DNA of 64,000 nt from Thermoleophilaceae bacterium (GTDB lineage: Bacteria > Actinomycetota > Thermoleophilia > Solirubrobacterales > Thermoleophilaceae): positions 86,956 through 150,955 of the forward strand of contig JAUJNF010000006.1 of assembly GCA_030446485.1 (NCBI GenBank), read 5' to 3'. This document shows positions 1 to 64,000 of this stretch, piece after piece. The first letter of the stretch is position 1, and each line of letters opens with the position of its first letter. Under the pieces are notes generated by a model. That model had not been told where the DNA came from and did no database searches. It worked only from the letters and a program-made list of their open reading frames with translations. The position numbers and the translations under genes are program-made.

Positions 1-1
1 G

Positions 2-58
2 GCCATCGAGCGGGTGCACGAGACCGTCAGGGCGTGGTTGGCCCCGGGCGCAACGTGA
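2..58 (+). CDS. C-terminal end of an unidentified protein (partial)
   Basis: An open frame enters from the left edge and ends at TGA 56-58, encoding 18 residues (AIERVHETVRAWLAPGAT). The amphipathic, helix-like composition and the usual G/C at third codon positions look like a real protein tail. The gene body lies outside the window, so no function can be given. Confidence 0.4.
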   Translation, partial: AIERVHETVRAWLAPGAT

Positions 59-74
59 GCCGGCGAGGGTGCGG

Positions 75-569
75 CTACTCCTGCGGCCGCCGGCGCATCT
101 CGGACAGGACCAGTCCGTAGAGCAGGTGGTCGGCCACGAGCGCGAGGCGCTCCGCCGGCCGCTCCTTCGTGGTGGCCTGGTTGAGGCCGAGCAGCGGAGC
201 GATGCCCGCCTCGAAGCCCAGCCAGGTGACGAAGCCGTAGACGGGCCCCGCCCACGGCTGCCGGCGCAGGCCGGCGGGCAGTGCCCCGAAGGCGGCTCCG
301 CCCACCGCTCCGTAGCTCCAGTGCATGAGCTCCACCGCGGCAGGCCTCCTTCGGCGGGGGATGCGCCTCATCAGGCCCCTCGCGCGCTGGCGCGTGATGG
401 CCTGGGGCGGGGTCTGCCCGACGAGGCCGATCTCGACGGTGAGCGTCCGCACGCCGGTCATCGCCATCGCCCCGATCGCGCCGCGAAGGGCGGCGTGTGC
501 GACCTCGTGTGCGGGGTTGTCCGTGCCGGCGCGCGCTGGAGAGGCATTGGTGGTGTCGGTCACACTCAT
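75..569 (-). CDS. small membrane protein of unknown function
   Basis: Predicted 164 aa. After a polar N-terminus of about 25 residues, hydrophobic stretches appear around residues 28-50, 82-100 and 108-130, so two or three membrane passes are likely. An Arg-rich loop (residues 60-78, RARGLMRRIPRRRRP) lies between them. The ATG at 569 is preceded by TAAAGT 9 nt upstream, consistent with a leaderless transcript divergent from the CooC gene at 680. I do not recognise the family with certainty; the layout resembles small 'DUF' integral membrane proteins common in actinobacteria. Nothing in the sequence suggests a catalytic site. Confidence 0.6.
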   Translation of the reverse strand: MSVTDTTNASPARAGTDNPAHEVAHAALRGAIGAMAMTGVRTLTVEIGLVGQTPPQAITRQRARGLMRRIPRRRRPAAVELMHWSYGAVGGAAFGALPAGLRRQPWAGPVYGFVTWLGFEAGIAPLLGLNQATTKERPAERLALVADHLLYGLVLSEMRRRPQE

Positions 570-578
570 GGGGAGATG

Positions 579-584
579 ACTTTA
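579..584 (-). promoter_or_regulatory. -10-like element TAAAGT, leaderless start of the 569 gene
   Basis: TAAAGT (TANNNT type) on the minus strand ends 9 nt before the ATG at 569. No Shine-Dalgarno sequence could fit in the resulting transcript, so a leaderless mRNA is inferred. Confidence 0.4.
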
Positions 585-664
585 GCCCGCCACCCACCCG
601 GTTCCTTCCGGGGGAACCGCGCGCCGGAAGCCGATCTGCTTCGACCGACGGCTCGTGCGACCGC

Positions 665-670
665 TAGGAT
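665..670 (+). promoter_or_regulatory. -10-like element TAGGAT upstream of the first CooC gene
   Basis: TAGGAT ends 9 nt before the ATG at 680. A TCGACC at 641-646 could act as a weak -35 with 18-nt spacing. The geometry predicts a leaderless or near-leaderless transcript. Confidence 0.45.
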
Positions 671-679
671 CGCGGGCGG

Positions 680-1441
680 ATGAAGGTCGCGATCGCCGGC
701 AAGGGAGGCTCGGGCAAGACCTCGATATCGGGGACGCTCGCGCGGATACTCGCGCGCCGTGGCCGGCACGTGCTGGCCATCGACGCGGACTCGAACCCCA
801 ACCTCGCGCTCACGCTCGGCATCCCCGCCGAGCAGATGGGCAGCATGCCCACGCTGCCCCGCGACCTGCTGCGGCGCACCGACAGCGGCACCGAGCTCAC
901 GAAGACGCTCGACGAGGTCTACGCATCCCATTCGGTCACCGGCCCGGACGGCGTAAGGCTCCTGGTGATGGCGCATCCGCAGCACGCGGGCACCGGGTGA
1001 CTCTGCTCCCTGCACGCTACGGTTCGTAGCGTGATCGAGGCGGCCGGGGACACCCCCGAGGACGTCACCATCCTCGACACCGAGGCCTCTCCCGAGCACC
1101 TCTCGCGCGGCACCGCCCGTTACGCCGACGCGATGCTCACCGTCGTCGAGCCCTACTACAAGTCGCTGGAGACGGGCCGTCGCATGGCCGTGCTCGGCAA
1201 GGACCTCGGGCTCGACCACGTGGCGCTCGTGGCCAACAAGATCCGCGACGAGCGGGATCTCGCGGCCGTGCGGGAGTTCGCCACCCAGCACGAGCTCGAG
1301 CTGGCCGGGGTGATCCCCTTCGACGAGCACCTGACCGACGCCGAGCGCGCTTCGATCGCGCCGCTCGACCATGACCCCGACGCGCCGGCGATGGTGGCGA
1401 TCGGCGAGCTCGAGGAGGCGCTGAAGAATGGACGAGCTTGA
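680..1441 (+). CDS. CooC/MinD-family ATPase, putative selenoprotein (UGA 998-1000 read as Sec)
   Basis: Read through the single in-frame UGA, the product is 253 aa, the usual CooC length. The deviant Walker A motif GKGGSGKT is at residues 7-14 and DADSNPN at 34-40. Sec107 lies in G-T-G-U-L-C-S, so U-x-C replaces the CxC motif. In the CooC family this motif binds Ni/Zn at the dimer interface. The reading frame is identical on both sides of the UGA, and downstream family features are intact (LDTEAS, the VVEPYYKSLET segment, VANKI). A perfect 8-9 bp hairpin follows at 1013-1033 (separate entry). The true stop is also UGA (1439-1441), so the code is not globally reassigned. The gene overlaps the next by 14 nt, implying coupling. 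Role inferred: ATP-dependent metal delivery to a metalloenzyme. Alternatives are a pseudogene or two separate genes (a GTG at 1031), both less likely because a paralogue at 9639 has the same arrangement. Confidence 0.8.
1013..1033 (+). promoter_or_regulatory. putative bacterial SECIS hairpin, first CooC gene
   Basis: Directly visible: CACGCTAC (1013-1020), loop GGTTC (1021-1025), GTAGCGTG (1026-1033), a perfect 8-bp stem; the loop G and C could add a ninth pair. The first loop G is 21 nt after the UGA. In E. coli fdhF the loop G lies about 19-20 nt after the UGA, and bSECIS apical loops carry G in the first two positions. The match in place and loop sequence supports SelB-dependent Sec insertion at 998-1000. 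Confidence 0.75.
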
Positions 1442-1796
1442 GGCCCTGAGGGTGCGCGACGAGGTGCTCCAGGCCATGTACTGGATGCGCGCCGAGGGCC
1501 TGGCCGAGGCTCCGGGGGCGGCCGAGCTGGCGCGCTTCCTGGCGGTGCCGCCCGCGACGCTCGGGCCCTACCTCGAGCGCTTCACGGAGGACGGCTACCT
1601 GGCACGCCCCGACGGCGATGGCTACCGGCTGACCGCCTCGGGGGAGGACGCCGGCAAGCGCACCTTCGCCGACGAGTTCGCCGACCTCACCCGGCCCGGC
1701 CACGGCGAGTGCGACGCCGACTGCTGGTGCCACGACTCGCCCGAGGACGCCGCGCGTTGCCTGGAGGAGCGGGCGGGGCACGCCCACTCGCACTGA
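1428..1796 (+). CDS. winged-helix protein with C-terminal Cys/His metal-binding tail
   Basis: 122 aa. Residues 1-75 have a winged-helix pattern: helices 1-28, a recognition-helix-like segment 32-52, then a wing (DGYLARPDGDGYRLT, about 56-69) as in MarR/DtxR-type regulators. The tail carries clustered potential metal ligands: His92, Cys95, Cys99, Cys101, His102, Cys111, His118, His120 and His122 (motif GECDADCWCH). The start overlaps the end of the CooC-like selenoprotein gene by 14 nt, so the two are probably co-translated. A metal- or redox-sensing regulator, or a metallochaperone partner of the ATPase, is a reasonable inference; the family is not recognised by name. Confidence 0.7.
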   Translation: MDELEALRVRDEVLQAMYWMRAEGLAEAPGAAELARFLAVPPATLGPYLERFTEDGYLARPDGDGYRLTASGEDAGKRTFADEFADLTRPGHGECDADCWCHDSPEDAARCLEERAGHAHSH

Positions 1797-1800
1797 CGGC

Positions 1801-2172
1801 GTGCCCGCGCCCGTCCTACCGAAGAACTTCCTCAGGCCCTGCCTGCTGCTCCTGCTGCGCGAGCAGCCGGCGCACGGCTACGAGCTGCTCGAGCGGCTGC
1901 GGCCGCTGGGCTTCGACCGCGACGATCCCGGCGGGCTCTACCGGACGCTGCGCTCGCTGGAAGAGGAGAAGCTCGTCCGAAGCGGCTGGGAGCAGTCCGA
2001 TTCGGGGCCGCACCGGCGCATGTACGAGCTCACGAGGGCGGGCATGGAGGAGCTGCACGGGCGGGCCAAGGAGCTGGCGGGCACGCGCGGCGCCATCGAG
2101 GTGTTCCTCAGCCGGTACGGGGAGTTCGTGGCGCTCGACGCGGCTCGCGAACCGGTGGGCCGGCGCACGTAA
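1801..2172 (+). CDS. PadR-family transcriptional regulator
   Basis: 123 aa, GTG start 4 nt after the preceding stop. Residues 8-82 form the PadR winged helix: FLRPCLLLLLREQPAHGYEL, then GGLYRTLRSLEEEKLV and the wing with RRMYELTRAGMEEL. These match the family pattern (HGYEL, Y-R-x-L-x-x-L-E). The C-terminal dimerisation part is short, about 40 residues. As third gene of the run 680-2172 it is probably co-transcribed with the CooC-like gene and the Cys/His winged-helix gene, and may repress this locus. Its effector cannot be told from sequence. Confidence 0.85.
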   Translation: MPAPVLPKNFLRPCLLLLLREQPAHGYELLERLRPLGFDRDDPGGLYRTLRSLEEEKLVRSGWEQSDSGPHRRMYELTRAGMEELHGRAKELAGTRGAIEVFLSRYGEFVALDAAREPVGRRT

Positions 2173-2210
2173 CAGCCGGCACCGGGAGCGGGTGGTCGGC
2201 GTCTCGCCGC

Positions 2211-3080
2211 TCAGCCTCGAAGCGTCGCGGCGGCGTAGGCGTTCTGCGTGATGTCGCACCAGATCACGACCGAGCGCACCCGGTCACCGAGCGCGCCCGG
2301 AGGGATGCGGTAGTTCATCGAACCGGTGGTCGCCTTCAGGAAGACGATGTCCTTGTGGGGGGCCTCGGCCACCTGCTCGGTGCTCTTCGGTCGCTCCAGC
2401 TCGCTGAAGCGGATCTCGAGGTCGACGTTGGGGGTGGCGTAGAAGCGGTCGAGCCGCAGATCGATCGATCCGTCCTTCTGCCGGTAGAGCTCGACCGAGC
2501 CCTCGCCCTCCTCGTCGACGCCGTAGAACCTCCCGCTGGCGACTATCCGGCTGTCGACCGAGGTCATCTCCGCCGTCGGCGGCTCCACCAGGGGCACGTC
2601 GACCTGCTGTTCCACCACCGCCTCCCAACGCCCCTCGGCCCGGACGTCGAGCCTGAAGTCGCCGGGTGCCACGGATAGGCCCGTTCCCTTGCCGGGGCAG
2701 GTGTCGGCGTCGGCGAGGGTGTGCCCCTCGTCCTCGCCGGACGGACGCTGCGGCTGGATGCGGAACGGACCGGCCTCGCAGCGCCAGTTGACGCGCCACT
2801 GAAGGGCACGGGAATCGATTGACAGGTCGCCGGTGGTCTGAGACCCGGTCCCCTCGAAGCGCTCGACGGGGACCCAGTAGGGCTGAGACCGGCGCACGCT
2901 CTCCGGTGCTTCGGCCGATGCGCTCTGGCTGACCGGCGAGAAGGGGGACTCCTTGGTCTGCGCCGCCGGCGGCGGCAGCCGGTCCCTGACGCCGAAGAAG
3001 CCGCCACCATAGATCGCGCTGCCGGCGAGGATGGCGAGGATGACAACGCCAAGCGACTGGCGCACGGTCTGGCGGCTCAT
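2211..3080 (-). CDS. membrane-anchored DM13-domain protein
   Basis: 289 aa. Residues 8-27 form an N-terminal membrane anchor (SLGVVILAILAGSAIYGGG). The extracytoplasmic middle (about 60-165) contains two Cys in a beta-rich segment (RCEAGPF, DTCPGKG). The last ~110 residues match DM13: SGRFYGVDEEGEGSVEL, a long beta core, and the terminal VVIWCDI with the single conserved Cys near residue 275. DM13 is proposed to act in extracellular redox or electron transfer. Its ATG overlaps the stop of the permease gene by 4 nt (ATGA), so the two form an operon. Function in metal or redox handling beside the permease is inference. Confidence 0.75.
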   Translation of the reverse strand: MSRQTVRQSLGVVILAILAGSAIYGGGFFGVRDRLPPPAAQTKESPFSPVSQSASAEAPESVRRSQPYWVPVERFEGTGSQTTGDLSIDSRALQWRVNWRCEAGPFRIQPQRPSGEDEGHTLADADTCPGKGTGLSVAPGDFRLDVRAEGRWEAVVEQQVDVPLVEPPTAEMTSVDSRIVASGRFYGVDEEGEGSVELYRQKDGSIDLRLDRFYATPNVDLEIRFSELERPKSTEQVAEAPHKDIVFLKATTGSMNYRIPPGALGDRVRSVVIWCDITQNAYAAATLRG

Positions 3081-4231
3081 ACGGCACCCACGAGGAGACC
3101 GGCGAGCACGCCGCCCGCAAGCGTCCCGAGCAGCAGCAGCCCCGGCGGCCGCCAGCCCAGCTCCCTGCGCGTTATCCCGAGCGTGACCACGCCGGCCGAA
3201 GGAGCGGTGAGGAGCAGCGCGGTGGCGGGCCCGATGTCGAGCCCCAGGGCGAGCACCCCGATCACCAGGGGGATCTCGAACAGCGTGGGGAGCTGGATGA
3301 GGGTGCCCAGTGCGGCCGCGGCCGCGATCGCGAGCAATCCGGTGCCCACGGCATCGGACAGGGCCTGGGGCGAGGCGAAGGCGAACACCGCCCCGACGGC
3401 AAAGGTGGCCACGGCCATCGGCGGCACCAGCCGAACGGCGTGGTCGAGCGTGGTGCGCCACCATTCGAGCAGCCCGTCCTTCACGGCGGCGCCCCAGCCG
3501 TCCCGCGCCGGAACGGCCACGGACTGCTCGATCGAACGGGCTGCCGCGCGCACGGCATCGGTGTCGTCCGCAGGCGGAGGAGGCACCGCCTCGTCGCGGT
3601 AGTGGAGCCTGGCGATCAGGGGGACGAGCGCGAAGATCAGTAGGAGCCCGAACGCCACCCGTGCCACGCCCATCTCGATGGGCATCAGCGCGAAGATGGC
3701 GAGGATGCCCACCGGGTTGAAGAGGGCGGAGCCGAGGATCATCCCGAGCGTCGCCTCCAGGCGGGCGCCCGCGCGGTAGAAGCCCAGCGACACCGGTGCC
3801 GAGCAGGCGCTGCACATGAAGAGCGGGAGCCCCATCCCGCCTCCGACGCCCGCGGCCACCGGGCCCTTCCTGCCCATGAGCGCCTTCAGTCGAACGGCCG
3901 GCGACAGCGCGGTGACGGCGGCTCCGCCGAGCAGGACGGCGAACAGCATGCCGACCGCGTTGGCGTCCCACAGGTTCACGCCGTACGCGACCCACTGCAG
4001 GCCCTCCGGGAAGGTGGCCGGATCGAGCACCCGGGAGAACGTGGAGCGGCCGGATGCCGAGGCGCCGCGGTCGAGGGTGAGGAGCTTCTCGAATACCGCG
4101 GGCAGCCGCGTCTGGGTGAGGAAGAAGAGGAGCACGCCGGTGAAGATGGCTCCGCCGACGACCGCCCTCTTGTTGACGATGCGCTGCCCTATCCGCGGCG
4201 GAAGCGCGCGCACATCAGCTATCCCCGCCAT
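3077..4231 (-). CDS. UPF0718/ArsP-type permease
   Basis: 384 aa integral membrane protein with about eight to ten hydrophobic segments in two halves, separated by a charged cytoplasmic loop (about residues 200-250, containing PPPPADDTDAV). The first half carries GLPLFMCSACSAPVSLGF, which matches the Cys-rich signature of the DUF318/UPF0718 permeases (usually MCSC-x-x-P); ArsP, an exporter of trivalent organoarsenicals, belongs here. The second half has the matching 'PTLFEIPLVIGVLALGLD' and 'TAPSAGVVTLGITRRELG' segments. The ATG at 4231 has TACCCT 7 nt upstream (leaderless). Substrate unknown; the coupled DM13 gene and nearby CooC genes suggest a metal- or metalloid-related role. Confidence 0.8.
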   Translation of the reverse strand: MAGIADVRALPPRIGQRIVNKRAVVGGAIFTGVLLFFLTQTRLPAVFEKLLTLDRGASASGRSTFSRVLDPATFPEGLQWVAYGVNLWDANAVGMLFAVLLGGAAVTALSPAVRLKALMGRKGPVAAGVGGGMGLPLFMCSACSAPVSLGFYRAGARLEATLGMILGSALFNPVGILAIFALMPIEMGVARVAFGLLLIFALVPLIARLHYRDEAVPPPPADDTDAVRAAARSIEQSVAVPARDGWGAAVKDGLLEWWRTTLDHAVRLVPPMAVATFAVGAVFAFASPQALSDAVGTGLLAIAAAAALGTLIQLPTLFEIPLVIGVLALGLDIGPATALLLTAPSAGVVTLGITRRELGWRPPGLLLLGTLAGGVLAGLLVGAV

Positions 4232-4238
4232 GGGGGCG

Positions 4239-4244
4239 AGGGTA
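4239..4244 (-). promoter_or_regulatory. -10-like element TACCCT, leaderless start of the permease
   Basis: Minus-strand TACCCT ends 7 nt before the ATG at 4231. It is the mirror of the element serving the divergent gene at 4299. Confidence 0.45.
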
Positions 4245-4285
4245 CAACAGCTTCTTTGGGCGCCGGTGCGCACGAAGGCGGCGTC

Positions 4286-4291
4286 TACCCT
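4286..4291 (+). promoter_or_regulatory. -10-like element TACCCT, leaderless start of the solute-binding protein
   Basis: TACCCT ends 7 nt before the ATG at 4299. It has the same hexamer and spacing as the divergent element at 4239-4244, about 40 bp away, so the two divergent promoters may be co-regulated. Confidence 0.45.
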
Positions 4292-4298
4292 GCCGCGC

Positions 4299-5993
4299 AT
4301 GCCCACGCGCCGCGCACTCCTCGCGCTGGCGCTGCTTGCGGCTTTGACGGCCTGGCCCCCGTCGCATTCCGATGCACAGCGCAGCCCGGCCCCGCTCGTG
4401 CGCATTCCCTTCCCGCAGGATGACGGCAGCCTCACGCCGTACACCTTCGAGCTCGGCTACCCGCTCGTGACGCTTGTGTACGACACCCTGATGTGGCGCG
4501 ACACGGACGGCGTGCCGCGGCCGTGGCTGGCGCGCTCGGTCGAGCGGAGCGCCGACGGAAGGCGGCTGACGCTCCGGCTCGCAGAAGGGGTCCGCTGGCA
4601 CGACGGGAGGCCGCTCACCGCCGCGGACGTGGCGTTCACGTTCGAGCACGTGCGCACGCACCGCCATCCGCGCTTCACGCCCCAGTTGCAGAACCTGGCG
4701 GGAGTCGACGCAACCGGTCGCGACACGCTGGTGATCCGCCTGCGCCGGCCGTCCCTCGGCTTCCTCGACCAGCCCCTCGCGGACCTCCCCATCCTGCCCA
4801 AGCACCTCTGGGAGGGCCTGCCGCCGGGCCGGCTGGCGCCCCGGGGTCTGCCGGTCGGGAGTGGTCCCTACCGGCTGGTGGCCCACCGAGAGGACAGGGC
4901 CTACGAGCTCCGGGCGAACGCCGAGTACTTCCTCGGCCGGCCGGCGGTGCGCGCGATCAGCGTGCCGATCATCAGCGACGCCAACAGCACCTTCCGGGCC
5001 CTCGACCGGGGGGACGTAGACATGGTGCCGGTCACGCTCTCCGAGGACGCTCTCAGGCAGCTCGAGCGGTTCCGGGTCGAGATCGCGCGGGGCCCCTCGT
5101 ACCTCGGCACTGTTCTCACGTTCAACCTCCGGCGCCCTCCCTTCGACCGGGTCGAGGTGCGCCGCGCGCTGGCCACGGCGCTCGACCTGCCCCGCATCGC
5201 CCGAGCGTTTGGCGATCTCGGCGAGCAGATGAGCGCAGTGCCCGCCGATCGCGGCTACCTGCATCCCGCCTCGCGCTGGGCCGCCCGGGAGGGCCTCCAC
5301 ACCTTCGACGAGCCCGCCGCGCGCCAAGCCATAGAGCGGCTGGACCTGCCGCCGATTCGCGTCATGGCTCCGGACAGCGATCCCGTACGCCTGGAGGCCG
5401 GCCGGCAGGTGGTCAGCGCTCTCGGCAGGGCAGGCGCCGAGGCGACGCTCGAGGAGGTCTCCACCGACGCGCTCGCCGATGCGCTGGGCCAAGACGGAGC
5501 GGCGCCGCGCTTCGAGCTGGCGATCGCGAGCGCACCGCCGCTCGCCTCCCACGACCCCGACTTCCTGCGTGCCGTGTTCGGCTCCGGAACGCCGCTCAAC
5601 TACTCGGGCTACCGCAGCGAGCGCTTCGAGCAGCTCGCCGAGCGGGTTGCGACGACCCGCACCGAGAGCTCCCGGCGGGCCGCGGTGGACGAGGAGCTTC
5701 GGCTGCTGGCGAGCGACCTGCCCGTGGTGCCGCTGTTCTTCTACGACGGGATCTTCGCCTACCGCCGGGCGGCCCACGACGGCTGGGTCTTCATCAAGGG
5801 CTCGGGCATCCTCGACAAGCGGTCGTTCCTCCGGCGTGGCCCCGCGCAGGCCACGGCGCCGAACCCGGAGGGCTCCGCGCGCTCCGAAGACTCGGGCTCC
5901 TTCGGGCTTGGGGTCGCCGGGCTGGTGTCTCTCGGCCTGGCGGTTGTGGCGCTTGCCGTGGTGGCCGGAGCGTCCTTCCGGCGCCGCGGCTGA
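4299..5993 (+). CDS. family-5 extracellular solute-binding protein with C-terminal membrane anchor
   Basis: 564 aa. A signal peptide (residues 1-27, cleavage after SDA) is followed by an SBP_bac_5 fold. Recognisable pieces are 'LARSVERSADGRRLTLRLAEGVRWHDGRPLTAADVAFTFE', 'VGSGPYRLV' and 'LTFNLRRPPFDRVEVRRALATALD'. This family (DppA/OppA/NikA) binds peptides, and some members bind nickel complexes. Unusually, the C-terminus has a single hydrophobic helix (about 533-556) and an RRRG end, so the protein is tethered at both synthesis and maturity. No ABC permease or ATPase gene is adjacent. Given the CooC-type genes downstream, a metal-complex ligand is possible, but this is speculation. Confidence 0.85.
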   Translation: MPTRRALLALALLAALTAWPPSHSDAQRSPAPLVRIPFPQDDGSLTPYTFELGYPLVTLVYDTLMWRDTDGVPRPWLARSVERSADGRRLTLRLAEGVRWHDGRPLTAADVAFTFEHVRTHRHPRFTPQLQNLAGVDATGRDTLVIRLRRPSLGFLDQPLADLPILPKHLWEGLPPGRLAPRGLPVGSGPYRLVAHREDRAYELRANAEYFLGRPAVRAISVPIISDANSTFRALDRGDVDMVPVTLSEDALRQLERFRVEIARGPSYLGTVLTFNLRRPPFDRVEVRRALATALDLPRIARAFGDLGEQMSAVPADRGYLHPASRWAAREGLHTFDEPAARQAIERLDLPPIRVMAPDSDPVRLEAGRQVVSALGRAGAEATLEEVSTDALADALGQDGAAPRFELAIASAPPLASHDPDFLRAVFGSGTPLNYSGYRSERFEQLAERVATTRTESSRRAAVDEELRLLASDLPVVPLFFYDGIFAYRRAAHDGWVFIKGSGILDKRSFLRRGPAQATAPNPEGSARSEDSGSFGLGVAGLVSLGLAVVALAVVAGASFRRRG

Positions 5994-6050
5994 TCGGACG
6001 CGCGGCACCCGGTCGGTCCGACTACCGTACGCAGCGGGAAACCGCAGTAC

Positions 6051-8762
6051 ATGGCCAAGAAACCGACACGACGGGTCAATGCGCCCAGGCTCTCGATGGG
6101 CGCCTGGTTTCTCGTCGCCATCCTGCTGCTCCTCGCGCTCTATCTCGCGCTGATCGAGCTCTCCCGCCCGCATGTGGACGGCCAGCGCTTCCGCGTCGAC
6201 CAGTTCCTGACGGTGGTCGACGAGGGCCGGATCAGGGAGGCCAAGATCCTCGACGCCGACGGCATCGTGGTCGGCTCCTACGAGCGCCCGGACGGCTCGA
6301 TCGGGCGGTACAACGCACCGTACTTCCGGATGGAGGGACGCCAGACCCTGGCCAACATCCTGCTGGAGGCGCGCGTTCCCACCACCGTCGACCAGCAGGT
6401 CGCCAAGGCGCTGCTCTTCCCGGCGGTGCTGATCCTGGTGCCGGCGCTGATCGTCGTGCTGGTCTTCGTCTACTTCATCCTGTCTGCCCGCCGCGGGACG
6501 GGCATCTTCGCCATCCGCAGTGGTGCCCGCAAGGTCGAGGCCGAGGAGGCGAAGGCCACGTTCGCCGATGTGGCCGGTCAGGACACCGCGGTGGCCGAGC
6601 TGCGCGAGGTCTCGGATTTCCTGTCGAGGCCGGAGCGCTTCGCCGCGGTGGGCGCCAAGGTGCCCAAGGGCATCCTCCTGTTCGGTCCACCGGGCTGCGG
6701 GAAGACACTTCTCGCCCGGGCCCTCGCCGGGGAGGCGGGCGCGTCCTTCTACTCGATCTCGGGCTCGGACTTCGTCGAGCTGTACGTCGGCGTCGGCGCC
6801 TCGCGCGTGCGCGAGCTGTTCAAGGACGCTCGCGAGAACGCGCCAGCCATCGTGTTCATCGACGAGCTGGACTCGATCGCCCGCCGCCGAAGCGCCGGGG
6901 GCATGGCGGTGGCCAACTCGAGCTCGGAGCAGGAGCAGGCCCTCAACCAGATCCTCGCGGAGATGGACGGCTTCTCCCCGATGGAGGGCATCATCCTGAT
7001 CGGCGCCACCAACCGCCCGGACACGCTCGACCCTGCGCTGCTGCGGCCGGGGCGCTTCGACCGCTCGATCGGCCTCGAGCTGCCCGACCAGAGCGGCCGC
7101 CAGGCGATCCTGGCCGTGCACGCCAGGGGCAAGCCGCTCGACGTGGACGCCGACCTCGCGGCGATCGCCGAGCGTGCCGTGGGAATGACCGGCGCCGACC
7201 TGGAGAGCGTCGTGAACGAGGCCGGGTTGATCGCCGCCCGGGTCGGCCGGACGGCGATCTCGCAGGCCTACCTCCTCCAGGCCCTCGAGCGCGTGCTGGA
7301 AGCGCCGGAGCGCCAGCGCCGGCTGTCGATGCGCGACCGCAGCGTCGGCCAGCGCACGCTGGCCGAGGACCGGATGACCTTCGCCGACGTGGCCGGCGCC
7401 GACGAGGCGATCGAGGAGCTCGCCGAGGTGAAGGACTACCTGGGCGCTCCCGACCGCTTCGCGGCGATGGGCGCCCGGATACCGCGCGGGTACCTGCTCT
7501 CCGGGCCCCCCGGGTGTGGAAAGACGCTGCTCGCGCGGGCGGTCGCGGGCGAGTCCAACGCCGCCTTCATCTCGGCGGCGGGCACCGAGTTCGTCCAGCG
7601 CTACGTCGGTGAGGGCGCGGCGCGGGTGCGCGACCTGTTCGCCGAGGCGCGATCCGTGGCGCCCGCGATCCTCTTCATCGACGAGATCGACGCCGTCGGC
7701 GGCGCGCGCGGCGGCATGGCGAACGACCACAGCGAGCGCCACCAGACCCTCAACCAGATCCTGGTGGAGCTCGACGGGTTCAGCCAGCGCTCGGGCGTGG
7801 TGGTGATGGCGGCCACCAACCGTCCCGATGCCCTCGACCCCGCGCTCGTACGGCCCGGGCGCTTCGACCGCCAGGTGGTGATGGAGCTGCCGGACATCGC
7901 GGCGCGGCGCGCGATCCTCGATGTGCACGCGGCCGGCAAGCGGCTCGGCAGGGGCGCCGACCTCGACGCGGTCGCCCGCCTCACGCGCGGCATGGCGGGC
8001 GCGGACCTCGCGAACGTGATGAACGAGGCGGCGCTCCTGGCGGCCCGGCGGCAGGCGGGCGAGATCACGATGCCCCTGCTGGAGGAGGCGGTCGAGCGCG
8101 CCGGCCTGGGCATCGGCGGGGCGCGCAAGATGTCTGACGAGGACCGGCGGGCGGTTGCCTACCACGAGGCCGGCCACGGGCTCGTGGCCATGGCGCTCCC
8201 CGGTGGCCGCGCCCTGCACAAGCTCTCGATCATCCCGCGGGGCCGCGCCCTCGGCGCCGCCTGGATCCCGGACTCGGATGACCGCTACACGCACTCACGG
8301 TCGCTGCTGATCGAGCGGATGGCCACCCTGCTCGGCGGCCGCACGGCGGAGGAGATCGTGTTCGGTGAGCCCGGCGACGGGGCCGGAAGCGACCTCGCCC
8401 GCGTGGCCGATCTGGCCCGCCGGATGGTTTCTCAGCTCGGCATGAGCAAGGTGGTCGGGGCGATCAACTACGCCGACGAGGTCGGTGCGGACGGACGGCC
8501 GGTCCACTCGGAGGAGACGGCCCGGCTGATCGACTCCGAGGTGCGCGTCCTGGTCGAGGAGGCCGGCGAGATGGCGCGGCGGGTGCTCGCGGGCTCACGC
8601 GCCGCGCTCGACAGCGTGGCCGAGGCGCTGATGGAGCGCGAGACCCTGACCCTTCAGGAGGTCGAGGCGATCGTCGAAGCCGGGGCGGCCGCGCGTCCGC
8701 CAAGCGACCGCCCGGGCACGAGACCGCTGTCGGGCGTGCACTGGTCGGCTCCTCCTAGGTAG
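6051..8762 (+). CDS. FtsH-like protease with two tandem AAA+ modules
   Basis: 903 aa; ordinary FtsH is about 600-700 aa. Order: TM1 (residues 18-38), FtsH-type extracytoplasmic domain (40-115), TM2 (120-146), AAA+ module 1 with Walker A GPPGCGKT from 212 and Walker [12 protein letters not shown]+ module 2 with Walker A from 485 and Walker B ILFIDEID, then peptidase M41 with HEAGH at 705-709. Both modules keep the FtsH second region of homology ([15 protein letters not shown] or LVRPGRFDR). The third Zn ligand region ([17 protein letters not shown]) is present, so the protease looks active. The duplicated ATPase module is the odd feature: module 1 resembles the module normally joined to M41 and may have arisen by internal duplication. 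It lies just upstream of two CooC-like genes and is probably co-transcribed (57-nt gap). Confidence 0.9.
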
Positions 8763-8806
8763 GGCCGTGAACTCGCCGGCCGCGGCGAGGTCGGCGGCTG
8801 CGCCGG

Positions 8807-8812
8807 TAACGT
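8807..8812 (+). promoter_or_regulatory. -10-like element TAACGT upstream of the second CooC-like gene
   Basis: TAACGT ends 7 nt before the GTG at 8820, suggesting a leaderless internal promoter between the FtsH-like gene and this ATPase. Confidence 0.4.
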
Positions 8813-8819
8813 CAGCGCG

Positions 8820-9587
8820 GTGAGGGTCGCCGTCGTCGGGAAGGGGGGCGCGGGGAAGTCGGTGATCGCGGGCACGCTGGCTCGCCTGCTCGCTCGTCGC
8901 GGCCGCCGCGTGCTGGCGCTCGACTCCGACCTCATGCCCGGGCTCGCCTACAGCCTCGGCGCCGATCCGCCGGCCATGCCGCCGCTGCTCGACGCCGCCG
9001 AGAAGGGCGAGGACGGCCGCTGGCGGCTGAAGAAGGGCATCGGACCGGTCCGGGCCGTACGGCGCTACGCGACGCCCGCGCCCGACGGCGTGCTGCTGCT
9101 GCAGCTCGGCAAGCCGGCGGCGGACGGGCTGCCGCCGATCATGGGGTCGCTCAACGCCTTCTACAAGGTGGTGCACCGCATCCGGGGTGCCGACGCCTTC
9201 AGGGACTGGGACATCGTGGCGGACCTTCCGGCCGGCCCCCGCCAGACCGCGTTCGACTGGGCCCCGTACGCCGACGTCTTCCTGGTGGTGGTCGAGCCGA
9301 TGTGGAAGTCGGCGCTGACGGCGCGCCGGGTGGCGCGCATCGCCCGCGCGCAAGGGAGGGCGATGGTGTTGCCGGTGGCCAACAAGGTGACCGGCGGCGC
9401 GGACTCGCAACGCGTCGAGGAGATGCTCGGCGAGCCGCTGTTCGCCTCCCTGCCCGCCGACGAGGCGGTCGCCGAGGCCGACCGGCTCGGCGTGCCCCTG
9501 ATCGATCGAGCACCCTCTTCACCCGCTGCGCGCGCCATCGAGGCCATGCTCGAAGCGCTCGGCCGCGAGCAGACCCCCGCTCGATGA
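8820..9587 (+). CDS. CooC/MinD-family ATPase lacking the CxC motif
   Basis: 255 aa, GTG start. Deviant Walker A GKGGAGKS at residues 7-14; the switch-like LDSDLMPGLAYSLG replaces the usual DADxNPxL. Where the paralogues at 680 and 9639 carry Cys/Sec, this protein reads 'GKPAADGLPPIMGSLNAFY' with no Cys at all. The motif has been lost here, or this is a divergent subunit. Later family elements are intact (DLPAGPRQTAFDWAPYADVFLVVVEPMWKSALTARRV and VANKVTGG). It is followed 51 nt later by the second Sec-containing paralogue. A metal-independent partner that heterodimerises with a Sec-containing subunit is one testable idea. Confidence 0.8.
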   Translation: MRVAVVGKGGAGKSVIAGTLARLLARRGRRVLALDSDLMPGLAYSLGADPPAMPPLLDAAEKGEDGRWRLKKGIGPVRAVRRYATPAPDGVLLLQLGKPAADGLPPIMGSLNAFYKVVHRIRGADAFRDWDIVADLPAGPRQTAFDWAPYADVFLVVVEPMWKSALTARRVARIARAQGRAMVLPVANKVTGGADSQRVEEMLGEPLFASLPADEAVAEADRLGVPLIDRAPSSPAARAIEAMLEALGREQTPAR

Positions 9588-9590
9588 GCC

Positions 9591-9619
9591 TTGCCGTAGC
9601 CCGGGCACAGGGGTAGTCT
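9591..9619 (+). promoter_or_regulatory. promoter-like -35/-10 for the third CooC gene
   Basis: TTGCCG (9591-9596), a 17-nt spacer and TAGTCT (9614-9619) lie 19 nt before the ATG at 9639. This is a good match to a housekeeping promoter and suggests separate transcription of this gene. Confidence 0.5.
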
Positions 9620-9638
9620 CGAGCGCGGTGAGCCCACC

Positions 9639-10370
9639 ATGAAGATCGCGGTTGCCGGCAAGGGCGGCTCGGGGAAGACCACGGTATCCGGCACGCTCGC
9701 GCGTGCGCTCGCTCGCTCGGGCCACTCCGTGCTGGCCCTCGACGCCGACGCCAACCCGATGCTCGGCATCTCGCTCGGCGTCGGGCCCGAGGAGACCGAC
9801 CGGCTGCTGGCCGTCCGCCAGGGCGTCGATGCGGGGGAGACGCCGCACGAGCCGACCACCGAGGGCATGGTCGAAGCCTTCGGCACCCGTGCGCCGGACG
9901 GGATCCGGCTGGTGGTGGCGTCGCGAATAGACAGCGTCGCTCCGGGCTGTCAGTGATGCGGGGTCTCGCCCGAGCAGTTGCTCGGGGAGATGGAGTCGAA
10001 CGGCAAGATTGTGATCTGCGACCTGGAGGCCGGCGTGGGGGCGGTCGTGCGCGCCGGCCACGCCGACACCGTGCTCGTGGTGACCGAGGCCACCGCCAAG
10101 TCGATCGAGACCGCGCGCCGCGCGGCTGAGGCGGTCGACGACGACGCCCGGGTGGTGATCGTCGCCAACCGGGTGACGGACGAGGCCGATGTCGGCGCCA
10201 TTCGCGCGGTGCTGGGTGAGCGCGAGCTGGTGGTCGTCCCGGACGAGCCTGCGATAGCCAGGGCCGACCGCGACGGCGTGGCCCCGATCGACGCCGATCC
10301 CGACGCTCCTGGAGTCCAAGCCATTCTCGAGATCGCGGATCTGCTGACCGCCGAGGCGGTCAGGGCCTGA
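9639..10370 (+). CDS. CooC/MinD-family ATPase, putative selenoprotein (UGA 9954-9956 read as Sec)
   Basis: Read through the single in-frame UGA, the product is 243 aa. Walker A GKGGSGKT is at residues 7-14 and DADANPMLGISLG at 35-47. The UGA is codon 106 in P-G-C-Q-U-C-G (Cys104, Sec106, Cys107), the CxC metal-binding position of CooC proteins. The frame is unbroken on both sides; downstream family segments are intact (VICDLEAGVGAVVRAGHADTVLVVTEATAKSIETARRA, VANRVTDE). A 7-bp hairpin with a further 4 bp across a one-base bulge follows at 9964-9990. The gene ends at an ordinary UGA (10368-10370). Aligned with the paralogue at 680, Sec falls on the second motif position here and the first there. 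Inferred role: metal insertion with selenolate ligands. Alternative: pseudogene, unlikely given two independent examples. Confidence 0.8.
9964..9990 (+). promoter_or_regulatory. putative bacterial SECIS hairpin, third CooC gene
   Basis: Directly visible: TCTC (9964-9967), bulged G (9968), CCCGAGC (9969-9975), loop AGTT (9976-9979), GCTCGGG (9980-9986), GAGA (9987-9990). All 11 pairs are Watson-Crick. The loop G (9977) is 21 nt after the UGA, exactly as in the hairpin at 1013-1033, although the two stems share no sequence. Conserved geometry without conserved sequence argues for an RNA function. Confidence 0.75.
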
Positions 10371-10413
10371 GCGGCGTGCACCTGCGGACCGCCGTCTCCT
10401 GAGGCGGGGCGAC

Positions 10414-10887
10414 TCAGGTCGACGGCGCGCTCGGGGAAGTGTCGCTCTCCGCGCCAGGCGGCAGGCGCAGCGAGTCGGCGAGGAGCCAGAGCGACAACCC
10501 CACGAGCGGGGGGCCGGGGACAGAGTGGAGGACCGCGGCGCTCCAGCTGACAAGTCCCTCCGCCGCGTCGAGCAGCAGCGGTACGTGCGTGGTGGTGACC
10601 CACAGTCCGGCGAGCAAGCAGACGCTTGCGACGACCAGGACGGTGAGCGTGCTGGATCGCCGGGCACCGGTTCCAATCGCCACCGCACAGCTGACGATCG
10701 CGACAAGCCCCGGCACCACGTGGTCGACGACCTCGACGCGGGCGGGAACGTCCACCTCGAGGCCGATCGCGCGCGCCGCGTAGGGGGCGACGGCACTGGC
10801 GGCGCCCAGCGCGGCCAGCGCCGCGAGGCGCCGGGTGGGCACGGGGTCGTGAACGTCCGTCTGCGCCGGCCCGGCACGTGAAGGCAT
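10414..10887 (-). CDS. small four-helix membrane protein
   Basis: 157 aa from the ATG at 10887. Four hydrophobic segments are visible: residues about 18-36 (RLAALAALGAASAVAPYAA), 48-66 (VVDHVVPGLVAIVSCAVAI), 73-93 (STLTVLVVASVCLLAGLWV) and 115-135 (SVPGPPLVGLSLWLLADSL). The C-terminus is polar and Ser/Pro-rich. No family was recognised. It lies convergent to the CooC-type gene ending at 10370 and divergent from the BNR gene at 10968. Confidence 0.65.
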   Translation of the reverse strand: MPSRAGPAQTDVHDPVPTRRLAALAALGAASAVAPYAARAIGLEVDVPARVEVVDHVVPGLVAIVSCAVAIGTGARRSSTLTVLVVASVCLLAGLWVTTTHVPLLLDAAEGLVSWSAAVLHSVPGPPLVGLSLWLLADSLRLPPGAESDTSPSAPST

Positions 10888-10967
10888 GCCTCTATCTTCG
10901 CGGGTCGCAGCGGCGCTCGGCTTCAGGCTGACGGTTCGGGGCAGTGTCCACACCATGAGGAGCTGAC

Positions 10968-12665
10968 ATGCACTGGCAGCGCAAACAGGCGGGGGTGCCA
11001 GCCTGGAGGCTCTCACGCGTGCCCCTGCGCGCTCTCTTCGGGTCGGCGCTGCTGCTGTTCGGCCTCGGCGCCGTGCTGCTGTCGGCGTACGTGGACTCCC
11101 GCGAAACCGCATTCGGCGTCGAGCTGAGCGGAGGAAACCGCCCGGTGAACGCCGGCGCCGCCGACCCGGTGGACATCAGCGCGCACAACTCGCCCACCGT
11201 GGTGCGTAGTCCGGTCGACGCCGCCAACCTCGCGGTTGCGAACCGGATCGATACGCCCAGCTTCTCGTGCGCGCTGCACGTGTCGTCGGACGGCGGCGCG
11301 CGCTGGTCGCAGATCTCCATACCCGAGCCCGAGGGGGAGGCGCCGAAGTGCTTCGCCCCGGACGTGGCCTTCGGTGCGGACGGCACGCTCTACCTGTCGT
11401 TCGTGACCTTGGAGGGGAGGGGAAACGTGCCGAGCGCCGCCTGGATCGCCACGCTCGGTCGCGGATCCGAGGTCCTGTCGCCGCCGGTCAAGACGCCGCT
11501 GCCCGAACTGTCCTTCCAGGTGCGCCTGGTCGCCGATCCGATCACCCCGAAGCGGGTCTACCTAACCTGGCTCCAGGCGGCCGACACCGGCGTGCTGCGG
11601 TTCACCGGACCTGGAAATCCGATCCAGTTCGCCCGCTCCGACGACGGCGGCAGCACCTGGGAGCCTCCGGTGCGCGTTAGTGACCAAGCGCGCGGCAGGG
11701 TTCTCGCCCCGTCGCTCGCACCCGGACCCGGGCGCGAGCTCTACGTCCTCTACCTGGACCTCGGCGAGGACACGCTCGACTACGAGGGCGGCCACGAGGG
11801 CCACGGAGGGCCGCCGTACCCAGGGCGCTGGCAACTGATCCTCTCGCGCTCGCTCGACGGGGGGTCGACCTGGGAGGAGACGGTCGTCGAGGATGCGCTC
11901 GTGCCCACCGAGCGGTTGGTCGCCCTGTTCCCGCCCTATCCCTCGCTGGCGGTCGACCGGAGCAGCGGTCGGGTGTACGCGGCTTTCCAGGACGGACGGC
12001 TCGGTGATCCCGACGTGCGGGTATGGGCTTCGGGGGACCGGGGCGCCACGTGGGAGGGTCCGTCACGGGTCAACGACACGCCCGAGCGGGATCGCAGGGC
12101 GCAGTATCTGCCCGAGCTGGCCGTGAGTCCGACCGGCCGCCTCGATGTCGTCTACTACGACAGGCGCTCCGATCCGGGCAACGTCTTGAACGAGGTGTCG
12201 TTCCAGTCCTCAGTCGACGGAGGCAGGAGCTTCGCTCCCCGCGTTCGGCTCTCGGACCGCCCGTTCGACTCGCGAATCGGGTTCGGAAGCGAGCGAGAGC
12301 TGCCCGATCTCGGCAGTCGCCTCGGCCTCCTCTCGGCCGGTTCGCGGGCGCTGGCCGTCTGGACCGACACGCGAGCCGGCACCGAGGCTTCCAACAAGCA
12401 GGACCTGGCCAGCGCCTTCGTGGCCGTGACCGAGCGCTCCGGACCGTCACGGCTGGTGCGCGACGCGCTTCGCTACGCGGGTCTCGGTTTGGCCGTCCTT
12501 GGGGTTCTGCTGGTAGCGCCGCCGCTCGCGCTCCTGAGGAAACGCGCCCGTGACGCGGCACCGGCCGGCCCGCCGGAAGCGTCGGCAACGGGTGCGCCAC
12601 CGGAAGCGTCGGCACCGCAGGACGCGCCGGGAGCGTCGCGCCCCGGGGCCCGGCCCGGCCCTTGA
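10968..12665 (+). CDS. BNR/sialidase-like beta-propeller protein, membrane-anchored
   Basis: 565 aa, with an SD-like GAGGAG before the ATG. An N-terminal hydrophobic segment (residues about 24-44) acts as signal anchor. At least five Asp-box/BNR motifs follow (SSDGGARWS, SDDGGSTWE, SLDGGSTWE, SGDRGATWE, SVDGGRSFA), the repeat of sialidase-type propellers. A second hydrophobic helix (about 502-523) precedes a Pro/Ala-rich tail of about 40 residues. The propeller thus lies outside the cell between two membrane segments. Catalytic sialidase residues are not identifiable, so binding or another glycan-related role is equally possible. It is paralogous with the next gene, whose start overlaps this stop (TTGA). 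Confidence 0.8.
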   Translation: MHWQRKQAGVPAWRLSRVPLRALFGSALLLFGLGAVLLSAYVDSRETAFGVELSGGNRPVNAGAADPVDISAHNSPTVVRSPVDAANLAVANRIDTPSFSCALHVSSDGGARWSQISIPEPEGEAPKCFAPDVAFGADGTLYLSFVTLEGRGNVPSAAWIATLGRGSEVLSPPVKTPLPELSFQVRLVADPITPKRVYLTWLQAADTGVLRFTGPGNPIQFARSDDGGSTWEPPVRVSDQARGRVLAPSLAPGPGRELYVLYLDLGEDTLDYEGGHEGHGGPPYPGRWQLILSRSLDGGSTWEETVVEDALVPTERLVALFPPYPSLAVDRSSGRVYAAFQDGRLGDPDVRVWASGDRGATWEGPSRVNDTPERDRRAQYLPELAVSPTGRLDVVYYDRRSDPGNVLNEVSFQSSVDGGRSFAPRVRLSDRPFDSRIGFGSERELPDLGSRLGLLSAGSRALAVWTDTRAGTEASNKQDLASAFVAVTERSGPSRLVRDALRYAGLGLAVLGVLLVAPPLALLRKRARDAAPAGPPEASATGAPPEASAPQDAPGASRPGARPGP

Positions 12666-14215
12666 CGCCGTCGATGCTGACGCGCTCACGGCGCTGGCCA
12701 CTGAGGGCCGTGTGGGGCGTGGCGCTCCTAGTGATCGGCGCCGGCGCGGTGGGGATCTCGTTCGCGAGCGACGCCCGCCCTCCGGCGCGGGTCCTCGGCG
12801 ACGACTTCCCGGTGAACGCCGGGGCCAATGACATGGGCGACATCAGCGCCAACAACTCGCCGGCGCTCGCCCGCAACCCGCGCCGAGCGGCGAACCTCGT
12901 CGTGGTCAACCGCATCGACACACCGAACTTCGGGTGTGGCCTCCACGTGTCGCTCGACAACGGGCGAAGCTGGTCGGACACGCCGGTCCCGACCCCCGGG
13001 GGAGAAGAGCCGAAGTGCTTTGCCCCCGACGTGACGTTCGACAGCGAAGGGACGATGCACATGTCCTTCGTGACGTTGAGGGGCTTGGGAAACGTGCCGA
13101 ACGCCGGCTGGACCGTGCGCTCGGAGGACGGTGGGCGCACCCTCTCCAGGCCGGTCAGGGCGCTCGGCCCGCTCGCGTTCCAGGTTCGCGTCACGGCCGA
13201 CCCGGGGCGACCCGGTCGCCTCTATATGACCTGGCTGCAGGCCTCCGGTACGGGCATCTTCCGGTTCGCGGCGCCCGGGAACCCGATCCGCTTCGCCCGC
13301 TCGGACGACGGCGGCGCCACCTGGCAGCAGCCTGTGCGCGTGAGCGGCCCGGACCGCGAGCGCGTGGTGGCGCCGACGCCGGCGGTCGGCCGTGATGGTG
13401 AGCTCTACGTCCTCTATCTCGACTTGGGCGAGGACCGGCTCGACTACGAGGGCGGACACGGGGGCCAGGGCGGGCCTCCCTACCCCGGCCCGTTCCAGCT
13501 GGTGCTCGCCCGCTCGCAGGACGGTGGAGCCACATGGGCCGAGTCGGTGGTCGAGGATCGCGTCGTGCCGACCGAGCGCTTCCTCGCCTTCCTCCCGCCC
13601 TTCCCCTCCATCGCGGTCGACCCGGCCAGCGGCCGCGTCTACGTCGGCTTCCAGGACGGAAGGCTCGGGGACCCCGACGCGTGGGTGTGGTCGCTGCCGC
13701 GCGACGGCAGGCGCTGGGAGGGCCCCGCGCGTGTGAACGACACCCCCGAGCGCGACCGGCGCTCGCAGTATCTACCGCGGCTCGCGGTCGCCCCGAACGG
13801 TCGCCTGGACGTCGTCTACTACGACCGCCGTGCCGATCCGGGCAACGTGATGAACGAGGTGTCCCTCCAGTCCTCTCAGGACGCGGGGAGGACCTTCGGG
13901 GCGCGGGTCGCGCTCTCCAGCCGCCCGTTCGATTCGAGGATCGGCGCCGGGAGCGAGCGCCGGCTCCCTGACCTCGGCAGCCGCCTCGGGCTCGTATCCG
14001 ACGATTCGACCGCGCTCGCCGTCTGGAGCGACACGCGGGCGGGCACCGTCGATTCGAACAAGCAGGACATAGCCGGGGCCGTTGCCGCCTTCCCGGCCCC
14101 CGAGCTCTCGGATCCTGCGCGGCTTGGGCTTCGCTACGGAGGCATCGCGTTGGGGCTCGCGGCGATTGCCCTGCTTGCGAGCGCCCGGCGCGCGGCGGCC
14201 CCGCACTGCGACTAA
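12662..14215 (+). CDS. BNR/sialidase-like beta-propeller protein, paralogue of the preceding gene
   Basis: 517 aa if started at the TTG overlapping the upstream stop; an ATG at 12674 would remove four residues. N-terminal signal anchor (about 12-33), then the same architecture as the neighbour: 'GDDFPVNAGANDMGDISANNSP', Asp boxes SLDNGRSWS, SDDGGATWQ, SQDGGATWA and SQDAGRTFG, and a C-terminal hydrophobic helix (about 487-507). Shared segments such as 'EPKCFAPDV', 'PTERxxAxxPPxPS' and 'QYLPxLAVxPxGRLDVVYYDRR' show a tandem duplication. It lacks the Pro-rich tail of the first copy. Translation is probably coupled to the first gene. Confidence 0.8.
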   Translation: MTPSMLTRSRRWPLRAVWGVALLVIGAGAVGISFASDARPPARVLGDDFPVNAGANDMGDISANNSPALARNPRRAANLVVVNRIDTPNFGCGLHVSLDNGRSWSDTPVPTPGGEEPKCFAPDVTFDSEGTMHMSFVTLRGLGNVPNAGWTVRSEDGGRTLSRPVRALGPLAFQVRVTADPGRPGRLYMTWLQASGTGIFRFAAPGNPIRFARSDDGGATWQQPVRVSGPDRERVVAPTPAVGRDGELYVLYLDLGEDRLDYEGGHGGQGGPPYPGPFQLVLARSQDGGATWAESVVEDRVVPTERFLAFLPPFPSIAVDPASGRVYVGFQDGRLGDPDAWVWSLPRDGRRWEGPARVNDTPERDRRSQYLPRLAVAPNGRLDVVYYDRRADPGNVMNEVSLQSSQDAGRTFGARVALSSRPFDSRIGAGSERRLPDLGSRLGLVSDDSTALAVWSDTRAGTVDSNKQDIAGAVAAFPAPELSDPARLGLRYGGIALGLAAIALLASARRAAAPHCD

Positions 14216-14234
14216 CGCTATGTGCGAACGGCAC

Positions 14235-14264
14235 TTAGCGAATCGTCAAACGCGTTGCTAGCCT
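14235..14264 (+). promoter_or_regulatory. promoter-like -35/-10 upstream of 14307
   Basis: TTAGCG (14235-14240) and TAGCCT (14259-14264) are separated by 18 nt. A 42-nt leader with the SD-like AGGGGG precedes the ATG at 14307. Confidence 0.35.
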
Positions 14265-14306
14265 GCCGCGAGCTTCGTCCGGGGGTCAGACAACAGGGGG
14301 ACGGCA

Positions 14307-14903
14307 ATGCAGCGGCGACTTGGGATTCTCTTCATCGCATGCGCGGCGATCTTGGTCGCTGCAGTGTCCACCGCGTGGGCCTGCGGCGTACTGGCCACGC
14401 TCAAGGTGGGTCCGAGGGCCGCTTCGCCCGGTCAGACCGTCACGGTCACCGGCAAGAACTACGGACAGGTGAGTGCCGGGAACTCCGAGGTCTCGATCCG
14501 CTGGAAGAGTCGAACCGGGGCGGTTCTCGGGACCACCGTCCCTGATGCGAGGGGCAGTATCCGCGCCACCGTCCAGGTCCCGCAGAACGCAAGGCGCGGC
14601 TCGTACGTGGTCATGGCCACCCAGACCACCGCCTCGGGGGCCCCGAAGTCCGGCACTCCCGGGCGCACGACGGTCCGAGTCAAGAAGGGCGCTGCGCAGG
14701 GCGCCGCCGCCGCTCCGTGGGGTTCGGCGGGGCCGACCGCCCCGGGCGGGTCCGAGGCGTCGCTGGCACTCGATGCAGGCGGCTCGGGCAGCCCGACCGT
14801 CCCGACGCTGCTCGGCATCGTCCTGTCGCTTGCTCTGCTGGGTACCGGGTTGACGCTGGTCGCACGGGGCAGGGCGGCAAGCCGACCGTCACTCGGCGCC
14901 TAG
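14307..14903 (+). CDS. secreted Ig/TIG-like protein with C-terminal membrane segment
   Basis: 198 aa. Signal peptide residues 1-25 ending in AWAC; the Cys could be a lipidation site, although the box is atypical. Residues 28-123 look like one Ig-like/TIG domain ('GPRAASPGQTVTVTGKNYG' ... 'RGSYVVMATQTT'). A Gly/Ala/Pro-rich linker is followed by a hydrophobic helix (about 165-187) and an Arg-rich end, as in wall- or membrane-anchored actinobacterial proteins, but without an LPxTG. It resembles the protein at 21076 in every segment. The secreted BNR protein gene follows 40 nt later, so the two are probably co-transcribed. Confidence 0.65.
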   Translation: MQRRLGILFIACAAILVAAVSTAWACGVLATLKVGPRAASPGQTVTVTGKNYGQVSAGNSEVSIRWKSRTGAVLGTTVPDARGSIRATVQVPQNARRGSYVVMATQTTASGAPKSGTPGRTTVRVKKGAAQGAAAAPWGSAGPTAPGGSEASLALDAGGSGSPTVPTLLGIVLSLALLGTGLTLVARGRAASRPSLGA

Positions 14904-14943
14904 CGCGCCCGCCGCAATCTCGATCAAGGGGGCATTCGGGGAT

Positions 14944-17469
14944 ATGAAGCTCAGGCGAGCATGCGCTCTGGTCGCGTTGACGGCAGTCGGCTCATCGCTG
15001 GGGCTCGTTTCGGCAGCGCAGGCCGAGGTGCGGGTCGGCAAGAACTACCGGCTGAACTCGGACTCGAGCCCCTTCCGCGGCAAGGACCAGGTGGGGCTCG
15101 CGGTCAACCCGAGGAATCCCCGGCACATCGTCGAGGTCAACGCCGAGTACCGCACCGAGAACTGCGAGTACACCGCGAGCTTCGACGGCGGCCGCATCTG
15201 GAGTGCTGCGAGACCGATGATCCCTCCGCCCCCCACCGCGGGCGAGCAGCCGTTCCAGCCCTCGTGCCGGGTCAGCGATCACCTCGCCGAGCAGATGGAC
15301 CAGACGGTGGCGTTCGGCAGCGGCCAGAACGTCTACGCGACCTCCGTCACGGCGAGGACGACGCTGGGCGGCGGCGAGCAGGGCCAGTCTGCGCTGGTCT
15401 ACAGGTCGGTCGACGGCGGGCGAACCTTCCGCCCCGGCGTCATCGCCATGGCCGGCGGGGAGAACCCCATGATGGGCCCGACCTTCCAGCTGCCGAAGAT
15501 CGCAGTCGAGCCGGGAGCCGGAGCGGGGGGCACCGATCGCGTCTACCTCTCGGCCCGTGAGGGCACCGCCGCGCGCGGCGCCGCTGGCGACGCCACGGTT
15601 GCCGTGTCGAACGACGGCGGGCAGACCTTCTCCGCGCCGGTGGACGCGGACCCGCCAGGCGAGAACGTCGCCAACAACGGTCCTCAGGAGGGCCCGTCCG
15701 AGCCGGTCATCAGCCCCGACGGCTCGGTCAGCGTCGCGTGGCGCACCTCCGGCACCGAGGCGTTCATCAAGATCGCGCGCTCGACCGACCGGGGGCAGAC
15801 CTGGAGCCCGCCCGTGATCGTCACCGGGGTCCGGGCCGGGGGGCACCCGCCGAGCTCCCATACCGCGCCGCTGCCCTCCAGCTGCTGCAGCTTCCCACGC
15901 CTCGCTGTGAACCAGCGGAACGGCAACCTCTACATCGTCTACAACCAGGGCCCTCCGGGTCCGACCACTCCTCCGGGAGGGTTCCAGGGCGCCGACCACT
16001 TCATCCACGAGGACACCGACGTCTACTTCCAGCGCTCGACCAACAACGGCGCGACGTGGTCGACTCCGAAGCTGATCAACGACGCTCGCGCCCGGCCGGG
16101 CAGCCTGATCACCCAGACCCGCCATCCGTACGTCTCGGTGGCGCCCGGAGGACGCGTGGACATCGTCTGGCAGGACCGGCGGCACTGGTACATGCGGGAG
16201 GACTACTGCGTCCACACCCACCTGCCGTGTAGCGAAGCGCGCCTGGGCGACACCTACTACTCCTTCTCGACCAACGGTGGGGCCACGTTTTCGCCCAACC
16301 GCCGGATCAGCGACAGGCATCACAACAACGACGTCGGCTTCGACTACCGGTTCGGAACCGGCTGGCAGTACGGACCGGTGGCCGTTCCCCTCGGCAACGA
16401 CCAGTTGTTGATCGGATGGATGGATTCGCGCCAGGGCAACGTCGACAACGACAACCAGGACATCTACCTCTCGAGGGTGAACCTCAAGGGGGCGTCATCG
16501 GTACCGCGGGAGAGCATCCGGGGGTCGGACGGCCCCTCGCTCTCGGTGGCGCTCTCACGCCGTGCGTTCCCCGGCGGGTCGGACGGCCTGATGGCTGGTA
16601 CCTTCGCCAACCGCAACGGGACCAGGGTCGTGATCGTCCGCGAGGGCGACGTCGCGGGAGCGCTGGCCGGTGGCGTGTTGGCGCGTGCCAACCTCGGTCC
16701 GGTCCTCGTCTCACCGCAAGACGGTCTGCCCGCCAAGGTCAAGGCCGAGGTCTCCCGGCTCGATCCCACCGGTGCCTACGTGATCGGCGACGAGAAGTTG
16801 CTGTCGGCTCAGGTCGTGCAGGATCTCGCCGACGCCGGCGTGCCCGCGGGCGAGACCGAGACAGTCCGCATCGGAACCGGGTCCGACACCGCGAACGCAG
16901 CCCTGATCGCGCAGACGCTCGACCGCCGGAGCCCCGCCGATCGGGACGCCGGCACCCCGGCGTTCGATGCGGCGATCATCGCCAATCGGAAGAGTCCCGA
17001 CGCAAGCGCGGTGTCTGCGCTCGCGGCCGCGCGGCGCCTTCCGGTCCTGTTCGTAGGCCCGGACTCCGTTCCGGCGGCGACCGCCGCTGCGCTCACGTCG
17101 CTCAGCATCAACCGGACGCTCGTGATCGGTGGGCCTCAGGCGGTGAGCAACGCGGTGATGGCGCAGCTTCCGTCGCCCAAGCGCCTGGGAGGCGCCAACC
17201 AGTACTCGACCTCGCGGACCGTTGTCGCCGAGTCGAAGAGGCGCGGAATGCCGACCAACATCGCCTATGTCGCGGACGGCGTTCGGCGCTTCGAGGGGGC
17301 GCTCGCGGGCTCCGCGGTGGCCCGCCTCGGCGGCCTGCTGGCGCTTTCGAGGCAATCCGTGGAGACGACTGCCCCGCGGACCGTCGCGCGCCTCGGCCTG
17401 CGCACGCTGCTCGATCGGATCGTCGTGATCGGACCGGGGGACAGGCGCAAGCCGGGGCGCCGCCGCTGA
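14944..17469 (+). CDS. secreted BNR-repeat protein with C-terminal CW_binding_2-like region
   Basis: 841 aa. Signal peptide 1-27 (SAAQAEV). Residues about 30-520 form a propeller with Asp boxes (SFDGGRIWS, SVDGGRTFR, SNDGGQTFS, STDRGQTWS, STNNGATWS, STNGGATFS) and several Cys pairs. Residues about 535-841 resemble cell-wall-binding repeat 2 (PF04122): 'ANRNGTRVVIVREGDVAGALAGGVLARANLGPVLVSPQDGLP', then 'AYVIGDEKLLS' and 'RTLVIGGPQAVSNAVMAQLPSPKRLGGANQYSTSRTVV'. This predicts attachment to the wall without sortase. It is related to the two membrane-bound BNR proteins upstream. Confidence 0.85.
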   Translation: MKLRRACALVALTAVGSSLGLVSAAQAEVRVGKNYRLNSDSSPFRGKDQVGLAVNPRNPRHIVEVNAEYRTENCEYTASFDGGRIWSAARPMIPPPPTAGEQPFQPSCRVSDHLAEQMDQTVAFGSGQNVYATSVTARTTLGGGEQGQSALVYRSVDGGRTFRPGVIAMAGGENPMMGPTFQLPKIAVEPGAGAGGTDRVYLSAREGTAARGAAGDATVAVSNDGGQTFSAPVDADPPGENVANNGPQEGPSEPVISPDGSVSVAWRTSGTEAFIKIARSTDRGQTWSPPVIVTGVRAGGHPPSSHTAPLPSSCCSFPRLAVNQRNGNLYIVYNQGPPGPTTPPGGFQGADHFIHEDTDVYFQRSTNNGATWSTPKLINDARARPGSLITQTRHPYVSVAPGGRVDIVWQDRRHWYMREDYCVHTHLPCSEARLGDTYYSFSTNGGATFSPNRRISDRHHNNDVGFDYRFGTGWQYGPVAVPLGNDQLLIGWMDSRQGNVDNDNQDIYLSRVNLKGASSVPRESIRGSDGPSLSVALSRRAFPGGSDGLMAGTFANRNGTRVVIVREGDVAGALAGGVLARANLGPVLVSPQDGLPAKVKAEVSRLDPTGAYVIGDEKLLSAQVVQDLADAGVPAGETETVRIGTGSDTANAALIAQTLDRRSPADRDAGTPAFDAAIIANRKSPDASAVSALAAARRLPVLFVGPDSVPAATAAALTSLSINRTLVIGGPQAVSNAVMAQLPSPKRLGGANQYSTSRTVVAESKRRGMPTNIAYVADGVRRFEGALAGSAVARLGGLLALSRQSVETTAPRTVARLGLRTLLDRIVVIGPGDRRKPGRRR

Positions 17470-17509
17470 CGGCGAAGGGCCTGTAGCTAAGGCACGCCGA
17501 GCTTCCCGG

Positions 17510-18784
17510 TCATCCGCCAGGCGTTGCGTCGTCCGGCGCGGCCGCACGGCGCCGCCGCCACCACGCGAGGCCCGCGGCTCCCGCTGCTGTCATCGGCAAC
17601 GCCAACCAGATGAGCCATGCGGTGCTCGACGAGCGTGCCCCAGTGGCATTCGAGGGGCGTCCGGTTGCGGGCTCGCCGGCGCCCACCGCGCCGGCCGCCT
17701 GAACCAGGCCGGCACCGTACTCGGGGTCCCAGCCCCGCTCGCCCAGGTCGTGCGCCCCGGAGCGCAGCGCCGAGCGGACCTCATCGGGGCCGGTTGCGCG
17801 ACCCGAGGCCACGAGGAGCGCGGCCGTGCCCGAGACCTCGGCGGCTGCGGCCGAGGTCGAGGCCATGAAGCAGAAGCAGAACGTCGACGGGCCGCCGTTC
17901 AGGGTCTGCTGCAGCACGCCATCCCCGGAGCCGACGCCGCTTCCGTAGGCCCGCCGGTCGCCGCCCGGCGCCACGAGGTCGAGCGCCTTCCCGTAGTTCG
18001 AGTAGTACGCGCGCGTCCTGTCGCGCGTGACGGCGCCCACGGCCAGCACCTTCGGGTAGGCCGCCGGGAAGCCGACCGACGCGCGCCCGTCGTTCCCCGC
18101 GGAGGCCACGACGGTCACGCCCTTCGACGCGGCATAGTCGATGGCATCCTCGAGCACGGCCGAGCCTGCCGGCCCGGCGATGCTGAGGTTGGCGATATCG
18201 GCCCCGTGGTCGACCGCGTACCGCAGGCCCCGGGCGATGGTGCGGCCTGACCCGCTCAGGTCAGGCTGGAGCACGCGAACGGGCATGATGGTCGCCTCGG
18301 GCGCCACGCCCGCCCCACCGAGGCCATTCCCCGTCGTCTGAGCGATGATCCCCGCGATGTGGGTGCCGTGACTCTGGCGGTTGGTAGGGGGCTCGTCGTT
18401 CGGGTGGGGGTCACCATCGACGAAGTCCCAGCCGCGCGTGAAGCGCGTGCCGGCAAGGTCCGGGGCCCGCCGGTAGACCCCGCGGTCCTCGTAGGCGACG
18501 CCCGTGTCGAGGACGGCCACCGTGGCGCCCGCGCCTCTGGTGACGGCCCAGGCCGCGGGGATCTGCAGGGCTTGAAGATGCCACTGGTGCTTGAACAGGG
18601 GGTCATTCGGCGGCCTCACCGCTCCGGCGCGCCCGTCGGCGGCCGGCCTGGGCACTGCATGCGCCGGCGAAGCGCTGGGTCCGAAGGACCCCAGGCATCC
18701 CGCTCCGAGCAGCGCCGCCACGCGAGCGCACAGGCGCAGGGCCGGTGACCGATCGAGGTGAAGGGGTACGCGGAGCGCTGGCAT
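17510..18784 (-). CDS. subtilisin-family (S8) serine protease, secreted and membrane-anchored
   Basis: 424 aa from the ATG at 18784 (another in-frame ATG at 18799 adds five residues). Signal peptide about 1-43 (ASPAHA). The triad is visible: Asp93 (VAVLDTG), His139 (SHGTHIAG) and Ser311 in MASTSAAAAEVSG, where the usual GTSMAAP is altered but the Ser is kept; the oxyanion Asn is in SAGND at 231. The FCFCF pair just before the Ser is unusual. A C-terminal hydrophobic helix (about 384-405) plus RRRR indicates a membrane anchor, as in mycosins, but no ESX gene is near. GATAAT upstream could be the -10 for the 18784 start. Confidence 0.9.
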   Translation of the reverse strand: MPALRVPLHLDRSPALRLCARVAALLGAGCLGSFGPSASPAHAVPRPAADGRAGAVRPPNDPLFKHQWHLQALQIPAAWAVTRGAGATVAVLDTGVAYEDRGVYRRAPDLAGTRFTRGWDFVDGDPHPNDEPPTNRQSHGTHIAGIIAQTTGNGLGGAGVAPEATIMPVRVLQPDLSGSGRTIARGLRYAVDHGADIANLSIAGPAGSAVLEDAIDYAASKGVTVVASAGNDGRASVGFPAAYPKVLAVGAVTRDRTRAYYSNYGKALDLVAPGGDRRAYGSGVGSGDGVLQQTLNGGPSTFCFCFMASTSAAAAEVSGTAALLVASGRATGPDEVRSALRSGAHDLGERGWDPEYGAGLVQAAGAVGAGEPATGRPSNATGARSSSTAWLIWLALPMTAAGAAGLAWWRRRRAAAPDDATPGG

Positions 18785-18865
18785 GGGTCCCAGGGCCATT
18801 ATCGGGTGAGCGACCCTCGGGCCCCGCGGGCACGCCGAGGCGCTCCAACATGCGAGCTCCGGAGG

Positions 18866-18871
18866 TACCCT
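18866..18871 (+). promoter_or_regulatory. -10-like element TACCCT, leaderless start of the Kelch protein
   Basis: TACCCT ends 7 nt before the GTG at 18879, the same hexamer and spacing as at 4239 and 4286. Confidence 0.45.
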
Positions 18872-18878
18872 CGAAACC

Positions 18879-20951
18879 GTGAAGTCAGCGAACGACCTTC
18901 GCGCCGAGCCGGGGCGCTCCCACTTGGCTCGCCAGGTCCTTCGCCGGTGCGTGCTGTCGGCAACAGGCGCTGCCCTTGCAGCCGGCCTGTTCACGGGCGG
19001 CCTGGCCGTGCAGCCTCAGCCGGCCTCGGCGGCCAAGGACAGGGGCGCCTGGAGCCCCACGGCCCGCCTGGCCACCGGGCGGGCCGACCACACCGCGAGC
19101 CTGCTTCAGAACGGGAAGGTGCTCGTCGCCGGAGGGCGCACCACCGTCATCGAGCCGGGGGCCACTCAGCCCGTGTCCGCCACCGCCTCCGCCGAGCTCT
19201 ATGACCCTGCGCTGGGCGCGTGGTCGCCCACCGGCGCCATGGCCGACGCCCGCACCGGGCACACGGCTTCAGTTCTTGACGGACCGGCCTGCGCCGGCCC
19301 TGCTCCGCCGGGTTGGTGTGGGAAGGTCTTGGTGGCCGGCGGACGCGGGCCCGACGGCAAGCCCTCGAGGTCAGCCGAGCTGTACGACTCGACGACGGGC
19401 TCGTGGCGCAGGGTGAACCAACTGGCAACCGCTCGCACGGGACACACCGCGACCGTGCTCCCTGATGGCAGGGTGCTGGTCGCCGGCGGCGTGGCGGAAG
19501 GTGCGGGCGGCGAGGAGTCGACGCGCTCGGCCGAGCTCTACGACCCGGCAGCCGAGACCTGGACGGCCACTGCCTCGCTGGGCGTCGGGCGGTACGGTCA
19601 CACGGCGACGGTCACGGACGGCAGGGTTCTCGCCGCCGGAGGATTCGAGACTCTGTTCAACGAGGTGCTCGAGGAGGTGCGCGACGAGCCGACCGCGTCG
19701 GCCGAGCTGTACGACCCCGCTGGGGACCGCTGGGCACCCACCGGTTCGCTCGCGGTGGCACGCGCCCACCACAACGCGACGCTGCTCGCCGGCGGCAGGG
19801 TGCTGGTGACCGGAGGCGTGGACGACGACCGCAACCTGCGCCGCTCGACCGAGCTGTACGACCCGCGCAGCGGGCGCTGGAGCGCCGCCGCGCCGATGGG
19901 CGTGGGCCACTCCGAGCACTCGTCCAGCCTGCTGGCCGATGGGAGGGTGCTCGTCGCGGGCGGCGGGAAGGGCCCGCCCGAGGACGCCACCATGGTCGAG
20001 GCCGAGACCGAGACCGCCCTGGCCGAGGTATACGAGCCGAGCGCGAACAGGTGGAGCTACGCGGGCCCCCTGAGGCTGGCGCGACGGCAGCACACGGCCA
20101 CGGTGCTCGGCGGCGCGGGCTGCGCTTCGAGTTGCGGCAAGGTCCTCGTGGTCGGGGGAGCGCTGGGTCCCTACAACAACCCGTCGACGCCGGCGCTGTC
20201 GTCCTCCGAGCTCTACGACCCGACCGCCGACACCGCCCCCGCGTCGGTCCGCAACCTCGCGGGCCGGCCGACATCGGGCTCGCAGGTCAAGCTCACCTTC
20301 GCTGCTCCGGGCTCGATCGACGGCGCCCCGCCGGCGGCGCGCGAGTACCTGGTCAAGCAGTCCAGGAGGCCGATAGTCGACGAGCGGAGCTTTGCTCGCG
20401 CTCGAGCGCTGTGCGGTGGATCGTGCCGCTTCTCGCCTTCGAACGTGGATGACCAGCTGACCCTGAACGTCAGGGGCCTCACTCCGCGTACCACCTACTA
20501 CTACGCCCTGAAGGCACGAGACGAAGCCGGTGACCTCGGGGCCCTCTCCAACGGCGCTCGCGTCACCACCACGTCCGTCCGCCCGGGGCCGATCGCCGAT
20601 CTGCGGGCGACACCGGTGTCGGCCACCGCGATCGTCCTGTCCTTCGCCGCCGCCGGGTTGAACCGGAAGGGGCCGCCGCCGGCCCGCGAGTACGTCGTGA
20701 AGCAGTCGAGAGAACCGATCTCCGGCGAGCGAGCGTTCCGCCGAGCCCGCTCACTGTGTGGCGGCGTGTGCCGCGGCTTCTCGCCGGCCCGGGTGCGCGC
20801 GCGGCTGAGGCTCCGCATCACCGATCTTCGCCCGGGTACGACCTATCACTACGCGGTCAGGGCAAGGAACGGCGCCGGCAAGCTGGGACCGACCTCGACG
20901 GTCCGGGCGCGGACGCGACGAGGCGGCTCCGGGTCGGCCAGCGGGAGGTAG
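18879..20951 (+). CDS. secreted Kelch-repeat protein with two fibronectin-III domains
   Basis: 690 aa, GTG start. Twin-Arg-free signal peptide about 20-50 (ending QPASAAK). Residues 55-440 hold about seven Kelch blades with the repeated pattern 'GKVLVAGG ... SAELYDPxxGxWxxxxxxxxxRxxHTA'. Two FnIII-like domains follow (about 452-560 and 565-680), each with the near-identical 'AREYxVKQSRxPIxxERxFxRARxLCGG' insert containing a conserved Cys, evidence of domain duplication. No membrane or sorting signal lies at the C-terminus. Such proteins usually bind glycans or proteins; galactose-oxidase-type catalytic residues are not apparent. Confidence 0.85.
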   Translation: MKSANDLRAEPGRSHLARQVLRRCVLSATGAALAAGLFTGGLAVQPQPASAAKDRGAWSPTARLATGRADHTASLLQNGKVLVAGGRTTVIEPGATQPVSATASAELYDPALGAWSPTGAMADARTGHTASVLDGPACAGPAPPGWCGKVLVAGGRGPDGKPSRSAELYDSTTGSWRRVNQLATARTGHTATVLPDGRVLVAGGVAEGAGGEESTRSAELYDPAAETWTATASLGVGRYGHTATVTDGRVLAAGGFETLFNEVLEEVRDEPTASAELYDPAGDRWAPTGSLAVARAHHNATLLAGGRVLVTGGVDDDRNLRRSTELYDPRSGRWSAAAPMGVGHSEHSSSLLADGRVLVAGGGKGPPEDATMVEAETETALAEVYEPSANRWSYAGPLRLARRQHTATVLGGAGCASSCGKVLVVGGALGPYNNPSTPALSSSELYDPTADTAPASVRNLAGRPTSGSQVKLTFAAPGSIDGAPPAAREYLVKQSRRPIVDERSFARARALCGGSCRFSPSNVDDQLTLNVRGLTPRTTYYYALKARDEAGDLGALSNGARVTTTSVRPGPIADLRATPVSATAIVLSFAAAGLNRKGPPPAREYVVKQSREPISGERAFRRARSLCGGVCRGFSPARVRARLRLRITDLRPGTTYHYAVRARNGAGKLGPTSTVRARTRRGGSGSASGR

Positions 20952-20965
20952 GCCTCCTCTCCTGG

Positions 20966-20994
20966 TTGTAGAGGGCCGGCGCGGGTGGTAGATT
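20966..20994 (+). promoter_or_regulatory. promoter-like -35/-10 upstream of 21076
   Basis: TTGTAG (20966-20971), a 17-nt spacer and TAGATT (20989-20994). The predicted leader is about 75 nt and ends with GGAAGGGG about 8 nt before the ATG at 21076. Confidence 0.5.
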
Positions 20995-21075
20995 CCGGCA
21001 CGCTGGACCGACAGTGAGAAGCCGTGCTGACTGCTCGGACGGGGCGTGGGCCCGGACGACGGAAGGGGTTGTTGC

Positions 21076-22002
21076 ATGTACCGCAGTGTTCGTCGCCTTT
21101 ACTGGGCCGCCCTTACGCTTGTCGCTGTCGGCGTGGCGGGCGCGAGCTTGGCCTGGGCCTGCACGCCGCAGGCCAAGCTGGGATCCGATGCCACCTCTGG
21201 GCCCCCGGGCGCGACGGTGACGATCACGGGTTTCGAGTTCGTGCCCAGCCAGAACGTGCAGATCCGCTGGGGCGGCACGCGCGGCGATGTGCTGGCAACC
21301 CCTGCCGCCGATGCCCAGGGCTCCTTCGCGATCCCGGTCACCATCCCGCAAGATGCGATCGAGGACACGTACACGATCGTCGGAATCGCCCGTGGTCGTG
21401 ACCAGTTCCACGACAAGGTCTACAGAGCGCCACTGGCGTTCACCGTCACGAGTGAGACGGCACCGCGCCCGGACCTGGAGAAGGACGCCAATGGCGCCCA
21501 GCCGCGGTCCCGCGGCGGACAGGTGTTTCGGGAAACCAGCGGGGGCGAGCCCAACGCAGTCCAGCCGGACGCACGCGGTGCCCGCCCCTCCCCCGAGGGC
21601 GCGGACCGCTCGAGCCCCGGCGGCTCCGCCGCCCCGAGCGCATCACCCGTGCCGGCTGCCCGGAGCGCCCCGACCGCCACCGGTGGTGCTGCGGCCTCTG
21701 CCGTGCCCGAGTCAGGGGCGCCTACGCGCCGGGACGGATCCCGTGGTCCGGCAACCGGAGAGGGCGTGTCCGAGCGCAGCGCGACGGCCGACCTGTGGAG
21801 CGGCTTCCGCTCCGGTAGCACGCCCTCGACCCTGGCCCCGCCAGCTGGAGAGGAGCCCGAGCGCGGATCGAGCTCGGCTCTCGCCGTGGGAGCCGGCCTG
21901 CTCGGCCTCGGCGCCATGGCGCTGTTCGCCGGCTTCGCGGTCGCCGAGGTGCGCCGGCGTCGAGCGCTCGCGGCGACCGGCGCCGACCGGTCTCGCGACT
22001 AG
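21076..22002 (+). CDS. secreted Ig/TIG-like protein with long disordered stalk and C-terminal membrane segment
   Basis: 308 aa. Signal peptide about 1-28 ending LAWAC, as in the 198-aa protein at 14307. Ig-like/TIG domain about 30-125 ('SGPPGATVTITGFEFVPSQNVQIRWGG' ... 'DTYTIVGIARG'). Residues 135-265 are a low-complexity Pro/Ser/Ala/Arg stalk. A hydrophobic helix (about 271-291) and a positively charged end follow. It is probably a surface protein held by its C-terminal helix. The two AWAC proteins bracket the secreted-protein block, suggesting a common origin. I do not recognise a named family. Confidence 0.65.
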   Translation: MYRSVRRLYWAALTLVAVGVAGASLAWACTPQAKLGSDATSGPPGATVTITGFEFVPSQNVQIRWGGTRGDVLATPAADAQGSFAIPVTIPQDAIEDTYTIVGIARGRDQFHDKVYRAPLAFTVTSETAPRPDLEKDANGAQPRSRGGQVFRETSGGEPNAVQPDARGARPSPEGADRSSPGGSAAPSASPVPAARSAPTATGGAAASAVPESGAPTRRDGSRGPATGEGVSERSATADLWSGFRSGSTPSTLAPPAGEEPERGSSSALAVGAGLLGLGAMALFAGFAVAEVRRRRALAATGADRSRD

Positions 22003-22225
22003 TCGACGGGGAGTACGCGGTCGTCGGGGAGCCGGCAAGGTTCCACCGGGCGAGAGCCACCGCCGCACGCGGTGAGTGCCACACCAGCCGCAATCGCGCG
22101 AGCCTGTCGCGCCTCGCACGACACAGGGTCCGCATGACATAGTCAACCCTCTATCGGTACGGTGGCGAGTGCCGCTCCAGCGCCTCCTCGCGCCGAGCTC
22201 ACGGTCAGTCGGCGCCGCTCGCTCG

Positions 22226-22459
22226 TTAGCCGAGCGCCGTCCCGTCGTACAGCTTCACGACCCTGACCGTCCCCTCCGGCGAGGCGTGGATGCACAGCTC
22301 GCACAGCACGCACTCGTCGAGGTTCTCCTCGACCACCTCGACCCGTCCGTCGCGCTCGGCGTAGATGTCCACGGGGCACGCCTGCTCGAGCTTCTTCGCG
22401 ACGTCGGCGTCGCCGCGGACCGAGTCGTCGATCTCGACGTCGATGAACATCCCGGGCAT
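22226..22459 (-). CDS. FixX-like small ferredoxin (single 4Fe-4S)
   Basis: 77 aa. Cys28-Pro ('ACPVDIYAERDG') precedes the CVLCELC cluster at 50-56. This reversed order, CP first and then CxxCxxC, is that of FixX-type ferredoxins rather than classical 2[4Fe-4S] ones. The four Cys can hold one 4Fe-4S cluster. The ATG overlaps the sucD-like stop by one base (TGATG), so it is the third gene of a sucC-sucD-fdx unit. A redox partner for a CoA-linked oxidoreductase is likely, but the partner is not in the window. Confidence 0.75.
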   Translation of the reverse strand: MPGMFIDVEIDDSVRGDADVAKKLEQACPVDIYAERDGRVEVVEENLDECVLCELCIHASPEGTVRVVKLYDGTALG

Positions 22460-23379
22460 CAGGCAGCCGCCCCCGAGCCGATCCGCTCCCTCACGAGGTC
22501 GGGGATCTCCGAGATCTCCTCGGCCACCGCGATTTCCGCCTCCTGAAGCCGCGCGATCTTCTCAGCGGCGGTGTCGGCCTTGCCCTCGACGATCGTGCCC
22601 GCGTGGCCGAAGGACATGCCCGGCATTGCGTCCATGAAGCGGCCGGCCATGAAGGCGACGATCGGCAGCCGCGAGTCGTTCTCGCTCACGTAGCGCGCGA
22701 GCTCGGCCTCCATGCGCCCTCCGGGCTCGGTGTAGATCACGATCGCCTCGGTCTGCTCGTCGGCCTCGAAGTAGGGCATCAGCTCCGCGTAGGTGGAGCC
22801 GATGATGGCGTCGCCGCCGATCGAGACCGCGGTCGAGACGCCCAGGCCGGCGGCGCTGAGCGTGGACGAGATCTCGGTGGTCATGCCACCGCTGCGGGAC
22901 ATCACGCCGATGCGCCCGGGCGCGTACGACTTGGCCGCGTCGCGAGGGGCCGCCGATGCCGCCCATCTTGGCCACGCCGGGGCGGATGATCCCCAGGCAG
23001 TTGGGGCCGATGATCCGCGCCCCGCGTAGGGCGGCCAGCTCCACCATCTGCGCCACGTCGTAGCGCGGGATCCGCTCGGTGACGATCACGATCAGACGCA
23101 CGCCGGCCTCGATCGCCTCAAACACGGCGTCGCGGGTGAAGGCGGGGGGACGGTGACCACCGAGCCGTCCGGCACCTGCCCCACTTCGGCCACCAACTGG
23201 GCGACCGAGTCGAACACCGGCACGCCGTGCACCTCGCGCCCGCGCCGGCCCGGCGTGACCCCGCCGATGATCTTCGAGCCGTAGTCGAGGCACTCGCGCG
23301 TCAGGTTCACCGCCTCGCGGCCGGTGATGCCCTGCACGATGAAGGTCGTCGACTCGTCGATCAGATGCCCGGCGGCCAT
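22459..23379 (-). pseudogene. succinyl-CoA synthetase alpha-like subunit, two internal frameshifts
   Basis: The coding sequence is spread over three frames. Frame A (23379 to about 23145) gives the CoA-binding Rossmann part, 'STTFIVQGITGREAVNLTRECLDYGSKIIGGVTPG'. Frame B (about 23145 to 22950) gives 'FEAIEAGVRLIVIVTERIPRYDVAQMVELA' and 'GPNCLGIIRPG'. Frame C (about 22950 to 22459) gives 'VMSRSGGMTTEISSTLSAAGLGVSTAVSIGGD' and the phosphohistidine site SFGHAG. All catalytic elements of SucD are present if two single-base indels are corrected; both lie in G/C runs (near 23137-23146 and 22946-22956). Either sequencing indels or a recent pseudogene. GGAGG precedes the start. Confidence 0.75.
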
Positions 23380-23391
23380 CACGGCACCTCC

Positions 23392-24694
23392 TTACCTCGC
23401 CCGAGGTGCGGTCGGCCAGGCTGGGCGCGGCGGTCTTGCCGTCGGAACCCGGCGGCGCGCCGTCGCCGGAGCCCGCGGGGCCCGCGCCGTCGCCCGCCGG
23501 CACCTTCTCCACCGCCCGCCGCGCCGCCTCGTGCATCGACACCGAGCGGTCGGCGTATTCGACGCCGTACTTCTCGAGGATCTTGAAGCCCTCCTCCTCC
23601 CAGGCGCCCGGGATGCGGAAGATCGCGATCTTCTCGGCCGGGTCGTGGCCGAGCTCGACGCAGGCCTTGACCACCCCTCGCGCGACGATGTCGACGCGGG
23701 TGTTGGAGACGATCGACATCATCACCGCGATCTTCTCCACGCCAGGCTTGGAGAGCACCAGCTTGGTGAGGTTGCAGGCCTTGGAGACGGACGGGTTGCC
23801 GCCGATCTCGCAGTAGTTAGCGGGCCGGCCGCCATGGCTCTGCACAGCGTCGAACAGCGTCAGGGAGCCGCCGCCGGCGCCGATCACCAGGCCGAGGTTG
23901 CCGTCGAACTCGGTCACGTTGCCAGCCACGCCGCGATGGTCGGCGGAGTCGATCTGCTCGCCCCGGATCTCGAACGCGGTGGGCTCGCGCGCCTCGCGGG
24001 TCTCCTCGTCGCCCACGCCGAGCTCCTTGAGCAGCGGTCCCTGGCGCACGCGCGCCTCGTTCTCCATGTCCATGTGGGCGTCCACGGCCACGAACGTGCC
24101 GTCCGCGAGCTGGGCCAGCGGGTTGATCTCGGCGAGCGTCATGTCGTACTTCACGAACAGGCGGGCCAGCTTCGCGAGGATGGGGGTCAGCCGGTTGAGC
24201 TCGGTGCCGGTGATGCCCGTCGACGCGACGGCGTCCTTGGCGCGGAAGTCCATGTGCGGCAGGATCGTGGAGAAGTGGCCGCGGCCGATGTGTTCGGGGT
24301 GGGTCTCGGCCACCTCCTCGATGTCGATGCCGCCCATGTCGGAGAAGACGAAGGTCGGAACCTTGCGGACGCCGTCCCAGACCACGCCCGCGTAGTACTC
24401 CTGCTTGATCTCGGCGCGCGAGTCCACCAGCACGCCGCGCGGCATGTGCCCGCCGATCTCGAGCTGCAGGATGTCGCGCGCGTGGGCCTGGGCCTCCTCG
24501 GGCGTGTCGGCGAACTTCACGCCGCCCGCCTTCATGCGCCCACCGGTGAGCACCTGCGACTTGATGACCACGGGACCACCGATGTCCTCGGCGATCTGCT
24601 TGGCCTCCTCGGCGGTGCGGGCGAACCCGTGCTTCGAGAGTGGTATGCCCTCGCGAGCCAGGATCTGGCGGGACTCGTACTCGTAGAAGCGCAT
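23392..24694 (-). CDS. succinyl-CoA synthetase beta-like (ATP-grasp) subunit, frameshift near its 3' end
   Basis: About 430 aa. The N-terminus MRFYEYESRQILAREGIPL and 'GPVVIKSQVLTGGRMKAGGVK' match the ATP-grasp fold of SucC/MtkA; 'INPLAQLADGTFVAVDAHMDMENEA' and 'GAGGGSLTLFDAVQSHGGRPANYCEIGGNPS' are the conserved Mg/substrate and CoA-ligase segments. It is somewhat longer than typical SucC (about 390) because of a Gly/Ala/Pro-rich tail. The likely stop, TAA at 23392-23394 just before the sucD SD, is one base out of frame, so an indel lies in the tail (about 23395-23500). With malyl-CoA lyase and a MaoC hydratase 5 kb away, a malate-CoA ligase role is possible, but succinyl-CoA ligase-like is the safe name. 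Confidence 0.8.
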
Positions 24695-24717
24695 CAGCGC
24701 GAGGGACCGGTGACCAT
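24694..24717 (-). CDS. seven-codon upstream ORF overlapping the sucC-like start
   Basis: ATG 24717 to TGA 24694-24696 encodes MVTGPSR. Its stop overlaps the sucC-like ATG (TGATG). It begins 10 nt after TAGTAT (24728-24733). This layout would let a leaderless mini-ORF deliver ribosomes by termination-reinitiation to sucC, which lacks a clear SD. Inferred only from position. Confidence 0.3.
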   Translation of the reverse strand: MVTGPSR

Positions 24718-24727
24718 GCGGGCGCGG

Positions 24728-24733
24728 ATACTA
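24728..24733 (-). promoter_or_regulatory. -10-like element TAGTAT upstream of the sucC-like operon
   Basis: Minus-strand TAGTAT lies 10 nt before the uORF start and 33 nt before the sucC-like ATG at 24694. Confidence 0.4.
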
Positions 24734-24925
24734 GACGGGGCCCCTACCACCCACACCAGACCGTCGGCCACGATGTCGGACCCCCTCCACGTCGTCGAGC
24801 GCTGCCGGGACAACGTGATGCTCGCCGAGGAGTAGCTGGCTCCCGAGCACAGGGGAGCGATCCGACGACACCACGGCGCCCCCGGTCGCCGGCGGGCGCT
24901 AGAGCCCGGGCGGGCGACGGCCGAG

Positions 24926-27085
24926 CTAGCCGGTGAAGCGCGGCGCCGCCGAGCGGCGGATGACGCGAACGGCAGCCCTCCCGGGGCGGAAGCCCTCCCG
25001 GCTGGCACGAGGGCGGTACCGCCCGCCCGACCGGAAGCGCTTGACCATGCTCGCGCGCCCGCGCGGGTCGGTACGCAGGCGGCGCCCGGCGAAGCTGATG
25101 GCGGCACCGCTGACGGGCCGGCGCCTGCCGCTCGAGAGGTGCGTTGCCCGTAACGAGAACCGAATGCGCCGCCCGGTGGGCACCCGCCCGGGGGAGACCG
25201 AGAGCCGTATCTTGGGCGCCGCCCGGCCGCCGCCCTCGTTCGACCCACCGCCACCGCCCGGCCCGCCACCGCCGCCACCACCCGGCTGACCTCCGCCTCC
25301 GGGGCCGGCCCCCGCGGGCGCCGCTCCGAGCGTGATCGGATTGGCGAGGGCCTCGACCGCATTGCCGCGCTCGAGCTGGATGCGGTAGTCCCCCTTCCCC
25401 TCCGCGGCGAAGCGGTAGGTGAAGTCGGCGCTCGTGACCGGCACCTCGGTCGTCGGCACCCCGTCCTTCAGCACGATGAGCCGCCGCGTGGGCGCGCCGA
25501 AGGCGTCGGGGCCGCCGCCGATCACGCGAGCCGTGAAATCGGCGCGCAGGTCCTGGAGCTCGTCGCCCATCATGGCCGTGCCGCTCGCGGATTTCGCATC
25601 GAGTCGTAGATCCGGGCCACCGGGGCCGAAGATCTTCACGTAGGCGTGCCCGGCCTCGATGGCCTCCTGGACTCCGTCCTCCGAGAGCCGGTCTGCGTAG
25701 ACGACCGTGGTGCCCACGCCTATCGGGGTCTGCGTCACGGCGTTGTTGGGCGTCCCGGCGTTGTGCGAGTCGCTGACCGCCACGGCGGTGAGGTCGAAGC
25801 CGTCGCGGCGGTGCTGCTCCCACTCCTGGATCGCCGTGAGCGTGAACGGGTTGTTGCCGGCGTCGTTGCCGGGCGGACCGGTGTGGACCTCCCAGGCGTC
25901 GACCTTTCGGTAGTCGGTCTCCTCGTCGGTGTAGTCCCAGGGGCAGCCGCGGCACAGCGCGGCGAAGGCCGGCACCTCGGAGGGGAAGATCGTCGGGTGG
26001 TTGATCTGGGTGAACCCGCCGGCGTCGTGCACCTGGTCGAAGAGCCGGCTCGGAGGTTGCGGCCCCCGCTTGGGCTCAAGCGAGCCGTCGGGGCGGCGCT
26101 CCAGGAGCGGGCCGGTGCGGTAGTCCAGCACCTTGCTGCTCGCGTGGTTGTTCAGGTGGCCCCTGTAGGTGATGATCTCGGCGCTGCGCAGGATCAGCTT
26201 CCCGGGGTAGCGGCTCTGGTAGCGACCGATCTCGTCCCAGTGCGAGCCGACGACGTAGTCGGAGAGCGTGATGAAGTCGAGCCCCGCGCCTCCCTTGGCG
26301 CGCTCGCCGAACGCGTAGCCGAAGGTCTCGGTCATGGTGGCGTCGCCGAGTGCCGAGTGCTCGGCGTGCACGTGCATGTCGCCGGCGTACCAGCCGGGGC
26401 GGTCGACGGCGGGGGTGCGGTCGTAGGGAGCGGGCCGGTAGGGCTCGTCGGCAAACGCGGGGTCGCTGCTCAGCTCCACCTCGATGCGCCACGCGACCTT
26501 CCCGTCGATGTCGCCCCCGTCGCGGCCGATGATCGAGGCCAGCCCCAGCTCGGCCGCCCACTCGCCGGCGGGGACGGGACCGGGCTCGAACCCGCGCGTG
26601 GTCTTGCCGGGCACGTGTCCCTTCGGCCTGGCCTCGTACTGCGCCTCGGTGGAGAAGCCCTCCGGCGAGATCGTCACGTCCGGGTGGCTGGATCCTCCCC
26701 AACCGCGGAACTCCTCGACGTCGAACAGCTCTGCGGGCTCCTCGCGGGCGTCGTACACCCCGAGGTCCAGGGTGTGCTTGAGCTGTGCGCTCGTCGGGGT
26801 CTCGGGCTGGTCGAAGCAGTACTTGACCCGCACGGCGGTGGTGCCCGCCGGCACGTCGAAGGGAACGAGCACGTAGCTGCCCTCCTGATCGGAGGAGAAC
26901 TCGCCGGTGATCACCTGTGAAGGGGCGATCGGGTCGCCTGGGCACTTCGCGGGCGCCGCGCTCGCCGACACCAGCGGCTCTGGCGCGGCGGCCTCACCGT
27001 GGGCGAACGCGCCCGCCGGCACGCCCAGCATCGCCCCGGCAAGGGCGCAGACCAGGGCCGGCGCGGCGTGGGGGAGCGAAGGCAC
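24926..27085 (-). CDS. secreted CehA/McbA-type PHP metallohydrolase
   Basis: 719 aa, GTG start. Signal peptide about 1-29 (GAFAHG). Beta-rich N-terminal domain to about 225. The PHP-type metal site begins with GDMHVHAEHS at 235-244, followed by 'LDFITLSDYV', 'RSAEIITYRGHLN', 'GGFTQINHPT' and 'VAVSDSHN', the His/Asp/Glu pattern of the CehA/McbA branch of polymerase-and-histidinol-phosphatase hydrolases. A Gly-rich linker (about 596-625) joins a Cys-free, Arg-rich Ig-like C-terminal domain. Substrate unknown (CehA itself acts on carbaryl); a phosphoester or amide hydrolase at the cell surface is likely. Confidence 0.85.
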   Translation of the reverse strand: MPSLPHAAPALVCALAGAMLGVPAGAFAHGEAAAPEPLVSASAAPAKCPGDPIAPSQVITGEFSSDQEGSYVLVPFDVPAGTTAVRVKYCFDQPETPTSAQLKHTLDLGVYDAREEPAELFDVEEFRGWGGSSHPDVTISPEGFSTEAQYEARPKGHVPGKTTRGFEPGPVPAGEWAAELGLASIIGRDGGDIDGKVAWRIEVELSSDPAFADEPYRPAPYDRTPAVDRPGWYAGDMHVHAEHSALGDATMTETFGYAFGERAKGGAGLDFITLSDYVVGSHWDEIGRYQSRYPGKLILRSAEIITYRGHLNNHASSKVLDYRTGPLLERRPDGSLEPKRGPQPPSRLFDQVHDAGGFTQINHPTIFPSEVPAFAALCRGCPWDYTDEETDYRKVDAWEVHTGPPGNDAGNNPFTLTAIQEWEQHRRDGFDLTAVAVSDSHNAGTPNNAVTQTPIGVGTTVVYADRLSEDGVQEAIEAGHAYVKIFGPGGPDLRLDAKSASGTAMMGDELQDLRADFTARVIGGGPDAFGAPTRRLIVLKDGVPTTEVPVTSADFTYRFAAEGKGDYRIQLERGNAVEALANPITLGAAPAGAGPGGGGQPGGGGGGGPGGGGGSNEGGGRAAPKIRLSVSPGRVPTGRRIRFSLRATHLSSGRRRPVSGAAISFAGRRLRTDPRGRASMVKRFRSGGRYRPRASREGFRPGRAAVRVIRRSAAPRFTG

Positions 27086-27091
27086 GCATCG

Positions 27092-27097
27092 ACGTTA
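27092..27097 (-). promoter_or_regulatory. -10-like element TAACGT, leaderless start of the PHP hydrolase
   Basis: Minus-strand TAACGT ends 6 nt before the GTG at 27085; same hexamer as at 8807. Confidence 0.4.
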
Positions 27098-27221
27098 GTG
27101 CAAAACGCGCTCACAGGCGCCGGCCAGGGGCTTGCATCGCCACCACGGGCGCGCATAGGATCGACCGCGCGGCGCAGCTCGACGCGACGCGCGAACCCTG
27201 TAGCCACCAAGGGGGAAGCCC

Positions 27222-27866
27222 ATGAAGCGCAGGCTCGGAGCCACCACCGTCGCTGCCGTCGCAGCCACAGCCGTCGCCTGCCCGGTGGCGATCGGCCTGG
27301 CCAAGCGAACCAACCTCGACGGCGACGCCGGCCGCGAGCGGGTCCGCACCTTTGTGAGGAGCGATCCGAGCATCGGCCGGCGCACCTTCGTGCAGATCTC
27401 CGACCGCTGCCCGAACGGCCCGCTGGCGCGCACGGTCAGCGGCCGCAACGAGCGGCTCCAGTTCCTGAAGCTCGTGAACGCCGACCCGATCCGCGGCAAG
27501 GAGGTCTTCTTCACCATCCGGTCCGGCGCGTCCGGCCGGGGCGGGGAGTCGCGGCTGGTGGCGTGGCGCCCCACCGGCGACCCGAGCGTGTGCCGCACGC
27601 CGCAGTACCTCTTCCGCTACAGCATCGACAATGCCACCCCGCGACCGCGCGGCACCACCTCCGTCGCCGGCTTCGACGTGACCCTCCGCGAGCGCGAGAG
27701 CGCCTTCGTAGGGCAGGAGGTCCTGCTGACCGAGCGTTTCGTGCGCCCCGGTGAGGCGTTCTGCTGCCCCTCGGTGACCAAGCGCACCTTCTACCGATAC
27801 GAGCCGGAGATCGACCGGTACGTCCGCTACCGCACGTCGGTGAGGCGCGGTCCTCGCGTCCGCTAG
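27222..27866 (+). CDS. secreted protein of unknown function
   Basis: 214 aa with an SD-like AGGGGGAAG before the ATG. Residues 1-27 form a signal peptide with a Cys at 20 (VACPVAIG), not a clear lipobox. The rest is a soluble, beta-rich domain with Cys in 'SDRCPNGP', 'PSVCRTPQ' and 'FCCPSV', suggesting disulphides outside the cell. No family was recognised. It is divergent from the PHP hydrolase gene and convergent with the lipoprotein pair. Confidence 0.6.
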   Translation: MKRRLGATTVAAVAATAVACPVAIGLAKRTNLDGDAGRERVRTFVRSDPSIGRRTFVQISDRCPNGPLARTVSGRNERLQFLKLVNADPIRGKEVFFTIRSGASGRGGESRLVAWRPTGDPSVCRTPQYLFRYSIDNATPRPRGTTSVAGFDVTLRERESAFVGQEVLLTERFVRPGEAFCCPSVTKRTFYRYEPEIDRYVRYRTSVRRGPRVR

Positions 27867-27872
27867 ACCACG

Positions 27873-28310
27873 TCAGTCCCCGCCTGCCTCCTCGGCGTCG
27901 ATCAGCCAGCGCCTGCCGGCACCCGCCTCGGCCACGGGCTCCGTCTGCACGAGGCGATAGCCCCTCAAGGCGCCGTCCACTGTGAAGTAGGCGGACACTC
28001 CGTCGCGGTCGCTGTACTCGAGGATGTCGCGGAAGCGGATCTTCGACCTCGAGGCTCGCCCGTCGTCGGACCGGCGGTCGACAGCGGCGACGCAGCCCGA
28101 GAGGCCGCCCTTTGTTGCCTTCAGCAGCCTGGGCGTGAACGTCTCGCAGTGGCCACTACCGTCGCCCCGCTCGAGCGTGCGAACGTTCGCTTCCACGACG
28201 GCTCGTGCCTGGCGCTCGGTGTCCGGATCGGTGGGATGGGCCGTCCGGCCGCACCCGGCCGCGGCCACCACCACGCCCAGGGTCAGCGCGTGAACAGCGC
28301 GTGGCGTCAC
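27873..28310 (-). CDS. lipoprotein, NTF2-like fold suspected
   Basis: 145 aa. The lipobox VAAAGC (Cys20) ends a short signal peptide. The mature part resembles its neighbour at 28307: 'ERQARAVVEANVRTLERGDGSGHCETFTPRLLKATKGGLSGCVAAV' and a C-terminal 'RRWLIDAEE'. The helix-helix-sheet pattern, with two Cys in the helical half, looks like the NTF2/SnoaL-type lipoproteins of actinobacteria. Its ATG overlaps the upstream paralogue by 4 nt (ATGA). Function unknown. Confidence 0.7.
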   Translation of the reverse strand: MTPRAVHALTLGVVVAAAGCGRTAHPTDPDTERQARAVVEANVRTLERGDGSGHCETFTPRLLKATKGGLSGCVAAVDRRSDDGRASRSKIRFRDILEYSDRDGVSAYFTVDGALRGYRLVQTEPVAEAGAGRRWLIDAEEAGGD

Positions 28311-28756
28311 TCCCGCGCCACCGACTCCAGGTCGATCAACCAGCGCTTACCGCCGCCCACCTCCGGCGGAGGTTCGGTGAAGCGCAGGTTGTAGCTCTGG
28401 TTGCTGCCAGCGTCGACGGTAAAGGACACCGACAGCTCGTTCTCCGTGTCGATCGGCTCGACCACGTCGCCGAAGCGGATGTTCGGAGCCGGCGCGTCCC
28501 GGTTCGGCCGAGCGCGGGAGCTCGACACGCACTCGGCGTAGCCGTCCAGGTAGGTCTCGAGATAGCGGGGCGTGTAGGTGCGGCAGGCGGCCCTTCCGTC
28601 GCCCTGCTCGAGCGCCGTGAGGTTCTGGCGCACGACGTCCTGCACCGTCCTCTTGGTCTCGGCGTCGACTTCGGAGGTCAGCTCGCAGGCGCCGAGTCCC
28701 AGCGCCATGGCCACGGCCACCACCGGCCACCCGATCGGGCGCGACCTCATCGACAC
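28307..28756 (-). CDS. lipoprotein, paralogue of the following gene
   Basis: 149 aa, GTG start 3 nt after the malyl-CoA-lyase-like stop. Lipobox LGAC at 21-24. The shared pattern 'TVQDVVRQNLTALEQGDGRAACRTYTPRYLETYLDGYAECV' and 'GKRWLIDLES' shows tandem duplication with the 145-aa lipoprotein. The close spacing places both lipoprotein genes in the transcription unit that begins at 29863, although no functional link to CoA metabolism is apparent. Confidence 0.7.
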   Translation of the reverse strand: MSMRSRPIGWPVVAVAMALGLGACELTSEVDAETKRTVQDVVRQNLTALEQGDGRAACRTYTPRYLETYLDGYAECVSSSRARPNRDAPAPNIRFGDVVEPIDTENELSVSFTVDAGSNQSYNLRFTEPPPEVGGGKRWLIDLESVARE

Positions 28757-28759
28757 GGC

Positions 28760-29863
28760 CTACCCGGCGGGTTGGGTGGCGCCCGCGGTCGCCGCCGGAT
28801 CGCCGCCGTTCCCGCCCATCCCGTAGGCCTCCGCCAGCTCCGGGTCCTTCCTGGCGAGCATCTCGGCCAGCCCGACCATCACCTTGCACTGCTTCCAGGT
28901 GGCGTCGTCCTGCATCTTGCCGTCGATCATGTGCACGCCGCGCCCGTCCGGGATGGCCTCGATCACCTTCCTGGCGAAGATGACCTCCTCCGGATCGGGG
29001 CTAAACACCCGCTTGGCGATCTCGATCTGGCGCGGGTGCAACGACCACGCGCCGACGCAGCCCATCAGGAAGGCGGCGCGGAACTGGGTCTCGCAGCCCA
29101 CCTCGTCGCGGATGTCACCGAAGGGCCCGTAGAAGGGCAGGATGCCGACCGAGGTGCAGGCGTCCACCATGCGCCCCATCGAGTAGTGCCACAGGTCCTG
29201 CTGCACCGAGGTCCGGGGCGCCTCCGCGTCTGAGGGATCGGGGTCCTCGATCACCCGGTAGCCGGGGTGGCCGCCGCCCACGCGGGTGGTCTTCATGCGG
29301 CGCGACGCCGCGAGGTCGGCGGGACCGAAGCTCATGCCCTGCATGCGTGGGCTGGCCGCGGCGATCTCCTCGAGGTTGTTCACCCCGAGGGCCGTCTCGA
29401 GGATGGCGTGCACGAGGATCGGCCGCTCCAGGCCGTGCTTGGCCTCGAGCTGCGCCAGCAGGCGGTCGACGTAGTGGATGTCCCAGGCGCCCTCGACCTT
29501 CGGCACCATCACCACCTCGAGCCGGTGGCCGATCTCCGGCACCAGGCGCAGGAGGTCGTCGAGCACCCAGGGGCTCTCGAGCGAGTTGATGCGCGTCCAC
29601 AGCGCCGTCTCGCCCAGGTCGACGTCGCGCCCGATCCTCACGAGGCCCTCGCGCGCCGCCTCCTTGCGGTCGGCGGGGATCGCGTCCTCGAGGTTGCCGA
29701 GCAGGATGTCCGTCTGCCGGATCACGTCGGGCAGCTTGGCCACGATCTTCTCGTTGCTCGGGTCGAAGAAGTGGATCATCCGCGACGGGGTGACCGGGAT
29801 CTCGCGGACGGGCTCGGGGGCGCCCATCGCTAGGGGCATTCCGAAGGCTCGGGGGTTGCGCAA
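28760..29863 (-). CDS. CitE-like HpcH/HpaI aldolase, probable (beta-methyl)malyl-CoA lyase
   Basis: 367 aa using TTG 29863, which has AGGAGAG about 8 nt upstream; ATG 29839 would give 359 aa. Family segments: '[51 protein letters not shown]', '[15 protein letters not shown]', '[23 protein letters not shown]', '[39 protein letters not shown]', and '[19 protein letters not shown]'. The metal-binding Glu and Asp (ILETALG, GPADLA) are present, and length and C-terminus fit L-malyl-CoA/beta-methylmalyl-CoA lyase (Mcl) better than CitE (about 290). A MaoC hydratase gene is divergent, as expected for the ethylmalonyl-CoA or 3-hydroxypropionate routes. Pathway assignment is inference. Confidence 0.85.
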
Positions 29864-30022
29864 GGGTGCTCTCTCCTGGGTCGTCGCTGAGCGTGCTGGC
29901 GGTGGGGGCGGCCTGGGGAACCCTACTCGGGCACTCACACCACTACGGACGCCGTACGGCCAGTCGCCGCGGCTAACATCCCGCGGCTGCCGAACCGCCC
30001 CCCGACGAAAGGGCCCGCCGCC

Positions 30023-30574
30023 TTGCCGGACAACGGAACCACCTTCGACCAGGCCTCGCGGGAGGCCAGCGGGGCGCATGCCTACGGCCGTTACCTCGAG
30101 GAGTTCGAGGTCGGAGCGGTGTACAAGCACTGGCCCGCCAAGACCGTGACCGAGGCCGACGATCACCTCTTCTGCCTGATCACGATGAACCACCACCCCC
30201 TGCACATCAACGACGTGTACGCCAAGCAGTCGCAGCAGGGGCGCAACGTGGTGGTTGGCCCGCTCGTGTACTCGCTGATGCTCGGTATGTCGGTGAGCGA
30301 CGTGTCCGGCAAGGCGATCGCCAACCTGGCCACCGAGGACCTGAGGCACCCGGCGCCCGTCTTCCACGGCGACACGCTGTTCGTGGAAAGCGAGGTGCTC
30401 GAGGTCACGCCCTCGCGCTCGAAGTCCGACCGCGGCGTGGTGAAGGTGAAGAGCGACGCCTACAACCAGGATGGGGTGCTGGTCGCGAGCTTCCGCCGGG
30501 CGGTGCTGGTGCCGCGGCGTGAGCCGGGGGAGCCGCTGCCGGGCGCCTCCGAGGGCGCCGCTCCCCCCGGATAG
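30023..30574 (+). CDS. MaoC-family hydratase, probable mesaconyl-CoA hydratase
   Basis: 183 aa, TTG start. The hot-dog fold hydratase signature is complete: '[42 protein letters not shown]' with the catalytic Asp and His of the (R)-hydratase motif, then '[16 protein letters not shown]' and '[16 protein letters not shown]'. The size is that of a single hot-dog MaoC. Divergent placement next to a malyl-CoA-lyase-like gene suggests interconversion of mesaconyl-CoA and beta-methylmalyl-CoA. Upstream, TAACAT about 50 nt away could be the -10. Confidence 0.85.
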
Positions 30575-30716
30575 CGCCCGCGCCGCGCGGGGGAGGCAAC
30601 TGCACGGTTTCGGGGCGCGACAGGTCCCCGCCCCGCTATCGGGGCTTGGATCCGTAGTGGGCGGGTGGTACGTTCCCGCGGAGGTCGCGAAGGACGTGGC
30701 CGCGGATAGGAGAGTC

Positions 30717-31481
30717 GTGGAAGAACGACAGCCGGTCACGGGTTCGGGCCGGGAAGGCTCGATCGCGTCGGACGTTTCCATGGAGGTCGCCTCGATCGTC
30801 AGCGCGGCCGAGAGCGCGGCGGTCGCGATCCGCAACCGAGCCGAGCAGGACGCGCTTGCCCGTCGGCGGGAGGCCGACGCGGAGGCTCGCCGGGTCGTGA
30901 CCGAGGCCGCCGTCGAGGCCGACCGCCTGGTGGTCGACCGGCTGCGGAAGATCTCCGAGCTGAGCGATTCCGTGGTCGAGCGAGCGGCCTCGGTGTCGGA
31001 CCAGCTCGGCGAGGCTGAGGAGCTTCGAGAGCGGTTGAACGGCCTGCTGATGGGGCTCGCGAAGACGGCCGAGCGGGTGGCGCGCGAGCTGGGAACCGAA
31101 GTGAGGGGCAGCGCCGCCGAGGCCTCGCCGCCGCCGTCGGCAGGCAGGACTCCGAAAGGCGTGGCGCCCGCCGCAGCGCCTTCCGAAACCGCGCTCGCCG
31201 ACGCACCGGCCGCGGCCGCCCCGACGGACCCGCCCGCGTCCACCGCGCGTGTCGTGGAGCTGCACCGCCCGCCCGCGCCCGAGCCGGAGCGGGGGGCCGA
31301 GCGCGCCGAGTCACGTGCCCCGGTGGGGGAGGTCGACGGTGCACGGCTCGTGGCCCTGCAGATGGCGGTGGCCGGCAGCACGCGCGGCGAGGTGGCGGCC
31401 CACCTCAGCCGGGCCTTCCAGATCGGCGAGCCGCACGCGATCCTCGACGACGTCTTCGGATCGGGCTCGCCGCCCGCCTGA
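30717..31481 (+). CDS. coiled-coil (DivIVA-like) protein
   Basis: 254 aa from the GTG at 30717, preceded by AGGAGAG. Residues about 18-125 form a long Ala/Glu/Arg heptad-rich coiled coil ('[37 protein letters not shown]'). Then a low-complexity Pro/Ala stretch (about 135-200), and a compact C-terminal helical domain ('[38 protein letters not shown]') of a type often found at the end of actinobacterial septum- or polar-growth coiled-coil proteins. No membrane segment. It may scaffold envelope assembly for the neighbouring polysaccharide locus. Confidence 0.65.
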
Positions 31482-31568
31482 ACGCCGCCGAGGCGCCCGC
31501 GCGGCGCGGAGGCCCTTGTGGACCGCCAGCCCCTTGCGAAGCTGACGCCGGACGTCCGACTCAGATTC

Positions 31569-32351
31569 CTAGCTCGCGCGCCTGAAGCGCCGGAGCAGCC
31601 CCCGGCGAGGCGTAAGCGCCTCCACGGGAGGGGCGGGAAGGGGCTCTCCGGCCAGGATCGCGGCCGGGGCGTCACTGACCATCCACTGCGCACGAGCTGG
31701 TGCGACGGTGGCCGCGGCGGCGACGCCGGCCGAGAGCGGTGCCCGGTGAGAGGTGGCCGAGTGGGTGTCGCTCGCGATCACGTGGGCGAGCCCCTCGCGC
31801 ACCAGATCGAGCGCCAGCCTGCGGGACCGCGATCCCCGCTGGCCGCTCGCAATCGACTGAGCGGTCACTTGCACGAGCACCCCGCGCTCGACCAAGCTGG
31901 TCAGCCGCTCGGGGTCCCCTTGGAAGGTGGGGTTGCGCTCGGGGTGGGCGAGCAGGACCCGGAATCCCTGCACCGTGACCCTGAAGATCAGCTCCTCGAA
32001 GTTGCTGGCCAGCGGACCGTACGGGGTCTCGAGGAGGATGTCGGTCCCCCGCTGCCAGTACGACGCCAGGCGCAGCTCCTCGGGCGAGGCACTCTGGGCC
32101 CACAGCAGGTCCACCTCGCCGGCCGGGACGATCTGCAGGTCGCCTTGAGCGCGCACGTGCTGGTTCAGCAGAACGCACCGCGCCGCTGTCTCGCGGACGC
32201 TCACCCGCGGGAAGTCCGCGCGCAGGTGGGGGGTTGCCGCTAGGACGCTCACCCCGTCGGCCTCCGCCGCCGCGGCGAGCGCGAGGCTGCCCTCCAGGTC
32301 GGCCGGCCCGTCGTCGAGCCCGGACAGCACGTGCGAGTGGAGGTCGATCAA
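31569..32351 (-). CDS. CpsB/YwqE-type tyrosine-protein phosphatase (PHP fold)
   Basis: 260 aa from TTG 32351; the start is uncertain because no SD or in-frame ATG is near. The N-terminus '[34 protein letters not shown]' and 'VLAATPHL' is the canonical PHP/CpsB motif (DxHxH-like, here DLHSH). Further metal ligands lie in 'ILLETPYG', '[13 protein letters not shown]' and 'VIASDTHS'. CpsB enzymes dephosphorylate the BY-kinase tyrosine tails that control capsule assembly. It is divergent from such a kinase (32433), which supports that partner. Confidence 0.85.
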
Positions 32352-32417
32352 GGAGAGGTCATTATCGCCGGGTGGTCGGCCGGGAGGGGAGGCGGCTGAC
32401 CTCCGGGGCCCTCCCGA

Positions 32418-32423
32418 TACTCT
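32418..32423 (+). promoter_or_regulatory. -10-like element TACTCT, leaderless start of the first Wzz/BY-kinase
   Basis: TACTCT ends 9 nt before the ATG at 32433; CTGACC at 32396-32401 is a weak -35 with 16-nt spacing. Confidence 0.45.
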
Positions 32424-32432
32424 GCCGCGGGT

Positions 32433-33803
32433 ATGACCGCTGACCAGATCGCCTCGATCCTGTGGCGCCGGCGGCTGCTCTTCGCAGTCACCGCCGCCGC
32501 CTGCCTGGCAGCGGTGGCGGCCGTCACGTTCAGCCTGCCCAAGACCTACAAGGCCACCGCCACCCTCTACGTGGGCGTCAACCAGGAGGTGAGCGAGGCC
32601 CTCGCCGTCGACACCAACCTGGGGGAGCAGCTCGCCCGCACCTACGCGTCGCTCGTCGCCAACCCCAACGTGGCCGACCTCGTGCGTGAGCGGCTGCCAA
32701 ACCGACTGTCGCGGTCCGCCCTCCTCGAGAGGATGTCGTTCGCGCCGGTCGAGCGCACGCAACTCCTGGAGGTGACGGCCGAGGGCAGCTCGCCCGACGA
32801 GGCGCGAACGCTGGCGAGCACCTACGCGTCCGTCTTCGTCGATCGCGTCTCGAGCCAGTTCGAGGAGGGTCGAACGCAGACGCGCATCTCGGTGAACGAG
32901 CCCGCGGCGCGGCCCACGGAGCCGTCGAAGCCGAACCCGCCGCTGTACCTCGGCCTCGGCGGGCTGCTGTCGCTACTGCTCGCGCTCGGGGCCGTTCTGC
33001 TCCGGGAGCGGGTGGATGATCGCATCCACGTCCTCGAGGACGACGACGAGGTGCTCGGCGAGCGGGTCCTCGCCCGGCTGCCCAACCTCCCGAACGACGG
33101 TGAGGAGGTGAGCCTCGAGGCCAACGACGCGTTCCGCCTGCTCAAGACGAACGTCGACTTCTTCGACGACAACCCGGCGCAGGCCATCATGGTCACGAGC
33201 CCGGGATCGGGCGAGGGCAAGACGATGCTGTCGGCGAACCTGGCCATCACCGCCGTGGCCGATGGCGAGAAGGTGGTGCTGGTCGAGGCCGACCTCAGGC
33301 GGCCGGGGCTGACGGGCACGCTGCTCGGGCGGGGGCTGACACCGTCTTCGGTGGGCCTCACGAACTATCTCGTCGGGGCCGCTAGCGACATGGCGATCAT
33401 CAACCCGCACCCTCGCCTGCCCAACCTCGACGTGATCTGGGCGGGGCCCGCGCCACCGAACCCGAGCGCGCTACTGCGCTCGCACCGCTTCGACACGCTG
33501 CTTGCCGAGCTGCGCGAGGACTACGACCGGATCATCGTCGACACACCGCCGATCTCGGTCGGGGCCGACGCGTCGGTGCTGGTGCCGCGGCTCGACGGGG
33601 TGCTCTACATGATCGACGTGCGGAGGACCAAGCGCTCGTTCGCCCAGGCCGGCCTGAACCAGCTCGAGAAGGCGCGGGGCCGCCTCTACGGCGTGGTCCT
33701 GAACCGTGCCTCGAAGTCACCGCGCTACGGGTATTCCTACGGGGCGGACACCGCCGCCGGGGCGGAGCCGGCGGGCACCTTCCGGCGCCGAAACAGCGCC
33801 TGA
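32433..33803 (+). CDS. polysaccharide co-polymerase fused to BY-kinase (Wzc/CpsCD-like), copy 1
   Basis: 456 aa. Wzz domain: TM1 (about 15-33), periplasmic 'FSLPKTYKATATLYVGVNQEV', the conserved Pro-rich segment before TM2 ('EPSKPNPPLYLGLGGLLSLLLALG'). Cytoplasmic kinase: Walker A SPGSGEGKT near 254, Walker A' VEADLRRP near 290, Walker B IIVDTPP. The tail contains Tyr in RYGYSYG, the usual autophosphorylation cluster, though short. Such proteins set chain length of extracellular polysaccharide; the CpsB-like phosphatase is divergent. A second copy of this gene plus polymerase lies at 40363-43162. Confidence 0.9.
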   Translation: MTADQIASILWRRRLLFAVTAAACLAAVAAVTFSLPKTYKATATLYVGVNQEVSEALAVDTNLGEQLARTYASLVANPNVADLVRERLPNRLSRSALLERMSFAPVERTQLLEVTAEGSSPDEARTLASTYASVFVDRVSSQFEEGRTQTRISVNEPAARPTEPSKPNPPLYLGLGGLLSLLLALGAVLLRERVDDRIHVLEDDDEVLGERVLARLPNLPNDGEEVSLEANDAFRLLKTNVDFFDDNPAQAIMVTSPGSGEGKTMLSANLAITAVADGEKVVLVEADLRRPGLTGTLLGRGLTPSSVGLTNYLVGAASDMAIINPHPRLPNLDVIWAGPAPPNPSALLRSHRFDTLLAELREDYDRIIVDTPPISVGADASVLVPRLDGVLYMIDVRRTKRSFAQAGLNQLEKARGRLYGVVLNRASKSPRYGYSYGADTAAGAEPAGTFRRRNSA

Positions 33804-33804
33804 C

Positions 33805-35193
33805 GTGATCCGCCGGGCCGGCCTGTCGCCGTCGGCGCCCATCGCCGCGGCGGTGGTCATGGTGGCCGCCCTGTGGCCGGTGACCGCCTACGGAGTGAGC
33901 CCGCTGGCGCTTCCGGTCGCACTCGGGCTGGCGGGGGCCACCGTGCTCGTGGCCACGAGGCCCGAGTGGGGAGTCGCGCTCGCGCTTGCGCTCGCGCCAT
34001 GGACCAATCTCCACGTGGGCGCCGAACGGCCGCTCCGCCTCGTGCTTCCGCCCCTGGCGTTCGGCCTCCTGGCCTATGGCATGCTCGTGTCGTCGCGTGA
34101 GCGGCCGCCCCGTGGCCCCGCTTTCCAGACGGCGGGCGTGGTCCTCTTCGCGGGCGTGGCGATCGTGTCCGCCCTCCAAGCGCTCGACCCCGCGCAGACG
34201 CTCACCAAGCTCTTCGGGCTGTTGACCGCGGTCGCCCTGTTCTTCGCGGTGCTCACGATCTGCCGCACGCGCGGCCAACTGCTCGTCGCGGCCGCCGGGG
34301 CCGTGGCCGGCCTTCTCGTGGCTTCAGCGCAGGGCGTCCTGCAGCAGGCCCTCGGGCAGTTCGGCAACGAGGGGTTCGTGGTTGGCGGCGAGATCGTCGG
34401 GCGGGTCCAGGGCTCCTTCGGACACCCGAACCAGTACGCGGGCTTCCTCGCAGTGCTCGTTCCCGTTGCCGCCGGGATGCTGGCCGCCCGTGCGGTGCCG
34501 GGCCGGATGCGGCTGCTCGCGGCCACCGCGCTCACGTTCGCGCTCCCCGCACTGACCTTCTCCTACGCGCGGGGGGCGCTGCTCGGACTTGCGGTGGGCG
34601 CCATCGTCTGGCTCGCGCTGCTGCGACCGCGCCTCGCGGTGGTGGTGGCATTGGCGATCGCCGTCGGCTCGATCGCGCTGGCTCCGGCGGCGCTGAAGGA
34701 GCGCGTCTCCGACCCGGCGGGCGGCGACATCGGCCTGCGCGCGGATCTCTGGGGATCCGCGCTCGACATCTACACCGAGCGGCCCCTGCTCGGGGTGGGG
34801 ATCAACAACTTCGCCGAGGGCTACGCGACGCTTCCCTCCACGCTCGCCAACGCCTCGCAGCGACGGCTCCTGCACCAGACCCAGGTCCTGACCCCGCCGC
34901 ATGCCGCCAACCTGTACCTCAACATCCTCGCCGAGCAGGGGCTGCTGGGGATCCTCGCCTTCGCGGCGCTGGCCCTCACGTCGGTGCTGACCGTCTACCG
35001 CGGATCGAGGATCGCCGATCCGGCGGGCCGCGCGCTCTGCCTGGGCATGGGGGTGGGGCTCATGACCCTGGCCGTGCACTCCCTGTTCGAGGTGACCCTC
35101 TTCAGCGAGCTCTCGCAGCCGCTCTTCGCCCTGCTCGCCATCGCGGGGGTGTTCGTAGCGCTCGATCGGGAGGAGAGCGATCTCGCGGGCTGA
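33805..35193 (+). CDS. O-antigen ligase/Wzy-type polysaccharide polymerase, copy 1
   Basis: 462 aa, GTG start 1 nt after the kinase stop. About 11-12 membrane helices. The Wzy_C-type periplasmic loop 'RADLWGSALDIYTERPLLGVGINNFAEGYATLPSTLANASQRRLLHQTQVLTPPHAANLYLNILAEQGLLG' contains the conserved Arg and H-N-x-Y-L motif of this superfamily. Polymerase is preferred to ligase because the gene is coupled with a Wzz/BY-kinase and the cell is probably monoderm. It is closely related to the gene at 41765. Confidence 0.85.
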   Translation: MIRRAGLSPSAPIAAAVVMVAALWPVTAYGVSPLALPVALGLAGATVLVATRPEWGVALALALAPWTNLHVGAERPLRLVLPPLAFGLLAYGMLVSSRERPPRGPAFQTAGVVLFAGVAIVSALQALDPAQTLTKLFGLLTAVALFFAVLTICRTRGQLLVAAAGAVAGLLVASAQGVLQQALGQFGNEGFVVGGEIVGRVQGSFGHPNQYAGFLAVLVPVAAGMLAARAVPGRMRLLAATALTFALPALTFSYARGALLGLAVGAIVWLALLRPRLAVVVALAIAVGSIALAPAALKERVSDPAGGDIGLRADLWGSALDIYTERPLLGVGINNFAEGYATLPSTLANASQRRLLHQTQVLTPPHAANLYLNILAEQGLLGILAFAALALTSVLTVYRGSRIADPAGRALCLGMGVGLMTLAVHSLFEVTLFSELSQPLFALLAIAGVFVALDREESDLAG

Positions 35194-35221
35194 CCTGCCC
35201 GCCGCTGCCCGGCGGGGGCTG

Positions 35222-35905
35222 GTGCCCGGGATGGCGGTCGCCACGGCCGTGGGCGCCTACCTGCTGCCCGGCGCGCGTGGGGTCCGGCGGCTCCTCCGGC
35301 CCGTCCTCGGCGTACGCGAGAGGCTGGCCTCGGACCGCGACGTCGCGCTCACCTTCGACGACGGTCCGCACCCGCAGGGCACGCCGGCGCTCCTCGCGCT
35401 GCTCGGCGCGGCGGGGGTACACGCCACGTTCTTCCTGGTCGGCGAGCACGTCGATCGCCACCCGAAGATCGCCGCCGAGATCTGCGCCGCGGGGCACGAG
35501 GTGGCGCTCCACTGCTACCAGCACCGCTCGGAGCTTCGTCGGGCGCCGTGGCGGCTGCGGGACGACCTGCTGCGCGGAGCAGCGGCCATCACCACCGCCA
35601 CGGGGCGCGAGCCCCGGCTCTACAGGCCTCCCTACGGAGTCTTCAGCGCGGGCGGGCTCGTGCTCGCACGGCTGAACGGCTGGGAGCCGGTGTACTGGTC
35701 GCGCCCGAGCTTCGACTGGGATCCGTCGGGCACCGCGCCGTCGATCGAGGGCCACGTGACAACCGGCCTCACCGGCGGCGACATCGTCCTGATGCACGAC
35801 TCCGACGCCTACTGCCCCCCGGGGAGCTGGCGTCTCACGCTCGCGGCGCTGCCCCGGGTGCTCGAGGCGATCGAGGCGCGAGGGCTGCGCCCTGCGCTGA
35901 TCTGA
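35222..35905 (+). CDS. NodB-type polysaccharide deacetylase
   Basis: 227 aa, GTG start with a GGCGGGGG stretch upstream. Motif 1 TFDDGPH, motif 2 'ALHCYQHRSELR' (the two His of H-x4-H-type zinc ligation are spaced H-CYQ-H here), motif 3 'YRPPYGVFS', then 'YWSRPSFDWDPSG' and 'GDIVLMHDSD'. These are the CE4 metal-binding and catalytic elements. A short N-terminal hydrophobic segment (about 3-17) may anchor it. Probable substrate: N-acetylated sugars of the exopolysaccharide. It follows the polymerase by 28 nt. Confidence 0.9.
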   Translation: MPGMAVATAVGAYLLPGARGVRRLLRPVLGVRERLASDRDVALTFDDGPHPQGTPALLALLGAAGVHATFFLVGEHVDRHPKIAAEICAAGHEVALHCYQHRSELRRAPWRLRDDLLRGAAAITTATGREPRLYRPPYGVFSAGGLVLARLNGWEPVYWSRPSFDWDPSGTAPSIEGHVTTGLTGGDIVLMHDSDAYCPPGSWRLTLAALPRVLEAIEARGLRPALI

Positions 35906-35969
35906 GCGGCGCTTTCGCGACGCCGGCCGGCGCGGACCGGGGTTTGCCGCCCGCCGCTGTCGCCATGCT

Positions 35970-37046
35970 GTGCCCGTGGGCGAGATCGACGCGGTCGAGG
36001 CGGTGGAGCCGCTGGCTCGGGAGTGGGACGAGCTGGCCGATGCCGCCGGGGGCCACCCCTTCCTACGCCCCGGTTGGATCGATGCCTGGCTGAAGGCCTT
36101 CGGCGCGGGAGACCCGCTGGTGCTCACCCTGCGCCGAGCGGGCCGGCTGGCGGGAGTGCTGCCGCTCGTGAGCAGAAAGGGTGCGCTCGGCTCGGCGAGC
36201 AACTGGCACACGCCCGAGTTCGCGCCCCTCGGCGAGGACCGTGAGGCGGTGCTCGAGCTCACCGAGGCGCTGTTCGCGCGCCGGCCGGCGCACGTGAGCT
36301 TCTACTTCGTGGACACGGGCTCCGCCGGGCTCGAGGCCTTCCGGTCGGCGGCATCCCGGGCGCGCTACGTCAGGCACGAGCGGATGCTGGAGCGTTCCCC
36401 CTACGTGGCGATCGACGGCGACTGGATGTCCTACCAGGCTGGTCTCAGCCGCAAGTTCCTGCGCGACGCCGACCGGCGCTGGCGCAAGCTCGAGCAGGAG
36501 GGCGAGGTGGCGGTGGAGGTGGCGGACGGCAGCAGCCGGCTCGACGAGCTGCTCCACGAGGGCTTCCGCATCGAGCCCTCGGGGTGGAAGGGCAGCCGCG
36601 GCACGGCGATCCTCGCCGATCCCCCCGCCTACCGCTTCTACATCGAGGTGGCGGGGTGGGCGGCGTCGCGCGGGTGGCTGCGCCTAGCCTTTCTCCGGGT
36701 TGAGGGGAGGGCGATCGCCTTTCAGCTCGGTATCGAGCAGGGCGGCGCGTACTACTTCATCAAGGGCGGGTACGACCCCGCCTTCTCCCGCTACGCCCCC
36801 GCCCGCCTGCTGGTGCGCGCGATGCTCGAGCGGGCCTTCGCTCGCTCGCTCTTCTCCTTCGAGTTCCTCGGCTCCGACGAGCCGTGGAAGCTCGAGTGGA
36901 CGCAGTCGACGCGCGAGCGCCGCGAGCTGCGTGCCTTCAGACGGACGCCGGCGGGCGTGGGCCGCTGGGCGGCCTTCGAGTACGTTCGTCCCGCGGCAAA
37001 GCGCATGCGCGCCGTGGACCGCCTCGTGCTGCGGCTGCGGCGATGA
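35970..37046 (+). CDS. FemAB/CelD-like GNAT-fold acyltransferase
   Basis: 358 aa; GTG 35970 or 35976. The family outline is 'FLRPGWIDAWLKAFGAGDPLVLTLRRAGRLAGVLPLVSR' at the N-terminus, then 'LSRKFLRDADRRWRKLEQEGEVAVEV', and 'EGRAIAFQLGIEQGGAYYFIKGGYDPAFSRYAPARLL' typical of BcsL/CelD acetyltransferases. Such enzymes acetylate sugars in polysaccharide biosynthesis. The stop overlaps the next gene by 4 nt (ATGA), whose second half carries the same domain. No catalytic residue is certain by eye. Confidence 0.8.
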   Translation: MPVGEIDAVEAVEPLAREWDELADAAGGHPFLRPGWIDAWLKAFGAGDPLVLTLRRAGRLAGVLPLVSRKGALGSASNWHTPEFAPLGEDREAVLELTEALFARRPAHVSFYFVDTGSAGLEAFRSAASRARYVRHERMLERSPYVAIDGDWMSYQAGLSRKFLRDADRRWRKLEQEGEVAVEVADGSSRLDELLHEGFRIEPSGWKGSRGTAILADPPAYRFYIEVAGWAASRGWLRLAFLRVEGRAIAFQLGIEQGGAYYFIKGGYDPAFSRYAPARLLVRAMLERAFARSLFSFEFLGSDEPWKLEWTQSTRERRELRAFRRTPAGVGRWAAFEYVRPAAKRMRAVDRLVLRLRR

Positions 37047-39199
37047 CGGGCGCCTACCTCAGCGTGTGGCCGGTGCTCCCCGCCGGCGCGTACCTGCGCG
37101 GGCCCGCCCCGGTGCTCGGGTTTCCGCTCGACCAGCCGAACTGCCGGCTCCACGCCCTCGCCCGCCACGGCCTGTGGCACGGGGCGCGGGCGCTCGGGCT
37201 CGACGCGGGTGACGAGGTGCTGATGCCCGCCTACCACCACGGTTCGGAGGTCGAAGCGCTGGCACGCGCCGGCGTGGGATGCCGGTTCTACGAGGGCACC
37301 GAGGCTCTGGAGCCCGACGAAGACGAGCTGGAGGCGCTGCTATCGCCGTCGGTGCGCGGCCTGTACGTGATCCACTATCTCGGCTTTCCGCAGGCCGTGG
37401 ACCGCTGGCGCGAGTGGTGCGACCGTCGCGGCTTGCTGCTCTTCGAGGACGCCGCTCAGGCGTGGCTCGCCACGGTCGACGGACGTCCCGTGGGGTCGAG
37501 GGGCGACCTGGCCATCTTCTGCCTGTACAAGACGTTCGGCCTGCCCGACGGCGCCGCCGTGATCGCCGCCGCGCCGCCGGCCGGCCCGCCCGGCGACGGC
37601 CCGCCCGGCGAGGCACCGCTCGGTGCGCGCCCGCTCGTGCGCAAGCACGCGCGCGTGCTCGCGGGGCCGGCCGTGCGGCTGGCGGCGCGCGCACGACCGC
37701 ACCGGCCGTACGAGCCGAGCGAGGACTTCGGGCTGGGCGATCCACTGGTCCGGCCGGCGCGGGCGAGCGAGCTCCTCCTGCCCCGCGCCTACGAGCCGTC
37801 CGCGGCGGCACGGCGCCGCGCCCACTACGCGCTGCTGCTCGACGAGCTGGGCGACCTGGTCCCGAAGCCTTTCCGCACGCTTCCCACCGGTGCCTCTCCG
37901 TTCGCCTTCCCGATTGAGACCGCCGACAAGGAAGCCGTGTACGCGCGGCTCGAGCGGGCGGGCGTGAGCCCGCTCGACTTCTGGTCGGTCCCGCATCCGT
38001 CGCTGCCGGCCGGGGAGTTCCCCCGAGCGGCGGCCTACCGGCGGAGCGTGCTGGCCCTTCCGGTGCATCAGGAGCTGCGCCCGCCGGATCTCCACCGGAT
38101 CGCGCGGGCCGTTCGGGGGCGGGGCCAGAGGCGCGGACCAGAGCTGCGGGTCGACCGGATCGAGCTCGTGGAGCGGGACGAGGAGTGGGCTGGGCTCGCG
38201 CAGGAGAGCGGCAACATCTTCGCCACTCCGCAGTGGGCCGCCCTCTGGTGGCGTCATCTCCGGCGCGCGGGCGATCGCCTCCTGCTCGCCGCCTGCCGGA
38301 CCGCCGAAGAGGGCCGGCTGGTGGCCGTGCTTCCGCTCTTGGTGGGCCGGCAGGGCCCCCTGCGGGTCGCCCGCTTCATCGGCCACGGGCCGGCGGACCA
38401 GCTCGGGCCGGTGTGCGCGGCGGGTGACCGATCGCTGGCCGCGCGCGGGCTCACGCGTCTGCTGGAGGCGGACGGCCGGGGGTGGGACGTGTTTCTCGGC
38501 GAGCAGATGGTGTCCGAGGAGGGCTGGCAGGGCCTGCTGGGGGCGGAGGTCGTTCGGACCACTGGATTCCCGGCGCTCGCCTTCGACACCGATGACTGGG
38601 CCGAGTTCCTGGCCGGCCGCAGCGCCAACTTCCGCAGCCAGCTCCGTCGGAGGGAGCGCCGGCTTGCGGCCGACCACGACGTGCGCTACCGGCTCGCCGA
38701 GGACCCCGCCACGCTCGCCGGCGACCTCGACCGGCTCTTCGCCCTGCACGCCCACCGCTGGAGCGACGTGAAGTCGCCCTTCGCAGGCCCGCGCGAGCCG
38801 TTCCACCGCGAGTTCGCCGCGGTGGCGCTCGAGAAGGGGTGGCTTCGCCTGTGGTTCCTCGAGGTGGACGGCGACGCGGTGGCCGCGTGGTACGGCTTCC
38901 GCTTCGCCGGCACCGAGTCCTACTACCAGGCCGGCAGGGATCCCGGCTGGGACGACCGGTCCGTGGGCTACCTGATCCTGATGCACTCGATCCGCACCGC
39001 GCTCGAGGACGGGATGAGCGAGTACCGCTTCCTGCGTGGCGACGAGCCCTACAAGTACCGCTTCGCCACGCACGATCCCCGCCTCGAGATCGTCGCGCGC
39101 GGGCGGGGACTGCCGGGCCGGGCGGCGCTGCACGGCGGACTGCTCGCCTACCAGGTGCCGGCGCTTCGCCGGGTGCTGCGCACGCCTCTGGGCGCCTAG
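37043..39199 (+). CDS. DegT/DnrJ-type aminotransferase fused to a FemAB/CelD acyltransferase
   Basis: 718 aa. Residues 1-360: DegT/AHBA-type PLP enzyme with 'LFEDAAQAWLATVDGRPVGSRGDLAIFCLYKTFGLPDGAAV', where Asp136 contacts the pyridine N and Lys163 is the presumed Schiff-base lysine. Residues about 370-718: a FemAB/CelD GNAT-like domain ('IFATPQWAALWWRHLRRAGDRLLLA', 'FRSQLRRRERRLAADHDVRYRLAED', 'AVAAWYGFRFAGTESYYQAGRDPGWDDRSVGYLILMHSIRTALEDG'). The fusion suggests sequential amination and N-acylation of one sugar. It is ATGA-coupled to the separate acyltransferase. It ends in a CTAG shared with the convergent gene at 39196. Confidence 0.85.
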   Translation: MTGAYLSVWPVLPAGAYLRGPAPVLGFPLDQPNCRLHALARHGLWHGARALGLDAGDEVLMPAYHHGSEVEALARAGVGCRFYEGTEALEPDEDELEALLSPSVRGLYVIHYLGFPQAVDRWREWCDRRGLLLFEDAAQAWLATVDGRPVGSRGDLAIFCLYKTFGLPDGAAVIAAAPPAGPPGDGPPGEAPLGARPLVRKHARVLAGPAVRLAARARPHRPYEPSEDFGLGDPLVRPARASELLLPRAYEPSAAARRRAHYALLLDELGDLVPKPFRTLPTGASPFAFPIETADKEAVYARLERAGVSPLDFWSVPHPSLPAGEFPRAAAYRRSVLALPVHQELRPPDLHRIARAVRGRGQRRGPELRVDRIELVERDEEWAGLAQESGNIFATPQWAALWWRHLRRAGDRLLLAACRTAEEGRLVAVLPLLVGRQGPLRVARFIGHGPADQLGPVCAAGDRSLAARGLTRLLEADGRGWDVFLGEQMVSEEGWQGLLGAEVVRTTGFPALAFDTDDWAEFLAGRSANFRSQLRRRERRLAADHDVRYRLAEDPATLAGDLDRLFALHAHRWSDVKSPFAGPREPFHREFAAVALEKGWLRLWFLEVDGDAVAAWYGFRFAGTESYYQAGRDPGWDDRSVGYLILMHSIRTALEDGMSEYRFLRGDEPYKYRFATHDPRLEIVARGRGLPGRAALHGGLLAYQVPALRRVLRTPLGA

Positions 39200-40188
39200 C
39201 GACCCCGGGCGAGGCGGCGCTGCAGGCGCTCGCGAGCGCTCGGAAGCCCGCGCAGCGCCTCTCGCATCATCGCGGTGGGATTCCGCAGCAGCGCGCCGGC
39301 GAGCAGGCGGGTGCCGGCGCGCCAGCGCCCGTGCGTGAGCATCACCCGGGCCCCGAAGGCATCGAGCGAAGCGTGCGTGCGCCGCTCGAGCGCCGTCCCG
39401 CGTTGCTCGGGGTGGCGCTCGAAGTAGCGCGCAACCACCCGCTGGGCTCCGTCGACGCCGTGCAGGGGATCTCCCGTGGCCGAGCTGCCGTGGCGCCGGT
39501 AGAGCGTGGCGACCGCGCCCTCTCCCCGCACGGGCGCGTGCTCGAGCGCGCGCAACACGAAGTCCCAGTCGTGGGACACCCGGAAGCCCGGGTCCCACTC
39601 ACCGGCCAGCGCGACCACCGAGCGGGGGAAGAGCATGGACGGCACGCGCACCGAGAAGTTGCCGAGCAGGCACTCGGAGGTGGCCTCCCCGGCGACGTTC
39701 GAGGTCATGGTCCAGAGTGGGCGGAGCTCCTCGTCGCACACCTGGGTGGCTCCGTAGGCGATCACCGGACGGTGCCGGTCAGCGAGCGCCACCAGCCGGG
39801 CGGTGCTGCCGGGCGCGAGCACGTCGTCGGCGTCGATGTAGCGGATGAAGTGGCCTCGCGCCGCCGCCGTGCCGGCGTTCCGTGCCCGGGGCTCGCCGCC
39901 GTGCGGCACCCGCACGACGCGCAGCCGGGGGTCCTGCCGCTCCTGCAGGAGTGATTCGACGCTCTCGGGGGAGCCGTCGTCCACCACCACCAGCTCGACG
40001 TCGCACCCCTGGTGGTCGAGGGCGCTGTCCACGGCGGCCAGCAGCCAGTCGAACCGTGGCTTCCAGGCGGCCATCACGAGGCTCACCAGGGGTGCGGAAA
40101 CGTCGCCGGCAGGTGCCGTCGCGAGGGCGTCCACTTGCTCGTCGGGGGTCTTGCGGGGCGGCACGGCCGTCGGATCCATTGTCCTCAT
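39196..40188 (-). CDS. family 2 glycosyltransferase
   Basis: 330 aa from ATG 40188 (ATG 40179 is three residues shorter). GT-A features: 'PLVSLVMAAWKPRFDWLLAAVDSALDHQGCDVELVVVDDGSPES', the DxD-type 'YIDADDVLAPGS', and 'WDPGFRVSHDWDFVLRALEHAP' for acceptor binding. No membrane segment. It is convergent with the aminotransferase fusion; the two stops share CTAG. Sugar and acceptor cannot be read from sequence, but the setting is exopolysaccharide assembly. Confidence 0.85.
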   Translation of the reverse strand: MRTMDPTAVPPRKTPDEQVDALATAPAGDVSAPLVSLVMAAWKPRFDWLLAAVDSALDHQGCDVELVVVDDGSPESVESLLQERQDPRLRVVRVPHGGEPRARNAGTAAARGHFIRYIDADDVLAPGSTARLVALADRHRPVIAYGATQVCDEELRPLWTMTSNVAGEATSECLLGNFSVRVPSMLFPRSVVALAGEWDPGFRVSHDWDFVLRALEHAPVRGEGAVATLYRRHGSSATGDPLHGVDGAQRVVARYFERHPEQRGTALERRTHASLDAFGARVMLTHGRWRAGTRLLAGALLRNPTAMMREALRGLPSARERLQRRLARGR

Positions 40189-40362
40189 CTTGGTGCTCCG
40201 CGCGGCGTCTTGAGGATGGAGGGGCTCCTGGCCTTCGGCGCCACATCCGCAGCCCTCGGCCCTCAAGCCGGGAGCGGGGCGCGCCGATACCCAGAGCGGA
40301 CTTGTCGATAGCCCGCGCCGCCTTCCGGCGGTGCGGACCAAAACGCCGGCTCGGAGGAACGA

Positions 40363-41763
40363 ATGAGCATTGAACAGATCGCCTCGACCCTCTGGCGTCA
40401 CCGCGCGCTGTTCCTGATCAGCCTGTTTCTCTGCGTGGGCGCCGTCGTCGCCGCCACGCTGTCGCTGCCGAAGACCTACAAGGCCACGGCGACCCTTTAC
40501 GTGGGGATCAACAAGGAGGTCGACGCCGCGCTCGCCTTCGATACCAACCTCGGCGAGCAGCTCGCCCGCACCTACACGACCCTGGCCTCGAACCCGAACG
40601 TCGCCGACGAGGTGCTCGACCGGCTCGGGGACGACACCACCCGCTCCGAGCTGCTGCGCCACGTCTCCTTCGCGCCGGTGGAGCGCACGCAGCTACTTGA
40701 GATCAGCGCCGAGGAGAGCAGCCCGGCGGCCGCAGAGCGCCTGGCCAACACCTACGCGACCGTCTTCGTCGAGCGCGTGAACGAGAAGTTCAGGCAGGGC
40801 GAGACCCAGTCGGAGATATCGGTCAACGAGGCCGCCGCCGCGCCCCTCGAGCCCGCCAAGCCCAACCCGCCGCTGTACATCGGCCTTGGCGCCATGCTCT
40901 CGCTGCTCGTGGCCTTCGGCCTGGTGCTCCTGCGCTCCCGGCTCGACGACGGCATTCGCGTGCGGCCCGAGGAGGATCACGTGCTCGACCACCCCGTCGT
41001 CGCGCGGATCCCGGTCATGACCAGCAAGCACGGCGAGGACAGCGCGCGCGTCAAGGACGCCTTCCGGCTGCTCAGGACGAATGTGGACTTCGCCAGCGAA
41101 GACCGGACCCAGGTCCTGCTCGTGACCAGCCCCAGCCCGGTGGAGGGCAAGAGCACGGTCTCGGCCCAGCTCGCGATGGCGGCCATGGCCGACGGCGAGA
41201 AGGTGGTGCTGGTCGAGGCCGACCTCCGCCGGCCGGGCCTCGGGCACACGATCGTGGGAGACGGGCTGCAGCACACGGGGGCGGGGCTGACCAACTACCT
41301 GGTCGGCGCGGTCGACATCGACCGGTCGGTGGTCTCGCACCCGCGCTGGCCGGCGCTCGACGTGGTCCGCTCGGGCCCCCTTCCGCCCAACCCGGCCTCG
41401 CTTCTGCGTTCCGGACGGCTCGACGAGTTGATCGACGAGCTCCGCCTGCGCTACGACCGCATCGTGATCGACACGTCGCCGATCTCCGTCGGGGCCGACG
41501 CCGCGGTGATGGTCTCCCGCGTGGACGGTGTCCTCTACGTGCTCGATGCCTCGAGCACCAAGCGCTCACTGGCCGTCGCGGGGCTGAGCCAGCTCGAGAC
41601 GGCGCGCGCCCGGATCCTGGGAATGGTGCTGAACCGCGTCTCGGGGCTCACCGAGGACAGCTACGGCTACTACCAGGAGGAGTTCCACATCGAGGCGGCC
41701 GCGCGCCCGTCCGAGCCCTCCGCCGAGGAAGCCGAGGCCGGCCGGCGCCGCATCGGAGTCTGA
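40363..41763 (+). CDS. polysaccharide co-polymerase fused to BY-kinase (Wzc/CpsCD-like), copy 2
   Basis: 466 aa, with GGAGG before the ATG. Same architecture as the protein at 32433, with long identical stretches ('LPKTYKATATLYVG', 'TNLGEQLARTY', 'DGEKVVLVEADLRRPGL', 'ISVGADA'). Walker A SPSPVEGKST, Walker A' VEADLRRP, Walker B IVIDTSP. The tail has a Tyr cluster YGYYQEEF. Periplasmic and tail regions differ most from copy 1, so the two may act on different polymers or different growth phases. The polymerase gene follows 1 nt later. Confidence 0.9.
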   Translation: MSIEQIASTLWRHRALFLISLFLCVGAVVAATLSLPKTYKATATLYVGINKEVDAALAFDTNLGEQLARTYTTLASNPNVADEVLDRLGDDTTRSELLRHVSFAPVERTQLLEISAEESSPAAAERLANTYATVFVERVNEKFRQGETQSEISVNEAAAAPLEPAKPNPPLYIGLGAMLSLLVAFGLVLLRSRLDDGIRVRPEEDHVLDHPVVARIPVMTSKHGEDSARVKDAFRLLRTNVDFASEDRTQVLLVTSPSPVEGKSTVSAQLAMAAMADGEKVVLVEADLRRPGLGHTIVGDGLQHTGAGLTNYLVGAVDIDRSVVSHPRWPALDVVRSGPLPPNPASLLRSGRLDELIDELRLRYDRIVIDTSPISVGADAAVMVSRVDGVLYVLDASSTKRSLAVAGLSQLETARARILGMVLNRVSGLTEDSYGYYQEEFHIEAAARPSEPSAEEAEAGRRRIGV

Positions 41764-41764
41764 G

Positions 41765-43162
41765 ATGTTCGCCGCGCTGCGGCGGCCCGAGCCGTGGCTG
41801 CTCCTCGTGGGAGTGGCAGCGGTCGCGCTCTGGCCGCTCTCCGCATACACGCTAGGGCCCACGCTCGTCCCCGGGCTGGTCGTGGGCGCCGGGATCCTGG
41901 TGCTCGTCGCGCGCCGTCCCGAGTACGGCATCGCCCTCGCCCTGGCCCTCGCCCCGCTGACGAACCTCGAGGTGCAGGAGATGAAGCCGATGCGCCTCGT
42001 GATACCCGCACTCGCCGTCGGCCTTCTGCTCTACGGGGCGGTCCTCGCTTGGAGGGAGGGAGGCGCGCGCACCGGCCGGCTGTCGGGCACGATCCTGCTC
42101 TTCGTGGCGGTCTCGATCGCCTCGGCCGCCCAGGCGCTCGATCCGGCCTCTTCGCTCACCAAGGTCTTCCTGCTCGTCACGGCCGCGGCGCTCTTCTTCG
42201 CGGTCGTCGAGGTCTGCCGCGACCGCCGCCAGCTGATGGTCGTGGCGGGCGGCGCGGTTGCCGGCCTGCTCATCGCCGGGATGCACGGCGTCTATCAACA
42301 GGCCGTCGGAGATCTCAGCGAGGCCGGGTTCTACTCGGGCGGCGAGATCGTGGCGCGGGTTCAGGGGGCGTTCGGGCACACCAACCAGTACGCGGGGTTC
42401 CTGGCCGTGCTCATCCCCCTGGCGGGCGTGGTGCTCGTGAACCGGGCCTTCCCGGCGGGGATGCGGGCAGTGGCGGGCGCGAGCCTGATCCTGGCCCTGC
42501 CGGCCCTCACCTTCACCTACACCCGGGGGGCCTTCGTCGGGCTGGTCCTCGGGTCGCTGGTGTGGCTCGCCTTCGTCAAGCCGCGCGCGGCGATGGCCGT
42601 CGCGCTGGTGTCGGTCGTGGCGATCTTGGCCTTCGCCCCGGCCACGCTCAAGGACCGCTTCTCCGGGGACAGCAGCGGGGACGTGACGCTGCGCCAGGAC
42701 CTCTGGGGCTCGGCCCTCGACATCTACTCGCAGCGACCGCTGCTGGGCGTCGGGCTCAGCAACTTCTCCGAGGGCTACCGCACGCTGCCCTCGACGCTGG
42801 CCAGCGCCTCGCAGCGCCGGCTCCTGCACAACAAGCAGGTCCTGATCCCGCCTCACGCGGCCAACCAGTACCTGAATATCCTGGCCGAGCAGGGCGTCGC
42901 CGGTCTGCTGGCGTTCCTGATCCTGGCCGCGACCGCGGTGGCGGTCGCGTTCAAGGGATGCCGGGTGAGCGATCCGGCGGGCCGAGCGATCTCGATCGGC
43001 GTGGGAGCGGGAGTCATGATCCTCGCCATACACAGCATGTTCGAGATCACCGTCTTCACCGAGATCTCGGTGCCGCTGTTCGCGCTGCTCGCCGTGGTGG
43101 CCACCTTCGTCGCCCTCGACGACCGCGACGGCACGGCCGATCCGGAGGTGAAGGCCGCATGA
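41765..43162 (+). CDS. O-antigen ligase/Wzy-type polysaccharide polymerase, copy 2
   Basis: 465 aa with about 11-12 membrane helices. Parallel to the protein at 33805 over the whole length; the shared segment 'GRVQGxFGHxNQYAGFLAVL' and the periplasmic loop 'LWGSALDIYSQRPLLGVGLSNFSEGYRTLPSTLASASQRRLLHNKQVL' are nearly identical. The H-A-A-N-Q-Y-L-N motif is present. The stop overlaps the next ATG by 4 nt, coupling polymerase and c-di-GMP signalling gene. Confidence 0.85.
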   Translation: MFAALRRPEPWLLLVGVAAVALWPLSAYTLGPTLVPGLVVGAGILVLVARRPEYGIALALALAPLTNLEVQEMKPMRLVIPALAVGLLLYGAVLAWREGGARTGRLSGTILLFVAVSIASAAQALDPASSLTKVFLLVTAAALFFAVVEVCRDRRQLMVVAGGAVAGLLIAGMHGVYQQAVGDLSEAGFYSGGEIVARVQGAFGHTNQYAGFLAVLIPLAGVVLVNRAFPAGMRAVAGASLILALPALTFTYTRGAFVGLVLGSLVWLAFVKPRAAMAVALVSVVAILAFAPATLKDRFSGDSSGDVTLRQDLWGSALDIYSQRPLLGVGLSNFSEGYRTLPSTLASASQRRLLHNKQVLIPPHAANQYLNILAEQGVAGLLAFLILAATAVAVAFKGCRVSDPAGRAISIGVGAGVMILAIHSMFEITVFTEISVPLFALLAVVATFVALDDRDGTADPEVKAA

Positions 43163-44226
43163 CCGAGGACAGGGTGAAGAGCGCGTGCGTGCTGATCGTC
43201 GATGACCAGCCGGCCAACGTGCTGGTCCTGGAGGGCGTGCTCGACGTGTCCGACTTCCGCACCGTGATCAGCACCACGAACCCGACCGAAGTCGTCGACC
43301 TGTGCACGCGCCACGCGCCGGACCTCGTGATCCTCGACCTCCACATGCCGGGGATGGACGGCTTCGAGGTGCTCGGCCAGCTCTCGCCCTGGATCAGCGG
43401 TTCCACCCGCCTGCCGGTGCTGGTAATGACGGCCGACGTGAGCCAGGAGGCCAGGCGGCGCGCGCTCTCGCTGGGCGCCAAGGACTTCCTCACCAAGCCG
43501 TTCGACCCGGCGGAGACGGTCCTACGCATCACCAACCTCCTGGAGACCCGTCTGCTTCAGCTGGAGCTGCGCACCCAGGCGCGCGAGCTCGAGCGGGAGG
43601 TGCGCGAGCGCACCCTCGAGCTAGAGCAGGCGCGCCTGGAGGTGCTGGAGCGGCTCGCGTTCGCCGCCGAGTACCGCGACGACGAGACCCGTGACCACAC
43701 GGAGCGCGTGGGGCGCACGGCGGACCTGCTGGCGCGCGAGCTCGGCCTGCCCGCGGCCACCGTGGGGCTGATCCGCCGGGCAGCACCCCTGCACGATGTC
43801 GGCAAGCTCGCGGTGCCCGACTCCATCCTGCTCAAGCCGGGGCGTCTCAGCGCCGAGGAGTTCGAGGTGATGAAGAGCCACGTGACGATCGGCGCCGAGA
43901 TCCTCGGTGACGGCCGGAGCGCTCTGATGAAGCTCGGCGCCGAGATAGCGCTCACCCACCACGAGCGATGGGACGGCAGTGGCTACGGGGCCGGGCTGCA
44001 CGGCGAGAGCATCCCGATCTCCGGCCGCATAGTGAGCGTCGCGGACTCCTTCGACGCGCTCACCCACTGGAGGCCGTACAAGGACGCGTGGTCGGTGGAG
44101 GACGCCGTCGCGAAGATCCGCGGCCTGAGCGGGGACCACTTCGATCCACGGGTCGTCGACGCCTTCAACGCCCTCGACCACCACGCACTCCTGACACCCG
44201 TCGAAGAGCCGCTTCTGGCCCCGTGA
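43159..44226 (+). CDS. response regulator with HD-GYP output domain (c-di-GMP phosphodiesterase)
   Basis: 355 aa. Receiver domain 8-125: acidic pair Asp15-Asp16, phosphoacceptor Asp60 (VILDLHMPG) and Lys of LTKPF. A coiled-coil linker (about 128-160) leads to an HD-GYP domain: 'DETRDHTERVG', 'HDVGKLAVPDSILLKPG', 'HHERWDGSGYG'. The GYP triad reads GYG, so activity is not certain but the metal ligands are all present. No histidine kinase gene is adjacent. Its ATGA overlap with the polymerase suggests c-di-GMP turnover tied to polysaccharide output. Confidence 0.9.
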   Translation: MTEDRVKSACVLIVDDQPANVLVLEGVLDVSDFRTVISTTNPTEVVDLCTRHAPDLVILDLHMPGMDGFEVLGQLSPWISGSTRLPVLVMTADVSQEARRRALSLGAKDFLTKPFDPAETVLRITNLLETRLLQLELRTQARELEREVRERTLELEQARLEVLERLAFAAEYRDDETRDHTERVGRTADLLARELGLPAATVGLIRRAAPLHDVGKLAVPDSILLKPGRLSAEEFEVMKSHVTIGAEILGDGRSALMKLGAEIALTHHERWDGSGYGAGLHGESIPISGRIVSVADSFDALTHWRPYKDAWSVEDAVAKIRGLSGDHFDPRVVDAFNALDHHALLTPVEEPLLAP

Positions 44227-44264
44227 CCTGGTCCTCAAGCCGGGGGCCGGGCGGGTCGATAGCA

Positions 44265-45602
44265 GTGGAGGAGATGTTGACTCGACCCGCACAGGACAGC
44301 ATTCACCGGCGCGACACCGATCACGGGTCAGGCACGGTCGCCCCGGTCGCCTCCGATCTCCGCGTCGGGACCCGTATGGCCGGCTACGACATCAAGTCGG
44401 TGGCAGGCCGCGGCGGCATGGGCGTGGTCTACCGCGCCGAGCACGTCCACCTCGGTCGCACGGTCGCGCTGAAGGTGCTGTTGCCGGGATTTGCCGACAG
44501 CGGCGACTTCCGCGAGCGCTTCCTGCGCGAGTCGAGGACCGCGGCGGCCATCAACCACCCCAACATCATCACCGTGTACGACGCCGGTGAGGCGGACGGC
44601 CTGCTCTACATCGCCATGCAGTACGTGGAGGGCACCGACCTGGCGACGCTGCTGCGGGGTGCCGGGGAGCTGGAGCCGCCGGAGGCGGTGTTCCTGCTGG
44701 AGCAGGTGGCCTCGGCGCTCGACGCGGCGCACAAGCATGGAGTAGTACATCGCGACGTGAAGCCCGAGAACATCCTGATGGCGGGCAACCACTGCTACCT
44801 GACCGACTTCGGGGCCGGCAAGCGGATCTCGTCCGAGCGGAGCCTGACCGCGCACGGACAGTTCGTGGGCACGATCGACTACATGGCGCCCGAGCAGATC
44901 GAGGGCGGTGCCATAGACGGGCGGGCCGACGTGTACGCGCTGGGATGCGTCCTCTATCACGCCTTCGCGGGACGGCCACCGTTCGAGAAGGACTCCGAGG
45001 TGTCGGTGATCTATGCCCACCTGCACGAGCCGGTGAGGCCGCTGTCGTCTTTGCAGCCCGAGTTGCCGGCCCGGCTCGACCCGGTCCTGGCCCGCGCGCT
45101 GGCCAAGCGCCCGGGCGATCGCTACGCGACCTGCTGCGAGCTGATCGCCGCGGTGGAGGCGGCCACCTCGGAGGGGGCGCCTCACACGACCGAGGACTCG
45201 GTCGAGCCGGCGGCCGCACCGGCGACGAAGGTGCTGGTGGTGGGGGCCGCCCCGGTGGCGAAGGCCATCGTGCGAGCCACGCTCCCGCCCGACCGCTTCG
45301 AGATCTTTGATGCTCCCCACGGCGCCGCCGCGCTGGAGCTCGGGCGGCAGCAGCGTCCGGCGCTGGTGCTCCTCGACGCATCGACATCCGGCCCGTCGGC
45401 CGTCGAGGTGTGCTCGGGCCTACGCGCCGATCCGGCCACCGCGAGCACCAAGATCGTCGGGATGGCCACGCGCGAGAGCCGGGACGACCTGCGGGCGCTG
45501 AGCGCTGCCGGCGCCGATGACTGCCTCGTCACCCCGTTCTCCTCCCTACAGGTGCTCTACAAGGTCCGAGACCTGCTCGGCCCCGCTCTGGTATCGGACT
45601 AG
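44265..45602 (+). CDS. PknB-type Ser/Thr kinase with C-terminal degenerate receiver domain
   Basis: 445 aa from GTG 44265; ATG 44274 or TTG 44277 are alternatives, because a GGAGGAG stretch sits directly before the ATG. Kinase about 35-300: GRGGMGVVY, Lys of VALKVLL, HRDVKPENIL, DFGAG, APEQ. There is no transmembrane helix, unlike most PknB kinases. The last ~115 residues have a receiver fold: 'TKVLVVGAAPVAKAIVRATL', 'ALVLLDASTSGPS', 'AGADDCLVTPF'. The acidic pocket pair is missing and the usual switch Lys is Thr; only the acceptor-like Asp remains, so phosphotransfer is doubtful. It may be a docking domain for the HD-GYP regulator upstream. Confidence 0.85.
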   Translation: MEEMLTRPAQDSIHRRDTDHGSGTVAPVASDLRVGTRMAGYDIKSVAGRGGMGVVYRAEHVHLGRTVALKVLLPGFADSGDFRERFLRESRTAAAINHPNIITVYDAGEADGLLYIAMQYVEGTDLATLLRGAGELEPPEAVFLLEQVASALDAAHKHGVVHRDVKPENILMAGNHCYLTDFGAGKRISSERSLTAHGQFVGTIDYMAPEQIEGGAIDGRADVYALGCVLYHAFAGRPPFEKDSEVSVIYAHLHEPVRPLSSLQPELPARLDPVLARALAKRPGDRYATCCELIAAVEAATSEGAPHTTEDSVEPAAAPATKVLVVGAAPVAKAIVRATLPPDRFEIFDAPHGAAALELGRQQRPALVLLDASTSGPSAVEVCSGLRADPATASTKIVGMATRESRDDLRALSAAGADDCLVTPFSSLQVLYKVRDLLGPALVSD

Positions 45603-45638
45603 AACCGGTTCACCCGCGCCGCGTGGCACCCTAGGTGC

Positions 45639-47045
45639 ATGTGGCTCACCGTGCGCTCCGGCCAGGATGCCGGCAAGTCGATCGAGATCGAGAGCGACGG
45701 CCTCGTCGTCGGACGGGGTGAGGACTGCGACCTGACGCTCTCCGACGGGCGCGTATCCCGGCGTCACGCCGAGTTCCGGCCGGGTCCGGATGGCCGTGTG
45801 ACGGTGAAGGACCTCGGCTCCGGGAACGGTACCTACGTGAACGGCGAGCGCATCACCGAGGCCTCGCTCACCGGGGGGGAGCAGCTCCAGATCGGCGACA
45901 CCATCCTCGCCTCGTCCGGCCAGTCGCCGGCCCCCGCCGGGTCCTCCACCATCCTCGGCGCCGTGCCGCGCGCGGTGAGCCAATCGGGGGTCTACCGGCT
46001 GGTCGTGCAGCGCTCCGTCCGCCGGGCGACGATCCTCAGCGGCACGGCGATCGCGCTCGCTGGCCTGGTCGTCGTGCTCTTCGCCACGGGCGTGCTCCCA
46101 CCCGGTGACGGGGAGGAGGGCAGCCAGGCGGTCCAGAAGGTGGTCAGCGGCGCGGCGCCGTCGACCGTCCTCGTCGAGGCGCTTCAGGGCGAACGCCGCG
46201 CCGGCAGCGGCACGGGGTGGGTGCTGGACGCGGCGGAGGGTCTCGTGGTCACCAACGCCCACGTGGTCGACGGGGGCAGCACGTTTCGGATCGGCGTCGG
46301 TGGCAAGCCGCGCGACGCGACGATCGTCGGGCTCGCTCCCTGCGAGGACTTGGCGGTGCTCGAGGTGGCGGATCGCTCCGGGCTGAGGACCATGCCGCTC
46401 GGCGACCAGCGATCGCTCGAGCTGGGAGAGACGGTGGTGGCTATCGGCTACCCCCAGGGGGCCTCGGCGGGCGCGAGCCTGACCTCGACCACCGGCGTGG
46501 TCTCGGTGGCGCGCACGAGCTACCGGGAGGCGGCGCTCGACATCCCGCGCTACCCGAACGTCGTGCAGACCGATGCGGCGATCAACCCCGGCAACTCCGG
46601 GGGGCCGCTGCTCGACCTGGACGGCCGGCTGATCGGCGTGAACTCGGCCGGGCGCACGCTGTCGCCCGACGGACGCATCGTCCAGGGGCAGAACTACGCG
46701 ATCGGGGTGGACCGGGTGAAGGAGGTCGCCGCTGCGCTGCGGACCGGCCGTTCGCTGGCGTGGACGGGCCTGAGCTTCGACTATCCGGCGCCGGAGGAGC
46801 TCCGCAGGCGCGAGCTGCCGCCGGGGTTGTTGATCGACCAGGCGGTGAAGGGAACTGCCGCTGCGTCTCAGAACCTCCGGGCCGGCGAGTTGATCGTGGC
46901 GGTGAACGACCGGGCCATCGACAACTCACTGGCGAGCTACTGCGAGGCCGTGGGCAGCGACGCCCCGACCGGAACGGGCACGACCCTCGCCGTGCTCGCG
47001 CCGGGTGCCTCCACGGCCCGGGACGTGAGGCTCGAGCTCGAGTGA
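45639..47045 (+). CDS. FHA-transmembrane-HtrA protease with PDZ domain
   Basis: 468 aa. FHA domain 1-95 ('VVGRGEDCDLTLSDGRVSRRHAEF', 'GSGNGTYVNG') on the cytoplasmic side, one membrane helix about 130-150, then an outside trypsin-like domain with His208 (TNAHVVDG), Asp237 (CEDLAVLEV) and Ser320 (NPGNSGGPL), and a PDZ domain about 385-468. The protease triad is complete. The architecture couples recognition of phosphothreonine inside to proteolysis outside. The Ser/Thr kinase gene 36 nt upstream is the obvious source of the phosphate signal; that partnership is inferred. Confidence 0.9.
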   Translation: MWLTVRSGQDAGKSIEIESDGLVVGRGEDCDLTLSDGRVSRRHAEFRPGPDGRVTVKDLGSGNGTYVNGERITEASLTGGEQLQIGDTILASSGQSPAPAGSSTILGAVPRAVSQSGVYRLVVQRSVRRATILSGTAIALAGLVVVLFATGVLPPGDGEEGSQAVQKVVSGAAPSTVLVEALQGERRAGSGTGWVLDAAEGLVVTNAHVVDGGSTFRIGVGGKPRDATIVGLAPCEDLAVLEVADRSGLRTMPLGDQRSLELGETVVAIGYPQGASAGASLTSTTGVVSVARTSYREAALDIPRYPNVVQTDAAINPGNSGGPLLDLDGRLIGVNSAGRTLSPDGRIVQGQNYAIGVDRVKEVAAALRTGRSLAWTGLSFDYPAPEELRRRELPPGLLIDQAVKGTAAASQNLRAGELIVAVNDRAIDNSLASYCEAVGSDAPTGTGTTLAVLAPGASTARDVRLELE

Positions 47046-47097
47046 GCGGCACCGCTCCCGTTGCGAGCGGCGGAGAGCGCCGCGCGCCGCTCGGCGG

Positions 47098-49043
47098 CTA
47101 GCGGGAGCCGGCGCCGAAGCGCTCGAGCGCGGCCATCGTCTGGCGACCGACGATGCCGTCGACCACCAGGCCGTTCGTGCGCTGGAAGGCGCGCACCGCC
47201 GCCTCGGTGTCCTCGCCGAAGGCGCCGTCGGCCTCGAGCTCGAAGCCGGCCTCGCCGAGGGCGTCCTGCACGTCGGTGACGCTGTCGTCCTCGGAGCCCT
47301 CGAGCAGGTAGCCACCATCCTCGAGCTCCCCGGGGGAGGCGTCGCCCTCGTCGCTGAAGTCGGCCTCGCCGACGGCCTCCTCGACCTGGGCCTCGCCGAG
47401 CTCGTCCGAGTCGCCCTCGTCGCCGAGCGCGCGGCGGCCGTCGTCGAGCACTCCGGGCGGGAGTGCCCCGTCGCCGGCGCCCTCCTCGAGCCGGAACTGC
47501 TGGGACTGGACGGCCGACGGAACGCCGCGCAGCGCGGCGAGCACGCGCCAGCGACCGCGTCGGAAGCGCGACACGTTGGCCTTGAAGGCGCCGCCGCGGA
47601 CGACGACCCAGCGGTTGGCCACCCGGACGTAGCGGTTCGCGCCCTTCGGCGCGTAGTAGGCGGTCAGGCGGACGGTGCCCGTGGTCACGCCGGTCAGGCG
47701 GCCGGCAGCGGTCACGAAGCGCCGTCCGCGGGCACCGGAGCGGACCTTCAGCTTCACCGGACGGCTCCTGGGCGACGTGGCGGGCGACGTGGTGGCCGGC
47801 GCTGTCCCGGCGGGACCGGACGGCCGCTCGAGCGCGGCCGTGTCGGTGCCCGGGACCGCACCTGCGGGTGGCTGAGCCGCGGCGGGCGGGCCGACGGCCG
47901 GAGCGGGTTGGGTGGTGGGCGCGGACGGATCGGCACCCGCAACGGGCTCGGGCGCAGGGTCGGCCGTCGGCGGCACCGGCGCCGGGTCGGCAGCACGCTC
48001 CCCGGTCGCGAAGGCCTTGAAGGCAGCGTAGGCGGGCTTCTTGCTGAAGTCGGTCCTCGTGAGCCCGAACTGGGCCTCGACCTCGTCGGCGTCCTTCTCC
48101 CAGTAGTTGTTGCGGAAGTTGTAGTAGAGGGCGACCTCGACGTAGGGGTCGCCCTCGGCGAGCTGCATCGCCTTGGTGAGGTTGGCGGCCTGCTCGGCGG
48201 CGCTGACCCCGCAGCCGTTCGAGGCGGTGCTCCAGCCGAACTCGGTGAACCAGATCGGCTTGGCGTCGTCGCGCTCGACCATCTCGGCGCGGATCTCGCG
48301 GTAGGCGAGGAAGGAGTCCTTGCGCAGGCGGCCGCCCGGCTCGCGCTCGATGTGCTCGGGGAGCGGGTGCAGGCGTAGGGGTGGGTGGCCATCACGTCGA
48401 AGCTGCCCTTGGCCCCGGCGGCGTAGGCGGCCTCGATGAAGCGCCAGTCGTTCAGCGAGGGGCCGGCGAAGACGACCTTGGCCTGCGGGTCGCCGGCCTT
48501 GATCGCCGGGTAGGAGGCACGCAGCATGCGCGTGTACTCGGCGGCGTTGGGGCCGGTCGACCAGAAGCGCTCGAAGTTCGGCTCGTTCCAGACCTCGTAG
48601 GCCTCGACGCCCTTGCCGGCGTAGCGCTCGGCGATGAAGCGGGCAAAGGCGGCGAACTCGGCGTTGTCGCGCGGCGGGGCGTACTCGGCGCCCGAGGCCG
48701 ATGCCCACTCGGGCGTCTCGTTCAGCATGATGAGCACGCGCTGGCCGGCGGCCTGGGCGCGGGCGATGGCGCCGTCGTACTCCTCGAGCCACCAGTTGTT
48801 GTAGGAGCCGCGCGTGGGCTCGGCGTCGCGCCAGCTGATGCTGAGGCGCACCATGCGCGAGCCCGTGTCCTTGAGCCCGGCGGCGGTGCGGTCCTGCTCG
48901 GCGGCGCTCGTGTACCAGGTCATGTCGGTCACGAAGCCGGGCTCGAGGGCCTCGGCGCCGGCCGGCAGCGCGAGCACGGCGGCACACGCCGCGGCACAGG
49001 CTGCGGCACGGCTACGGCGAAGGAGTGGGCGAGCGGAGGGCAT
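47098..49043 (-). pseudogene. GH39/PslG-like glycoside hydrolase with peptidoglycan-binding domain, copy 1 (one frameshift)
   Basis: About 648 aa after correcting one base. Signal peptide 1-32. (beta/alpha)8 hydrolase: 'VRLSISWRDAEPTRGSYNNWW', acid/base Glu in EVWNEPNFERFW, nucleophile Glu in WFTEFGWST. A Pro/Ala-rich linker, a beta domain (about 470-550) and a C-terminal PG_binding_1 module ('VQDALGEAGFELEADGAFGEDTEAAVRAFQRTNGLVVDGIVG') follow. The frame breaks after 'MATHPYACTRS' at a C4 run (48357-48360); one more C restores 'SPEHIEREPGG'. The same break is in copy 2, so it predates the duplication or is a systematic sequencing error. PslG-like enzymes trim exopolysaccharide, which fits the locus. 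Confidence 0.75.
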
Positions 49044-49138
49044 GGTGGAAAGCGGCGGTCGGGCCGCCTGGCTTGGTTATCGGCCGCGGCGGGGCAAGGC
49101 GGGAGTGGGAGGCCCGGTTTGGACGAAGGTACGAGGGG
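48005..49138. repeat. direct repeat, first unit (about 1134 bp)
   Basis: By eye this block is identical to 49897-51030, with a constant offset of 1892 bp. It covers the promoter region, signal peptide and catalytic domain of GH39-like copy 1. Identity stops sharply inside the linker and about 95 bp upstream of the start. Confidence 0.85.
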
Positions 49139-49171
49139 GTGGGTGGTGGTGTCCGGCACCGCGGGCGGCGG

Positions 49172-50935
49172 CTAGCGGGAGCCGGCGCCGAAGCGCTCGA
49201 GCGCGGCCATCGTCTGGCGACCGACGATGCCGTCGACCACCAGGCCGTTCTTGCGCTGGAAGGCGCGCACCGCCGCCTCGGTGTCCTCGCCGAAGGCGCC
49301 GTCGGCCTCGAGCTCGAAGCCGGCCTCGCCGAGGGCGTCCTGCACGTCGGTGACGCTGTCGTCCTCGGAGCCCTCGAGCAGGTAGCCACCATCCTCGAGC
49401 TCCCGGGGAGGCGTCGCCCTCGTCGCTGAAGTCGGCCTCGCCGACGGCCTCCTCGACCTGGGCCTCGCCGAGCTCGTCCGAGTCGCCCTCGTCGCCGAGC
49501 GCGCGGCGGCCGTCGTCGAGCACTCCGGGCGGGAGTGCCCCGTCGCCGGCGCCTTCCTCGAGCCGGAACCGTCGGGCCTGCGAGGCCGACGGAACGCCGC
49601 GCAGCGCGGCGAGCACGCGCCAGCGACCGGGGCGGAAGCGCGAGATCTTGGCGCTGAAGACGCCGCCGCGAACCAGCACCCAGCGGCTGGAGACCTTGAC
49701 GTAGCGGCGGGTCCCCCTGCGGGCGTGGTATGCGGTCAGGCGCACGGTGCCCGTGGTCACGCCCCTGAGGCGTCCAGCGGCGGTCACGTATCGGCGTCCC
49801 TGGGCTCCGGGCTGGATGCTCAACCGGACCGGGCGGCTCTGGGTCTCGGGCGAAGTCGTCACCGGGACCGTGTCCGGACCCGGCCCGCCGGCGCCCGTCG
49901 CGAAGGCCTTGAAGGCAGCGTAGGCGGGCTTCTTGCTGAAGTCGGTCCTCGTGAGCCCGAACTGGGCCTCGACCTCGTCGGCGTCCTTCTCCCAGTAGTT
50001 GTTGCGGAAGTTGTAGTAGAGGGCGACCTCGACGTAGGGGTCGCCCTCGGCGAGCTGCATCGCCTTGGTGAGGTTGGCGGCCTGCTCGGCGGCGCTGACC
50101 CCGCAGCCGTTCGAGGCGGTGCTCCAGCCGAACTCGGTGAACCAGATCGGCTTGGCGTCGTCGCGCTCGACCATCTCGGCGCGGATCTCGCGGTAGGCGA
50201 GGAAGGAGTCCTTGCGCAGGCGGCCGCCCGGCTCGCGCTCGATGTGCTCGGGGAGCGGGTGCAGGCGTAGGGGTGGGTGGCCATCACGTCGAAGCTGCCC
50301 TTGGCCCCGGCGGCGTAGGCGGCCTCGATGAAGCGCCAGTCGTTCAGCGAGGGGCCGGCGAAGACGACCTTGGCCTGCGGGTCGCCGGCCTTGATCGCCG
50401 GGTAGGAGGCACGCAGCATGCGCGTGTACTCGGCGGCGTTGGGGCCGGTCGACCAGAAGCGCTCGAAGTTCGGCTCGTTCCAGACCTCGTAGGCCTCGAC
50501 GCCCTTGCCGGCGTAGCGCTCGGCGATGAAGCGGGCAAAGGCGGCGAACTCGGCGTTGTCGCGCGGCGGGGCGTACTCGGCGCCCGAGGCCGATGCCCAC
50601 TCGGGCGTCTCGTTCAGCATGATGAGCACGCGCTGGCCGGCGGCCTGGGCGCGGGCGATGGCGCCGTCGTACTCCTCGAGCCACCAGTTGTTGTAGGAGC
50701 CGCGCGTGGGCTCGGCGTCGCGCCAGCTGATGCTGAGGCGCACCATGCGCGAGCCCGTGTCCTTGAGCCCGGCGGCGGTGCGGTCCTGCTCGGCGGCGCT
50801 CGTGTACCAGGTCATGTCGGTCACGAAGCCGGGCTCGAGGGCCTCGGCGCCGGCCGGCAGCGCGAGCACGGCGGCACACGCCGCGGCACAGGCTGCGGCA
50901 CGGCTACGGCGAAGGAGTGGGCGAGCGGAGGGCAT
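49172..50935 (-). pseudogene. GH39/PslG-like glycoside hydrolase with peptidoglycan-binding domain, copy 2 (two frameshifts)
   Basis: Catalytic domain identical to copy 1 including its C4-run frameshift (here 50249-50252), but the linker is shorter and reads 'GAGGPGPDTVPVTTSPETQ' with a distinct beta domain. A second break near 49404-49410 (CTCCCGGGGAGG against CTCCCCGGGGGAGG in copy 1, two bases fewer) puts the PG_binding_1 module into another frame. The C-terminal module is again almost identical to copy 1 (one visible base change near 49250). The mosaic of identical ends and a diverged middle suggests gene conversion. Confidence 0.7.
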
Positions 50936-51030
50936 GGTGGAAAGCGGCGGTCGGGCCGCCTGGCTTGGTTATCGGCCGCGGCGGGGCAAGGCGGGAGTGG
51001 GAGGCCCGGTTTGGACGAAGGTACGAGGGG
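49897..51030. repeat. direct repeat, second unit (about 1134 bp)
   Basis: Second unit of the duplication described for 48005-49138. No terminal inverted repeats or transposase are visible, so unequal recombination is the likely origin. Confidence 0.85.
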
Positions 51031-51241
51031 CCGCGCTGGGCGGGAGTCGCCGGCTCGTCCGGGACAGCGCGGCCTGGCGAGGCTCTATGGTGAGCGCACG
51101 GCCGCCAGGGGCTCTTCGGCTCTGCCGCGGGGCGGTGCGTCGGCGGTCCCGCCGCTACAGCAGCCCGGCGCTTAGGACGATGCAGGGTGGGATGCCTCTG
51201 AGTCTCAATCGAACACCGTTGGGCCGCCGGGCGGACAGCAC

Positions 51242-52849
51242 ATGGACGAGCAACTGACACGCGCCCCAGGTACGGCGGTCGGGCGCTCTGACCCGCGCCC
51301 CTCCAGCGACCGCCGGCTTATCGCGCGCAACGCCTCGACGTCCTACGCGTTCCGCATCGTGCTCGGGCTCAGCGTCCTGCTGCTCACTCCCTACCTGTTT
51401 CGCAAGCTGGGGGCGGGGGGCTTCGGCACGTGGAGCGTCATGTACACCGTCGCCTCCGTGTTCGAGCTGCTCGAGCTCGGCTTCTCGGCGGGCGTCACCA
51501 AGCTGTCGGCGGAGCTGCGGGCCAAGGGCCGCCGCGACGAGCTCGACGAGACCGTCGGCGCCTCTGTGGTCCTCCTCGGCGCGCTCGGGTTCGTGGGGCT
51601 TGCCCTGTGCCTCGGGCTTGCGTTCCTCGCCCCGGGCCTTGCGTTCGGGGGCGATCGGGAGGCGTTCCAGGTGGGCATGATCGCGATCGGTGCCGCCCTC
51701 CTGCTGCGCTCGCCGTTCAGCGCCTACGGGGCGACGCTTCTCGGCTACCAGCGCTACGACTACTACAACGGCTCGCGCATCGTCACCACCGTGGGCTTCG
51801 CGGTGGCGGCGGTGGTCGCGGTGGAGGCGGGCGCGGGAGTCCTGGGGCTCGCCCTGGCCTACGCGGCGGCGCTCCTGATCGACGCTGCCCTGTTCTGCGT
51901 GCTCCTGGCCCGCACGGATCGGCAGCTCTCGCTGCGGCCGCGCCTGTCCACCCGAGCGCGCCGGCGCAACGTCACCCGCATCTCCTCGTACGTCCTGCTC
52001 GCGGAGAGCATGAACTTCATCGCGCAGCGCATGGACACGATCGTGATCGCCGCCGTACGCAACGCGGCGTCGGCCGGGCCCTACGCCGCCGCACTGAAGC
52101 TCCAGACGGGCGTCCAGAGCCTCACCCTGCCCTTCGTCTACCTGCTGATGCCGATGGTGTCGGACCTCTCGGCGCGGGGGATGAGCGACGAGGTCGTTCG
52201 CCGGCTCATCCTGGCCACGCGCGTGTCGGTGCAGATCACCCTCCCGGTAGCGGCCGCCCTCGCGCTGTTCTCGGACGACGTTATCGACGTCTGGCTGGGC
52301 GAGGGCGCCCCGGCGGTCACGGCGCAGATCCTCGTCGTCCTGATGGCCGTCCAGACCGTCACGCTCTTCGCCGCCCCGGCGGAGAAGGTGCTCGTCGGAA
52401 TGGGGAAGGTCCGCGCGGTGGGCGCGATCGCGCTGATCGAGGGCTTCTCCAACCTGGCCCTGTCGATAACGCTGGTCTCGATCTACGGCGCGATCGGGGC
52501 CGCGCTCGGGACCCTCTTCACGAGCGCGGTGCTCGCACCCCTCAAGATCCCGCTGGTCTGCCGGGCAACCAACTCGTCGGTGCGGTCCTTCCTTCGGGCG
52601 GGCGTTCTGCCGGCGGTGGCCAGCTCGTCGATCGGGATCGGCGCGATGGTCTGCGCGTGGGCGCTGCTCCCACCGGGGCTCGGACGGCTGGCGGTGGGCG
52701 CCGGGGGCGGGCTCGCCCTATGTGCCGCGGTGGCGGTAACGCAGATCGGCCCCGGGAAGATCCTCGCCGTGGTGCGCACCTTCACACGGCGGCCCAATCG
52801 CCGGCGCGGTGGGCTCGACGTCGCGTGGCCGGACGCCGAGCGTCCCTGA
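51242..52849 (+). CDS. Wzx-type polysaccharide flippase (MOP superfamily)
   Basis: 535 aa with about 12-14 membrane helices. The start has the family pattern 'NASTSYAFRIVLGLSVLLLTPYLFRKLGAGGFGTWSVMYTVASVFELLELGFSAGVTK', typical of RfbX/Wzx proteins. 'YVLLAESMNFIAQRMDTIVIAAVRNAASAGPYAAALKLQ' in the middle and 'PAEKVLVGMGKVRAVGAIALIEGFSNLALSITLV' agree. It exports lipid-linked repeat units for the polymerases upstream. The 211 bases before it hold no gene that I can support. Confidence 0.9.
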   Translation: MDEQLTRAPGTAVGRSDPRPSSDRRLIARNASTSYAFRIVLGLSVLLLTPYLFRKLGAGGFGTWSVMYTVASVFELLELGFSAGVTKLSAELRAKGRRDELDETVGASVVLLGALGFVGLALCLGLAFLAPGLAFGGDREAFQVGMIAIGAALLLRSPFSAYGATLLGYQRYDYYNGSRIVTTVGFAVAAVVAVEAGAGVLGLALAYAAALLIDAALFCVLLARTDRQLSLRPRLSTRARRRNVTRISSYVLLAESMNFIAQRMDTIVIAAVRNAASAGPYAAALKLQTGVQSLTLPFVYLLMPMVSDLSARGMSDEVVRRLILATRVSVQITLPVAAALALFSDDVIDVWLGEGAPAVTAQILVVLMAVQTVTLFAAPAEKVLVGMGKVRAVGAIALIEGFSNLALSITLVSIYGAIGAALGTLFTSAVLAPLKIPLVCRATNSSVRSFLRAGVLPAVASSSIGIGAMVCAWALLPPGLGRLAVGAGGGLALCAAVAVTQIGPGKILAVVRTFTRRPNRRRGGLDVAWPDAERP

Positions 52850-52879
52850 GGGCGGCTCAGCGGACCCGTCGCGTGTGCG

Positions 52880-53761
52880 TCAGGCGACCGGCGGCGCCAG
52901 CCCTCCCGCGGAGGCCCGCTCCGGCTCGCCGGCGAGGCTCTCGCTGGCCCGGCGATCCATGTCCCGGCCCTCGCGGGCGAGCCGCCTGCGGTGGCGGCGC
53001 CACTTCCACTGGAAGCGGTAGTAGGAACGAAGGTGCCGAACCGCGGCGCGCGACAGCGGCTTACGTGCCGTCGCCCGGCGGTAGTCGTGGACGACCTTGG
53101 CCTCCGGCAGGTAGACCACCGGGTAGCCGGCCATCCTGATCCGGAAGCACCAGTCCGCGTCGTCGGGTCCGTAGAAGATCCCGCTGTCGATCTCGCCGAC
53201 GGCCTGCTGCACCTCGGCGCGGAAGAGCTGGCACGCGCCCATAACGTACTCGACCTCGCGGGCGCTCTCGTGATCGAAGTCGGCCATCAGGTGATGGCGT
53301 ACGACCCTGTTGTAGTCAAGGAACCGCCGGAGGGGCGGTCGTCTCATGAGGGGCAGGAGGAGGCCTGGAAACCGTCGCGCGGAGAGCTGGAGAGTGCCGT
53401 CCCGGTACACGAGCTTCGGGCCCACGAGCCCGACGTCAGGACGCTCTTCGAGGCAGCGGACGAGCTCCTCCAGGGCGCCCTCGGTCAGGATGGCGTCGCT
53501 GTCGAGGAACATGCGGTAGCGCCCGGCGGCCACCCGCAACCCGTAGTTCCGGGCGACGAGCCCCTCGTTCGACTCCCGGCGCACCACGCGGACGCTCGGG
53601 AAGCGCTCGGAGACCGCTTCGGCGGTGCCGTCGCTCGAGCCGTTGTCCACGAAGATGGTCTCGGTGGTCAGCGCGCCCGCGTGGCGCTCGATCGAGGCCA
53701 GGCAGTCCAGCACCTCGTCGCGCACGTTCCACGCGACGACGATGATCGATATGTCCACCAT
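52880..53761 (-). CDS. family 2 glycosyltransferase (rhamnosyltransferase-like)
   Basis: 293 aa. 'ISIIVVAWNVRDEVLDCLASIERHAGALTTETIFVDNGSSDGT' and 'MFLDSDAILTEGALEELVRCLEERPDVGLVGPKLVYRDG' are the nucleotide- and metal-binding segments of the WbbL-like subgroup; 'GPDDADWCFRIRMAGYPVVYLPEAKVVHDYRR' is the acceptor motif. Together with the next two genes it makes a GT2 series transcribed towards lower coordinates. Confidence 0.9.
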   Translation of the reverse strand: MVDISIIVVAWNVRDEVLDCLASIERHAGALTTETIFVDNGSSDGTAEAVSERFPSVRVVRRESNEGLVARNYGLRVAAGRYRMFLDSDAILTEGALEELVRCLEERPDVGLVGPKLVYRDGTLQLSARRFPGLLLPLMRRPPLRRFLDYNRVVRHHLMADFDHESAREVEYVMGACQLFRAEVQQAVGEIDSGIFYGPDDADWCFRIRMAGYPVVYLPEAKVVHDYRRATARKPLSRAAVRHLRSYYRFQWKWRRHRRRLAREGRDMDRRASESLAGEPERASAGGLAPPVA

Positions 53762-53786
53762 GGTCAGGCCTCGGGCCTGCCGCGCC

Positions 53787-54605
53787 TCAGGCGAGCGCCT
53801 CGGCCAGGCGCGGATCCCGCCGCAGCCGCCGGTGCTTCCACTGCAGGTAGTAGAAGTCGCTGAAGGCACGCCAGCTCTTGCGGCCGTAGAGGGAGCGCCG
53901 CGTCATCTGCTGCCACAGGTGCACGACCGTCGCCTCCGGCACGTAGCGAACCTCCAGCCCCGCCCGCCAGACGCGGAAGCACCAGTCCATGTCCTCGCCG
54001 CCGTAGGAGGACACCCGCCGGTCGTACTGGCCGATGAGCGCCGGAAGGTCCGCCCGCCACATCTGCGCGGCACCCTGGACCCAGGCGACCGGCCGCTCGT
54101 GGTCGTGCCCGTAGTCCTTCATCATGTGCCGGCGGTGCACGGGCGGGTCGTCGTTTATGCGCGCGTAGGGTCCGCGGCGCAGGATCGGCAGGGCGAGCGC
54201 GGGATAGCGGCGGCACGAGAGGTGGAGCTCGCCGTCGGCGCCCACGAGCTTGGGGCCCACGAGCCCGACGCAGGGGTTCTCGTCCAGCACGCGGGCAAGC
54301 GCCGGAAGGGCATCGGGCCTGACCACCGTGTCCGCGTCCAGCATCAGCACCAGCCGCCCGCGGATCAGCGGGAGGGCGGCGTTCCGGCCGGCCACCAGCC
54401 CCTCGTTCACGAGCTTGGCGACCATGCGGGCGTCCGGGTGGTGCTCCCGGACGGCCTCGGGGGTGCCGTCCCCAGAGCCGTCGTCCACGACGATCGCCTC
54501 GTAGGCCATCCCGGCGTTCTCGCGGAGGGAGTCGAGGCACTGGAGAACGTCGTCGCGCGAGCGCCACGCCACGATCACCACCGACACGTCAGGCCGGGCG
54601 TTCAC
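53787..54605 (-). CDS. family 2 glycosyltransferase, close paralogue of the upstream gene
   Basis: 272 aa, GTG start. 'VSVVIVAWRSRDDVLQCLDSLRENAGMAYEAIVVDDGSGDGTPEAV', DxD in MLDADT, 'SSYGGEDMDWCFRVWRAGLEVRYVPEATVVHLWQ'. The C-terminal 'DFYYLQWKHRRLRRDPRLAEALA' is almost the same as in the 298-aa protein encoded just upstream, so these two arose by tandem duplication. The spacing to that gene is 4 nt. Confidence 0.9.
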   Translation of the reverse strand: MNARPDVSVVIVAWRSRDDVLQCLDSLRENAGMAYEAIVVDDGSGDGTPEAVREHHPDARMVAKLVNEGLVAGRNAALPLIRGRLVLMLDADTVVRPDALPALARVLDENPCVGLVGPKLVGADGELHLSCRRYPALALPILRRGPYARINDDPPVHRRHMMKDYGHDHERPVAWVQGAAQMWRADLPALIGQYDRRVSSYGGEDMDWCFRVWRAGLEVRYVPEATVVHLWQQMTRRSLYGRKSWRAFSDFYYLQWKHRRLRRDPRLAEALA

Positions 54606-54609
54606 GGCA

Positions 54610-55506
54610 CTAGGCGTTCGCGGCCGCGAGCCGGGGATCGCGGCGCAGCCTGCGGTGCTTCCACTGCAGGTAGTAGAAGTCGCGGAGCTGACGGAAGCTC
54701 TTCCGGCTGTAGGGCGCCCTGCGGGTCACCCGCTGCCAGCGGTGCATCACAACGGCGCTCGGCACGTAGCGCACCTCCATCCCGGCGCTCCACACGCGGT
54801 GGCACCAGTCGAGATCCTCCCCTCCATAGGACGACACCCGGCTGTCGTACTGTCCGACGAGGCTCGGAAGGTCGGCTCGCCACATCTGCGCGGCGCCCAG
54901 CACCGACACGACGGGGCGCTCGGTCTCGTGGTCGTAGTCGGTCATCCAGTAGTGGCGCGTGGATGCCGTCTCGCCGCCCAGGGCCAGTGGCCCGCGGCGA
55001 CGCAGTGGATACAGAAGGCCCGGGTAGCGCCGGCAAGAGGGCTGCACCTCACCCTCCGGCGACACGAGCTTGGGGCCCACGAGCCCGACCTCGGGCCGTT
55101 CGTCGAGCACGCGCGCCATGGCCTCGAGCGCACCGGGCCGAAGCTCGGTGTCGGCGTCGAGCATGAGCACGAAACGGCCGGTCACGAGCGGCAGCGCACT
55201 GTTGCGCCCGGCCACCAGCCCCTCGTTGCGGAGCTTGGCCACGAGCGTGGCCTCCGGGAACTGCTCCTGGATCGTCCGGGGGGTCGAGTCGCCCGATCCG
55301 TCGTCCACCACCACGGCCTCGTAGGAGATCCCGGCGTACCGCTCGAGCGAGCGCAGGCACCCGACCACATCCTCCAGCGCCCGCCATGCGACGATCACCA
55401 CGGACACCTCCGGGGAAGCCGTGTCTGCGACCGTGCCGTGCCCGGTGGCCGCGCTGTCCGGCGCGTCTCTCACAGAGCTCTGAGCGATGCCGAGGCCATG
55501 CTCCAC
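54610..55506 (-). CDS. family 2 glycosyltransferase
   Basis: 298 aa. An N-terminal extension of about 30 residues precedes 'VSVVIVAWRALEDVVGCLRSLERYAGISYEAVVVDDGSGDSTPRTI'; DxD in MLDADTELRPG; 'SSYGGEDLDWCHRVWSAGMEVRYVPSAVVMHRWQ'. Its start lies 4 nt after the stop of the sugar-phosphate transferase, so the four genes from 56992 down to 53787 form one unit. It probably adds the second or third sugar to the lipid-linked primer. Confidence 0.9.
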   Translation of the reverse strand: MEHGLGIAQSSVRDAPDSAATGHGTVADTASPEVSVVIVAWRALEDVVGCLRSLERYAGISYEAVVVDDGSGDSTPRTIQEQFPEATLVAKLRNEGLVAGRNSALPLVTGRFVLMLDADTELRPGALEAMARVLDERPEVGLVGPKLVSPEGEVQPSCRRYPGLLYPLRRRGPLALGGETASTRHYWMTDYDHETERPVVSVLGAAQMWRADLPSLVGQYDSRVSSYGGEDLDWCHRVWSAGMEVRYVPSAVVMHRWQRVTRRAPYSRKSFRQLRDFYYLQWKHRRLRRDPRLAAANA

Positions 55507-55510
55507 GGCG

Positions 55511-56992
55511 CTACTCCACCGGCCGCACCACGGCCGCGACCGTCAGCAACAGGATCTTCACGTCCAGCCGCAGCGACCAGTTCTCGATGTAGTGGTTGTC
55601 CCACTCGACGCGATCGCTCAGCGAGGTCTGGCCGCGCAGGCCGCTGACCTGCGCCCAGCCGGTGAGCCCGGCCTTCACACGGTGCCGGTCGGCGTAGCGC
55701 CTGACGTCCTGGCTGAAGAGCTCGACGAAGCCCGGGCGCTCAGGACGCGGGCCGACGAAGCTCATGTCGCCCTTGAGGATGTTGATCAGCTGTGGCAGCT
55801 CGTCCAGCGAGTAACGCCGCAGGAAGGACCCGACCCGCGTGCGGCGATCGACGCCCTCGACGCCCCCGGGGGCGCTGCCGGCGGCGATGACGTCGATGGG
55901 CACGGTGCCCTCGACCACGGGGTCCGCCTGCATCGAGCGGAACTTCAGCATGTCGAACGACCGGCCGTCGAGACCCACTCTGCGCTGGCGGTAGAAGACG
56001 CCGCCGCCCGGAGAGAGCGCCACGGCCACCACCAGGACGAGCATCAGCGGGGCGAGCGCGAGGAGGGCCAGGGCGGCCAGCACGCGGTCGAACGCGTACT
56101 TGACGGCGAACTGCCAGCCCTTCGGATCCACCGGGCGCACGACGAGCAGCGGCACGCCACCCACATGCTGGACGTGGATCCGGTTGTTCACGCCCTCGAA
56201 GAGGCGCGGGATCATCGAGACCTCCACGCCCAGTTCCTGGCAGCGGCGCACCATGCTGAGCAGCACGGCGTGGGGGGCCGTCGAGAATGTGATGATCACG
56301 TGTCCGACGTCGTGGCCCTCGACGACCTCCTCGAGGTCCCAGCTTGCCCCGAGCACGGGCAGTTCGACCCCGTCGATCTCCTCGTGGTCCTTCGGCTCCT
56401 TGTCGAGGAACCCGACGGGTCGCTGACCGAGCTCTGGGCGCTGCAGTAGGCGCCGGGCCACCGTGCGGCCGACGGTCCCCGCGCCCACGATGAGGGTGTT
56501 GGTCCCGGCCTCGCCACGGACCCGGGCCCGGCGGACCGCCAGCGCTATGCCCACCCGGCCGGCGCACAGGTACGCGGTGGCGAAGCCCCACAGCCGAACG
56601 GACTGGCGCGCGGCGTCGGCATCCGACTCGATTAGGAGGCGGACGGTGATGAGCACCATGGCGGCGGCCGCGGTCGACGATGCCACGCGAGCGACGTCGT
56701 CCACCACCGAGGGCTGCAGACGCAGGGCGTAGAGACCGCGGACGCGCAGCAGCACCAGCACGAGCAGCGAGAAGCCGATCACCCAGTGCAGTGGCTCGGC
56801 CGGAACGTTGGCCGCCAGTGGGCCGAGCGCCGCGGCCGCCCCCGCCAAGAGGAGCATCGCCGCGTCGGCGGCCAGGTTGGTGAGCGCCCAGCGACGGCGC
56901 TGGCGCTCTCGCCGCCCGGGGCCCGGTCCGGGCTCCGGGCCGGGTTCGGCTAGGGGTAGGCCGGAGGGCGGATTGGCGGTGGCGTGGCTCAT
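55511..56992 (-). CDS. polyprenyl glycosylphosphotransferase (sugar-phosphate primer transferase)
   Basis: 493 aa. Four N-terminal membrane helices (about 35-145), a Rossmann-like CoA_binding_3 segment ('NTLIVGAGTVGRTVARRLLQRPELGQRPVGFLDKE'), one more helix (about 290-315), and the catalytic bac_transf domain: 'FYRQRRVGLDGRSFDMLKFRSMQ', 'RVGSFLRRYSLDELPQLINILKGDMSFVGPRPE', 'RVKAGLTGWAQVSGLRG'. It transfers sugar-1-phosphate to undecaprenyl phosphate to start the repeat unit. First gene of the minus-strand glycosyltransferase unit. Confidence 0.93.
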   Translation of the reverse strand: MSHATANPPSGLPLAEPGPEPGPGPGRRERQRRRWALTNLAADAAMLLLAGAAAALGPLAANVPAEPLHWVIGFSLLVLVLLRVRGLYALRLQPSVVDDVARVASSTAAAAMVLITVRLLIESDADAARQSVRLWGFATAYLCAGRVGIALAVRRARVRGEAGTNTLIVGAGTVGRTVARRLLQRPELGQRPVGFLDKEPKDHEEIDGVELPVLGASWDLEEVVEGHDVGHVIITFSTAPHAVLLSMVRRCQELGVEVSMIPRLFEGVNNRIHVQHVGGVPLLVVRPVDPKGWQFAVKYAFDRVLAALALLALAPLMLVLVVAVALSPGGGVFYRQRRVGLDGRSFDMLKFRSMQADPVVEGTVPIDVIAAGSAPGGVEGVDRRTRVGSFLRRYSLDELPQLINILKGDMSFVGPRPERPGFVELFSQDVRRYADRHRVKAGLTGWAQVSGLRGQTSLSDRVEWDNHYIENWSLRLDVKILLLTVAAVVRPVE

Positions 56993-57070
56993 GAGGGACT
57001 CATTGCAACACGTCGACCGTCAAAGGACGAACCTTGAGCCGCGCCGGGCTACCCGCGCCCCCGGAACGAC

Positions 57071-57094
57071 GAAGCCCGGCCGGGGCCGGGCTTC
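57071..57094 (-). terminator. intrinsic terminator-like hairpin after the LPFTG gene
   Basis: GAAGCCCGGC (57071-57080) pairs with GCCGGGCTTC (57085-57094), a perfect 10-bp stem with a four-base loop. It lies about 75 bp downstream of the stop at 57169 and upstream of the next gene on the same strand. There is no T-run, as is common in GC-rich actinomycetes. Confidence 0.6.
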
Positions 57095-57168
57095 CAGAGT
57101 GGGTGGGCGCGCAATGCTCGCGTGGCTTTCTGAGCTCTCCGCGGCCGGGGAGAGTCCGCTTCCGGCTG

Positions 57169-57465
57169 CTACGCCGCGCCGGGGGCCCGCGAGAGACGGC
57201 GCATGCCGAATCCCATGCCCGCGAGGACGACGCCACCGGCGGCCATCAGGCCGAGATCCAGGCCGGTGAACGGCAGGCTGCCCGAATCGACGGTTGGCTT
57301 GGCACCGGATTCGGTGCCGGGATCCCGGTTGGCGCTGCTGCCCTCGATGTCGGCCCGCGGCTCGCTATAGCCCTCGAGGCTGGACGACTGGGCCACGGCC
57401 GCACTCGGTACCACCAGGCACAGAGCGGCGATGCTGGCGACGATGGTCTTGTTGAGTCTCTTCAT
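57169..57465 (-). CDS. small LPFTG cell-wall-anchored protein
   Basis: 98 aa, with AAGGAG upstream of the ATG. Signal peptide 1-25 (AVAQ). Acidic, Ser-rich mature part of about 35 residues. A complete sorting signal follows: LPFTG at 64-68, hydrophobic helix about 70-87, MRRLSR tail. The mature exposed peptide would be only about 40 residues, so it may be a stub, a pilin-like piece or a marker protein. A sortase gene lies 2.5 kb away at 59978, the likely enzyme. Confidence 0.85.
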   Translation of the reverse strand: MKRLNKTIVASIAALCLVVPSAAVAQSSSLEGYSEPRADIEGSSANRDPGTESGAKPTVDSGSLPFTGLDLGLMAAGGVVLAGMGFGMRRLSRAPGAA

Positions 57466-57490
57466 GGTGGAACGCTCCTTGTCTTACGAC

Positions 57491-57599
57491 GCTTGACCTT
57501 CCCTGGCTAAGCGGGGGTGCAACCCCACCAGGCATCCACCTGGCTTGTAGCGCATTGAAGCAGGTGGCAGCCCCAAAGGCAAGCCCTCCTGCTATGCGC
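57491..57599 (-). ncRNA. candidate structured 5' leader of the LPFTG gene
   Basis: On the minus strand, three consecutive hairpins precede the SD. First, an imperfect long stem, 57594-57599 with 57550-57555 (ATGCGC/GCGCAT) and 57588-57593 with 57559-57564 (CCTGCT/AGCAGG), with internal loops. Second, CCAGG/CCTGG (57528-57532 with 57539-57543). Third, GGGGT/ACCCC (57514-57518 with 57522-57526). I could not match it to a known riboswitch class. Confidence 0.35.
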
Positions 57600-57687
57600 C
57601 TTCCGCCGAGTGGATGAACGGCCGCTCAGCGGTGCAAGCTACCAGTCGGCACAGACAGGTAGAAGCTTTAGCGCTGCCGCGCCTCGC

Positions 57688-59760
57688 TCAGAACCGCTGG
57701 GAGCGCACGTACATCCGCTCGATCGCGGCCGGATCGAGCCTCCGGCCGCTGCGCGCTCTCCGGAGGACGGCCGCGATCACCGCGTCGTTGGGACTCAGCC
57801 GGCGAGCCCGCTCGAGGTGAGCGGTCGCCTCACGGGTCTCGCCGAGCTGTGAAGCGATTATCGCGAGCTGAAGCGTCGAGTAGGGGGTGTCCGGGTCTCG
57901 CTCGAGCGCTGCCCTGAACGCTCGTTCCGCGCGCGGGAGGTCGCCCAGATGCAGGGCTATGGCGCCCTCGGTGACCTTGGGCTCGCGGGACAGGGGGTCG
58001 AGTGCCGCCGCGCGATCGAGTCGCAGGTACGCCTCCGCCGGACGATCGACCCAGACCTCTCCCGCGCGCTCCACCTCGCGGGCCGCGAGCCAGGGCGCGA
58101 GAAGGCCGACGGCGAGCAGCATCGCACCCAGCGCCACCCCCGCCGCGACGGCGGGGCGGCGCACGAGCGGGCGGGAGCGACCGGTCATCGCGCCCGGCGC
58201 CGGACGCCGTGGGGCCGTGGCCGTCGCCAGCCCGAGCAGGGCCAGGGCCGGCCCCGCCAGCGCAGGGAACTCCCACAGCCAGTCCCCCGAGCTATGTACG
58301 AACCAGTAGGCGAAGGTCGCGAGCGCCCCCCCGGCGGTCGCTCCCGCCGCCCGGGAGCCCCGCCGCAGCGCGGCCGCCGCCGCGACTGCGCCGGCGCCCA
58401 GGGCCCCGAGCAGCAGCGCGGCACCGACCAGCCCGGTCTGGGAGAGCACGCCCAGGGGCAGGCTGTGCGCATAGCGCGGCTGCTCGGTGCTGTTGCCGCG
58501 CCGGAGGTAGTCGCGCTGGAAGCTCTCCACCCCGTTGCCCACGAGTGGGCGCTCCTCGAACTGGCGCCAGGCGAGCGTCCAGAAGTCGTACCGGTTGGTG
58601 CCGAGCGATCGCGTCAGGCGGGAGGAGCCATCGCGGGCCTCCACCGGCCTTCCGTCCGCTCCCTCGTCGGCATAGCCCCGCGTGAACTCGGCCCAGGCGT
58701 CGGAGGCGCGCGTCACGGGATTGCCCTCGCGGATCACGAAGGTGCCGGCCCCGGCCGCGAGGAGGAGGGCCACGGCCACGCCGGCCACCACACCGGCCCG
58801 CCGCCCGCCGCGGGGCGAGAGCGGAAAGCGCAGGTCGAGCAGCGCGGCCGCCGTGCCGACCACGGCCAGCACGAGGGCGGTGGTCAGGATGGTGCGTGTC
58901 GCGTGGTCGATGGGCGGGCCGAGCGCGCGTTCGGACTCGTACTGCTCGAGCACTCCGAACGCCGCTCCGGACATCGCGATGGCCGACACCGCCAGCGCGG
59001 CGATGCCGAGCAGCAGGCGTACCCGCCCCGGGGTGACGGCCACGAGCACGACGAGAGCCAGGGGCAGGGCGATGATCCACCCGCGGCTCTGCACCATGAG
59101 CGCTAGCCCGAGCAGCAGGCCGGCCGCACCGAGCGACACGCCGCGCAGCGCCGCGGGCACCTCGCGGCGGCAGGCGATGAAAAGGCACGGAATGAGCCCC
59201 ATCGTCCAGAGGGCGGCGTTGCCGTTGGTGTAGCCCACGGGCTCCCCGAGGCGGCCGCCCCCGATCAGGAAGGTCTCGGGATCAGCGGCGGCGCCGAAGC
59301 GCAGCAGCTCGCCGAGGCCGACGCCGGCGATCCCCAGACCGAGCGCACCGAGCACCAGCATCCCGGAGCGCGCGGGCATTGGCCACAGCGCGAACCGTGC
59401 GAAGACGCAGGCGTAGAAGAGCGTTCGGTTGGCGCCCGTCCAGGCGTCTCCCTGCTGACCCGCCCAGGTGATCGACAGGAAGGTCCACGCCGTGTAGGCG
59501 CCGAACAGCGCGACGGCGATCCACACGAGCCGCGGTACGCGCTTGGGAGCGGGAAGGGTCACGAGGGCCACGGCGAGCAGCGCGAGAAGGAAGAGGGCGG
59601 CCGGGTACCAGGTCAGCGGGAGGTAGCCGCCCTCGGAGGCGCCGAAGAAGACGAACAGCGCCACCGCGGCTAGGACGGGCACGAGCGCCTCGCGGCCCCG
59701 CAGGACCCGCAGCGGCCGGAAGCGCGCGGTCCGCGCGCCGGTTGCCCGGCCGCGCGTCAC
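57688..59760 (-). CDS. O-antigen ligase/polymerase-like membrane protein with C-terminal TPR domain
   Basis: 690 aa from GTG 59760; a TTG at 59799 would add 13 residues but overlaps the divergent small gene. About 12 membrane helices, then a Wzy_C-like loop 'GTNRYDFWTLAWRQFEERPLVGNGVESFQRDYLRRG', and a soluble tail (about 560-690) with two to three TPRs ('PKVTEGAIALHLGDLPRAERAFRAALERDPDTPYSTLQLAIIASQLGETREATAHLERARRLSPNDAVI'). The TPR extension distinguishes it from the two polymerases at 33805 and 41765. It may ligate or polymerise a different glycan, or glycosylate proteins. Confidence 0.85.
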   Translation of the reverse strand: MTRGRATGARTARFRPLRVLRGREALVPVLAAVALFVFFGASEGGYLPLTWYPAALFLLALLAVALVTLPAPKRVPRLVWIAVALFGAYTAWTFLSITWAGQQGDAWTGANRTLFYACVFARFALWPMPARSGMLVLGALGLGIAGVGLGELLRFGAAADPETFLIGGGRLGEPVGYTNGNAALWTMGLIPCLFIACRREVPAALRGVSLGAAGLLLGLALMVQSRGWIIALPLALVVLVAVTPGRVRLLLGIAALAVSAIAMSGAAFGVLEQYESERALGPPIDHATRTILTTALVLAVVGTAAALLDLRFPLSPRGGRRAGVVAGVAVALLLAAGAGTFVIREGNPVTRASDAWAEFTRGYADEGADGRPVEARDGSSRLTRSLGTNRYDFWTLAWRQFEERPLVGNGVESFQRDYLRRGNSTEQPRYAHSLPLGVLSQTGLVGAALLLGALGAGAVAAAAALRRGSRAAGATAGGALATFAYWFVHSSGDWLWEFPALAGPALALLGLATATAPRRPAPGAMTGRSRPLVRRPAVAAGVALGAMLLAVGLLAPWLAAREVERAGEVWVDRPAEAYLRLDRAAALDPLSREPKVTEGAIALHLGDLPRAERAFRAALERDPDTPYSTLQLAIIASQLGETREATAHLERARRLSPNDAVIAAVLRRARSGRRLDPAAIERMYVRSQRF

Positions 59761-59788
59761 GGCGGCGGTCTGTGAGATTCTCGGGGCG

Positions 59789-59953
59789 ATGGTGCTCAAG
59801 ATTCTCTACTGGTTCGCGGTGCTGGTGATCTCGTTGGCGCTGCTCGTGGCCCTGGTGCTGTTCTTCGAGTCGCGCGACGACTCCTCCATCGATCAGCGGG
59901 GCACGGGGCCCGGCGCTCTGGCTCTGCTCGACGCGGGGCGGCCCGGGCTTTAG
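59789..59953 (+). CDS. 54-residue single-pass membrane protein
   Basis: Starts MVLKILYWFAVLVISLALLV; one membrane helix (about 5-27) is followed by an acidic, polar tail (ESRDDSSIDQRG). High G/C in third positions supports coding. It is divergent from the TPR ligase gene and convergent with the sortase gene. Function unknown. Confidence 0.55.
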   Translation: MVLKILYWFAVLVISLALLVALVLFFESRDDSSIDQRGTGPGALALLDAGRPGL

Positions 59954-59977
59954 CCGCGCTTCGGCCCGGTCGCGCCG

Positions 59978-60682
59978 TCAGGCGCCGGCCGGCGCGGGCT
60001 CGGCCCGCCTGAGGCGGGCGAACACGATGATCCGCTTTTCCGCGCTGTACAGCGGATGGCAGGCGCTCAGGATGAGCTGGTCATGGCCCACGTGGCGGGT
60101 GACCGACGTCTGGGTGGGCGGCACTATCTGGGTGCGCTCCACCTCGTACTCGAACCGCCCGTAGGGCATCGACATCCGCACCGGGTCCCCCCTGCGGAGG
60201 TCGTCGACGGTCCTGAAGGGCGCGCCGTAGGTCGTCCGGTGGCCGGCCACCGCGACGGTGCCGCGCTGTCCCGGCAGCGGTGTCCCGGGGTAGTGGCCCG
60301 GACCCTTGCGCAGGCTCGCGGTGTCGGTCCCCTCCACCACCGCGTACGAGCGGTCGAGCGTCGGGAGCTCGACGCGCCCGATCGCATCTCCCGCCTCGGA
60401 CCGCCGCGCCTGCCGCGACGCCAGCTCGGCCAGCCGGCGCTCGACGTCGGCGATCGGCTCGAGCTCCGCGAGGTCCTTCTCGGCCAGCGCTCGGGCGCCG
60501 TCGAGCTCGTCGTCGAGCGTGCTCTGCTGGCGGTCGGCGAGGAAGGCGGAGATGGGCTCCTGCCAGGCCAGGGTGGTGCCGGCGTCGGCCACCATCAGCA
60601 CGCCGCTGACCATCATCACCGAGGCGACGAAGCGGAGCGCCGGGCGGAGCGAGGACCGTCGACGGCGCATCGTCGTGGTCAC
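59978..60682 (-). CDS. class E/F-type sortase
   Basis: 234 aa, GTG start. N-terminal membrane helix about 15-33, a charged coiled stalk (52-100), then the sortase barrel. Active site: His148 (AVAGHRTTYG), Cys208 (LILSACHP) and Arg217 (SAEKRIIVFARL). This is the catalytic triad in the usual order. The TLxTC motif is replaced by LILSAC, as in actinobacterial class E enzymes. Its most evident substrate here is the LPFTG protein at 57169. Confidence 0.9.
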   Translation of the reverse strand: MTTTMRRRRSSLRPALRFVASVMMVSGVLMVADAGTTLAWQEPISAFLADRQQSTLDDELDGARALAEKDLAELEPIADVERRLAELASRQARRSEAGDAIGRVELPTLDRSYAVVEGTDTASLRKGPGHYPGTPLPGQRGTVAVAGHRTTYGAPFRTVDDLRRGDPVRMSMPYGRFEYEVERTQIVPPTQTSVTRHVGHDQLILSACHPLYSAEKRIIVFARLRRAEPAPAGA

Positions 60683-60689
60683 GCGAGCG

Positions 60690-60695
60690 AGTGTA
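60690..60695 (-). promoter_or_regulatory. -10-like element TACACT, leaderless start of the sortase
   Basis: Minus-strand TACACT ends 7 nt before the GTG at 60682. Confidence 0.45.
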
Positions 60696-60750
60696 GGGAC
60701 GCTCCCGCACGGCGCGTGCGGGCCGCACCGCGGTGGACAGATGGGGGGTC

Positions 60751-62523
60751 ATGCGCGTGGCCGGACGTGCCGATACACGCGCCAGCATGGACGCTACCGC
60801 AGACCGGCACGGACCCTCCGCGCCGATGGCCTTTCCCGCCGAGCGGGCGGCGGATCGCGCCCTGATGGCGCGCTCGCTCGCGTACCTCTTCGCGGCCGCC
60901 GCGGCGCTCGCCCTGATCTCGCTCGAGCTGCCCCAGACCGGCGACGACCGCGCCATCGAGGTGGCCACGCCGTTCGCCGTGGTCTCCGCCGTGGCCACGG
61001 CGCTCGTGATCGCGCTCCTGCTCGGAGCGGCGCGCGTGCTCCACCTGTGGGCCTTCCAGCTGATCCTCTTCTCGAAGACGACGCTGATCAGCGCCGCGAT
61101 CTACTTCTCCGGCGGGATCACCAGCACCTACGTGATGTTCTACGTGCTGGTCGCGCTCTATGCCTGCTACTTCTTCACGCGCACGTGGGCCGGAGTCCAC
61201 ATCGCCTTCGCGGGGCTGGCCTACGGGACGGTGATCGTGGCGCACGGGGCCGGCGACGCGCCGTTCGCCCGCTGGCTCACCACCATCGGGACGCTGCTGG
61301 TGGCGGGGTCGTTGATCCGCATGCTCAAGGAGCGCGTCGAGCGGCTGATCGAGCGCCTCCAGGACGCCGCCCGCACCGACGTGCTGACCGGCCTGCTCAA
61401 CCGGCGCGGCTTCCAGGACCTCTTCGACAACGAGCTCGAACGCTCCCGGCGCAACGGCCGTCCGGTGAGCATCATCGTCGGGGACATCGACGGCTTCAAG
61501 GGCCTGAACGACCGCTACGGCCACAAGGCCGGCGACCGCGCTCTCGAGAAGGTCAGCAACGTGCTGACATCGGCCAAGCGGCAGATCGACATCGCGGCCC
61601 GCATCGGCGGCGAGGAGTTCGCGATCATCGTCCCCGAGACCGATGACCACAGCGCCTACATCTTGGCGGAGCGGCTGCGCCGGTCGGTGGCCCAGGCGTT
61701 CGCCGACGGCGAGCCCAAGGTCACCATCTCCTTCGGCGTGGCGAGCTTCCCCAAGATCGGCGCCACGAGCGAGGCCCTCCTGCACGCCGGCGACCAGGCC
61801 CTCTACGCGGCCAAGGAGCTCGGCCGCGACCGCACCGTGATCCACAACCCGGAGATCGCCTCCGCGCTGGCCGGGGCGGCGAGCCGGAGCACGGCCCAGC
61901 GCGAGGGCTACCTCGCCACCCTGCTGGCGCTCGCCGAGGCGCTCGACGTGCGCGACTCCGGAACCGCGCGCCACTCCAAGACCGTGGCTCAGTTCGCGGA
62001 GCTCACGGCGCGTGAGCTCAACCTCCCCGACGACGTGGTCGACCGGGTGCGGATCGGCGGCATGCTGCACGACGTCGGCAAGATCGGCGTGCCGGACTCG
62101 GTGCTGCGCAAGCCCGGGCCGCTCAGCGCGGACGACTGGGTGGAGATGCGCAAGCACCCGGAGATCGCCGCGCGCATACTCGACAGCGCGACGATCGAGG
62201 ACATCCGCGACTGGGTGCTCTGCCATCACGAGCGCCCCGACGGCTGCGGCTACCCACACGGCCTGAGCGACGGGGAGATCCCCCTCCAGGCCAAGATCCT
62301 GGCCGTGGCCGACGCCTACGAGGCGATGACGAGCGACCGCGTGTATCGCAACGCCCTGTCGTCCGAGGAGGCTCGCGACGAGCTGCGCCGCGCCGCCGGC
62401 ACGCAGTTCGACGAGCGGGTGGTCGACGCCTTCATGCGCGTGCTCGAGCGCACCGGCCCCAGCTCCGTGGCTCACGCGACGGCGGCGCACGCCGCCGCCC
62501 TCGCGGTGAGCGACGGCCACTGA
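60751..62523 (+). CDS. membrane GGDEF/HD-GYP dual-domain c-di-GMP protein
   Basis: 590 aa from ATG 60751, chosen because GGGGGG lies just upstream; GTG 60733 and ATG 60787 are alternatives. Five to six membrane helices (about 38-185), then GGDEF: 'RTDVLTGLLNRRGFQDLFDNELERSRRNG', 'GDIDGFKGLNDRYGHKAGD', signature GGEEF. The HD-GYP part has 'GTARHSKTVAQFAELTARELNLP', 'HDVGKIGVPDSVLRKPGPLS' and 'HHERPDGCGYP', with the GYP motif intact. Both a cyclase and a phosphodiesterase seem active by motif. The membrane part has no recognised sensor. Confidence 0.92.
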   Translation: MRVAGRADTRASMDATADRHGPSAPMAFPAERAADRALMARSLAYLFAAAAALALISLELPQTGDDRAIEVATPFAVVSAVATALVIALLLGAARVLHLWAFQLILFSKTTLISAAIYFSGGITSTYVMFYVLVALYACYFFTRTWAGVHIAFAGLAYGTVIVAHGAGDAPFARWLTTIGTLLVAGSLIRMLKERVERLIERLQDAARTDVLTGLLNRRGFQDLFDNELERSRRNGRPVSIIVGDIDGFKGLNDRYGHKAGDRALEKVSNVLTSAKRQIDIAARIGGEEFAIIVPETDDHSAYILAERLRRSVAQAFADGEPKVTISFGVASFPKIGATSEALLHAGDQALYAAKELGRDRTVIHNPEIASALAGAASRSTAQREGYLATLLALAEALDVRDSGTARHSKTVAQFAELTARELNLPDDVVDRVRIGGMLHDVGKIGVPDSVLRKPGPLSADDWVEMRKHPEIAARILDSATIEDIRDWVLCHHERPDGCGYPHGLSDGEIPLQAKILAVADAYEAMTSDRVYRNALSSEEARDELRRAAGTQFDERVVDAFMRVLERTGPSSVAHATAAHAAALAVSDGH

Positions 62524-62650
62524 TCGAGCGGTCCTGCCCGGCGCAGATCAGCACGGGGCATTCCTCTATCTCCCGCTTGACCGTGGGACCCCTGGGTAGT
62601 CTCTGCCGCCTGACCGGTTAGTCGATACAGAGGAGGGCGAGCCCTAAACG

Positions 62651-64000
62651 ATGGCCAAGCAGATGTCCCCGCTGCCCGATGCACGCTCGGTGCGAGCCAA
62701 CCTGTCCGCGGACGAGCTCAAGCGGCTCGCGGCCCAGATGCCCAACGCCCGCGAGACCCGCTACGGGAACCTCAACGTCCAGACCCAGGTGCTCTCGCGC
62801 TCGAAGGCGTCGACGTTCCTCGTGCTCGACGACCCCGACGCCACCTCCCAGCAGGCCATCTCCCGCGAGGAGGGCGAGCGCATCGCCGCTCTTCAGGACG
62901 AGCACATCGCGGGCCTCGACATGATCGTGGTCGACGGCTACATCGGCAACGACCCGGACTTCCGCACGCCCACGCGGCTCTACGTCGACGCCGCCAACGC
63001 CAACATCGCGGCCATGCAGCGCCAGCTCTACTTCGTCGAGGACGACGCCGGCTTCGAGCCGGAGCTCACCGTGATCTACACGCCCAACCTCGCCGTCCAG
63101 GGCTACCCCAACGACCGCGCGATCACCGTCGACCTCGAGCAGGGCGTCACACGCGTCTGCCACTCCGACTACTTCGGCGAGTCGAAGAAGGGCGGCCTGC
63201 GGATGTGGAACAAGCTCGTGTACGACCGCGGCGGGTTGCCACTGCACGCGGGGTGCAAGGTCATTCCCACCGACTCGGGTGAACGGGTGGGGCTGATCGT
63301 CGGCCTCTCGGGGACGGGCAAGACCACCACCACCTTCACGCGCCAGAACGGCTCGCTGCCGGTCCAGGACGACTTCGTGGCGATGATGCCCGGCGGCAAG
63401 GTCTACGCGACCGAGGCCGGCTGCTTCGCCAAGACCTTCGCGCTCAGCGAGAAGGACGAGCCCACGATCCACGGAGCGGTGAGCCGCCCCGAGGCCTACC
63501 TCGAGAACGTCTCGCAGGACGACAGCGGCGAGCTGGACTTCTTCGACACCGACTACACCGAGAACGGCCGCGCCACCTTCTCGTTCTCCACGATCGAGGC
63601 CGGCGACGCGCGTGATCTGGAGTCCGCGGACTTCCTGCTGATCCTCAACCGCAACGAGAACATCATCCCCGCGGTGGCCAGGCTCAACCCGGAGCAGGCC
63701 GCGGCCTACTTCATGCTCGGAGAGACGCAGGGCACGAGCGCCGGGGGCGCGGACGAGGCCGGGAAGTTCCTGAGGGTGCCGGGCACCAACCCGTTCTTCC
63801 CGGCCGACCACGACCTGCAGGGCAACCGCTTCCTCGAGCTCATGGGCGAGCACCAGCTCGACGTGTACCTCATGAACACCGGGCGGGTGGGCGGACCGGA
63901 GGACGACGACCGCTCGAAGAAGGTGCGGATCCCGCACTCGTCGGCGATCGTGAAGAGCGTGGCCGAGGGCACCATCGACTGGCAGGAGGACCCGGACTTC
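62651..64000 (+). CDS. pckA: ATP-dependent phosphoenolpyruvate carboxykinase (3' end outside window)
   Basis: 450 codons seen, running off the right edge; the complete enzyme is about 530-540 aa. AGGAGGG lies upstream of the ATG. Kinase-1a motif GLSGTGKTTT from residue 218, 'RMWNKLVYDRGGLPLHAGCKVI' and 'DFFDTDYTENGRATFSF' are ATP-PEPCK features; the GTP type has a different P-loop region. It converts oxaloacetate and ATP to PEP, CO2 and ADP at the start of gluconeogenesis. A malyl-CoA-lyase-type pathway elsewhere in the window would feed it with C4 acids. Confidence 0.93.
   Translation, partial: MAKQMSPLPDARSVRANLSADELKRLAAQMPNARETRYGNLNVQTQVLSRSKASTFLVLDDPDATSQQAISREEGERIAALQDEHIAGLDMIVVDGYIGNDPDFRTPTRLYVDAANANIAAMQRQLYFVEDDAGFEPELTVIYTPNLAVQGYPNDRAITVDLEQGVTRVCHSDYFGESKKGGLRMWNKLVYDRGGLPLHAGCKVIPTDSGERVGLIVGLSGTGKTTTTFTRQNGSLPVQDDFVAMMPGGKVYATEAGCFAKTFALSEKDEPTIHGAVSRPEAYLENVSQDDSGELDFFDTDYTENGRATFSFSTIEAGDARDLESADFLLILNRNENIIPAVARLNPEQAAAYFMLGETQGTSAGGADEAGKFLRVPGTNPFFPADHDLQGNRFLELMGEHQLDVYLMNTGRVGGPEDDDRSKKVRIPHSSAIVKSVAEGTIDWQEDPDF

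What the first reader, a model, noticed from the sequence alone, without database searches (positions are those of the whole stretch)
9639..10370. Second CooC-like gene with an independent in-frame UGA and a different SECIS-like hairpin at identical distance
Seen: UGA 9954-9956 in P-G-C-Q-U-C-G, frame unbroken for 243 codons. The hairpin 9964-9990 has 11 Watson-Crick pairs around one bulged G and loop AGTT, with the loop G 21 nt after the UGA, the same distance as in the gene at 680. The two stems share no sequence, so this looks like conserved RNA geometry rather than copied DNA. The end of this gene is a normal UGA stop, so there is no general code change.
Basis: partly seen in the sequence, partly recalled or inferred. 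Interest (0 to 1): 0.93.

Follow-up and report, generated by a model that had tools for sequence, protein, structure and literature searches.

The report
Selenocysteine in CooC-like hydrogenase ATPases
A soil-type bacterium appears to build the rare amino acid selenocysteine into the metal-gripping site of a small ATPase beside its hydrogen-oxidising enzyme, a protein class absent from the current list of selenoproteins, and this ATPase seems to stand in for the usual nickel-loading helpers.

Summary
The frame 9639-10370 is open for 243 codons across UGA 9954-9956. The hairpin 9964-9990 has 11 Watson-Crick pairs, a bulged G and loop AGUU. One detail is off: the loop G is 21 nt after the UGA here and 22 nt in the gene at 680. 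The genome has tRNA-Sec, SelA and SelB, and relatives carry Cys exactly at the UGA column. The AGUU hairpin is in 13 of 13 UGA copies and 1 of 31 Cys copies first collected, and in 6 of 6 UGA copies found later. The second gene's hairpin shows compensatory changes.

The protein is a MinD-fold ATPase closest in sequence to CooC1. Its Sec aligns with CooC1 Cys114, and that of the gene at 680 with Cys112: the CxC metal motif. No Ni-CO dehydrogenase was found in 16 of 16 carriers. The genes sit by a [NiFe]-hydrogenase cluster resembling published group 1m, where a CooC-type ATPase was already noted, without selenium. Nine genomes with only this hydrogenase kind lack HypA and HypB (0 of 9 each), while 8 of 9 have HypD. 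I infer a CooC-type, often Sec-containing, nickel-insertion system replacing HypA/HypB. Selenocysteine is near certain; nickel delivery is inferred.

The parts
9639..10370 (+). gene A: CooC-like deviant-Walker-A ATPase with one Sec (243 aa), motif GCQ-U-CG
9954..9956 (+). UGA read as Sec (residue 106), aligned with CooC1 Cys114; Cys in most relatives
9964..9990 (+). SECIS-like hairpin; conserved core 9969-9986, loop AGUU 9976-9979; bulged G9968; lower stem not conserved
680..1441 (+). gene B: second CooC-like ATPase with one Sec (253 aa), motif GTG-U-LCS
998..1000 (+). UGA read as Sec (residue 107) in gene B, aligned with CooC1 Cys112
1013..1033 (+). SECIS-like hairpin of gene B: 9 pairs, loop GUU 1022-1024
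8820..9587 (+). gene C: third paralogue without the CxC motif, directly upstream of gene A
1428..1796 (+). small protein (122 aa) with a Cys-rich tail, overlapping the 3' end of gene B; recurs beside gene B in relatives
   Evidence: no Pfam or NCBIfam match
1801..2172 (+). PadR-type regulator
4299..5993 (+). extracellular solute-binding protein family 5; nickel NikA is its best NCBIfam model but far below cut-off (81 of 393 bits)
6051..8762 (+). FtsH-like protein with two AAA domains and a peptidase M41 domain, next to genes C and A; recurs in relatives

Best explanation
Gene A is a bacterial selenoprotein. UGA 9954-9956 is read as Sec by tRNA-Sec and SelB, guided by the stem-loop just downstream. 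The protein is a CooC-like (MinD/Mrp-fold) ATPase whose Sec replaces the second Cys of the CxC metal motif; its paralogue at 680 uses Sec for the first. The most likely job is nickel handling for a [NiFe]-hydrogenase of the group 1m kind encoded next to it. On this reading ATP-driven dimerisation builds a thiolate/selenolate nickel site that loads the large subunit after HypC-F have made the Fe(CN)2CO group, taking the place of HypA and HypB. Shown by sequence: open frame, Sec machinery, Sec/Cys exchange, hairpin conservation, linkage to the hydrogenase, absence of HypA/HypB from genomes with only this hydrogenase kind. Inferred: translation of the UGA, nickel as the metal, dimer geometry, replacement of HypAB. 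My estimates: Sec 0.96, hydrogenase link 0.9, nickel insertion in place of HypAB 0.6.
For: Sec machinery: tRNA-Sec (66 bits; anticodon tca), adjacent SelA (505 bits) and SelB (328 bits). Sec/Cys pairing: A 13 Sec and 32 Cys copies, B 18 Sec and 23 Cys; at least 13 changes on an 84-row tree with the motif masked. Hairpins: AGUU loop at +19 in 13 of 13 A-Sec vs 1 of 31 A-Cys; GUN loop at +21 in 16 of 18 B-Sec vs 0 of 23 B-Cys (Fisher). Rare codons that make them: Leu TTG 13 of 13 vs 2 of 31, Ala GCT 16 of 18 vs 1 of 23. Later copies: AGUU in 6 of 6 further A-Sec with the standard motif. Compensatory pairs in B. dN/dS below 1 after the UGA in 12 of 12 chosen pairs. Motif. Hydrogenase: small-subunit gene in 15 of 16 carriers vs 17 of 135 others. 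HypA 0 of 9 and HypB 0 of 9 but HypD 8 of 9 in carriers with only this hydrogenase kind; 16, 16 and 15 of 17 in non-carriers with a hydrogenase. No Ni-CODH in 16 of 16 carriers.
Against: No peptide, ribosome-profiling or selenium data. Compensatory changes in A's own hairpin are few and not clearly above shuffles; in B the count of pair types is not above shuffles (495 of 500 as high). By a looser hairpin test 4 of 31 A-Cys and 5 of 23 B-Cys copies also pass. L053 and L153 (B-Sec) lack the standard stem, and 8 of 14 later B-Sec copies use another hairpin. HypB is over the cut-off in 10 of 44 carriers searched, so the two systems can coexist; five of these ten hold a second hydrogenase with HypB on the same contig, five were not checked. 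G001, one of the nine, has a sub-cut-off HypB match (39 bits). Many genomes are incomplete MAGs (the window's is 76% complete), but G001, G036 and G007 (93-96%) show the same absence. Nickel binding is untested; the A motif CxCC could hold another metal or an Fe-S cluster. SelB is not over the cut-off in 2 of 12 Sec-carrying genomes, 68% and 74% complete. The genomes are related, so Fisher values overstate independence.
Confidence: 0.68

Rival explanations
1. It is a selenoprotein, but Sec serves a redox or Fe-S role: a NifH/Mrp-type ATPase that carries or reduces an Fe-S cluster for the hydrogenase, not a nickel inserter.
For: The predicted fold matches MinD (rank 1), CooC1 (rank 4) and NifH. 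The A motif has three S/Se ligands, C104-x-U106-C107, conserved in 49, 48 and 48 of 49 rows. A NifU-like gene lies in the cluster.
Against: CooC1 is the best sequence match with its CxC aligned. In B the second position is Gly in 15 of 56 rows, which leaves one Sec or Cys per chain at the motif. HypA and HypB, the nickel pair, are what is missing. None of this excludes an Fe-S cluster.
Confidence: 0.25
2. UGA is read as Cys or another residue by a suppressor tRNA, not as Sec.
For: Relatives have Cys at the column.
Against: tRNA-Sec with TCA anticodon, SelA and SelB are present. UGA copies, unlike nearly all Cys copies, carry a fixed hairpin. Gene A itself ends with UGA.
Confidence: 0.02
3. UGA is a true stop: a decaying or two-piece gene, with the hairpin a by-product of the coded peptide.
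For: The peptide SPEQLL favours some pairing: for the window's copy 3.3% of synonymous recodings reach its 7 pairs.
Against: dN/dS below 1 after the UGA in 12 of 12 chosen pairs. UGA at the same codon in many genomes and several families of the phylum. Rare codons kept almost only in UGA copies.
Confidence: 0.02
4. The ATPases serve a standard Ni-CO dehydrogenase, as CooC does.
For: Closest solved relative by sequence is CooC1.
Against: No PF03063 (Prismane/CooS) match in 16 of 16 carriers; the genes lie beside a hydrogenase.
Confidence: 0.03

Closest known systems
CooC1 (PDB 3kje and others), Ni-insertion ATPase of CO dehydrogenase
   Same: Best PDB match by sequence of both proteins (A profile 3.4e-21, B 8.1e-27); deviant Walker A at the N terminus; CxC aligned with Cys112/Cys114; B also shares the EHL(S/T)RGTA stretch
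   Different: Sec in the motif; A has an extra Cys (CxCC); no CO dehydrogenase in 16 of 16 carriers; linked to [NiFe]-hydrogenase; occurs with paralogue C that lacks the motif
[quoted passage not shown] passages and section 6 read)
   Same: Adjacent small and large subunits, maturation protease, NifU-like protein, TPR protein, two small proteins of 84 and 91 aa without Pfam match, a CooC-type ATPase; 5AA5 as best model there and best PDB match here
   Different: Its main text has no 'selen', 'hypA' or 'hypB' and names one CooC-type ATPase; here three paralogues, two with Sec. Phylogenetic identity with 1m could not be tested
HypB (GTPase) and the ATPase-type HypB of Thermococcus kodakarensis (PMC9164220 passages read; that 3vx3 is this protein is recalled)
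   Same: P-loop NTPases that deliver nickel to hydrogenase; the archaeal ATPase HypB is a precedent for an ATPase in this role
   Different: A, B and C do not match TIGR00073; similarity to 3vx3 is confined to the P-loop; in the genomes studied here HypA is missing too
Known prokaryotic selenoprotein families (119 families/subfamilies in Table 1 of PMC13188914, table read in full)
   Same: In-frame UGA, Cys homologues, downstream stem-loop; CxU and UxC motifs occur in other families
   Different: No CooC/MinD/ParA-type ATPase in that table; the nearest in kind are a CobW-related selenoprotein and MoeB

Membership tests
bacterial selenoprotein | in-frame UGA with Cys in homologues at the same column | tested here: met
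   A 13 Sec / 32 Cys, B 18 Sec / 23 Cys
bacterial selenoprotein | Sec machinery in the genome | tested here: met
   tRNA-Sec, SelA, SelB; SelD not searched
bacterial selenoprotein | stem-loop shortly after the UGA with G in the apical loop (feature recalled from the bacterial SECIS literature) | tested here: met
   no Rfam SECIS match
bacterial selenoprotein | selenium in the protein | not testable with these tools
   needs mass spectrometry or 75Se
CooC (CO dehydrogenase nickel-insertion ATPase) | deviant Walker A and CxC at positions 112/114 | tested here: met
   with Sec in place of one Cys
CooC (CO dehydrogenase nickel-insertion ATPase) | Ni-CO dehydrogenase partner | tested here: not met
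   PF03063 in 0 of 16 carriers
CooC (CO dehydrogenase nickel-insertion ATPase) | ATP-dependent nickel binding and dimerisation | not testable with these tools
   needs purified protein
HypB | match to TIGR00073 over cut-off | tested here: not met
   no hypB match for A, B or C in NCBIfam at E 0.001
nitrogenase Fe protein (NifH) | two cluster Cys about 35 residues apart (recalled) | tested here: inconclusive
   A has C104/U106/C107; residue 127 is Cys in 20 of 49
group 1m hydrogenase cluster | published gene content around adjacent small and large subunits | tested here: met
   adjacent subunits, protease PF01750, NifU PF01106, TPR, CooC-type ATPase, two small proteins of 84 and 91 aa without Pfam match (their membrane helix read by eye); BirA and DUF1059 not found or not sought in this genome
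group 1m hydrogenase cluster | placement in the 1m clade of the published tree | not testable with these tools
   reference sequences not available; only an own small-subunit tree

The most novel reading that the evidence does not exclude
Actinobacterial hydrogenases of the group 1m kind are loaded with nickel by a HypA/HypB-free system of CooC-type ATPases. In many lineages the metal site of these ATPases is built from selenocysteine, up to two Sec per chain (UxU-C), giving a nickel-selenolate carrier: the first selenoproteins among MinD-fold NTPases.
Probability: 0.55. Interest if true: 0.92.

Novelty: new variant of a known kind. Interest (0 to 1): 0.87.

Why it matters
It adds a new protein class to the selenoproteome and puts Sec where a metal is probably carried rather than catalysed upon. 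It explains why UGA-interrupted CooC-like genes recur in these genomes, where ordinary gene calling cuts them at the UGA. It also points to a second, HypA/HypB-free way to put nickel into [NiFe]-hydrogenases, of a kind described from desert and cold soils and thought there to use atmospheric hydrogen (PMC9561532). Sec and Cys versions of one protein make selenium's role in metal transfer directly testable.

Tried and rejected
CO dehydrogenase partner: rejected, no PF03063 match in 16 carriers. Rfam: no match at gathering for the window, none relevant at E 5 around the hairpin. Mean folding energy against synonymous recodings separates Sec from Cys copies only weakly (A -0.88 vs -0.18, B -0.95 vs -0.64), so I relied on pairs at the fixed loop and on codon columns. 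Covariation with the first 13 A and 18 B sequences was weak for A (253 of 500 shuffles as high) and modest for B (4 of 500); with more lineages B became clear, A stayed borderline. One search leaves out 8 B-Sec rows of family f20 that use another hairpin; one search has all 32. On re-checking, a draft count of Ala GCT codons in B-Cys copies (0 of 23, also used in the Fisher line) proved wrong because one search lists only the six commonest codons; one search gives 1 of 23 (Fisher 2e-8). The in-frame TAG reported in some C-type matches was not pursued; I suspect matches running past the normal end. Not in print, as far as searched: 'selenoprotein' with 'CooC' (30 papers, 20 titles seen), with 'MinD' (363 papers, 12 titles seen), 'selenocysteine' with Thermoleophilia (3 titles) and with hydrogenase and Solirubrobacter (none); no fitting title. 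Papers: PMC13188914 (passages; section 7 parts 1 and 2 of 3, with the whole Table 1), PMC12013277, PMC9312934, PMC9164220, PMC12134894, PMC12976888 (passages), PMC9561532 (passages and section 6). Only open-licence PMC papers were searchable, and no supplementary files were read.

Full report
OBSERVATION. The frame 9639-10367 has 243 codons with UGA as codon 106, and ends in a UGA stop. The hairpin is as described: 11 Watson-Crick pairs, bulged G9968, loop AGUU; 0 of 200 shuffles fold as well as the 47 nt from the UGA. The loop G is 21 nt after the UGA here and 22 nt after it in the gene at 680, so the spacing is near-identical, not identical.

MACHINERY. The window lies in a 2.6 Mb genome, 76% complete. 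It holds a tRNA-Sec with anticodon TCA and adjacent selA (505 bits) and selB (328 bits). A genome of its family (G001) has contigs of the same lengths as a MAG titled Thermoleophilaceae bacterium, so the host is probably a Thermoleophilaceae-like actinobacterium (inference).

SEC/CYS EXCHANGE. In the order, 16 of 151 genomes first searched and 23 of 232 in a wider search have relatives; a scan of named genomes added 41 loci, some of them the same genes. Three subfamilies appear: A (this gene), B (gene at 680) and C (8820-9587, no CxC). After removing duplicates, 47 A and 43 B genes were held, mostly from the order but also from other families; two of each are fragments without the motif. The rest are 13 Sec and 32 Cys for A, and 18 Sec and 23 Cys for B. 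Sec is always at the CxC: second position in A, both positions (UxU) in some A, first position in B. A quick tree of 84 genes, motif masked, needs at least 13 Sec/Cys changes; many of its forks are weak. Selection after the UGA is purifying: dN/dS 0.05-0.62, below 1 in 12 of 12 chosen pairs.

HAIRPINS. At a fixed place, 19 nt after the codon, 13 of 13 A-Sec genes have loop AGUU with 6-7 pairs; 1 of 31 A-Cys genes does (one of the 32 Cys rows is too short to score). That one (L159, codon TGT) looks like a recent loss of Sec. In B, loop GUN at +21 with 6 or more pairs is in 16 of 18 Sec and 0 of 23 Cys genes. By a looser test (any such hairpin 14-35 nt away) Cys copies pass in 4 of 31 (A) and 5 of 23 (B). 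The exact-place Fisher values are 3e-10 and 1e-9, overstated because genes are related. Rare codons make the hairpins: Leu TTG (4.9% of Leu) in 13 of 13 A-Sec vs 2 of 31 A-Cys; Ala GCT (6.0% of Ala) in 16 of 18 B-Sec vs 1 of 23 B-Cys. A later phylum-wide search served as a fresh test: 6 of 6 new A-Sec genes with the standard motif, from families f47 and f71, have AGUU at +19. Of 14 new B-Sec genes, 4 have the standard loop, 2 a widened loop at +20, and 8, all from family f20, different hairpins (7 at +15, 1 scored best elsewhere). A further A-like gene with a variant motif (L239, GUGG) was not counted. Compensatory changes: A, 19 genes, 2 pairs, 43 of 500 shuffles as high; B, 24 genes, 4 pairs and 9 cells, 0 of 500, though the number of pair types is no higher than in shuffles; all 32 B genes, 4 pairs (6 of 500) and 12 cells (0 of 500).

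PROTEIN. The AlphaFold model (mean pLDDT 83.6, but the motif loop 97-107 is below 50) matches MinD best, CooC1 at rank 4, and NifH. By sequence CooC1 is best for A and B, and Sec106 (A) and Sec107 (B) align with its Cys114 and Cys112. A has Cys/Sec at 104, 106, 107 in 49, 48, 48 of 49 rows. B has it at 107 in 56 of 56 and at 109 in 41 of 56, with Gly in 15. C has no column with Cys in a quarter of its 55 rows.

NEIGHBOURHOOD. Directly upstream of the window lie a [NiFe]-hydrogenase small and large subunit (best PDB match 5AA5), a TPR protein, a NifU-like protein and a hydrogenase maturation protease ending at window base 58, and HypF (742 bits). HypD is found in two adjacent pieces. Small-subunit genes occur in 15 of 16 genomes with A/B genes and 17 of 135 without, taking the two draws of 151 genomes as the same. 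In 11 of those 15 one lies on the same contig within about 29 kb of an A or B gene (coordinates); the other four assemblies are in 330-370 contigs. Of the 21 genomes picked from 116 hits of the phylum search, I held stretches of 20, and 14 of these contain hydrogenase matches. In 7 of 8 f20 loci the small-subunit match starts within about 150 nt after gene B. C lies directly upstream of A in 37 of 47 cases; 1 more is cut by a contig edge. A small-subunit tree of 63 rows splits into 36 and 27. The window's gene and its like near A/B genes fall on the 36 side. The second hydrogenases of six carriers, which have HypA or HypB on their contig, fall on the 27 side; one of them (G116) shares a contig with an A gene, about 37 kb away. 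Two rows of the 27 side have a very long shared branch.

MATURATION GENES. Nine carriers have no small subunit of the 27 side (G091 by exclusion: its fragment was too short for the tree). In them HypA is found in 0 of 9, HypB over the cut-off in 0 of 9 (G001 has a 39-bit partial match), HypD in 8 of 9. In six carriers with both kinds: 6, 5 and 6 of 6. In 17 non-carriers with a hydrogenase: 16, 16 and 15 of 17. Over the 44 carriers searched, HypB is over the cut-off in 10. Incomplete genomes weaken this, but G001, G036 and G007 are 93-96% complete. Ni-CO dehydrogenase was not found in 16 of 16. SelB is over the cut-off in 10 of 12 Sec-carrying and 5 of 11 Cys-only genomes of the order.

READING. 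The Sec claim rests on several independent lines. The function is inferred: a CooC-type ATPase pair or trio that loads nickel into this hydrogenase in place of HypA/HypB, with a selenolate in the metal site. The ATPase-type HypB of Thermococcus is a precedent (PMC9164220, passages), though it works with HypA. An Fe-S or redox role is the main rival.

LITERATURE. PMC9561532 already lists a CooC-type ATPase in the group 1m cluster; its main text has no 'selen', 'hypA' or 'hypB'. Table 1 of PMC13188914 (119 families/subfamilies) has no such ATPase. What appears new here is the selenocysteine, the exchange at both CxC positions, the hairpins, and the missing HypA/HypB.

Noticed in passing
L068, L119, L145, L152, L153, L154, L166, L212, L217 (subfamily A): Copies with two UGA codons, motif UxU-C: two Sec in one CxC motif.
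   Followed up: partly
L051, L053, L060, L073 (subfamily B): Copies with motif U-L-G: Sec kept while the second Cys is Gly, so Sec is the only such ligand of the motif in that chain.
   Followed up: partly
L130, L252, L061, L115: Two tandem hydrogenase small-subunit genes of the CooC-linked side, about 4 kb apart, falling in two separate subclades of the tree.
   Followed up: no
G000:C16:73737-74785 (outside the window; locus L201): HypD of the window's own genome is found in two adjacent pieces in different frames, perhaps an assembly error or a frameshift.
   Followed up: no
L059:5102-5801 and L079:5030-5729: Gene B of G007, in two near-identical contigs, matches in three pieces in different frames after the UGA; its 5' part was counted as a Sec copy.
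   Followed up: no
window 1428-1796: 122-aa protein without Pfam match, with a Cys-rich tail, overlapping the end of gene B and recurring beside it in relatives: a candidate metal or redox sensor.
   Followed up: no
L061:9085-10056: CobW-like metal-chaperone GTPase near the A/B genes in three loci.
   Followed up: no
L239:9205 region: A-like gene with single-Sec motif G-U-G-G and the same AGUU letters at the same distance after the UGA.
   Followed up: partly
L218, L219, L221-L225, L233 (family f20): B-Sec genes, 7 of 8 directly before the hydrogenase small subunit, with a different hairpin whose stem is fixed while the loop codons vary.
   Followed up: partly
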